Assembly: GCA_020062745.1 (NCBI GenBank)
Contig: JAGUVT010000062.1
Location: 1 to 32,389 of the forward strand
Origin: Deltaproteobacteria bacterium
GTDB taxonomy: Bacteria > Bacillota > Desulfotomaculia > Desulfotomaculales > JAGUVT01
DNA: 32,389 bases
Direction: 5' to 3'
The notes beneath the pieces were generated by a model that did no database searches, was not told the DNA's origin, and worked only from the letters and a program-made list of their open reading frames with translations. Positions 1 through 32,389 of this stretch are shown here, one piece after another; the first letter of the stretch is position 1; every line of letters begins with the position of its first letter. A program made the position numbers and the translations under genes.

Positions 1-833
1 CCGGCCCGCGCCGCTGCCGCCGCCGCCAGGCAGGCCGCCCCGGTCATGCCCCGGGAACCGGCCACCACCAGAACCCGGCCGAAATCTCCTTTATGAACAG
101 CCGGCCGGCGAAGGGGCAACCAGTCGCGCACCATACCGGCAGTCAGCAGGTACCTTTTCAACCCCGACTTCTCAATAACCGCAGCCGGTATGGAAATATC
201 GGCCACATGGAGTTCACCGGCATATTCCGGACCGGCCCCGATAATCAAACCCACCTTCGGCAGGCCAAAGGTGACGGTATGAGAAGCCCTGATGCACGGT
301 CCGTTAACCATCCCTGTATCAGCTTCCAGCCCCGATGGAACATCTACCGCTATAATTGATTTGCCGCTTTTGTTAAGCACTTCGATGACACTACCGATCT
401 TTTCACCAACTGTACCCCGAAAGCCAGTACCATACACCGCATCTATAACCAGATCCACATTCATTAAAATCAGACGGATAACGTTAAGGCCGTCCCCCCT
501 GGTCAAAGAATGAACCTTCTGACCCATTTTACGCCAGATTTCCAGGTTGACCCGGGCGTCCCCTTTGATCTCCTCGTAATCAGCCAGGATCAGAACTTTC
601 ACCGACGCTCCCCGGTTCAAAAGATGACGGGCCACCACCAGCCCGTCTCCACCATTATTCCCTTTACCGACAAAAATAGCTATTTCTTTTCCGGACAAAT
701 CACCGAGGACCTTTTCCACCACTTTAACTACCTGGAGCCCGGCATTTTCCATAAGCACTATGCCGGGAATCCCATAATCCTTAATGGCGGATTGATCCAG
801 CTTTTTCATTTCTTCTGAGGTGACTACCAGCAT
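1..833 (-). CDS. nnr: Bifunctional NAD(P)H-hydrate epimerase / ADP-dependent dehydratase (partial, C-terminus off left edge)
   Basis: Repairs hydrated NADH/NADPH: the N-terminal YjeF domain epimerises R- and S-NAD(P)HX, and the C-terminal ribokinase-like domain dehydrates S-NAD(P)HX using ADP. I translated the minus strand from ATG 833-831. It reads about 277 codons before the window ends. The epimerase part has the GKGNNGGDGL nucleotide-loop motif, a VIDAVYGTGF strand and AVDVPSGLEADTG. The start of the dehydratase domain is visible as HKGDFGRVLVVAGS. The full family length is about 500-530 residues, so only the first half lies here. The start codon overlaps the acpS stop by one base (TAATG), indicating translational coupling; the acpS-nnr order is common in Firmicutes. 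The left edge is GC-rich and repetitive only because of Ala codons. Confidence 0.93.
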   Translation of the reverse strand, partial: MLVVTSEEMKKLDQSAIKDYGIPGIVLMENAGLQVVKVVEKVLGDLSGKEIAIFVGKGNNGGDGLVVARHLLNRGASVKVLILADYEEIKGDARVNLEIWRKMGQKVHSLTRGDGLNVIRLILMNVDLVIDAVYGTGFRGTVGEKIGSVIEVLNKSGKSIIAVDVPSGLEADTGMVNGPCIRASHTVTFGLPKVGLIIGAGPEYAGELHVADISIPAAVIEKSGLKRYLLTAGMVRDWLPLRRPAVHKGDFGRVLVVAGSRGMTGAACLAAAAAARA

Positions 834-1225
834 TATGTCTCACCCCCCGCCCCGATTACCAGGGCAAATGCTATAGCCCGCTCCCGGTCATGTGAAATGC
901 TCACCAGCGAACCGGCAATTCGCTTTTTCCCGGCCAGTTCCGCGGCCCGGCCTGAAAACATTACTTCCGGCCCGCTTCCCGGCAGCCGCCTTATTTCTAC
1001 ATCGGTCCACCGGCAGCCCGCCAGGCCGGTACCAATAGCCTTCAACACCGCTTCTTCGGCGGCAAACCGGGCTGCATAACAGGAAAAACGGTCCCGCCTG
1101 GCATTGCAGTAAGCCTGTTCGGATTCCGTAAAAACCCGTTTCAAAAACTTTTCACCGGCACGCGCCACAGCCCGTTTGATGCGCACAATTTCAACGCTGT
1201 CGATGCCGATACCAACCACGTTCAA
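833..1225 (-). CDS. acpS: Holo-[acyl-carrier-protein] synthase
   Basis: Transfers 4'-phosphopantetheine from CoA to the active Ser of acyl carrier protein, activating fatty acid synthesis. Length is 130 residues, normal for AcpS. The Mg-binding N-terminal motif reads VGIGIDSVEIVRI (the second acidic position, usually I/L-V-E, is intact), and the second signature is FAAEEAVLKAIGTGL, with E in place of the more common K-E pair. Two starts are possible: GTG at 1234 has no Shine-Dalgarno at proper distance, whereas TTG at 1225 has GAGGTG six bases upstream and gives the usual short N-terminus before the first strand, so I chose TTG. It lies 35 bases downstream of the LytTR regulator gene and its TAA stop overlaps the ATG of nnr. 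Confidence 0.93.
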   Translation of the reverse strand: MNVVGIGIDSVEIVRIKRAVARAGEKFLKRVFTESEQAYCNARRDRFSCYAARFAAEEAVLKAIGTGLAGCRWTDVEIRRLPGSGPEVMFSGRAAELAGKKRIAGSLVSISHDRERAIAFALVIGAGGET

Positions 1226-1260
1226 CCGGTTCACCTCATCAAATCACGTTGTTCCAAAAG

Positions 1261-2055
1261 CTAAAATCCCAATATCCGCCTGAGCTTTTTGGCCTGGGCC
1301 CGACTTACCGGCACTTCGCTGCGCTCCTTGTCTTCCAGGATCAGGGTATAAGTCCCGTTAAAGAAAGGCACAATCTCCTTAACCTTATGCAGGTTTACCA
1401 GGTAACAGCGGTGGGTGCGGAAAAACATCTGCGGTGGAAGCCGGGCTTCCAGTTCCTTCAGGGTAAAACGGGTAAATAATTTATCGTTACCGGTTTTCAG
1501 ATAAACATAATCCTGCTCGGTAAAGGCGTAAAATATATCCGACTCGGTAACCAGAACAGTCTTACCCTGTTTTTCGGCCGGCAGACGGTCAATCTTAATC
1601 TGGCCCCGGTCGGCCTGCTGAGCAACCGGCTCAGCCGTATCCCGCAACTGCCTCTCATGACCGTTAGCTCCATCCAAAGCCAGCGTCTCCTGATGGACCT
1701 TAATCACTTTATCAATCGCCTTTTTCAGCCGTTTGGGGTCAACCGGTTTCAAAAGATAATCAATGGCACTAACCTCAAAAGCCGAAACCGCATATTCTTC
1801 ATAAGCAGTTACAAAGATAACGTGGGGGGGATTGGGCAGTTCCTGAATGGCAACGCTTAGCTCCAGCCCGTTCATGCCGGGCATGGCTATGTCAATAAAC
1901 AGGACGGAATAATCAAGGGCCTTGATTAACGCCAGTGCCTCCTGGGCATTAGTTGCCTCTCCAACAATTTCGATACTGTCAAATTCGCTCAAAATATAAC
2001 GCAGTTCCTGACGCGCCGGATATTCGTCATCAACAATCAATGCTTTAAGCTTCAC
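1261..2055 (-). CDS. LytTR-family response regulator
   Basis: Cytoplasmic response regulator and transcription factor, partner of the adjacent LytS-type kinase. Length 264 residues. The N-terminal receiver domain (about 1-120) has the acidic pocket DDE near residue 9-11, the phospho-acceptor Asp in FIDIAMPGMNGLEL, the switch Thr in VTAYEEYAV and the Lys in LLKPVD. After a linker of about 45 residues comes a LytTR DNA-binding domain (about 160-264) with the typical FFRTHRCYLVNL and VSRAQAKKL. The GTG start at 2055 has AGAGG six bases upstream and overlaps the end of the kinase gene by 11 bases. Family members bind direct repeats in promoters of cell-envelope, transport or competence genes; the target here is not visible, and no symbol beyond the family is justified. 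Confidence 0.93.
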   Translation of the reverse strand: MKLKALIVDDEYPARQELRYILSEFDSIEIVGEATNAQEALALIKALDYSVLFIDIAMPGMNGLELSVAIQELPNPPHVIFVTAYEEYAVSAFEVSAIDYLLKPVDPKRLKKAIDKVIKVHQETLALDGANGHERQLRDTAEPVAQQADRGQIKIDRLPAEKQGKTVLVTESDIFYAFTEQDYVYLKTGNDKLFTRFTLKELEARLPPQMFFRTHRCYLVNLHKVKEIVPFFNGTYTLILEDKERSEVPVSRAQAKKLRRILGF

Positions 2056-3361
2056 CGACGACCTCTCCCCTCACCCGCTTGCGTATCAAAGGAACCCGGA
2101 TAAAAACCGACGTACCGCCGTTTACCATGCTTTCAATACGCAAGCCGTAATTTTCACCGAAGAAACCCTTTAAACGTTCATGAACATTACTTAAACCCAC
2201 CCCGTTACCAGAACCAAAACCAGGCTGTAAAACTTTCGACAGTTTATCCCGGCCGATTCCCACTCCGTCATCTTTAACCACCAGGAACATTTCCCCCTTA
2301 ACCAACCGGGCCGAAATATGGATTGTGCCCCGGCCCATTTTAGGTTGAATGCCGTGCTTAACTGCGTTTTCCACCAACGGCTGCAAAGTCAAAACCGGCA
2401 CTTGATAATCCAGCAACCCGTTGTCAATGTCCTTCTGGATATGAAGCTTTTCCCGGAAGCGTGCTTTCTCCAGCACCAGGTAGGTATTAACATATTCAAT
2501 TTCCTCTTTTAAGGTTACGAAATGCCCGTGCTTCTTCAGGGCATGACGAAAAAACGACGCCAGTCGGATTAACAGCCGACGCGCAGTTTCCGGGTTGGTA
2601 CGGATGTAAGTAATAATAGTATTCAAGGTGTTGAATAAAAAGTGGGGATTTATCTGAGCGTGGAGAGCCTCCAACTCGGCTTTGGTCACCAACTGGGTCT
2701 GGTGATCTAACTCTGCCAGTTCCATTTGAAGACTTAAGAGCTGGGCTATGCCTACTGCAAGTTTGACCATTTCAGGCGCCGGTTCACCCTGGCTGGTCTG
2801 ATACAGCTTAACCGTCCCGGCCACTTCGCCCTTACACTTTAAAGGAGCAATTACAGCCGCCTGCAAGGGACAATCACCAACCGGGCAGTTGAGACCTTTT
2901 TTGTCGTTGACCACCATCAGTTCACCGGCAGCTATAACCTGTTTGGTAGCATTAGTTAAAATCGGCCCGCCCGGTTTATGGTGACCGGCGCCGGCGCCGA
3001 TATAGGCCAGCACTTTCTCCCGGTCGGTAATAGCCACCGCCGACATATCACTAATTTTGTGGATTATTTCCGCTGTCTTCAGGGCAGTTTCCTCATTCAA
3101 GCCGCGCCGCAGGTAAGGCAAAGTTTCGTTGGCAATACGCAAAGTCGGATCGATGGAATGGTCATCCAGGTCCATCCTAAAGCTTTTGCGTTGCCGGATG
3201 AAACTAAACACCAGGCAAACAGTCAGGACATTAGCAATGAGAATAGCTCCAACCGCCCCCAACTGGTTAAGTCCACTATACAAGATAACCAGTATTAAAA
3301 CAAGCTGAACCACACCCCACCGCACATAAATCCCGGCCGGAATGCTTTTAAAAAGGTTCAT
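2045..3361 (-). CDS. LytS-type sensor histidine kinase with GAF-like domain
   Basis: Membrane sensor kinase that phosphorylates the overlapping LytTR regulator. The start at ATG 3361 has a strong GGAGG six bases upstream. A longer frame to 3439 is open, but it runs through the promoter and has no ribosome site. Length 438 residues. Two transmembrane helices lie near 14-30 and 34-55, not the five or six helices of classical 5TM-LytS. A GAF-like domain (about 80-215) holds the pair NCPVGDCPL, two cysteines four residues apart as in other LytS/BtsS relatives. The His-kinase region has QINPHFLFNTLN with phospho-acceptor His240. A C-terminal HATPase domain has LVENAVKHG and DDGVGIG. The ligand is unknown; it could be a cytosolic metabolite or redox signal, given the small membrane part. 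Confidence 0.92.
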   Translation of the reverse strand: MNLFKSIPAGIYVRWGVVQLVLILVILYSGLNQLGAVGAILIANVLTVCLVFSFIRQRKSFRMDLDDHSIDPTLRIANETLPYLRRGLNEETALKTAEIIHKISDMSAVAITDREKVLAYIGAGAGHHKPGGPILTNATKQVIAAGELMVVNDKKGLNCPVGDCPLQAAVIAPLKCKGEVAGTVKLYQTSQGEPAPEMVKLAVGIAQLLSLQMELAELDHQTQLVTKAELEALHAQINPHFLFNTLNTIITYIRTNPETARRLLIRLASFFRHALKKHGHFVTLKEEIEYVNTYLVLEKARFREKLHIQKDIDNGLLDYQVPVLTLQPLVENAVKHGIQPKMGRGTIHISARLVKGEMFLVVKDDGVGIGRDKLSKVLQPGFGSGNGVGLSNVHERLKGFFGENYGLRIESMVNGGTSVFIRVPLIRKRVRGEVVGEA

Positions 3362-3410
3362 TTTTCCTCCCCCCAAAAAACATTCTAAATATCTAAAAAT
3401 TCTTAATTTT

Positions 3411-3439
3411 ATATTACAATAAATAATTAATAAACTCAA
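3411..3439 (-). promoter_or_regulatory. Predicted sigma-A promoter of the kinase/regulator operon
   Basis: On the minus strand there is a -35 TTGAGT (3434-3439) and a -10 TAATAT (3411-3416) separated by exactly 17 bases, about 50 bases upstream of the kinase start in a very AT-rich stretch. Several other TATAAT-like hexamers lie in the same stretch (for example around 3445), so the exact hexamers are uncertain. Confidence 0.5.
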
Positions 3440-3460
3440 TACTATTATAATAAGTTAACG

Positions 3461-4042
3461 TTATTGTTCTCTGACAGAAGTCATCCGATCACCTTTTGCA
3501 ATTTGATCAACAACTTCCATCCCCTTTATTACCTTTCCGAACACGGCATACTTACCATCAAGCCAGGAAGCGTCCTTTTTCAAGATATAGAATTGCGAGC
3601 CGGCAGAATCGGGGTTTGCACTACGCGCCATGGCCACGGCCCCGCGCACATTTTTCAGCTTTGGGCTGGTTTCCAGCGGAATTGTCCAGCCAGGTCCGCC
3701 GGTGCCGTTTCCCTTTGGATCCCCTCCCTGGATCACCCAATCCTCTACGCGGTGGAATGTTAGGCCATCATAAAAATTAGATTGTACCAGCTTTTCAAAA
3801 TTGCCGGCAGTAACCGGCATCAGTTCGGGATAAATCTCTATGACAATTGGTCCTTTGGCTGTTTCAATGGTCACTGTTTTCGATGCTTCAGGGCCGGACT
3901 TGCTTACACCGCAGGCAACAACACCCGTCAGAACAAGCACAAAACTAACAATACCGGTAAAATACCAGGCTTTCTTACCCCGTCCCGGAACAAAAGAACC
4001 ATTAACCTTATGTACATCTTTAGACACTTTACTTTTTACCAG
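3461..4042 (-). CDS. Cyclophilin-type peptidyl-prolyl cis-trans isomerase, predicted lipoprotein
   Basis: Catalyses cis-trans isomerisation of X-Pro bonds, predicted on the outer face of the membrane. After a positively charged N-terminus there is a hydrophobic signal segment ending in LTGVVAC, a lipobox-like sequence whose Cys would be lipidated. The catalytic domain carries the cyclophilin hallmarks FHRVEDWVIQGGDPKG and SAGSQFYI, and is compact as in bacterial PpiA/PpiB. The first clear start codon is GTG 4027 (188 residues), but its nearest Shine-Dalgarno (GAGGTG, 4050-4055) is 22 bases away. An in-frame CTG at 4042 lies seven bases from that site, and I give this as the tentative start (193 residues). 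The gene sits upstream of the sensor kinase, with about 100 AT-rich bases between them. Confidence 0.85.
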   Translation of the reverse strand: MVKSKVSKDVHKVNGSFVPGRGKKAWYFTGIVSFVLVLTGVVACGVSKSGPEASKTVTIETAKGPIVIEIYPELMPVTAGNFEKLVQSNFYDGLTFHRVEDWVIQGGDPKGNGTGGPGWTIPLETSPKLKNVRGAVAMARSANPDSAGSQFYILKKDASWLDGKYAVFGKVIKGMEVVDQIAKGDRMTSVREQ

Positions 4043-4185
4043 TTTAAAACACCTCTTTTTAATTATTTGATACTAACAATAATACAGTATTTTATTTAAA
4101 AAATCTACTTCCTCTGCCAGTTGAGAAACTAAACCCATATGAAAGCCATAGTATGTATTAAAATCAAATTTAACGGGGTGTTTAA

Positions 4186-5223
4186 ATGGAACATCCAGGT
4201 AAAGCAGAAGCAATTAAAGAGTTGCAGGCCAACATGGCGGCCCAGATTCGCTGGCTGAAGAACTGCCAGATTCTAAGCCCGGGGAACAAGGCCGACGGCG
4301 CCATCACCAGGTATCCGGACCAGGGTTGGGTAACCCCCTACTTTTCAAATTTTGCGGCAACAGCTATGCTGGAAGAAGCATCCTCCCATCCACTGGTAGA
4401 ACGCTATATCGACTGGTACCTGCGCAATATTGAAGATAACGGGACCATCCTCGATTATCATTACGATGAAAATATGAACTCCAAAACAGCCAAGCCTGAT
4501 TCCGAGGACGCCTACGCCGGAACCTACCTCTCGCTGGTCGCCAACTATCAGAAAAGGACAGGACAAACCAACTGGCTCAAAAAGAACCTCCCCGGCTTAA
4601 AAAAAGTGGCCCGATCCATAATAAACCTGATGGACCGGGATGGTCTGACCTTTGCTCTGGCCAGTTACAGAGTAAAATATTTAATGGACAACTGCGAGGC
4701 CTGCCGGGGACTGGCCGACTTCGCCGAACTGCTGAACCGCCTCGGAGACGAAGAAGCCAGGTTTTTTAAAACCAGGGCGGAAACAATAGCAAGCGGAGTA
4801 GAAAGGGTGCTCTGGAACAAACGGAAACTATATTATCACCCCAGTAAAGCCGGCTGGGTCAGACCGGAAGTGAACTTGAAAATATTTTACCCCGATGCTA
4901 CCTGCCAGATCTTCCCGGCGCTGTGCAGCCTGATCGAAGCAGGGTCGGAAAGGGGCGCCCGCCTGTATAAATTATTCAATGACAACCAGCCGGACTGGGT
5001 CTATATCAAGCCCCCCGACTACCCCTGGATGCTCCTCGGTTATTACGCCTGTCTGCATGGTGATTACCGCAAAGCCCACGAGAAGGTTTGCCATGTCCGG
5101 GAAGTATATATCAAACCGGGATCGGGAAACTGGTTCTGCGCCGAGGCCGCCTTTTTCGTCCTCACCTGCGCGAGGCTCATCCAAAGAAAGGAACACTGGT
5201 TCGATACGAAAAGAAACAGTTGA
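4186..5223 (+). CDS. Six-hairpin glycosidase-like protein
   Basis: Length 345 residues, no signal peptide or membrane segment, so probably cytoplasmic. The sequence is a series of amphipathic helices with aromatic, substrate-like patches (PDQGWVTPYFSNFAA, GTILDYHYDENMN, DSEDAYAGTYLSL, GSGNWFCAEAAFFVLTCARL). This layout matches the alpha/alpha-toroid (six-hairpin) fold of glucoamylase-like and unsaturated-glucuronyl-hydrolase-like enzymes. The carboxylates in DSEDAYAGTY are candidate catalytic acids, but I cannot assign a GH family or substrate. The ATG start has GGGG seven bases upstream. The next gene, of the inositol-phosphatase family, follows in the same direction after 80 bases, but the spacing with its own AT-rich leader leaves co-transcription open. 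Confidence 0.65.
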   Translation: MEHPGKAEAIKELQANMAAQIRWLKNCQILSPGNKADGAITRYPDQGWVTPYFSNFAATAMLEEASSHPLVERYIDWYLRNIEDNGTILDYHYDENMNSKTAKPDSEDAYAGTYLSLVANYQKRTGQTNWLKKNLPGLKKVARSIINLMDRDGLTFALASYRVKYLMDNCEACRGLADFAELLNRLGDEEARFFKTRAETIASGVERVLWNKRKLYYHPSKAGWVRPEVNLKIFYPDATCQIFPALCSLIEAGSERGARLYKLFNDNQPDWVYIKPPDYPWMLLGYYACLHGDYRKAHEKVCHVREVYIKPGSGNWFCAEAAFFVLTCARLIQRKEHWFDTKRNS

Positions 5224-5303
5224 AAAATTACTAAAACAGGACTTCCCTGAATAAATATGATAAAATTTTTAGCAAGCACAGAACAACTGTAAAGGAGAAG
5301 TAT

Positions 5304-6092
5304 ATGGAACATTCTATTTACCTGGAAGCCGCCGCCGCTCTGGCCCGGCAGGCAGGAGAAATAATCAGGGCCAGGTTCGGCGGGGAATTTGAAAAGGAGT
5401 ACAAGTCATGCCCGTCGGACATGGTAACCGAGGTGGACCGGAAATGCGAGGAAATAATCATCGCCGGCCTGCAAAAGGTCTTTCCGGACCACGTCATCGT
5501 CGGCGAAGAAAGCACAGATGAAGCCAGGGCATATCCGGACGGCTTTACCTGGTACGTGGACCCCCTGGACGGCACCACCAACTTCGTCTACGGGATTCCT
5601 TTTTGCTGCGTTTCCATCGGACTGGCTTTTGGCGGGGAAATTGTGGCCGGGGTTGTCTACGACCCCTTTCGCGGGGAGTGCTTCAGCGCGGCAAAGGGCA
5701 GCGGCGCCTTTTTAAACGGCAGGCTGGTCTGCGTTGATCCAATAAGAAAAAAACTTAAGGAGGGGCTCCTGGTTACGGGCTATCCTTCCAATAAAACTTT
5801 TAACAAACGACTGCTGAGGATCGACTACCACAGGGTGCTCGAGAGTTGTACCAACCTCCGGGCACTGGGCGCCGCAGCCCTGGAGTTGGCCTATATCGCC
5901 TGTGGCCGGTTAACCGGCTTCTGGGAAAATGTCTTAAGACCCTGGGACGTGGCCGCCGGATCCCTGCTGGTGGAAGAAGCCGGGGGCAGAGTCACGGACA
6001 TCAACGGGCAAAAGCTCAATCTGGAAGGGTATCCTTCCATAGTGGCCTCCAATGGCCTGATTCACGACGAACTTCTGGAAGTTCTTTCATAA
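5304..6092 (+). CDS. suhB: Inositol monophosphatase family protein
   Basis: Mg-dependent, Li-sensitive-type phosphatase of the IMPase/FBPase superfamily, cytoplasmic; substrates can be inositol-1-phosphate or other small sugar phosphates. Length 262 residues, standard for the family. Metal-site motifs are all present: VGEES, the core WYVDPLDGTTNFVYG (D-P-L-D-G-T), and the C-terminal PWDVAAGSLLVEEAGG. The ATG start has AAAGGAG a few bases upstream. The suhB symbol reflects the closest named family member; IMPase versus another sugar phosphatase cannot be told from sequence alone. It is followed by a repeat-rich convergent intergenic region. Confidence 0.85.
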   Translation: MEHSIYLEAAAALARQAGEIIRARFGGEFEKEYKSCPSDMVTEVDRKCEEIIIAGLQKVFPDHVIVGEESTDEARAYPDGFTWYVDPLDGTTNFVYGIPFCCVSIGLAFGGEIVAGVVYDPFRGECFSAAKGSGAFLNGRLVCVDPIRKKLKEGLLVTGYPSNKTFNKRLLRIDYHRVLESCTNLRALGAAALELAYIACGRLTGFWENVLRPWDVAAGSLLVEEAGGRVTDINGQKLNLEGYPSIVASNGLIHDELLEVLS

Positions 6093-6101
6093 AATCCACT
6101 T

Positions 6102-6233
6102 TGTCATTTCGAGCAAGGATCCTTCGCCAGCTTGCGAGTAATCTGAAGAAAGCATGCCAGAAGGCTGACGAAGCAATCTCCTGCTGATAGCTGGCAGCTA
6201 ATGGCTGACAGTTCCCATGAGATTGCTTCGTCA
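6102..6233. repeat. Interspersed palindromic repeat element, degenerate
   Basis: Between the convergent suhB and thiolase genes there are perfect 15-base inverted arms, TGACGAAGCAATCTC at 6166-6180 and its reverse complement at 6219-6233, separated by 38 bases. The segment before them begins TTGTCATTTCGAG, like the TGTCATTGCGAG...GAAGCAATCTC repeat family scattered through many bacterial genomes. The loop holds AGCTGGCAGCTAATGGCTGACAG, a second kind of short repetitive motif that reappears at 12630-12700. It carries no coding frame. It could act as a bidirectional terminator or mRNA 3'-end stabiliser. Confidence 0.75.
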
Positions 6234-6279
6234 CACCACTTCTCACAACAACGGTGTTATACAAGCAGCATCGCGGCTC

Positions 6280-7440
6280 CTACCTCTTCAAAATGGTCAC
6301 GGCGCTGTTGGGACCGGCACCCATGGCATGAGCCAGACCGACCTTGGCATCCTTAACCTGCCTCGGCCCGGCCTCTCCTCTCAACTGCAAAACAATTTCG
6401 TAGATCTGCCCGCCGCCGGTAGCTCCCAGGGGGTGTCCCCTGGACATCAGACCACCGTCCGTATTTACGGGAAGCCTGCCGTTCAAGTCAAACACCCCTT
6501 CCCGCAATAATTTCGGCACCTCTCCCGGTTTGCAAAATCCCAACTCCTCCAGGTCCCACAGTTCGCCCGGAGCCATGGAATCATACGCCTGCACCACATC
6601 AATATCTTCCGGGCCGCATCCGGCAACCTCATAGGCCTGCCTGGCCGAGAGTTCCGTCATGCCTTCAGAAGGTGAGTATTTAAGACTCTTTACAATATCG
6701 GCCGGAGGGTACTCCTCGCCGTACACACCGGAAGTAAGAACGGAGGCCGCCACCGTAACAGCTCCTTGTTTTGATTTAAGCTTATCCCTGCTACAAAGAA
6801 TAAACGCTGACGCCCCGTCAGCCAGCGGGCAGCAGTGCAGAAGTCGCAGCGGCGCGGCTACCAGGCGCGAGTTCATGACTTCTTCCAGGGTAACCGGCTT
6901 CTGAAAGCGGGCATTAGGGTTTAACGCCCCATTCTTGCGGTTTTTAACGGCCACCAGGGAGAAATCCTCTATAGTGGCTCCGGTCTCTTTCATATATTGA
7001 AGCGTCATAAGCGCATAGTTGGCCGGCTGAACATTAAACCCCAGCTTCAATTCCCAGGGCCGGAAAGCCGTGCTTGGTATGGGACCGCGCGGCATCTTTT
7101 CCATGCCTACGGCAATCACGACATCATAAATTTCAGCAGCCACCGACTGGTAGGCAAGCCTGAAGGCCGACGCGCAACTGGAGCAGGCATTCTCTACATT
7201 AATAATGGGGATGCCGGTTAAACCCACTTCTTTAATCGCCTGGTGGCCGGAGCCGGTTCCCTGATAAACGCTGCCGCAAAAAGCCGCCTGCACTTCCTTC
7301 CATTCCATTCCGGCATCATTCAGGGCCGCCAGGATAGCCTCGCTGCCGAAGTCATACCACTCGGCGTTCTCATAAAAGCCCCACTTGGTAATACCGATCC
7401 CGGCTATTGCAACCTCCCTCATCTCGTTAAGCGGTTTCAA
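6280..7440 (-). CDS. Thiolase family protein (SCP2-type)
   Basis: Acyl-CoA condensing or thiolytic enzyme. Length 386 residues. The nucleophile loop reads NACSSCASAF with candidate Cys86, and the C-terminal catalytic His lies in SRGHPLGATGG (about H336). The usual second catalytic Cys (CxG) near the C-terminus is replaced by HAMGAG, as in the SCP2/lipid-transfer subgroup, and the segment VQAYDSMAPGELW resembles that subgroup too. The start is TTG 7440, with GGAGGG seven bases upstream; the next ATG (7422) has no such site. It lies 24 bases downstream of the DUF35 zinc-ribbon gene, a pairing known to form thiolase/DUF35 or aldolase/DUF35 complexes. The substrate is not evident; acetoacetyl-CoA thiolase and retro-aldolase activity are both possible. 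Confidence 0.88.
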   Translation of the reverse strand: MKPLNEMREVAIAGIGITKWGFYENAEWYDFGSEAILAALNDAGMEWKEVQAAFCGSVYQGTGSGHQAIKEVGLTGIPIINVENACSSCASAFRLAYQSVAAEIYDVVIAVGMEKMPRGPIPSTAFRPWELKLGFNVQPANYALMTLQYMKETGATIEDFSLVAVKNRKNGALNPNARFQKPVTLEEVMNSRLVAAPLRLLHCCPLADGASAFILCSRDKLKSKQGAVTVAASVLTSGVYGEEYPPADIVKSLKYSPSEGMTELSARQAYEVAGCGPEDIDVVQAYDSMAPGELWDLEELGFCKPGEVPKLLREGVFDLNGRLPVNTDGGLMSRGHPLGATGGGQIYEIVLQLRGEAGPRQVKDAKVGLAHAMGAGPNSAVTILKR

Positions 7441-7464
7441 AGATTAACCCTCCTTTCCCTGCAT

Positions 7465-7881
7465 TCATTTTTGAACCGGTTTAAATTTATATGTGGCACA
7501 TTCATTACCCTCATCATCTTCGTAAAGCTTCTCCACAACCAGCTCTACATCCATGTCCGTCTCCAGCGCGTCGAGGTCTCCGGCAAACAGGGTTTCCACC
7601 CTTACTCCTTCCGGTAAGTCCACGTAGCCATAAGCGTAAGGCACCGGCCCGCGGTAAAACCCCCCCGCCGGCGGCTGCATGACGACAGTAAAACTGGCAA
7701 TCTTGCCATGCCGGCTCAATTTCACTTCTTCCATATTCTTTTGCTGGCAGTGAACGCAGAGCCCTTTTTCTTTCCTGGGAAAGTAAATCTCGCCGCATGA
7801 AAGGCACCTGCTGCCGATCAACTGCGGCTTCTCACCCGGCGACTGGGGCATCGTATAAAGCCCATCGGTAATTGGAATCAT
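7465..7881 (-). CDS. DUF35 OB-fold protein with rubredoxin-like zinc ribbon
   Basis: Small acyl-CoA-binding partner of thiolase-like enzymes. Length 138 residues. The N-terminal zinc ribbon has CLSC and CVHC (Cys26, 29, 42, 45), followed by a beta-rich OB-fold (KIASFTVV, PYAYGYVDLPEG, VETLFAGD). The start at ATG 7881 has GGAGG nine bases upstream. An in-frame extension to 8004 is open but its extra peptide is Lys/Glu-rich and lacks a ribosome site, so I excluded it. Together with the downstream thiolase gene it forms a two-gene transcription unit. In known systems the DUF35 subunit channels or positions the CoA substrate; that role is inferred here from family and context. Confidence 0.9.
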   Translation of the reverse strand: MIPITDGLYTMPQSPGEKPQLIGSRCLSCGEIYFPRKEKGLCVHCQQKNMEEVKLSRHGKIASFTVVMQPPAGGFYRGPVPYAYGYVDLPEGVRVETLFAGDLDALETDMDVELVVEKLYEDDEGNECATYKFKPVQK

Positions 7882-8105
7882 CCTTTCTCCCTCCTTAGTC
7901 GTCAATTCGATGTCAACAAAGATTAAACCCGCCTCAACCTCAAGCTTCATTTTATCATATCTTTTGATAAACTTTTGTTCTAATAAGTCCTTGCAATTTT
8001 TCAATTATGTATTGTGTCCCCGTAGCCCCTGATAAGTTTACAACATTATTTTCTCATTATGCAACTTTATTTTATTTGATCATCTCTTCCTTAAATACGA
8101 TTCTC

Positions 8106-9926
8106 CTACTCTACCGTCACGCTTTTGGCCAGGTTGCGCGGTTTATCCACGTCGCAGCCCCTGCCTACAGCGGTATAGTAGGCCAGCAGTTGCAGGGGAA
8201 TGACGGTGAGCACGGGGGCCAATACGGGGTGGGTGGCGGGAATGTAGATCACCTGCCCGGCCACTTTTTCCACTTCGTCAAGGCCGTTCATGGCCAGGGC
8301 CAGTACGGAAGCGCCCCGGGCCTTTACTTCCTGGATGTTGCTGATCATTTTTTCAAACAGGGCGCCCTGGGTGGCCAGGGCCACTACCGGCACGCCTTCC
8401 TCAATCAGGGCTAGGGTGCCGTGTTTTAACTCCCCGGCGGCGTAGGCTTCGGCCCGGATGTAGGAAATTTCCTTCAACTTCAAGGAACCTTCCAGGGCCA
8501 CGGCATAGTCCAGGCCGCGACCGATAAAAAACATGCCGCTGCAGTCAACGTACTGTTCCGCAAAGGATTTGAGGCCGGCCGTGTTGTCCAGGATGAACTG
8601 AGCCTTGTGGGAAAGCTTCTTTATTTCCAGGATAATCTGGCGCAAATCCTCCCGGCCGACGGTTTTTCTCTTTTCGGCCAGGTAGAGAGCAAACAGGTAC
8701 ATGATCAGCAATTGGGAAGTGTAAGCCTTGGTCGAAGCCACGGCAATTTCCGGCCCGGCCCAGGTATAAAGCACGTCGTCAGCCTCCCGGGCCACCGAAC
8801 TGCTGACAACGTTGGTCACGCCGACCACGTGCGCGCCGTAGCGCTTTGCTTCCCGGAGGGCGGCCAGGGTATCCGCCGTTTCTCCGGACTGGCTGATCAC
8901 CACCACCAGGCTGTCCCGGTCAACAAGGGGCTGGCGGTAGCGGAATTCCGAGGCGATGTCCACTTCCACCGGCAACCGGGCCAGTTTTTCAATAATATAT
9001 TTACCCACCAGGCCGGCATGGTAAGCCGTGCCGCAGGCAGTAATGAATATTTTCTTTAAACCGGCAACATCCAGTTGCAGGTCTTCAAGGGCCACCCCGC
9101 AGTCGTTTCCGCCAATCCGGCCGCTCAAAGTGTCCCGCAGGGCCCTGGGCTGTTCGTAAATCTCTTTCAGCATGAAATGGTCGAATCCGTTCTTCTCGGC
9201 CTGCTCGGCAGCCCATTTCACTTCGAATACTTCTTTCGCCACTTCTTGCCCGGTCCGGTCCAGCACCTTCACCCGTTCCCTGGTAAGAACGGCAACTTCG
9301 CCGTCGTTAAGGATGTAAGTGCGCCTGGTGTGTTTCAACAAAGCCGGGATGTCTGAAGCCAGAAAGTTTTCCCCCCGCCCCAGGCCCACTACCAGTGGGC
9401 TGTCCTGCCGCACGGCCACCACCCGGTCCGGTTCCGGCCCGGCCACTACCGCCATGGCAAAGGAACCTTCCAGGCGGGATACGGCCTCCCGCACCGCTTC
9501 CACCAGGTCGCCCCGGTAAAAATGCTCGACCAGGTGGGGGAGCACTTCGGTATCGGTCTCGGATTGAAAGACGTGTCCTTCCGCCTTCAGCCAGTCCCGT
9601 AACGGCAGGTAGTTTTCGATAATGCCGTTATGAACCACTGCAAACCGGCCGCTGCAGTCGGTGTGAGGGTGGGCGTTGGCGTCGGAAGGACGCCCGTGGG
9701 TGGCCCAGCGGGTGTGTCCGATGCCAGCCACGGCCGGATATGCCCGGCCGTTCAACTTTTCCTGCAGGGCAGCTAGTTTGCCCGCCTGCTTCTCAACATG
9801 CAGGCGGCCGTCCACCGGGAAAACCACGCCGGCCGAATCGTAACCCCGGTACTCCAGTTTTTGCAATCCGTCAAGCAATATAGGGACGGCTTCTTGTTCG
9901 CCGATATAACCAACAATACCGCACAT
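8106..9926 (-). CDS. glmS: Glutamine--fructose-6-phosphate aminotransferase (isomerizing)
   Basis: Makes glucosamine-6-phosphate from fructose-6-phosphate and glutamine, the first committed step to UDP-GlcNAc, peptidoglycan and other amino-sugar polymers. Length 606 residues, typical. The N-terminal class-II glutaminase domain begins with MCGIVGYIG, so Cys becomes residue 1, and has GHTRWATHG. Two SIS domains follow (about 280-600), with ITACGTAYHAG, ISQSGETADT and the C-terminal KPRNLAKSVTVE. The ATG start has AGGAGG nine bases upstream. A glmS ribozyme lies in its leader, so mRNA level should fall when GlcN6P is abundant. It sits downstream of cdaA and glmM on the same strand, placing consecutive pathway enzymes together. 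Confidence 0.98.
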   Translation of the reverse strand: MCGIVGYIGEQEAVPILLDGLQKLEYRGYDSAGVVFPVDGRLHVEKQAGKLAALQEKLNGRAYPAVAGIGHTRWATHGRPSDANAHPHTDCSGRFAVVHNGIIENYLPLRDWLKAEGHVFQSETDTEVLPHLVEHFYRGDLVEAVREAVSRLEGSFAMAVVAGPEPDRVVAVRQDSPLVVGLGRGENFLASDIPALLKHTRRTYILNDGEVAVLTRERVKVLDRTGQEVAKEVFEVKWAAEQAEKNGFDHFMLKEIYEQPRALRDTLSGRIGGNDCGVALEDLQLDVAGLKKIFITACGTAYHAGLVGKYIIEKLARLPVEVDIASEFRYRQPLVDRDSLVVVISQSGETADTLAALREAKRYGAHVVGVTNVVSSSVAREADDVLYTWAGPEIAVASTKAYTSQLLIMYLFALYLAEKRKTVGREDLRQIILEIKKLSHKAQFILDNTAGLKSFAEQYVDCSGMFFIGRGLDYAVALEGSLKLKEISYIRAEAYAAGELKHGTLALIEEGVPVVALATQGALFEKMISNIQEVKARGASVLALAMNGLDEVEKVAGQVIYIPATHPVLAPVLTVIPLQLLAYYTAVGRGCDVDKPRNLAKSVTVE

Positions 9927-10092
9927 AAAACCTTACCTCCTGCTCAATACTTTTCATTAAAGCAAAAATGCCGGGCGGAGCAAAGCCACGGCACCGGAAT
10001 CTGCCAGCACCTATTAAGCCCGAGGGGTGCTTTCCTGATCAGGTCAGCTTTACCCGCCGGGCACACTTATCCCGTGCAATACCGCTTCGTCA

Positions 10093-10222
10093 CCGGGCAC
10101 TTTTGTCCCGGCAGTTGCCTGCCGGATTTGTAATGCCGCTAACGGTCGTGACCGGACCGGGGAGCACCCGCCGAAATTCTCGATTAACTCCCTCCTCGTC
10201 AACCCTTAAGGGTTCAGGCGCT
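10093..10222 (-). ncRNA. glmS self-cleaving ribozyme/riboswitch
   Basis: Minus-strand leader of glmS. The cleavage-site motif A|GCGCC is at 10222/10221-10217, followed by a short P2 hairpin AACCC-TTAA-GGGTT and the invariant core segment GTTGACGAGG. Next come ATCGAGAA, TTCGGCGGGTGC and the GGTC...GACCGTTAG segment. P4 is a hairpin CCGGCAGGCAACTGCCGG, and P3 is closed by CGGCATT pairing with AAGTGCCCG (one bulge). This matches the known ribozyme of Bacillus class in order and sequence of conserved blocks. It uses glucosamine-6-phosphate as cofactor and cleaves the glmS mRNA, lowering its stability. The 3' border is approximate; the spacer between ribozyme and glmS start is about 165 bases. Confidence 0.95.
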
Positions 10223-10298
10223 TAACGGTCAAGGCGTTTCCTGAAAACAACTCTCCGGTGCTGTGATTGTTTGGCGTTCAGAAAACACCCCGCCTTAT

Positions 10299-11639
10299 TT
10301 AGTTTTCAATACTTCTTACGGCAGCAGTCAACTGGTCAACCACTTCCCGTAACTTTGCCATATCCCTCCCTTCGGCCATTACCCGTACCAGCGGTTCCGT
10401 ACCGGAAGGGCGCACTAGAATCCTTCCCTCGTTGCCCATCCGCCTTTCCTGTTCCCGGATTGCCCCTTCCAAAACCGGGCTGGCCATTACCAGGTTTTTG
10501 TCCTTTACCGGAACGTTCTCCAGCAATTGAGGCAGCCGTTCCATCTGCGCCGCCAGTTGTTCCAGAGTACGCCCGCTTTCTTTAACTGCCGACAACAATT
10601 GCAGGGCAGTGATGATGCCGTCCCCGGTGGTACAGTAATCTAGAAAGAGAATATGCCCGGACTGTTCGCCGCCCAGGCGGGCGCCGGTGCGCAGCATTTC
10701 TTCCAGAACGTAGCGGTCCCCTACTTTTGTTTCCAGCACCTGGATTCCCATCTCCCGCATGGCCAGATGCAAACCGAGATTGCTCATCACCGTCACCACT
10801 ATAGTATTCTTCGTCAGCAGCCCCTGTTCCTTCAAGCGGCGGGCACAAGCAACCATGATCTGATCGCCGTCCACCACCCTGCCGCCGGCATCCACGGCAA
10901 TTACCCGGTCGGCATCGCCGTCATGGGCCAGACCCAGATCAGCTCCGTGTGACACAACTGCTTCCTGCAAAGCCGCAAGGTTGGTCGAACCACATCCGTC
11001 GTTAATGTTCACCCCGTCAGGCTGGTTATAAAGCGGGATGACTTCCGCTCCCAATTCGTTTAACACCCTGGGCGCCACCCGGCAGGCGGCGCCGTTGGCA
11101 CAGTCCACAACAACCTTTAACCCTTTCAGGTCCGTATCTACAGTCCTTCTAGCAAAAGCCACATAACGGTCGTCTGCGTCGCTGACTGCAAAAACCCGCC
11201 CTATTTTTCTCCCCGTGGGAGAAGGCACACCGGCGCATCCGTCCATAACCAGCGCCTCTATTTCCGCCTCGACTTCGTCTGAAAGTTTGTAACCGGTGGC
11301 CCCGAAAAACTTGATCCCGTTATCTGCCACCGGGTTATGCGAAGCCGAAATGACCACTCCGGCAGCGGCTTTTAATTCCCGCGTAAGGTAGGCGATAGCC
11401 GGAGTAGGCATAATTCCCACCTTTAAAACATTTATGCCGGCTGAACAAATGCCGGCCACCAGGGCGGCTTCCAGCATATCTCCGGAGATACGGGTATCCC
11501 TGCCGATAACCACCCCGTTATTCATGCTCATACGGCCCAGGATATGAGCCCCAGCCCGCCCGATACGGAAGGCCAGTTCCGGTGAAAGTTCTTTGTTGGC
11601 CACACCGCGCACCCCATCGGTACCAAACATTACCCCCAT
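10299..11639 (-). CDS. glmM: Phosphoglucosamine mutase
   Basis: Interconverts glucosamine-6-phosphate and glucosamine-1-phosphate, the step after GlmS. Length 446 residues. It begins [20 protein letters not shown]. The catalytic serine loop is [17 protein letters not shown], the Mg loop is DGDADR, the sugar-binding loop is GEQSGH, and the phosphate-binding loop is [12 protein letters not shown]. The start is ATG 11639 with GGGGAGG about five bases upstream; an in-frame TTG at 11654 lies before that site and was rejected. It follows cdaA by about 60 bases. In related bacteria CdaA binds GlmM, and c-di-AMP synthesis is inhibited by that contact; cdaR, usually between the two, is absent here. 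Confidence 0.97.
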
Positions 11640-11698
11640 GAAAAGCCTCCCCAAGAAATAGCCATAAGAAATAATTTTATCCTGATCATACTTATAGA

Positions 11699-12583
11699 TT
11701 ATACCTTCTTAGACTTCCGCGTGTCAATTTTACCGTGCTCCCGCTTCTGCCAGAGCGATGCTAAAGATGAACCGGTTCTGGGATGGAGGAACCCGGTCAG
11801 ACGGTCATAAAGGGTCTTCTGATCGAGATGCCTGGTCAGAACACCCTCAACAGCCAAAGAAACGACACCTGTTTCTTCTGAAACGATCACCGCCAGGGCG
11901 TCGGAATGCTCGCTAATACCCAGGCCCGCCCGGTGTCGCGCTCCTAATTCATTGCTTAAGTGTATATTATCGCTAAGGGGCAAAAAACAGGCGGCAGCAA
12001 CCACCCGATTGCCCCGAATGATCGCTGCGCCGTCGTGCAGAGGACCATTGGGAATAAATGCGGCTATCAGAAATTCCGCTGATACTAATCCATCTATCTT
12101 TACGCCGGTATCGATATGTTCTTCTAAGCCGGTTTCCCTTTCAATAACAATTAATGCCCCCACTTTATCGGCGGAAAGAACCGCCGCTGCCCGCACCACT
12201 TCATCCATCATCCCGGCCTGGTCTGCCTCACCGGCAACAGGTAGATGATAAGCAAATAACTTTCCCCGACCCAGTTTCTCCAGGGCACGCCGTAGTTCCG
12301 GCTGAAAAACGACCGGCAGTGCCACTATAAGCATCGCCATTACCTGCTTCAAAAGCCAGTTTACGGCATAAAGGTTAAACATGCTGGACAAGCCGGTGGC
12401 AATCAATAAAATGGCCAGCCCTTTAAGTAATTGTACAGCCCTGGTACCTTTAATCAAAAGCAGCAGGCGGTAAAAAACAAAGGCTATAATTAAAATATCA
12501 ATAACATTAGCTGCACTTAACTTAATACTTTTTAAATAATCCACGTTTAAATAGTTCAGGTTCGGAAACCAGGACTGATCCAA
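11699..12583 (-). CDS. cdaA: Membrane diadenylate cyclase CdaA
   Basis: Synthesises c-di-AMP from two ATP; c-di-AMP controls potassium and osmolyte transport and cell-wall stress in Firmicutes. About 294 residues. Three N-terminal transmembrane helices lie in residues about 20-95 ([49 protein letters not shown]). The DAC catalytic domain has the DGA motif in [10 protein letters not shown] and the RHR motif in GARHRAGLG. Two TTG codons are candidate starts; the one at 12583 lies eight bases from GGGAGG, while that at 12589 is only two bases away, so I chose 12583. It is the first gene of the cdaA-glmM-glmS group. The region upstream (12590-12736) holds short palindromic repeats and no obvious promoter. 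Confidence 0.95.
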
Positions 12584-12629
12584 CCGCAATCCCTCCCGTC
12601 CGGGAGTAACCTCCTAAACAAACTCCTGG

Positions 12630-12700
12630 TGACAGCTAACAATTACTTACAAACTTTTAGCTGTCAGCTCCCAGACTACTGACTCCTGGCTGCTGACTGC
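12630..12700. repeat. Short palindromic repeat, AGCTGTCAGC type
   Basis: Between leuB and cdaA, perfect 10-base inverted arms TGACAGCTAA (12630-12639) and TTAGCTGTCA (12657-12666) enclose 17 bases. They are followed by several irregular copies of CTGACTCCTGGCTGCTGACTGC. The same word family (AGCTGGCAGCTAATGGCTGACAG) sits inside the palindrome at 6187-6210. No coding frame. It could serve as transcript end for the long branched-chain operon, although no T-run follows the hairpin. Confidence 0.6.
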
Positions 12701-12736
12701 TTAAAGCCAAACTTATTATTCTCAAAAACCCGCAAT

Positions 12737-13816
12737 TTAAGCGCCGGCCGCCACCTGCTCCGCTATCCGGTCGCCCATTTGGACAGTATCCACCTGGATC
12801 TTCCCCGGTTCCATAATATCCGCCGTGCGGTAGCCGGCATCCAGAGCCATGGTCACGGCCCGCTCGACGGCATCGGCTTCCGCCTCCAAGTCCAGGGAAT
12901 AACGCAGCATCATGGCCGCTGAAAGAATGGTGGCGATGGGGTTGGCCCGCTGCTGGCCGGCATATTTGGGCGCCGAGCCGTGGCTGGGTTCGTACAGTCC
13001 GATCTTGCCCCCGATAGAGGCGGAGGCCAGCATCCCCAGGGAACCGGAGAGCATGGAGGCCTGGTCGCTTAAGATATCGCCGAACATGTTTTCGGTAAGG
13101 AGTACGTCAAACTGTTTGGGGCTTTTGACCAACTGCATGGCGCAGTTGTCCACGTACATGTGATCGAGTTCGACGTCGGGGTAGTCTTTGGCCACTGCTG
13201 TAACGACCTCGCGCCAGAGGCGGGAGCTTTCCAGCACGTTGGCCTTGTCTACGGAGGACACTTTGCGGCGGCGCTTGCGGGCCAGCTCAAAGGCCATCCG
13301 GGTAATCCGCTCAATCTCAGGGGTGGTGTACTCCAGGGTGTCTACAACCTTGACGGTGCCGCCGGGCAGGGTCTCCCGGTATTTCTGGCCGAAGTAGAGG
13401 CCGCCGGTCAGTTCGCGCACCACCAACAGGTCGAGCCCCTCTACCACTTCGGGCTTTAAGGTGGAGGCGTCAACCAGGGCGGGGAATACTCTGGCCGGCC
13501 TTAAGTTGGCGAAGAGGCCGAGTTCTTTTCGCAAGGGCAAAAGGGCGCCGGCTTCGGGGCGCAGGTGGGCGGGCAGGTTGTCCCATTTGGGGCCGCCTAC
13601 GGCGCCCAGGAGGATGGCGTGACTTTTGCGGCACAGGTCGAGGGTTTCCGGGGGCAGGGGATGGCCGGTAAGGTCGTAGGCGGCGCCGCCTACGGGCGCT
13701 TCGGCGAAGTTGAAAACACGGTTGAAGCGCCGGCTTACGGCGTTTAAGACTTTTAAGGCCTGGACGGTGATTTCGGGGCCGATGCCGTCTCCCGGCAGAA
13801 CAGCAATGCTATACAT
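12737..13816 (-). CDS. leuB: 3-isopropylmalate dehydrogenase
   Basis: NAD-dependent oxidative decarboxylation of 3-isopropylmalate to 2-oxoisocaproate, third enzyme of leucine synthesis; needs Mg/Mn. Length 359 residues. It begins with [14 protein letters not shown]. Substrate arginines are in [18 protein letters not shown], and the NAD/metal region is in [23 protein letters not shown], where the two Asp bind metal. The C-terminal loop [18 protein letters not shown] contains the adenine-binding region. The ATG overlaps the end of leuD by eight bases, with AAAGGGTG as ribosome site inside leuD. It is the last gene of the branched-chain operon. Third positions are strongly C-biased compared with the ilv genes. 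Confidence 0.97.
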
Positions 13817-14309
13817 GGTTTTTCACCCTTTCTGCCACATAGTTGATTAACCCGCCGGCCGTGATGATCTGCTGCATGAAGGGCGGTACGGGGGTGGCCC
13901 GGTAGGTTTTGTTTTTGGTAAGGTTGGTGATGATGCCTGTTTTTAAGTCTACTGTTACTTCGTTTCCCGCGTCGATGTCGCCGGCGGCTTCTGCTGATTC
14001 ACATATGGGCAGGCCGATGTTGAAAGCATTGCGGTAGAAGATGCGGGCGAAGGTGGGAGCGATGACGCAGGCTATGCCGGCGGCTTTGATAGCGATGGGG
14101 GCATGTTCGCGGGAACTGCCGCAGCCGAAGTTTTTGCCGGCGACGATGATGTCTCCCGGCTGGATTCTGGCAGAAAAGCCGGGGTCGGCGTCTTCCATGC
14201 AGTGTTTTGCCAGTTCGGCGGGGTCGGATGTGTTTAAGTAACGGGCCGGGATGATTACGTCGGTGTCGATGTCGTTTCCGAATTTCCACGCTTTTCCTTT
14301 AAGCAGCAT
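13809..14309 (-). CDS. leuD: 3-isopropylmalate dehydratase small subunit
   Basis: Small subunit of the isopropylmalate isomerase that converts 2- to 3-isopropylmalate with LeuC. Length 166 residues, the compact form found in archaea and many Clostridia. It has [17 protein letters not shown] near the N-terminus and the signature [21 protein letters not shown]. It ends at the leuB overlap and starts two bases after the leuC stop. The ATG start has AGGAGGTG about seven bases upstream. Because this short LeuCD family overlaps homoaconitase in sequence, the assignment rests also on being sandwiched between leuC and leuB. Confidence 0.96.
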
Positions 14310-14311
14310 TG

Positions 14312-15574
14312 TTATTTCACCTCCTGCGGGTGGGCAATGCGGCCTAAGATGGCGGAGGCGGCGGCTACGGCCGGGCCGGAGAGGTATACTTCACTCTCGG
14401 GATGGCCCATGCGGCCGGTGAAGTTCCGGTTGGTGGTGGCGACGGCACGCTCGCCTTTGGCCAAAATGCCCATGTGGCCGCCCAGGCAGGGGCCGCAGGT
14501 GGGGGTGCTTACGGCGGCGCCGGCGTCGATGAAGGTTTCAATCAAACCTTCTTTAAGGGCCTGACGGTAGATCTCCTGGGTGCCGGGGAAGATGATCAAG
14601 CGGACGTTTTTATGCACTTTTCTGTCTTTTAATACTCCGGCGGCTTCTCTTAAGTCCGCCAGGCGCCCGTTGGTGCAGGAGCCGATGACGGCCTGGTCGA
14701 TGGTTATGTGTCCTGCGGCGCTGACGGATCTTACGTTTTCGGGCAGGTGGGGGAAAGCCACCTGGGGTTCGAGCCGGGAGACATCGTAGCGGTAGACGGC
14801 GGCGTATTTTGCTTCTTCGTCGCTGGCATAGAACTGGTAGAGGCGTCGGCTGCGCCCTTCGACGTAGGCGCGGGTGGTTTCGTCGGGAGCGATGATGCCG
14901 TTTTTGGCGCCGGCTTCTACGGCCATGTTGCACATGGTGAACCGGCCGTCCATAGAAAGGCTTTCGATGGCGGGGCCGGTGAATTCCATGGCCCGGTACA
15001 GGGCGCCGTCTACGCCGATACGGCCGATGGTGTGCAGGATGAGGTCTTTGCCGCCGACCCAGGGCGGCAGGGTGCCTTCGTAGATGAATTTTACGGATTC
15101 GGGTACTTTGAGCCAAGTTTCGCCCAAGGCCATGGCTGCCGCCAGGTCGGTGCTGCCGATGCCGGTGGAGAAGGCGCCCAGGGCGCCGTAGGTACAGGTG
15201 TGGGAGTCGGCGCCGATGACCAGGTCGCCGGGTCCGACCAGCCCCTGTTCGGGCAGCAGGCAGTGCTCGATGCCCATACGGCCTACTTCGAAATACAGCG
15301 CCAGGTCATGTTTTATGGCGAAGTCTTTCATCTGTTTGGCCTGTTCGGCGGATTTGATGTCCTTATTGGGCACGAAGTGGTCGGGGATCAGGGCTATTTT
15401 TTCGCGGTCGAAGACGCCGGATACGCCGATTTTTTCGAATTCCCGGATGGCTACGGGCGCGGTGATGTCGTTGCCCAGCGCCAGGTCGATTTTGACGTTC
15501 AGCAGTTCTCCGGGCGCCACGTGGTCTTTGCCGGCGTGGGCGGCCAGGATTTTTTCGGTGATGGTCATGGCCAC
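14312..15574 (-). CDS. leuC: 3-isopropylmalate dehydratase large subunit
   Basis: Aconitase-family catalytic subunit carrying a [4Fe-4S] cluster. Length 420 residues, the HacA/LeuC short type rather than the ~466-residue enterobacterial form. The three cluster cysteines are in IGSCTNGR and PTCGPCLGG, and the substrate region [23 protein letters not shown] is intact. The GTG start at 15574 lies seven bases from GGGGAG; the ATG two codons later is also possible. It follows the second ilvB by about 18 bases. The first enzyme of the pathway (leuA) is not in this operon. The gene shows strong third-position C on the sense strand, which creates a long open but meaningless antisense frame. Confidence 0.97.
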
Positions 15575-15592
15575 GGTAACACTCCCCTTTCT

Positions 15593-17254
15593 TTAACCTA
15601 TGGCCTCTTCAATGGTAGAACCGGCCAGCACCATCGGCATGACGTTCTCTTTACCACAAACCAGACAGTCGACAATAACCGGCTCCGGTGACTGCAGCAC
15701 AGCCGGTAAAATTTCTGCCAACCGTTCGGCATTCTCTATGGTATATCCTTCCATCCCGTATATGCCGGCCAGCCTGGCAAAATCCGGGTTAAAGGAAAAG
15801 CCAACGGCCATGTAACGCCGGTCGCAGTAAAATTCCTGTAACTGGCGTACCATACCCAGTTGCCTGTTGTTTAAGACAAAGATTTTCAGGGGCAGGCGCT
15901 GTTCCGCCGCCGTGCCCAACTCCTGCATGGTCATCTGGATGCTGCCGTCACCCGTAATAAGGATCACTTTCCGGTCAGGCGCTCCCAGTTGAGCGCCGAC
16001 AGCGGCAGGCAGGCCGTAGCCCATGGCTCCCAACCCGCCGGAAGAAATAAAAGTGCGGGGCCTCTTAAACTGATAATAATGCGCCGCCCACATCTGATGC
16101 TGACCTACATCGGTGACAATAATAGCGTCACCCCTGGTTATTTCACTAATTTTTTCGATAACGTACTGCGGCTTAAGTTTATCACCCTGCCGGTAACGCA
16201 AAGGAAATTCCGCCTTCAAAGCCTGAACATGGGAAAACCATTCCCTGTTTTCTTTCTTTTGCAAAAGCGCCAGCAGCGATTGCAGCACCTGTTTCACATC
16301 ACCCACCACGGGTAGATGAGCCCGAACGTTTTTACCGATTTCCGCCGGGTCAATATCGATGTGGATAACTTTAGCATTGGGAGCAAATCCGGCAACTTTA
16401 GCAATCACCCGGTCGTCAAAGCGGGCACCGACAGCAATCAGGCAGTCACAGCCGGTAACCGCCATATTTGCATACCTGGTTCCATGCAGGCCCAGCATAC
16501 CCAGGAAAAGTGGGTGGCTGCCGGGAAAGCTGCCCAGTCCCATTAAGGTATTGGTTACCGGAGCAGAAATAGTCTCCGCCAGCATTTTCAGTTCCTCTGC
16601 CGCATCAGCGCCGATTACCCCGCCCCCGGCATAAATAACCGGCCTTTCAGCTTCCATAATCACTCTGGCAATTTGCTGTATCATGGAGGGGTGCCCCCGG
16701 TAAGTAGGACGGTAGCCGGGCAGGTTAACACTTTCGGGGTAAGTAAAATCAATCTCAGCCTGGGCTACGTCCCTGGGCAGGTCGATTAACACCGGGCCTG
16801 GCCGGCCGGTAGCTGCAATGTGGAAAGCCTGTCTGACGATTTTCGGCAACTGCCTGGGGTCCTTAACCAGGTAGTTATGCTTGGTGACCGGCATGGTAAT
16901 ACCGGTAATATCTACCTCCTGGAAAGAGTCGGTTCCCACCTGGGTTGTCGGCACCTGGCCAGTAATCAGCACTATCGGCACCGAATCCATGTAAGCATTG
17001 GCAATGCCGGTAACCAGGTTGGTAGCCCCCGGCCCGGATGTAGCCATACATACGCCCACTTTTCCAGTAACCCTGGCATAGCCGTCGGCCGCGTGAGCTG
17101 CGCCCTGTTCGTGGCGTACCAAAATATGCCTGATCTTTGAATGATACAGGGCATCATAAACGGGGAGGATTGCACCACCCGGGTAGCCGAATACCAGTTC
17201 TATTTTTTCTTCTTCCAAACATCGAATCAAAGCCTGTGCGCCAGTCATTTTCAA
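15593..17254 (-). CDS. ilvB: Acetolactate synthase large subunit, second copy (Leu at specificity position)
   Basis: ThDP-dependent enzyme making 2-acetolactate or 2-aceto-2-hydroxybutyrate. 553 residues from a TTG start six bases after GGGGGA; an ATG two codons later is the alternative. The ThDP glutamate is in [12 protein letters not shown] (Glu49), and the Mg/ThDP motif is GDGSIQM. The loop that in AHAS carries the 2-ketobutyrate-selecting and herbicide-contacting Trp reads MVRQLQEFY here, with Leu (codon 15839-15841), where the other copy at 18825-20483 reads MVRQWQELF. No small-subunit gene is adjacent; it would have to share IlvN, encoded upstream of ilvC. It lies between ilvC and leuC, where leuA is usually found in related operons. 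Confidence 0.94.
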   Translation of the reverse strand: MKMTGAQALIRCLEEEKIELVFGYPGGAILPVYDALYHSKIRHILVRHEQGAAHAADGYARVTGKVGVCMATSGPGATNLVTGIANAYMDSVPIVLITGQVPTTQVGTDSFQEVDITGITMPVTKHNYLVKDPRQLPKIVRQAFHIAATGRPGPVLIDLPRDVAQAEIDFTYPESVNLPGYRPTYRGHPSMIQQIARVIMEAERPVIYAGGGVIGADAAEELKMLAETISAPVTNTLMGLGSFPGSHPLFLGMLGLHGTRYANMAVTGCDCLIAVGARFDDRVIAKVAGFAPNAKVIHIDIDPAEIGKNVRAHLPVVGDVKQVLQSLLALLQKKENREWFSHVQALKAEFPLRYRQGDKLKPQYVIEKISEITRGDAIIVTDVGQHQMWAAHYYQFKRPRTFISSGGLGAMGYGLPAAVGAQLGAPDRKVILITGDGSIQMTMQELGTAAEQRLPLKIFVLNNRQLGMVRQLQEFYCDRRYMAVGFSFNPDFARLAGIYGMEGYTIENAERLAEILPAVLQSPEPVIVDCLVCGKENVMPMVLAGSTIEEAIG

Positions 17255-17290
17255 AGCACATCCCCCATTAAACACGCGGTAAAATTCTTT

Positions 17291-18289
17291 TTAACTCTTC
17301 CTAAGCCAGGGCATCATCTTACGCAATGAGGCTCCGGTTTTTTCAATTAAGTGCTCCCTTTCCTGCCTGGCCATAGCGTTATATACCGGGCGGTTGGCCT
17401 GGTTCTCCAGAATCCAGCGTTTGGCAAACTCCCCGTTTTGAATCTCGGTCAGGATTTTCTTCATTTCTTGCCTGGTTTCCTGGTTGACAACCCGTTTTCC
17501 GGAAATATAATCGCCGTACTCGGCAGTATTGCTGATTGAACGGCGCATCAAGGTCAGGCCGCCCTCGTTAATCAGGTCCACAATCAACTTCAGTTCGTGC
17601 AAACACTCAAAATAAGCTATCTCCGGCGCATACCCGGCTTCCACCAGGGTATCGAACCCGGCTTTGATCAATTCCGATACGCCGCCGCAAAGCACAGCCT
17701 GCTCACCAAAAAGGTCGGTCTCGGTTTCTTCCCGGAAGGTGGTTTCAAAAACACCGGCCCTGGTGCAGCCAATTCCTTTAGCATAAGCCAGAGCAACTTC
17801 CCTGGCCCGGCCGGTGTAATCCTGGTATACCGCCACCAGGGCCGGCACACCCATCCCCTCCAGATACATCCGGCGAAGCATGTTACCCGGACTCTTCGGA
17901 GCAACCATAAAAACGTCTATCTCAGGCGGCGGTACAATCTGCCCGAAGTGAATATTAAAACCGTGTGAAAACATGATCGCCTTACCGGCAGCAAGGCTGG
18001 GCGCAATGGCGTCCCGGTAAACTCCGGCCTGGAATTCATCCGGCACCAGCACCTGAATTATGTTTCCTTGTGCTGCCGCATCCGCGAGGGTCACAACCGG
18101 CAGGCCGTCCTTCTCTGCTTTTGCCCAGTCGGGGTCTTCCCGGCGCAAGCCCACCACTACTTCTACACCGCTGTCCCGCAGGTTCTGGGCCTGGGCATGC
18201 CCCTGGTTCCCATAGCCCAGGACGGCTACTTTTTTACCCGCAAGCAGGTTGAGATCGGCGTCCTGATCGTAATAAACTTTTTTTGTCAC
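17291..18289 (-). CDS. ilvC: Ketol-acid reductoisomerase (NADP-type candidate)
   Basis: Isomerises and reduces acetolactate or acetohydroxybutyrate to the dihydroxy acids of valine and isoleucine synthesis. Length 332 residues, class I. The Rossmann motif [17 protein letters not shown] is followed by VGLRRED; Arg-rich residues in that loop usually mark NADPH preference. The Mg-binding motif appears in [17 protein letters not shown], and the C-terminal knotted domain has SNTAEYGDY. The GTG start is immediately after the ilvN stop (TAAGTG), with GGAGG upstream inside ilvN, so the two are coupled. Confidence 0.97.
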
Positions 18290-18805
18290 TTAAACATCCT
18301 CCTTGCCGTTATTATTTACCGAACTGGCTTTAAACCCCCGCAGCATGGCAATTTTACCGGTACGGGCCAGTTCTCTTATGCCAAAGGGCCTTAGCGCCTG
18401 CTCAATGGCATTGATCTTGCCTTCATCCCCGGTAGCTTCAATAGTTAAAGTTTTATGCCCGATGTCTACAATGTGAGCCCGAAAAATATCCACAATCTGC
18501 ATGATCTCGCCTCTCGTCGCCGCATCGGCGTTAACCTTGATCAGCACCAGTTCCCGGTCGACATATTCGTCCTTGGTGATATCGCTAATTTTTATCACGT
18601 CGATCAACTTATGTAACTGCTTGGTCACCTGCTCCAGGATAAGGTCATCCCCTTCAACCACAATGGTCATCCGGGAAATAGCAGAATTGTCCGTCCTCCC
18701 CACGGCCAGGCTGTCAATGTTAAAGCCCCGCCGGCTGAAGAGCCCGGCAACCCGGGCCAGAACACCGGGGTTGTTTTCTACCAGAACCGCAAGGGTATGC
18801 AGCAT
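18290..18805 (-). CDS. ilvN: Acetolactate synthase small (regulatory) subunit
   Basis: Regulatory subunit that activates the catalytic subunit and confers valine feedback inhibition. Length 171 residues. The N-terminal ACT domain (HTLAVLVENNPGVLARVAGLFSRRGF, split here as HTLAVLVENNPGVLARV and AGLFSRRGFNIDSLAV) carries the effector-loop residues, followed by the C-terminal ALS_ss domain (VELD-like IKVNADAATRGEI, GKINAIEQALRPFGI). The ATG at 18805 has AGGAGG about nine bases upstream. It lies about 19 bases after the first ilvB and abuts ilvC. It is the only small subunit in the window, so it may serve two large subunits. Confidence 0.96.
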   Translation of the reverse strand: MLHTLAVLVENNPGVLARVAGLFSRRGFNIDSLAVGRTDNSAISRMTIVVEGDDLILEQVTKQLHKLIDVIKISDITKDEYVDRELVLIKVNADAATRGEIMQIVDIFRAHIVDIGHKTLTIEATGDEGKINAIEQALRPFGIRELARTGKIAMLRGFKASSVNNNGKEDV

Positions 18806-18824
18806 CTAAAAAACCTCCTGTAAT

Positions 18825-20483
18825 TTAGCCTAGCATTTTGTTCAACGAACCGCCTGGTGGAACCATGGGGAACACATTCTCTTCCCTCTCCACAACAAAA
18901 TCAATCAATACCGGCTTATCTGACTTTATGGCCCGTTCGATGGCCGGGGCCACTTCCGCTTTTTCAGTAACCCTGATTCCCTCCGCGCCGTAAGCTTCAG
19001 CCAGTTTAACAAAATCCGGGTTTTTAAGCTCGGTTTGCGAATAGCGGCGGTTGTAAAAAAGCTCCTGCCACTGCCGGACCATGCCGAGAAAACCGTTATT
19101 CAAAATAGCTACGTTAATCGGCAAGCCATAATTAACCGCCGTCGTCAGTTCCTGAATGTTCATCTGGATGCTGCCGTCCCCGGCAATATCAAAAACCAGC
19201 GCATCAGGGCACCCGATTTGAGCGCCGATGGCTGCCGGCATGCCATACCCCATGGCGCCCAGCCCGCCGGAAGAAATAAAGGTCCGGGGCTTCTCAAACC
19301 GGTAATACTGGGCCGCCCACATTTGATGCTGCCCTACGTCGGTGGCAATTATCGCCTCCCCGCCGGTAAGACGGTAAATTTCCTCAATTATGAACTGCGG
19401 CTTGAGACCGTTGCCTTCACCGTATGCAAGCGGGTATTCTTTCTTCCAATTATCAATTTTCTCCTGCCAGGCGGAAGCAATTACCGGTTCCAGGCAGGCA
19501 ATCAATCGGGTTAAAACCCTTTTAACATCTCCCCTGACCGGGATGTCTACCCGCACATTTTTCCCTATTTCCGCCGGATCAATGTCAATATGAATGATTT
19601 TGGCCATCGGCGCAAAACAACCCAGGTCGCCGGTCACCCGGTCGTCAAAACGCGCTCCCACGGCAATCAGCAGATCACACTCACAAACGGCGTAGTTGGC
19701 ATATTTGGTACCGTGCATCCCCAGCATTCCCAGGGAAAGAGGATGATTACCGGGAAACCCTCCCAACCCCATCAGGGTAGTAGCAACCGGCGCCAACAGC
19801 AACTCAGCCAGTTGGCGCAGTTCCTCATGAGCACCCGCAGTAATCACCCCGCCCCCGGCATAAATCACCGGCCGATGGGATTGGGCAATAGCCCGGGTTG
19901 TCTCTCCAATTTGCCGCTCATCCCCGTCCAGTACCGGCCGGTAGCCGGGCAGGTTCACTTCACTAGGCTCTTTGTAGTCAGCTTTTGCGCCGGAAACATC
20001 TCTTGGCAAATCTATCAGCACCGGTCCCGGCCTGCCGGTAGTAGCAATATAGAAAGCCTCCTTTACTATCCGGGCCAACTCCGCCGGGTCTCCAACCAGG
20101 TAGCTGTGCTTGGTAATAGGCAGGGTGATGCCGGTAATATCCGCCTCCTGGAACGAGTCCCGGCCCAGCAGCGAGGAAGGCACCTGGCCGGTAAGAGCCA
20201 CCAGCGGTACCGAATCCATGTAAGCATTGGCAATACCGGTAACCAGGTTGGTCGCGCCGGGACCGGAAGTAGCCAGGCATACCCCCGCCCGCCCGGTGGC
20301 TCGGGCATAACCGTCGGCAGCATGAGCCGCCCCCTGCTCATGCCTGGTCAAAATATGCCGGATACCGGAATCATAAAGAACATCATAAATTGGCAGCAGC
20401 ACCCCGCCCGGGTAGCCGAAAATAACTTCTACCCCTTCTGCTTCCAAGCTTTTAACCAGGATCTCCGCCCCGGATAACTGCAA
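18825..20483 (-). CDS. ilvB: Acetolactate synthase large subunit, first copy (canonical Trp)
   Basis: Catalytic AHAS subunit of 552 residues. The ThDP glutamate is in [12 protein letters not shown] (Glu49), and the GDGSIQM motif binds Mg-ThDP. The loop [15 protein letters not shown] carries the Trp (codon 19068-19070) that in known AHAS selects 2-ketobutyrate over pyruvate and contacts sulfonylurea herbicides. The start is TTG 20483, eight bases after AGGAGG. It stands in the normal ilvD-ilvB-ilvN-ilvC order, 14 bases after ilvD, so it is the likely ancestral AHAS of the operon. It is colinear throughout with the copy at 15593-17254, indicating duplication or separate acquisition. Confidence 0.97.
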
Positions 20484-20497
20484 ACCAAGTACCTCCT

Positions 20498-22156
20498 CTA
20501 CTTTAAAACTGCGCCGCTGCCGGCCGAGGTCACCCGGGCCGCATAACGGGCCAGGTAGCCCTTTTTAATCCTGGGTTCCGGCGGATGCCAGCCGTCCAGA
20601 CGGGCCGCAATCTCCGCTTTACTTAAAGCAACGTTCAGGGTATGTCCGGGAATGTCTATCTCAATTATATCTCCGTCACGCAAAACAGCCAAGGGCCCCC
20701 CCTCGGCCGCTTCGGGCGAAATGTGGCCGATGGAAGCGCCCCGGGTGGCCCCGGAAAAACGCCCGTCGGTCAAAAGGGCCACGTCCTTATCCATACCCAG
20801 GCCGGCTAAAGTGGCCGTCGGAGTCAGCATCTCCCGCATGCCCGGCCCTCCTTTGGGGCCTTCATAACGGATGACCAACACGTCACCCTTGTTGATTTTA
20901 CGGTTCTTGATGGCCTGGACGGCCTCCTCTTCCGAATTGAAAATGCGCGCCGGCCCCCGGTGAACCAGCATCTCCAGTGCCACCCCCGATTTTTTCACCA
21001 CCGCGCCGCCGGGCGCCAGATTGCCTTTTAAAACAGCAATGCCGCCGGTCGGGCTATACGGGTCGTCAACACTGCGGATTACATCACGGCGAAGAACCTC
21101 CCGTCCCCGGATGTTTTCGCCGGCGGTCCGGCCGGTTACCGTGCGGGCCGCCAGGTTAATCAAATCTTTCCGGGCCAGTTCGGCCAGTATGGCCTGAATG
21201 CCGCCGGCCTCGTCCAGATCCTGCATAAAGCAAGGACCAACCGGGCTCAGCCGGCACAGGTTCGGCGTCCGTTCGCTCACCACGTTTACGTGCTCCAGGG
21301 GAATGTCCACTCCCGCCTCAGCAGCAATGGCCGGCAGGTGCAGTACCGTGTTGGTCGAACAGCCTAAAGCCATATCAACAGCCAGCGCGTTGTCAAAAGC
21401 CGCCGCAGTCATAATATCCGCCGGGCGGATGTTTTCTTTCACCAGTTTCATCACCTGGATGCCGGCCATTTTGGCCAGACGGCGGCGGGCCGCCGATACT
21501 GCCGGAATTGTTCCGTTTCCGGGTAGGGCCATGCCCAGCGCTTCGGTCAGGCAATTCATTGAATTGGCGGTAAACATGCCGGCGCAGGAACCGCAGCCCG
21601 GGCAGGCCGTTTCTTCTAGCGCGGCCAGTTCTTCCGGGGTTATTTTGCCGGCATAAAAGGAGCCTACCGCCTCAAAAAGGTTGCTTAAAGAAATGTTTTC
21701 CCCACGGTAACGGCCGGCCAGCATGGGGCCGCCGCTGACCACCACGGCCGGTATGTTCAGCCTGGCGGCAGCCATCAGCATGCCCGGCACCACCTTGTCG
21801 CAGTTGGGGATCAACACCAGGCCGTCGAAAGGATGAGCCTCCGCCATTACCTCAATGCAGTCGGCAATCAATTCCCGGCTGGCCAGCGAATACTTCATCC
21901 CGGTATGGTTCATGGCTATCCCGTCACAAATGGCAATGGTGGAAAACTCAACGGGAGTGCCTCCCGCCATCCTGATTCCGGCCTTTACCGCTTCCCCGAT
22001 ATCTTTTAAATGGATGTGGCCGGGCACAATTTCATTGTGGGAATTCACCACGCCAATCATCGGGTTATCCAGTTCCCGGTCAATCCAGCCCAAAGCTTTA
22101 AAAAGAGAACGGTGGGGCGCTTTTTCCACACCTTGCTTCATTAAGTCACTGCGCAA
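20498..22156 (-). CDS. ilvD: Dihydroxy-acid dehydratase
   Basis: Fe-S dehydratase converting dihydroxy acids to 2-oxoisovalerate and 2-oxo-3-methylvalerate. 552 residues from TTG 22156, which lies eight bases after GGAG and gives the family-typical MRSDLMKQG; a longer frame from GTG 22165 lacks this agreement. Cluster and active-site motifs are NCDKVVPGM and [18 protein letters not shown], with the carboxylated-Lys region DKVVPG and the C-terminal [20 protein letters not shown]. The cysteine pattern is complete. It lies 29 bases after ilvE. Confidence 0.97.
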
Positions 22157-22185
22157 TCTAACCACTCCATTACCTTAAATTAATT

Positions 22186-23118
22186 TTATTCGCCACGGCA
22201 TGAACAGCCGCAGTTGCAACTGCAGGCCGCCGCTGCTTCTCCCGGGTAAATCAACGGACCGTCGACTTTGGTCAACTCGCGAAAGGCTTTAATCAGCTCC
22301 CAGGTCATCTCGCCCGGCCTGCCGTTGCCAATCAGCCGCCCGTCCACTTTTACGGTAGGAATCGCTTCCGCCGCCGTACCGGTCATGAAACACTCGTCGG
22401 CAATATAAACGTCATGCAGGGTAAATAATTTTTCTTCCACCGGGATGCCCTTCCGGCGGGCTATTTCCATAATGGTATTGCGGGTAATCCCTTCCAGGAT
22501 ACCGGCGTAAGCCGGGGGTGTGATCAAAACCCCGTTCTTTACGATAAATATATTGTCCCCGGTAGCCTCGGCCACATAGCCCTCGGCATTCAGCAAAATG
22601 GCCTCCGGCACCCCGGCTAAATTGGCCTCAATCTTGGCGTAAATATTATTGAGGTAATTTAAAGATTTCACCCGCGGGTTGCAGGCTTCGGCAATATTCC
22701 GCCGGGTGGATACGGTAATCACTTCCAGGCCCTTTTCGTATAACTCGTCCGGGTAAAGTTGAATGGTGGCCGTAATACAGAAAATAGTCGGCCTCGGACA
22801 TTTTTGCGGATCAAGCCCCAGGTCGCCGGCTCCGCGGGACACCACCAAACGGATGTAAGCATCCCGTTGATTGTTGCGCCGCAAGGTCTCCAACACCACT
22901 TCCTGCATTTCCGCCTTCGAAAGCGGTATTTGCAACATAATGGTTCTGGCCGATTCGTAAAGGCGGTCCAAATGATCACCAAGTTTAAACACCCGGCCGT
23001 AATAAGCCCTGATTCCCTCAAAAACACCGTCCCCGTAAAGCAAACCGTGGTCGAAAACAGAAACTACCGCCCGCTCCTCCGGTACAAATTCACCATTTAA
23101 AAAGATAATTAAACCCAT
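22186..23118 (-). CDS. ilvE: Branched-chain amino acid aminotransferase with Cys-rich tail
   Basis: PLP-dependent fold-IV aminotransferase for Leu, Ile and Val. Length 310 residues. The PLP lysine lies in RVKSLNYLNN, the phosphate-binding region in EATGDNIFIV and GILEGITRNT. The ATG start has AGGAGGG eight bases upstream. The last 13 residues, ACSCNCGCSCRGE, hold five cysteines alternating with other residues (299, 301, 303, 305, 307), an extension not needed by the family and looking like a metal-binding or thiol tail. It is the first gene behind the T-box leader, so the whole ilv-leu operon should respond to tRNA charging. D-amino acid or aminodeoxychorismate lyase relatives share the fold, but context settles the call. 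Confidence 0.95.
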   Translation of the reverse strand: MGLIIFLNGEFVPEERAVVSVFDHGLLYGDGVFEGIRAYYGRVFKLGDHLDRLYESARTIMLQIPLSKAEMQEVVLETLRRNNQRDAYIRLVVSRGAGDLGLDPQKCPRPTIFCITATIQLYPDELYEKGLEVITVSTRRNIAEACNPRVKSLNYLNNIYAKIEANLAGVPEAILLNAEGYVAEATGDNIFIVKNGVLITPPAYAGILEGITRNTIMEIARRKGIPVEEKLFTLHDVYIADECFMTGTAAEAIPTVKVDGRLIGNGRPGEMTWELIKAFRELTKVDGPLIYPGEAAAACSCNCGCSCRGE

Positions 23119-23184
23119 TAAGTTACCCTCCTGACCAAATTTAATTTCTCAACCGGGATATAAAAAACGTCACCTCCCGGTGTA

Positions 23185-23490
23185 TAAATAAAAATAAAAA
23201 CAACCCCTGCGCCCGGCAGTCTTCTTCAAGCTGCCAGGGACGAGAGGTTAAACCTTGCGCGGTACCACCCTGCTTGCTTCTTTATAACAGAAGCCCCTTC
23301 AATGCGCCAAAAATAACGCCAGCATTGATAACGGGCACCAAGCCCGGCCCGGCTTACCTGGTACCATCCCCCTTCAGCCGGCAACTCCAGGGTGACATCC
23401 AGCCCCGTACCCATGCGCCGGTTTTCAGCTCCTCCAGCTCTCTGTGGCAGGCATACAGGCATTTATCCCCTTCATAGCTGTTTTCTTATT
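23185..23490 (-). promoter_or_regulatory. T-box leader, specifier reads GUC (Val)
   Basis: On the minus strand the T-box sequence GGGTGGTACCGCG (23258-23270) is unmistakable. Stem I is recognisable: basal CAGC/GCTG, then AGGG/CCCT, an internal loop, and GCCTGTATGCC facing GGGTACGGGGC; AGAGAGCTGGAGG lies in its upper part. The 3' side of the loop reads GGAT-GTC-ACC, making GUC (23394-23396) the specifier codon, valine. Uncharged tRNA would pair at the specifier and T-box bulge and favour the antiterminator (AGGG with CGTCCCT). The specifier reading is by eye; the T-box itself is secure. Confidence 0.93.
23187..23248 (-). terminator. T-box-linked intrinsic terminator
   Basis: Stem CCTGGCAG (23231-23238) with CTGCCGGG (23212-23219), extended outward by CCTCT/AGGGG after an internal loop, then the U-rich run TTGTTTTTATTTTTATTT. 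The 5' arm contains CGTCCCT, which is also needed by the T-box antiterminator, so the two folds exclude each other. Confidence 0.85.
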
Positions 23491-23503
23491 AAACTTACTA
23501 ACA

Positions 23504-23532
23504 AATATACAAAACTCCTGATAAAGTGTCAA
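23504..23532 (-). promoter_or_regulatory. Sigma-A promoter of the ilv-leu operon
   Basis: Consensus -35 TTGACA (23527-23532) and -10 TATATT (23504-23509) with a 17-base spacer, directly upstream of the T-box leader, so transcription would start near 23497. It is divergent from the ferredoxin gene at 23640. Confidence 0.85.
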
Positions 23533-23639
23533 GAACTTTTTCTATATTGCTACTTCCGGGCACTGAAATCAAAAGCAGGATTTCAAAATCAAATTGCCGA
23601 ATATAAAGTGAACAGGCTAAGAAAAAGGGAGAGGATAAC

Positions 23640-23864
23640 ATGACTGAAACCAAGACGGAAACCAAGAAAAAGTTTAAATTCAACTATCAGCTAAACCAGG
23701 AGCTGTGCATGGCGTGCGCCGCGTGCGAACTGGAATGCCGCGACAACGGCATCTACGTTGACGATACGGCCAACTATGCCATCAACCTGGACAACTGCAC
23801 CCGCTGCGGCCGCTGCTTCCGGGCCTGTCCGGCCGGCGCCATCATCAAGATAAATATCTCCTGA
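23640..23864 (+). CDS. Small 2[4Fe-4S]-type ferredoxin
   Basis: Length 74 residues. After a Lys/Thr-rich N-terminus there are two cysteine clusters: CMACAACELEC, in which the usual Pro after the last Cys is missing, and CTRCGRCFRACPAG, which is canonical. Two [4Fe-4S] clusters are therefore predicted, likely for low-potential electron transfer in the cytoplasm. The ATG start has GGGAGAGG about six bases upstream, and an intrinsic terminator follows seven bases after the stop, so it is a single-gene unit. The partner enzyme is not visible nearby. Confidence 0.9.
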   Translation: MTETKTETKKKFKFNYQLNQELCMACAACELECRDNGIYVDDTANYAINLDNCTRCGRCFRACPAGAIIKINIS

Positions 23865-23871
23865 TGTCAGG

Positions 23872-23902
23872 AGGGCCCGCTACCGGGCCCTTTTTATTTT
23901 TT
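23872..23902 (+). terminator. Intrinsic terminator after ferredoxin
   Basis: Perfect 8-bp stem AGGGCCCG / CGGGCCCT with a four-base CTAC loop (23872-23891), followed by TTTTTATTTTTT. Confidence 0.93.
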
Positions 23903-23936
23903 ACGGGGCTGCCCATCACAGCCGGCGGTAAAGCGC

Positions 23937-24173
23937 TTATTTGCGGAACCAGTTCCGCGGATCAAAATATTTGCGGTACTTCTTTATCACTTCTTTCCCC
24001 AAAAGGATGGCTGAAACATAAAAAGCAATCTCCCCTATAACAATACAGGTGCCAGCCACCCACGCCTTTAAAGATAGCTTTAGCGGCAGAAACGGCACGG
24101 CAAAAATGCCGAAAAGCCATATCACTGAAGAAAATACAAACAAAACTTTGCCAATCAGAAATAAGGGCAGCAT
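23937..24173 (-). CDS. Small two-helix membrane protein (transporter-suffix-like)
   Basis: Length 78 residues. Two hydrophobic helices (about 4-29, with FSSVIWLFGIFAVPFLPL, and about 36-58, with WVAGTCIVIGEIAFYVSAILLG) are followed by a basic cytoplasmic tail KEVIKKYRKYFDPRNWFRK. The GEIAFYVSAILLGKEVIKKYR block resembles small proteins annotated as carrying a transporter suffix domain; the function is unknown. The ATG start has GGGAGG five bases upstream, which makes it a real gene despite its size. It is convergent to the ferredoxin and divergent from the TPR gene. Confidence 0.75.
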   Translation of the reverse strand: MLPLFLIGKVLFVFSSVIWLFGIFAVPFLPLKLSLKAWVAGTCIVIGEIAFYVSAILLGKEVIKKYRKYFDPRNWFRK

Positions 24174-24392
24174 TATACCTCCCGGCCTTACAAGAAAACT
24201 TTTTACTCATATTATTTTACACTATTTTATATTCCTAAAGCACACTGAGAAATTCCGATTGCTGACAGACTGTCAGAATAATTTGAAATCATCCGTCCAC
24301 CGTATTGACACCACCCGGATATAGATATATTCTTAGTCAAAGACTTTTTTCAAAAAACATTAAACAAAAAAGGAAAGAAAGGTGCTGCCGCA
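24174..24392. promoter_or_regulatory. Divergent intergenic region with predicted TPR-operon promoter and palindrome
   Basis: Plus strand: TTGACA (24305-24310), 17-base spacer, TATTCT (24328-24333), about 60 bases before the TPR gene. Upstream of it lies a perfect palindrome CTGACA-GAC-TGTCAG (24262-24276) that could be an operator. No gene is seen here. Confidence 0.5.
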
Positions 24393-25085
24393 GTGGAAAA
24401 AGAACATTTTGAAGAAACCGGCGGTGAACAGGAAAAGGCAAACCAGGCGGAACAAGCCGGCTCCTCCTGCATGGAAAAAGGCGATCACGACAGCGCCCTG
24501 CAATATTTCAACGAAGCTCTGACCATGTATGAAAAAAGCGGCCAGAAAGAAGATGTTGCCAATATACTGGGCAAAATAGGCGCCGTCTACATGGCAAAGG
24601 GTGAAAAGGATACAGCCATAAAATATTTTCAGGAAGCCGCCGCAATATTTAAAGAAACAGGCCACAAATTGGCCGAAGCAAGGTGCCTGAACAATATCGG
24701 CCTCACCTGCATAGAAAAATTAGACCCGGCAAAAGCCTTAAACCACTTCATGGATGCCCTGGCCATATTCCGGGAACTCGGCTGCCGGGAAGATGAAGCG
24801 CACCAGTTGGGCAACATCGGGTCGACTTACAGGGACATGGGCGATAAAAACAACGCCTTAAAATACTACCGGGAATCCCTGGCCATTTTTAAAGAAGTCG
24901 GACATAAAACAGGTATTGCAAACGAATTAAGCAACGTCGGTTATATCCTGGCGGTTAAAGGGGATCCTCACAACGCCCTGAGATATTTCAAAGAGGCTCT
25001 GCCGATGTTTAAAGAACTGGGCGCCGCCGCCCAGGCGGAAATGACCCAGAAGAATATCGACATTTTGCTGCAAAAAACCATGTGA
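24393..25085 (+). CDS. Tetratricopeptide-repeat protein
   Basis: Length 230 residues, built almost wholly from five TPR units of about 40 residues, each with the pattern of an Asn-Ile-Gly turn and a GD..NALKYY.E.L.IFKE helix (for example DNALQYFNEAL-like, KDTAIKYFQEAAAIF, NNALKYYRESLAIFKE, HNALRYFKEALPMFKE). This 40-residue type is found in protein-scaffold TPRs of the LGN/Rap kind. No signal peptide or membrane segment. The start is GTG 24393, with AAAGGTG ten bases upstream. It is the first gene of a three-gene group with DUF4037 and DUF4125 proteins, 18 bases before the second, and probably acts as the group's protein-binding scaffold; that role is an inference. Confidence 0.9.
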   Translation: MEKEHFEETGGEQEKANQAEQAGSSCMEKGDHDSALQYFNEALTMYEKSGQKEDVANILGKIGAVYMAKGEKDTAIKYFQEAAAIFKETGHKLAEARCLNNIGLTCIEKLDPAKALNHFMDALAIFRELGCREDEAHQLGNIGSTYRDMGDKNNALKYYRESLAIFKEVGHKTGIANELSNVGYILAVKGDPHNALRYFKEALPMFKELGAAAQAEMTQKNIDILLQKTM

Positions 25086-25103
25086 GGGGCGGGTTATAAC
25101 AAC

Positions 25104-26030
25104 ATGACCGGATTGGAGTTGGCCGAAAGTTATTTCAACCAGTACGGTATGCCCATGTTGAACGAAAGGTTCGGCCCTTATAAACACCGAATCGCAGCCG
25201 GCCTGGTGGGAGACGGCTCGGAATGCTATGGGTTTGACGACGAAATTTCCAGGGACCACGACTGGGGGCCGTCTTTTTGCCTCTGGCTGAGCAAAAACGA
25301 TTTTAAGACCATCGGGCGCGCTCTGCAGGCGGAGTTCGACAAGCTCCCCAAAACCTTCGGCGGCTACGGCCCGCGCCAGGTTAGCAACTGGGGCGAGAAC
25401 CGGGTCGGCGTATTTGAAACAGGCGCCTTTTACCAGAATTTTATCGGCCTCGACCGGCTTCCCAACTGCCTGGACGAATGGCTCTACATTCCCGAAAACG
25501 CCCTGGCCGCCTGCACCAACGGCAAGGTCTTCCATGACCCGCTGGGCGAATTTACACAGTTCCGCAACGGGCTAAAAGAATTTTACCCGCCGGACGTGCG
25601 GCTGAAAAAAATCGCCTCCCGCTGCATGACCGTCGCCCAGTTCGGCCAGTACAACTTCATGCGCTGCGTTAAAAGAAAAGAATACGTCGCCGCCCAGTAC
25701 GCCGAAACCAAGTTCTGCGCCGACGTGATTTCACTGACTTTTCTGCTGAACAAAGAGTACACGCCCTTCTTCAAGTGGATGCACAGGGCCGTCAAACAAC
25801 TGCCGGTCATGGGCGAACTCGTGCACGAAAAGCTGCTGGAAATGGTTACTACCAACGATTATACCCAAAAAAACCGGCTCATCGAAGAAATCTGCGCCGC
25901 CGTCATCAAGGAATTCAAAAAAGAGGGTCTGAGCGACTCCGCCAGCGATTTCCTGCTCGACCACGGGCCGGTTATCCAGCAGAAAATCAAAGACCCGGAA
26001 CTTAAGCAAAGAAACGTGTGGATAGGCTAA
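25104..26030 (+). CDS. DUF4037 protein, nucleotidyltransferase-like
   Basis: Length 308 residues, soluble. The N-terminal part reads GLVGDGSECYGFDDEISRDHDWG, which I split as GDGSECYGFDDE and ISRDHDWG; a G-S pair followed by clustered Asp is the look of a nucleotidyltransferase-fold active site, and the segment matches the DUF4037 family as I know it. The C-terminal half is helical (FGQYNFMRCVKRKEY, VISLTFLLNKEYTPFFKW), like the helical tail of HEPN/KNTase-type proteins. The ATG start is preceded by a weak GGGGCGGG site 12 or so bases upstream. Its position directly after the TPR gene suggests a complex. The substrate is unknown; aminoglycoside-type or protein/RNA nucleotidylation are only possibilities. 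Confidence 0.8.
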   Translation: MTGLELAESYFNQYGMPMLNERFGPYKHRIAAGLVGDGSECYGFDDEISRDHDWGPSFCLWLSKNDFKTIGRALQAEFDKLPKTFGGYGPRQVSNWGENRVGVFETGAFYQNFIGLDRLPNCLDEWLYIPENALAACTNGKVFHDPLGEFTQFRNGLKEFYPPDVRLKKIASRCMTVAQFGQYNFMRCVKRKEYVAAQYAETKFCADVISLTFLLNKEYTPFFKWMHRAVKQLPVMGELVHEKLLEMVTTNDYTQKNRLIEEICAAVIKEFKKEGLSDSASDFLLDHGPVIQQKIKDPELKQRNVWIG

Positions 26031-26145
26031 AAAAACCGTGGCCAATTGGCAGTGCTTTTTTACATGGTCAATCAGTGAGTTGGATCACAGCCAATAAAAC
26101 CCTGCTGGTTTAAGCTTTTAGAAAATGGAATCGGAGGGAAAAACA

Positions 26146-26691
26146 ATGAACACAAGGGAAGATTTAATTTCCAGGATCATTGAAACCGAGTGGAATATGT
26201 TTTCCAGCGTGCAAAACAGGGGGGGTAAGGCTTCCTGCCAGGAAGACCCGGTAACCTTTAAAATTATTAGAAAAAGCAACTTCATGAGCTGGTCCGACGC
26301 CACCCTGGAAAGCTATCTGAACGACCTTGAAGAAGCGAAAAAAGCCGGCAAAAATTTGATGACGTTAAAGTATGCCCGCATGGAAGGGTTAATCCCGGCC
26401 TTAAATCCGGAAGCCCTTCCCCTGATTGATAAAATAGTGGAAATAGAATGCCGGTGGCTGGCGGAGCTTGCTGAAAAATCCCCCCACCTCAAACCGGCGA
26501 GGCCTATTTACAGCAAGGAAGATACGCCGTTTGCCGTATCTTCGGAAACTTACGCGCGGGGCGAACTGGAAACTTATTCAAAAAGAACTCTTGAACTGTA
26601 TTTAAAAGACCTGCTGGAAATGGAATTTAAAAAGATAAACCGGGTGGAAGAAATTTTCAATAGAATGGTGGAAATGCTCAACCAGAGGTAG
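26146..26691 (+). CDS. DUF4125 family protein
   Basis: Length 181 residues, soluble, mostly helical and charged. The N-terminus reads IETEWNMFSSVQNRGGKASCQED, i.e. an EWNMF block and GGKASCQED, which I recognise as the DUF4125 signature. The ATG at 26146 has GGAGGG about seven bases upstream; an in-frame ATG at 26125 lies before that site and was rejected. It follows the DUF4037 gene after a 115-base gap that holds the palindrome GCCAATTGGC (26041-26050) but no clear terminator. TPR, DUF4037 and DUF4125 domains recur together in Clostridia, to my knowledge, sometimes on one polypeptide, so this looks like a split version of one system. Function unknown. Confidence 0.78.
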   Translation: MNTREDLISRIIETEWNMFSSVQNRGGKASCQEDPVTFKIIRKSNFMSWSDATLESYLNDLEEAKKAGKNLMTLKYARMEGLIPALNPEALPLIDKIVEIECRWLAELAEKSPHLKPARPIYSKEDTPFAVSSETYARGELETYSKRTLELYLKDLLEMEFKKINRVEEIFNRMVEMLNQR

Positions 26692-26694
26692 ACC

Positions 26695-28245
26695 CTATCT
26701 CTCCCAAACAACCCTGCCGTCAACAACGGTCAGCATTGCCTTTATCTCCCTTATTTCTTCCGGGTCCGTCCGGGTGGGGTCGCCGCTTAAAACCACCAGG
26801 TCGGCAAGCTTGCCGGAGCTGATAGAGCCTTTTATCCCATCCTCGAAGGAGGCGTAAGCACCCCAAAGGGAGTACATTTTCAGTGCCTCCAACGGAGAGA
26901 TGCGTTCCCAGGGCGAAAGAGTTCGCCCTGTTTCTGTTTTCCTGGTTACAGCGGCGTAAATACCGACCAGCGGGTTGCAGGGTGCCACCGGCGAATCCGA
27001 ACTGGCAGCCACCTTCAATCCCCGCTTGAGAAAAGAGCCAGCAGGGTAAACCCAGCCCAAATGGGCGGAAGAAACCTCATCCAAGTACCTGTCCCCCATG
27101 TGGTAAAGAAAAGGCGGCTGGGTAACTATCATTGCCCCGCTTGCCCCTAGCCTGCGCAACAAACCGGGGGGGCAAACCGCGCAGTGCTCCAGGCGGTGGC
27201 GGTGACCCGGCCGGGGAACCTGTTGCAGGACAAAGTCCAGCGCGGCCAGCGCCGCTTCCAGCGTATACAAGTCATTAACATGAAGGGCAAGTTGAAAACC
27301 GGATTTATGCGCCCGGAGGGCATGATCGTTCAAATCTTCCTGGGGCGGGTGGGGGCAGCCGGTGCTTTCATCAAGAGCAATCTTTACCCCGCCCAAACGC
27401 AACTGAGCATCGCCGCTGCTGGTAGATAAACCGCTGTTTTTAAACTCCTCCAGGTTATCGCTTCCGGCCAGCACGGCCACCCGCACCGGCAGTATCCCAC
27501 GTTCTTTAAGCCTCTGAAACCTTTGCCAGTGGCTCAAGTCGTTGGACCAACCGGTGTCCTGAAGCGAGGTAATGCCGTTGGAAAGAAATTCTAAAGAAGC
27601 AAGCCTGACGCCCTCCGCCAATTCCTCTTCGTCCAGGGGCGGCACTCCCCTTTCCACAAGTTCATTCCGGCCCACAATGAGGCCGTCGGGCTCCCCTGTT
27701 TCCGGGTCCCGGCCGATACGCCCGCCCGGCGGGTCCGGAGTTTCCCGGTTAATGCCAAGCAGGCTTAAGGCCGGGCTGTTCAACACGCATATGCTGCCGG
27801 AGGAGTGCACCAGGACCACCGGGTTGCGGGGGGCCGCTTCGTCCAACTCCCAACGGTTGGGATGCCGCTTCCCGACAAGACGGAATTCGTCATATTTGGC
27901 CGCCCTCACCCACTTCCCTTCCGGCGTCCGCTCCGCCCGCCAGCGGATGCCCACCTGAATCCCAGCAACGTCTTTTACCAAAGCAGGCGAACAATCAACG
28001 TAAAGCAGGGTGGCGGCGTAAGAAAGAGGGTGGCAGTGAGCGTCGTTGAAGCCGGGAACCACCGTTCCGCCTTCACAGTCAATAAGCCTGGTCCCAGCCC
28101 CTCTGAACAATCCCAGGCTCTCCTCCCCGCCCACATCCAGAATCTTGTTGCCTTTAACAGCAACCAGTTCCGCCACGGGCTGCTTTTGATCCAGGGTGAT
28201 CACCCGGGCATTATATAAGATGAGGTCTGCTGAAACATTAGACAT
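26695..28245 (-). CDS. Amidohydrolase family protein (YtcJ-like)
   Basis: Metal-dependent hydrolase of the amidohydrolase_3 group. Length 516 residues. Metal-site motifs in order: NDAHCHPLSYA (HxH), a long central TIM-barrel region, LALHVNDLY, HRHRLEHC and SSDSPVAPCNP (terminal Asp), then GKLADLVVLSGDP typical of the small beta domain. No signal peptide, so it is cytoplasmic or peripherally located; the substrate is not evident. The ATG 28245 lies about eight bases after GGTGA, itself the end of a run of nine G on the sense strand (28257-28265). It is convergent with DUF4125, the two stops lying three bases apart. Confidence 0.88.
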   Translation of the reverse strand: MSNVSADLILYNARVITLDQKQPVAELVAVKGNKILDVGGEESLGLFRGAGTRLIDCEGGTVVPGFNDAHCHPLSYAATLLYVDCSPALVKDVAGIQVGIRWRAERTPEGKWVRAAKYDEFRLVGKRHPNRWELDEAAPRNPVVLVHSSGSICVLNSPALSLLGINRETPDPPGGRIGRDPETGEPDGLIVGRNELVERGVPPLDEEELAEGVRLASLEFLSNGITSLQDTGWSNDLSHWQRFQRLKERGILPVRVAVLAGSDNLEEFKNSGLSTSSGDAQLRLGGVKIALDESTGCPHPPQEDLNDHALRAHKSGFQLALHVNDLYTLEAALAALDFVLQQVPRPGHRHRLEHCAVCPPGLLRRLGASGAMIVTQPPFLYHMGDRYLDEVSSAHLGWVYPAGSFLKRGLKVAASSDSPVAPCNPLVGIYAAVTRKTETGRTLSPWERISPLEALKMYSLWGAYASFEDGIKGSISSGKLADLVVLSGDPTRTDPEEIREIKAMLTVVDGRVVWER

Positions 28246-28275
28246 TCCGGTAATCACCCCCCCCCTTTTCGCCAC

Positions 28276-28559
28276 AGCATACCGCTAATTTCAACATTGC
28301 CGCCGGCACCGACATAAGAACATTGTAACATCCCGGCTCACAAATTAAAACATCACCATACCCGGAAAATGGCGTACTGAGTTATCCCCTTATTTTACCT
28401 CATCTGACACCAACGCCTCCACACTGACTGCATCCACTTCAAACCTGCGCGAAAGCTTCAACTTTTTGAAGCCCCTTCCCGTCCGTCCCGGAGACTGGCC
28501 CGGGCAATAAATCCCGACCGGTCAGCCCCGAGGCGGACGATAGTCTTCGAGCAGGAATT
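28276..28559. other. Intergenic stretch with no supported gene
   Basis: No gene with start and ribosome site is seen. On the minus strand, pieces of frame (LEDYRPPRG then a stop; later KLSRRFEVDAVSVEALVSDEVK ending in TAA near 28398) look protein-like but are separated by stops and frame changes, possibly the remains of a gene downstream of HU. A palindrome GCTTCAA-CTTT-TTGAAGC lies at 28455-28472 without a T-run. Confidence 0.4.
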
Positions 28560-28841
28560 TTACCCCGACCATCCCATAAGCCTCTTCAGCTTTTTACCTG
28601 GTTTAAAGGAAATTCTTCGCGAAGGAGAAATCTGCAGTTCTTCACCCGTCCTGGGATTTCTTCCCTTTCTACCTCTTGTGTTCTTTACATAAAAAGAACC
28701 AAGCCCGATCAACCGGACTTTATCCCCTGAAACTAAAGCTGTAGAGATAGCGTTTATAACCACATCAAGAAATCTGCCCGCCTCTTTACGAGTTACTGGA
28801 ACCTCCTCAACTATTTGAGAAATTAAGTCCTTCTTGTTCAT
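28560..28841 (-). CDS. HU-family nucleoid DNA-binding protein
   Basis: Histone-like protein that bends DNA as a dimer. Length 93 residues. It has NKKDLISQIVEEV at the N-terminus, the hydrophobic core LIGLGSFYVKNTRGRKGRNPRTGEE with the GRNP hallmark (shown here only in part as GSFYV and GRKGRNPRTGEE), and a basic C-terminus FKPGKKLKRLMG. Pro in RNPRTGEE marks the DNA-intercalating arm. The ATG start overlaps the stop of the upstream HTH gene (ATGA), so it is translationally coupled. Both are under the c-di-GMP-I leader. It may be a paralogue, since a housekeeping hup is usually elsewhere. Confidence 0.95.
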   Translation of the reverse strand: MNKKDLISQIVEEVPVTRKEAGRFLDVVINAISTALVSGDKVRLIGLGSFYVKNTRGRKGRNPRTGEELQISPSRRISFKPGKKLKRLMGWSG

Positions 28842-29170
28842 TTATGTACCCGTCTCCTTTCAACGTCTAAAAGTCCTTTCAGCCAGCACAAAACACCATT
28901 TTCTTCAGTTACAGGATTAAATTCCTGCTCTTTCTCCATAACCCATCTCTTGTACCGCTGAACAAATAAATAGCCGTCCAATCCCAGGCAATCAGCATAA
29001 GTCTTCAACATCCCCTTGAAATATACCTCTGCCGGTATCAATTCAGGCACACCCTCCTCCAGGGCCTTAAGGTATTTAACCTGGATTTTAGTCCTCTCTC
29101 TCACGTCCTCTAATTCCCACCTCAAAACTTCCCTGGCCCGACGCAATTGCTCTCCAAGCTCCTTTAACAC
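28838..29170 (-). CDS. RodZ-like helix-turn-helix protein without membrane segment
   Basis: Length 110 residues. The HTH_25/Xre-like domain covers residues 1-65: LGEQLRRAREVLRWELEDV, RTKIQVKYLKALEEG and PAEVYFKGMLKTYADCLGLD. This is the RodZ N-terminal type, but the protein ends soon after a short basic helix and has no transmembrane or periplasmic part. The GTG 29170 lies eight bases after AAGGAGG. An upstream open frame to 29293 runs through the leader's terminator and is not used. Stop overlaps the HU start. DNA-binding regulator or HU partner are both possible. Confidence 0.82.
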   Translation of the reverse strand: MLKELGEQLRRAREVLRWELEDVRERTKIQVKYLKALEEGVPELIPAEVYFKGMLKTYADCLGLDGYLFVQRYKRWVMEKEQEFNPVTEENGVLCWLKGLLDVERRRVHK

Positions 29171-29243
29171 CTCAATCACCTCCTTAATCATTAATTCAGT
29201 CAATACCCAAAAACACCTTAAAGCATTGCCCAAAGGCAAGATT

Positions 29244-29284
29244 CCAAAATAAAAATCCTGTTCCCCAAGCACAAGGGAAACAGG
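29244..29284 (-). terminator. Intrinsic terminator in the riboswitch leader
   Basis: Stem CCTGTTTCCC / GGGGAACAGG (10 pairs, one G-T) with an eight-base loop (29257-29284) followed by ATTTTTATTTT. It starts 12 bases after the riboswitch P1 strand. GGAAA within the P1 3' region can alternatively pair with TTTCC of the 5' arm, a possible antiterminator. Confidence 0.88.
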
Positions 29285-29295
29285 TTCCATCACTT

Positions 29296-29388
29296 TCCTT
29301 CTTGCAGCCTGGCAATCATAGCAATATATGAAGCCTTAGATCCACGGCTTTGCGTCCCATTCTTTAAAATGGTTTGCCCTTAAAAGGA
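29296..29388 (-). ncRNA. c-di-GMP-I (GEMM) riboswitch
   Basis: Minus-strand leader of the HTH-HU operon. Conserved blocks appear in the right order: AGGGCAAACC, the hairpin CCATTT-TAAA-GAATGG, GGGACGCAAAGCC, TGGATCTAAGGC with the CTAA tetraloop-receptor word, and GCTATGATTGCCAGGCTGC. A closing P1 helix TCCTTTT (29382-29388) with AGAAGGA (29296-29302) frames it. The tetraloop is UAAA rather than the usual GNRA. It binds cyclic di-GMP in this family. The terminator after it, and the overlap of GGAAA with P1, suggest an OFF switch (high c-di-GMP, termination); the direction is inferred. Confidence 0.9.
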
Positions 29389-29465
29389 TACTTTTTACTT
29401 GACTTTTCTGGAACTTCTTCTCAATTTGTCACGGTTTAATTCTTTCCACCTTTTTCTACAAAATA

Positions 29466-29494
29466 ATTCTAAAACCAACAGTATATTTTGTCAA
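29466..29494 (-). promoter_or_regulatory. Sigma-A promoter of the riboswitch-HTH-HU unit
   Basis: -35 TTGACA (29489-29494) and -10 TAGAAT (29466-29471) with a 17-base spacer, preceded by a T-rich tract that may act as UP element. Start near 29459, about 70 bases before the riboswitch P1. Confidence 0.85.
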
Positions 29495-29580
29495 CAAAAA
29501 AAACAAACTTTCTGTTTATATTCCTTTTAACATTGTCACGTAACAAGAACCATACTTGCTGTAATCACCTATAACACAGA

Positions 29581-30963
29581 TTAGCTTTTCTCCATCAGCT
29601 TCGCCCTTGCCCGGACGATGGCTTCGCGAACAGTCTCCGGCGCCGGGCCGCCGGGCAGGCGCCGGGCCCCGACACAGCGGTCAATGGTAATGGCACCATA
29701 AATGTCTTCCCCGATTACCGGAGAAAAATTGCGGTATTCGTCGGCCGAAAGCTCTTCCAGGGACTTGTCGTGCTGCAGGCAGTATAGCACCGCCCTGCCC
29801 ACCACCGCGTGAGCCTCCCGGAAAGGAACCCCTTTTTTGACCAGATAATCGGCCAGATCGGTAGCGTTGGTAAAACCGCTGCCAGCCGCTTTTCTCATAT
29901 TTTCTTTTTTTACCCGGATTGTTTCAACCATCGGTTTAAAAACCAGCAGGCATTTTTTGACCGTATCCACCGCGTCAAAAAGCGGCTCCTTATCTTCCTG
30001 CATGTCTTTGTTGTAGGCCAAGGGCAGGCCCTTGAGCATGGTCAGCAGAGATTGTAAATCTCCGCAGACACGCCCGGTTTTGCCCCGGATCAGCTCGGCC
30101 ACGTCTGGGTTCTTCTTTTGCGGCATCATGCTGCTGCCGGTGCTGTAGGCGTCGTCCAGTTCGATAAAAGCAAACTCGGCTGAACACCAGAGAATCAATT
30201 CTTCGCAAAAGCGGCTCAAATGAACCATGCTCAGAGCCGCGGCAGCGGTAAACTCAACGGCAAAATCCCGGTCACTGACGGCATCCAGGCTGTTTTCGCT
30301 GATCGCCTCGAAGCCGAGCTGCTCCGCCACATAGTCCCGGTCCAGCGGAAAAGTGGTGCCGGCCAGGGCGCCGGCGCCCAGCGGCATTACGTCGGTACGC
30401 CGGTAGCAGTCGTGCAACCTTTCGAGGTCGCGCAAAAACATCTGGGCATAGGCCATCAGGTGGTGGGCCAGGGTTACCGGCTGGGCCCGCTGCAGGTGGG
30501 TATAACCCGGCATGATAGTATCCAGGTGTTTTTCGGCCAGGCCAAGCAAAGAAGCAATTAAGTCGCGCAGCAGACCCTGTACCGCTCTAATTTCTTCTTT
30601 CAAGTACAGGCGCATATCCAGAGCCACCTGGTCGTTCCGGCTGCGGGCGGTGTGCAATTTCTTGCCCACTTCCCCGATTCTGTCAGTAAGCCACTGTTCA
30701 ATATTCATGTGCACGTCTTCGGCCTCAACGGAAAATTCCAGCCGGCCGGCCTCTATGTCGGCCAGCACGGCCTCCAGCCCGGTCACGATCTGCCCGGCCT
30801 CTGCCGCCGAAATGACCCCCGCCCGGCCCAGCATCCTGGCGTGGGCCATACTGCCTTTGATATCGTACCGGTAGAGCCGCCGGTCAAAAGAAACCGAGGA
30901 ATGAAAGTCCTCCACCAAACGGTCGGTTTCCTTTTGGAAACGCCCGCCCCACACTTTGGTCAT
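29581..30963 (-). CDS. argH: Argininosuccinate lyase
   Basis: Cleaves argininosuccinate to arginine and fumarate, last step of arginine synthesis. Length 460 residues. N-terminal [14 protein letters not shown]; the signature [12 protein letters not shown] with the flexible serine loop is intact; [12 protein letters not shown] and [16 protein letters not shown] are the other family blocks, the latter with the catalytic His. The ATG start has GGGGGG about seven bases upstream. No argG or other arg gene is adjacent. An extended -10 promoter TGGTATAAT lies at 31002-31010. Confidence 0.98.
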
Positions 30964-31001
30964 CTAAAAAGCCCCCCTTAAAAGCCGCCTATAGATAAGA
31001 C

Positions 31002-31010
31002 ATTATACCA
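31002..31010 (-). promoter_or_regulatory. Extended -10 element for argH
   Basis: TGGTATAAT on the minus strand, about 40 bases upstream of the argH ATG; no good -35 hexamer at 17 bases. Confidence 0.5.
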
Positions 31011-31032
31011 CAAAAGCGCTCCCGCCCTTCGT

Positions 31033-31317
31033 TTAACCGCCGATCAGCTCCTCGACTTCCTCCCTGCCTTCTTCCAACTCCTCGGCCTGCTCCCTGTCTT
31101 CCCTTAAAAGCAGGGCTTGAAATTCTCCCACGTGTGTCTTTTCCTCTTTCGCAATGTCTAAAAAAACCTTCTTTAAGTATTCTTTTTCCGTCAGCGCCGC
31201 AAGCTGTTCGTAGAGATTAATCGCATCCAGCTCAGCTATAATCGCCACTCTCAGTATTTCTTTGTCCAGGTCTTCCTTTCTCATCCCTTCGATGTTCACA
31301 GGTATTTTTGAAAGCAC
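31033..31317 (-). CDS. Half-length ferritin-like (rubrerythrin-type) protein
   Basis: Length 94 residues, half the size of a ferritin four-helix bundle, so it must pair to build a diiron site. Candidate ligands: Glu29 in AIIAELDAINLYEQ, Glu37, Glu59 and His62 in the EEKTH motif. The last 20 residues are very acidic (EQAEELEEGREEVEELIGG). The GTG 31317 lies seven bases after AAAGGGGG and gives the N-terminus MLSKIPVNIEG; the frame is open to 31362 but has no such site. Such short ferritin-like proteins include cargo of encapsulin shells, but no encapsulin gene is seen here. Iron storage or peroxide removal are family-level guesses. Confidence 0.8.
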   Translation of the reverse strand: MLSKIPVNIEGMRKEDLDKEILRVAIIAELDAINLYEQLAALTEKEYLKKVFLDIAKEEKTHVGEFQALLLREDREQAEELEEGREEVEELIGG

Positions 31318-31401
31318 CCCGGCACCCCCTTTCAGATTTGTATTTTTATCATCATATACCAAAATAATAACACTTTTTAAGGACCTATTAAAGCCCGGCC
31401 A

Positions 31402-31410
31402 TGTTATAAT
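31402..31410 (+). promoter_or_regulatory. Extended -10 element for the CapA-like gene
   Basis: TGTTATAAT, about 40 bases before the ATG at 31449; the -35 region is weak. Confidence 0.5.
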
Positions 31411-31448
31411 ACTTAAGTAATCCCAACCAGGAAAGGATTCGTTTCAAT

Positions 31449-32389
31449 ATGCCAAGCACGCCGAAAGTTGCCGCCATCATTGCTTTCTTTGCCTTTGTGT
31501 TTTTTATTATTCTGACTGCCGTGCAAAAAGAGCGCATGGCATCCTATACGCCGCCGGCCCCTTCCAAAGAAGTAATTCAAATCGCCGCCGTCGGAGATTT
31601 CCTGATGCACCTGCCTGTTGTTGATGCAGCCTATAACCGGACCACGGGCAATTACAGTTTTACAGAAATGTTCCGGGAAGTGGAATCGTTCTTAAGTTCC
31701 CCCGATCTGACCATCGGCAACCTGGAAACCAGGCTGGCCGGCAAGGATAAGGGTTACTCCGGCTACCCGCTTTTCAACACCCCGGCCGAGCTTGCCATCG
31801 ACTTAAAAGCGCTCGGCGTTGACGTTATCGCTACCGCCAACAACCACAGCCTGGATAAGGGCACGGACGGCATCATAAAAACACTCGATAATTTGCAAAA
31901 AACCGGGCTGGTTCCGCTGGGAACGTACAGAAACCCGGCTGAACGGGAAAAACCGGTGACCTACCGGGTGAAGGGAATAAATATCGGCTTTTTAAACTAT
32001 ACTCAGCACGTCAACGGGAACCTGCTGCCCCGGGATAAAAAATACATGGTCGATTTAATTGATGAAGAAGCAATCAAAAATAATATTCAGGTCTTAAAGC
32101 AGGAAGGCGTGGATTTAATTATCGCCTACATGCATTTCGGCACCGAGTACCAGCGTCAACCTGACGACTACCAGGAAAAAATTACCGGGCTGCTCTTCCG
32201 GGAAGGGGTGGATATCGTCCTGGGCGATCACGTGCATGTGCTGCAGCCCGCGGAAAAGCAAAAGATTAAAGTTCCCGGTGAAAACACGGAAAAAGAAGTT
32301 TTCGTCGCCTACTCCCTGGGCAACTTTATCTCGAACCAGCGCTGGCGCTATTCCGACAGCGGCGTCATCCTCAACCTGAGTATTGAAAA
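31449..32389 (+). CDS. CapA-family protein, partial (C-terminus off right edge)
   Basis: About 313 codons visible. A short N-terminal membrane anchor (VAAIIAFFAFVFFIILTAV) leaves the rest outside the cell. The calcineurin-like PGA_cap domain has AAVGDFLMH, TIGNLETRLAG, ATANNHSLDKG, AYMHFGTEY and VLGDHVHVLQP, the metal-ligand blocks in correct order, and VAYSLGNFISNQ. CapA/PgsA proteins take part in poly-gamma-glutamate synthesis, but many single-copy CapA-like genes such as this one, without capB/capC nearby, have unknown roles. The start has AGGAAAGG about 11 bases upstream, so ribosome spacing is longer than usual. Confidence 0.9.
   Translation, partial: MPSTPKVAAIIAFFAFVFFIILTAVQKERMASYTPPAPSKEVIQIAAVGDFLMHLPVVDAAYNRTTGNYSFTEMFREVESFLSSPDLTIGNLETRLAGKDKGYSGYPLFNTPAELAIDLKALGVDVIATANNHSLDKGTDGIIKTLDNLQKTGLVPLGTYRNPAEREKPVTYRVKGINIGFLNYTQHVNGNLLPRDKKYMVDLIDEEAIKNNIQVLKQEGVDLIIAYMHFGTEYQRQPDDYQEKITGLLFREGVDIVLGDHVHVLQPAEKQKIKVPGENTEKEVFVAYSLGNFISNQRWRYSDSGVILNLSIE

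Follow-up and report, generated by a model that had tools for sequence, protein, structure and literature searches.

A c-di-GMP-I riboswitch upstream of genes for a soluble RodZ-like protein and a second HU in a member of the Desulfotomaculales

We analysed a stretch of DNA of 32,389 nucleotides (the window; contig JAGUVT010000062.1 of assembly GCA_020062745.1), whose minus strand carries a c-di-GMP-I riboswitch and, behind it, two overlapping genes for a RodZ-like helix-turn-helix (HTH) protein and an HU-family protein. In the order of transcription, the locus contains:

29466-29494, minus strand: promoter, TTGACA, a 17-nt spacer and TAGAAT, with 11 of 12 consensus matches
29300-29388, minus strand: c-di-GMP-I (GEMM-I) riboswitch aptamer, RF01051, 74.0 bits, E=6e-13, model positions 1-87 complete
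29382-29388, minus strand: 5' strand of aptamer helix P1, UCCUUUU, paired with 29302-29296 in the predicted lowest-energy structure of the whole leader
29294-29302, minus strand: 3' strand of P1, AGAAGGA, overlapping a putative antiterminator strand (predicted folding)
29257-29284, minus strand: intrinsic terminator hairpin with a 10-bp stem, followed by ATTTTTATTT (T-rich tail)
29176-29185, minus strand: Shine-Dalgarno sequence AAGGAGGTGA of the HTH gene, read from the sequence
28838-29170, minus strand: gene for a 110-aa soluble RodZ-like HTH_25 protein (PF13413, 72 bits)
28560-28841, minus strand: gene for a 93-aa HU/IHF-family protein, pI 11.0 (PF00216, 102 bits)

A first-pass annotation, made from the sequence, had described the promoter, a GEMM-type aptamer, the 10-bp terminator and the two overlapping genes, and all of these were borne out. 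The exact promoter string occurred a single time in the window, and none of 100 shuffled sequences contained it; the distance from promoter to aptamer is about 77 nt. Running the Rfam c-di-GMP-I model, a check that the same annotation had proposed, returned the full-length match at 29388-29300, far above the gathering score of 35 bits; it was the sole c-di-GMP-I match that the covariance-model search found in the window. Among ten HTH-linked or paralogous aptamers, eight core pairs had changed on both sides, giving a covariation score of 0.304 as compared with 0.178 for shuffled alignments, and none of 500 shuffles scored as high; the loop-end helix (helix 4) was only 77% paired across the compared aptamers. 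The window aptamer retains the G that we take, from the Vc2 numbering, to mark c-di-GMP rather than cGAMP as the ligand. The expression platform, namely the terminator, is located downstream of the aptamer in the 5' leader of the HTH gene, which starts with GTG and has a strong Shine-Dalgarno sequence directly upstream. We found no sigma-70-like promoter on the minus strand between the terminator and this start, and an alternative, longer in-frame start at 29293, upstream of the terminator, is unlikely.

Other RNA elements occur elsewhere in the window. An ordinary glmS ribozyme (10085-10233, minus strand, 100.9 bits) is located upstream of the glmS gene (8106-9926, minus strand), and a T-box leader (23233-23484, minus strand), whose 93.4 bits are just at threshold, precedes a class-IV aminotransferase gene (22186-23118, minus strand) that is the first in a long minus-strand gene run.

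Because the HTH protein contains neither a transmembrane helix (its 19-residue hydropathy maximum is 0.57) nor a RodZ_C domain, we classed it as RodZ-like and not as RodZ. Its relatives behind other c-di-GMP-I riboswitches are similar: riboswitch-linked HTH proteins are soluble, 110-131 aa long and variable in their C-terminal segment, with 19-residue hydropathy maxima of 0.57-0.83 in the four that were tested. A sequence search of known structures with the window protein returned RodZ-type entries only (4GQM, 2WUS and 3FYM). Similarly, an AlphaFold model of the protein (mean pLDDT 81) matched chain R of 2WUS, the RodZ of a RodZ-MreB complex, with a TM score of 0.89 and an rmsd of 1.3 A. Since the fold matches that of RodZ bound to MreB, a cytoskeletal role is no less likely than a chromosomal one.

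The host genome contains an MreB gene. It contains no RodZ_C domain anywhere, and its 148 contigs, among which an assembly gap is possible, hold neither a second strong HTH_25 gene nor a full-length rodZ, so that the window gene is the host's only strong HTH_25 match. A RodZ-type match is present in about 107 of the 113 genomes of the order, and almost all of these matches are full length. In Escherichia coli, the HTH domain of RodZ is reported to bind MreB and itself but not DNA (PMC6946637), with F60 and Y64 as the reported MreB contacts (PMC4047632). At the positions that the alignment suggests correspond to these residues, the window protein has Tyr50 and Met54, and the other riboswitch-linked members have Tyr together with Phe or Tyr. 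We consider a soluble RodZ domain that acts on MreB to be the leading, as yet unproven, reading; to judge from the aligned residues, the case for it is less strong in the window protein than in the other members.

The HTH protein could instead be an ordinary DNA-binding regulator with HU as its architectural partner, through which c-di-GMP would reach a transcriptional cascade. We regard this account as unlikely, if worth weighing: although HTH_25 belongs to an XRE-like superfamily, the lower-ranked structural matches of the AlphaFold model are DNA-binding XRE repressors, the riboswitch-linked forms have no membrane anchor and the gene is co-encoded with that of a DNA-binding protein, the best matches in both sequence and fold are RodZ domains, whose E. 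coli representative reportedly does not bind DNA through its HTH (PMC6946637). In addition, the net charge of the protein is near zero, and the Tyr/Phe pair at the positions of the reported MreB contacts (PMC4047632) is kept in most members.

The start of the HU gene overlaps the stop codon of the HTH gene by 4 nt (ATGA). The match of the HU protein to PF00216 covers profile positions 1-88 of 90, and the protein carries the GRNP motif of the DNA-intercalating arm. It is one of two HU proteins encoded by the host; the other, on contig C141, is housekeeping-like.

We found 12 c-di-GMP-I sites in the host genome, along with ten GGDEF matches, eight of them near full length. The other sites lie upstream of a pilC-pilin pair, an HD-GYP-like gene, genes for transglutaminase-like secreted proteins and a gene for a LuxR-type regulator; apart from the HTH-HU operon, the c-di-GMP regulon of the host is ordinary. 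In two of the leaders ahead of secreted-protein genes, the aptamers stand as tandem pairs (contig C1, 16864-17152; contig C64, 1644-1901), in which each copy has its own terminator-like stretch. The riboswitch before the HD-GYP-like gene (contig C54, 13296-13384, minus strand) could provide feedback on c-di-GMP breakdown.

The host is the only one of its family among the 113 species of its order that were covered. Among the 113 genomes of this order, we found eight short, non-canonical HTH_25 genes: those of the host (G000), Desulfoscipio geothermicus BM5_bin.10 (G026, two copies; Desulfoscipio below), Desulfocucumis palustris NAW-5 (G074; Desulfocucumis below), G007, G009, G111 and G112. RF01051 stood directly upstream of three of the eight, in three families, with scores of 74, 81.3 and 84.9 bits. 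Given 12 sites per approximately 2,700 genes, the chance rate is at most about 0.004 per gene, and three of eight would thus arise by chance with a probability of about 4 in a million. The riboswitch-HTH-HU arrangement is not due to chance. Three of the short proteins without a riboswitch (L045, L054 and L056, from G007, G112 and G111, respectively) form a separate clade of soluble HTH_25 proteins of 136-150 aa with a different conserved C-terminal tail.

A pattern scan of the genome collection, which looked for an aptamer core followed after 238-268 nt by the HTH motif, returned five further genomes, those of Desulfoscipio, Desulfocucumis and three Desulfosporosinus species; all five records were true RF01051 matches, at 80-85 bits. 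In the class of Desulfosporosinus, a search by protein only found eight short HTH loci, seven of which had RF01051 upstream; the eighth was that of G508. The riboswitch with a short soluble HTH gene was found, in all, in the window, Desulfoscipio, Desulfocucumis and six species of Desulfosporosinus, and, in the course of decay, in a relative, so that its range covers two classes; the Desulfosporosinus copies count as orthologues and not as independent events. None of 20 full-length rodZ loci had a c-di-GMP-I riboswitch.

HU is adjacent to the HTH gene in two lineages, the window and Desulfoscipio, among ten riboswitch-HTH loci, the window included. In Desulfoscipio, HU follows both HTH paralogues; where the riboswitch is present, 318 nt separate the two genes, and the other paralogue lacks a riboswitch. 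We found no HU gene beside the riboswitch-HTH genes of Desulfosporosinus and Desulfocucumis. A membrane-anchored RodZ-like gene in a distant genome, G152 (L120, about 2020-2900, plus strand) is followed by HU and then by a thioredoxin-like reading frame, with no riboswitch reported at this locus; RodZ-like/HU adjacency thus exists apart from the riboswitch. By these comparisons, the riboswitch with its RodZ-like HTH gene is conserved and HU is not; HU is an added partner in some lineages. Because the riboswitch and the soluble HTH gene recur in several genera and two classes, we take the HTH protein to be the core target.

These results bear on the proposal of the first-pass annotation that the operon places chromosome architecture under second-messenger control. 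HU is indeed encoded in the operon, but the target conserved across genomes is the RodZ-like HTH protein; as the structures matched by this protein are RodZ-type and the HTH reportedly does not bind DNA in E. coli, HU is what the proposal has to stand on. It should be narrowed to a soluble RodZ-like target, joined by HU in some lineages.

The same annotation had suggested that the riboswitch is probably an OFF switch, with a GGAAA next to P1 acting as the antiterminator strand. A possible pairing does exist: bases 29301 and 29298-29294 can pair with 29280-29275 in the 5' arm of the terminator, overlapping the 3' strand of P1, with a predicted pair probability of 0.85-0.95 before the 3' arm of the terminator exists. 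However, 118 of 300 shuffled linkers matched this pairing, which is no better than chance, and the antiterminator alone is therefore no evidence. Folds of the full leader with P1 and the terminator (-41.7 kcal/mol) and with the antiterminator (-40.3 kcal/mol) are nearly isoenergetic. The leaders of other genomes gave mixed outcomes: shuffled linkers equalled the pairing in 20 of 300 cases for G512 and 36 of 300 for Desulfoscipio, values that are suggestive only; the antiterminator of the SRJS8 leader was not above its shuffled linkers (228 of 300); and folding prediction gave no antiterminator pairing in several Desulfosporosinus leaders.

The leader of G515 has no terminator. Its Shine-Dalgarno sequence, GGAGG, is the end of the aptamer and lies inside the predicted 3' strand of P1, so a P1 closed by ligand would block translation. 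G515 is better support for an OFF switch than the antiterminator of the window. With this leader and the bistable fold of the window, an OFF switch, in which c-di-GMP would reduce expression, is plausible rather than demonstrated, and on these folding models we think it the probable direction. An ON switch, in which binding of c-di-GMP prevents termination, seems to us rather improbable: the terminator and antiterminator folds are so close in energy that folding order could decide the direction, and the window antiterminator does not rise above chance, but the overlap of the P1 3' strand with the antiterminator strand is the arrangement expected of an OFF switch, the Shine-Dalgarno sequence of G515 is hidden in P1, and we found no fold in which a bound P1 prevents the terminator.

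We next consider how the pairing of riboswitch and HTH gene arose. In a tree of the HTH proteins, those of Desulfosporosinus and Desulfoscipio were joined (100/92), and those of the window and Desulfocucumis were placed elsewhere on long branches. A single clade for all riboswitch-linked HTH proteins was weakly rejected (AU test, p=0.027) and was not rejected when Desulfocucumis was left out (p=0.24); this test is soft because it relies on 88 columns and includes two long branches. Repeated recruitment of the pairing is likely, not certain, on the protein sequences. The nearest relative of the window aptamer is that of the host's own HD-GYP-like gene (77.5% identical), followed by aptamers linked to HTH genes in other species (66-70%) and, well behind, by the host's remaining aptamers (57% or less).

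The unit can also decay, as two genomes indicate. Upstream of the HTH gene of Desulfosporosinus G508 (L113, 1459-1860, minus strand) stands an orphan terminator that matches the riboswitch terminators of sister species; a check for a weak aptamer at this locus found none, with the terminator alone remaining as a trace of riboswitch loss. In G233, the riboswitch is kept and the HTH reading frame is broken. That the window unit is a neutral leftover of little function, its aptamer copied from the HD-GYP leader to the HTH-HU pair, would agree with the close identity of those two aptamers and with the decay in G508 and G233, but is most improbable given that the promoter, aptamer, terminator, Shine-Dalgarno sequence and both reading frames are intact in the window and that the pairing recurs in other genera, where it apparently arose more than once.

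In the mechanism that we propose, P1 would close at high c-di-GMP and take its 3' strand away from the antiterminator, the terminator would form and both genes would be OFF; at low c-di-GMP, the operon would be transcribed. The HTH protein would correspond to the part of RodZ that binds MreB in the cytoplasm, freed of the membrane anchor, and would tune MreB and the elongasome, the second HU would alter the nucleoid, and cell shape and chromosome state would change along with the switch between motile and sessile life. We put at about even the chances that the HTH-HU operon is controlled in this manner, by a c-di-GMP-I riboswitch acting through an intrinsic terminator. A broader reading is that c-di-GMP, through the riboswitch, sets the level of a soluble, unanchored RodZ domain, which takes the place of RodZ at MreB or competes with it there, and of a dedicated second HU, such that elongation and the nucleoid would be switched along with the decision between motile and sessile life, and that sulfate-reducing Firmicutes gained this control on more than one occasion; we offer this reading as speculation that may well prove wrong. 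Because the pair of sensor and RodZ relative recurs in other sulfate-reducing Firmicutes, our comparisons suggest that c-di-GMP may regulate the cell skeleton in addition to motility and adhesion.

The known c-di-GMP-I regulon of appendages, matrix and signalling enzymes would then also take in the cytoskeleton that shapes the cell and, in some lineages, the nucleoid. Soluble RodZ-like domains under riboswitch control are a recurring and apparently undescribed type of gene. Desulfosporosinus is culturable, and one species has a translational and not a transcriptional platform, which gives two independent readouts of the direction of switching.

According to reviews, GEMM-I riboswitches control genes for motility, biofilm, surface structures and signalling (PMC7266159, PMC3766115). 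We found no report of a rodZ-like or HU target of a c-di-GMP riboswitch in the open-licence literature searched, and in that literature the view of the first-pass annotation that no such case had been characterised holds. The riboswitch class is known; its target family here is apparently unreported.

The window riboswitch shares its aptamer core and terminator platform with known c-di-GMP-I riboswitches such as Vc2 and the flagellar switches of Clostridioides difficile. It differs in its target: the known targets of the class serve motility, adhesion, pili, signalling and the cell surface (PMC7266159, PMC3766115), whereas this one precedes genes for a RodZ-like HTH protein and HU. The HTH protein has in common with RodZ (YfgA/YmfM) the N-terminal HTH_25 domain, but has neither the transmembrane helix nor the periplasmic RodZ_C domain; furthermore, RodZ is encoded at an ftsK-rodZ locus, whereas the soluble RodZ-like genes are riboswitch-controlled and stand beside HU or alone. 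The window HU has the full-length fold of HU/IHF proteins (PF00216) and, unlike housekeeping HU, is a second, divergent copy whose start overlaps a riboswitch-controlled RodZ-like gene. Finally, c-di-GMP is reported to control nucleoid proteins by binding them directly: H-NS in Salmonella (PMC10657408), CdbA in Myxococcus (PMC7156744) and Lsr2 in mycobacteria (PMC10808224). There, c-di-GMP affects nucleoid organisation or the activity of a nucleoid protein, as we propose for the window HU; in those systems the ligand binds the protein, whereas control of the window HU would be RNA-based and exerted at transcription of the gene.
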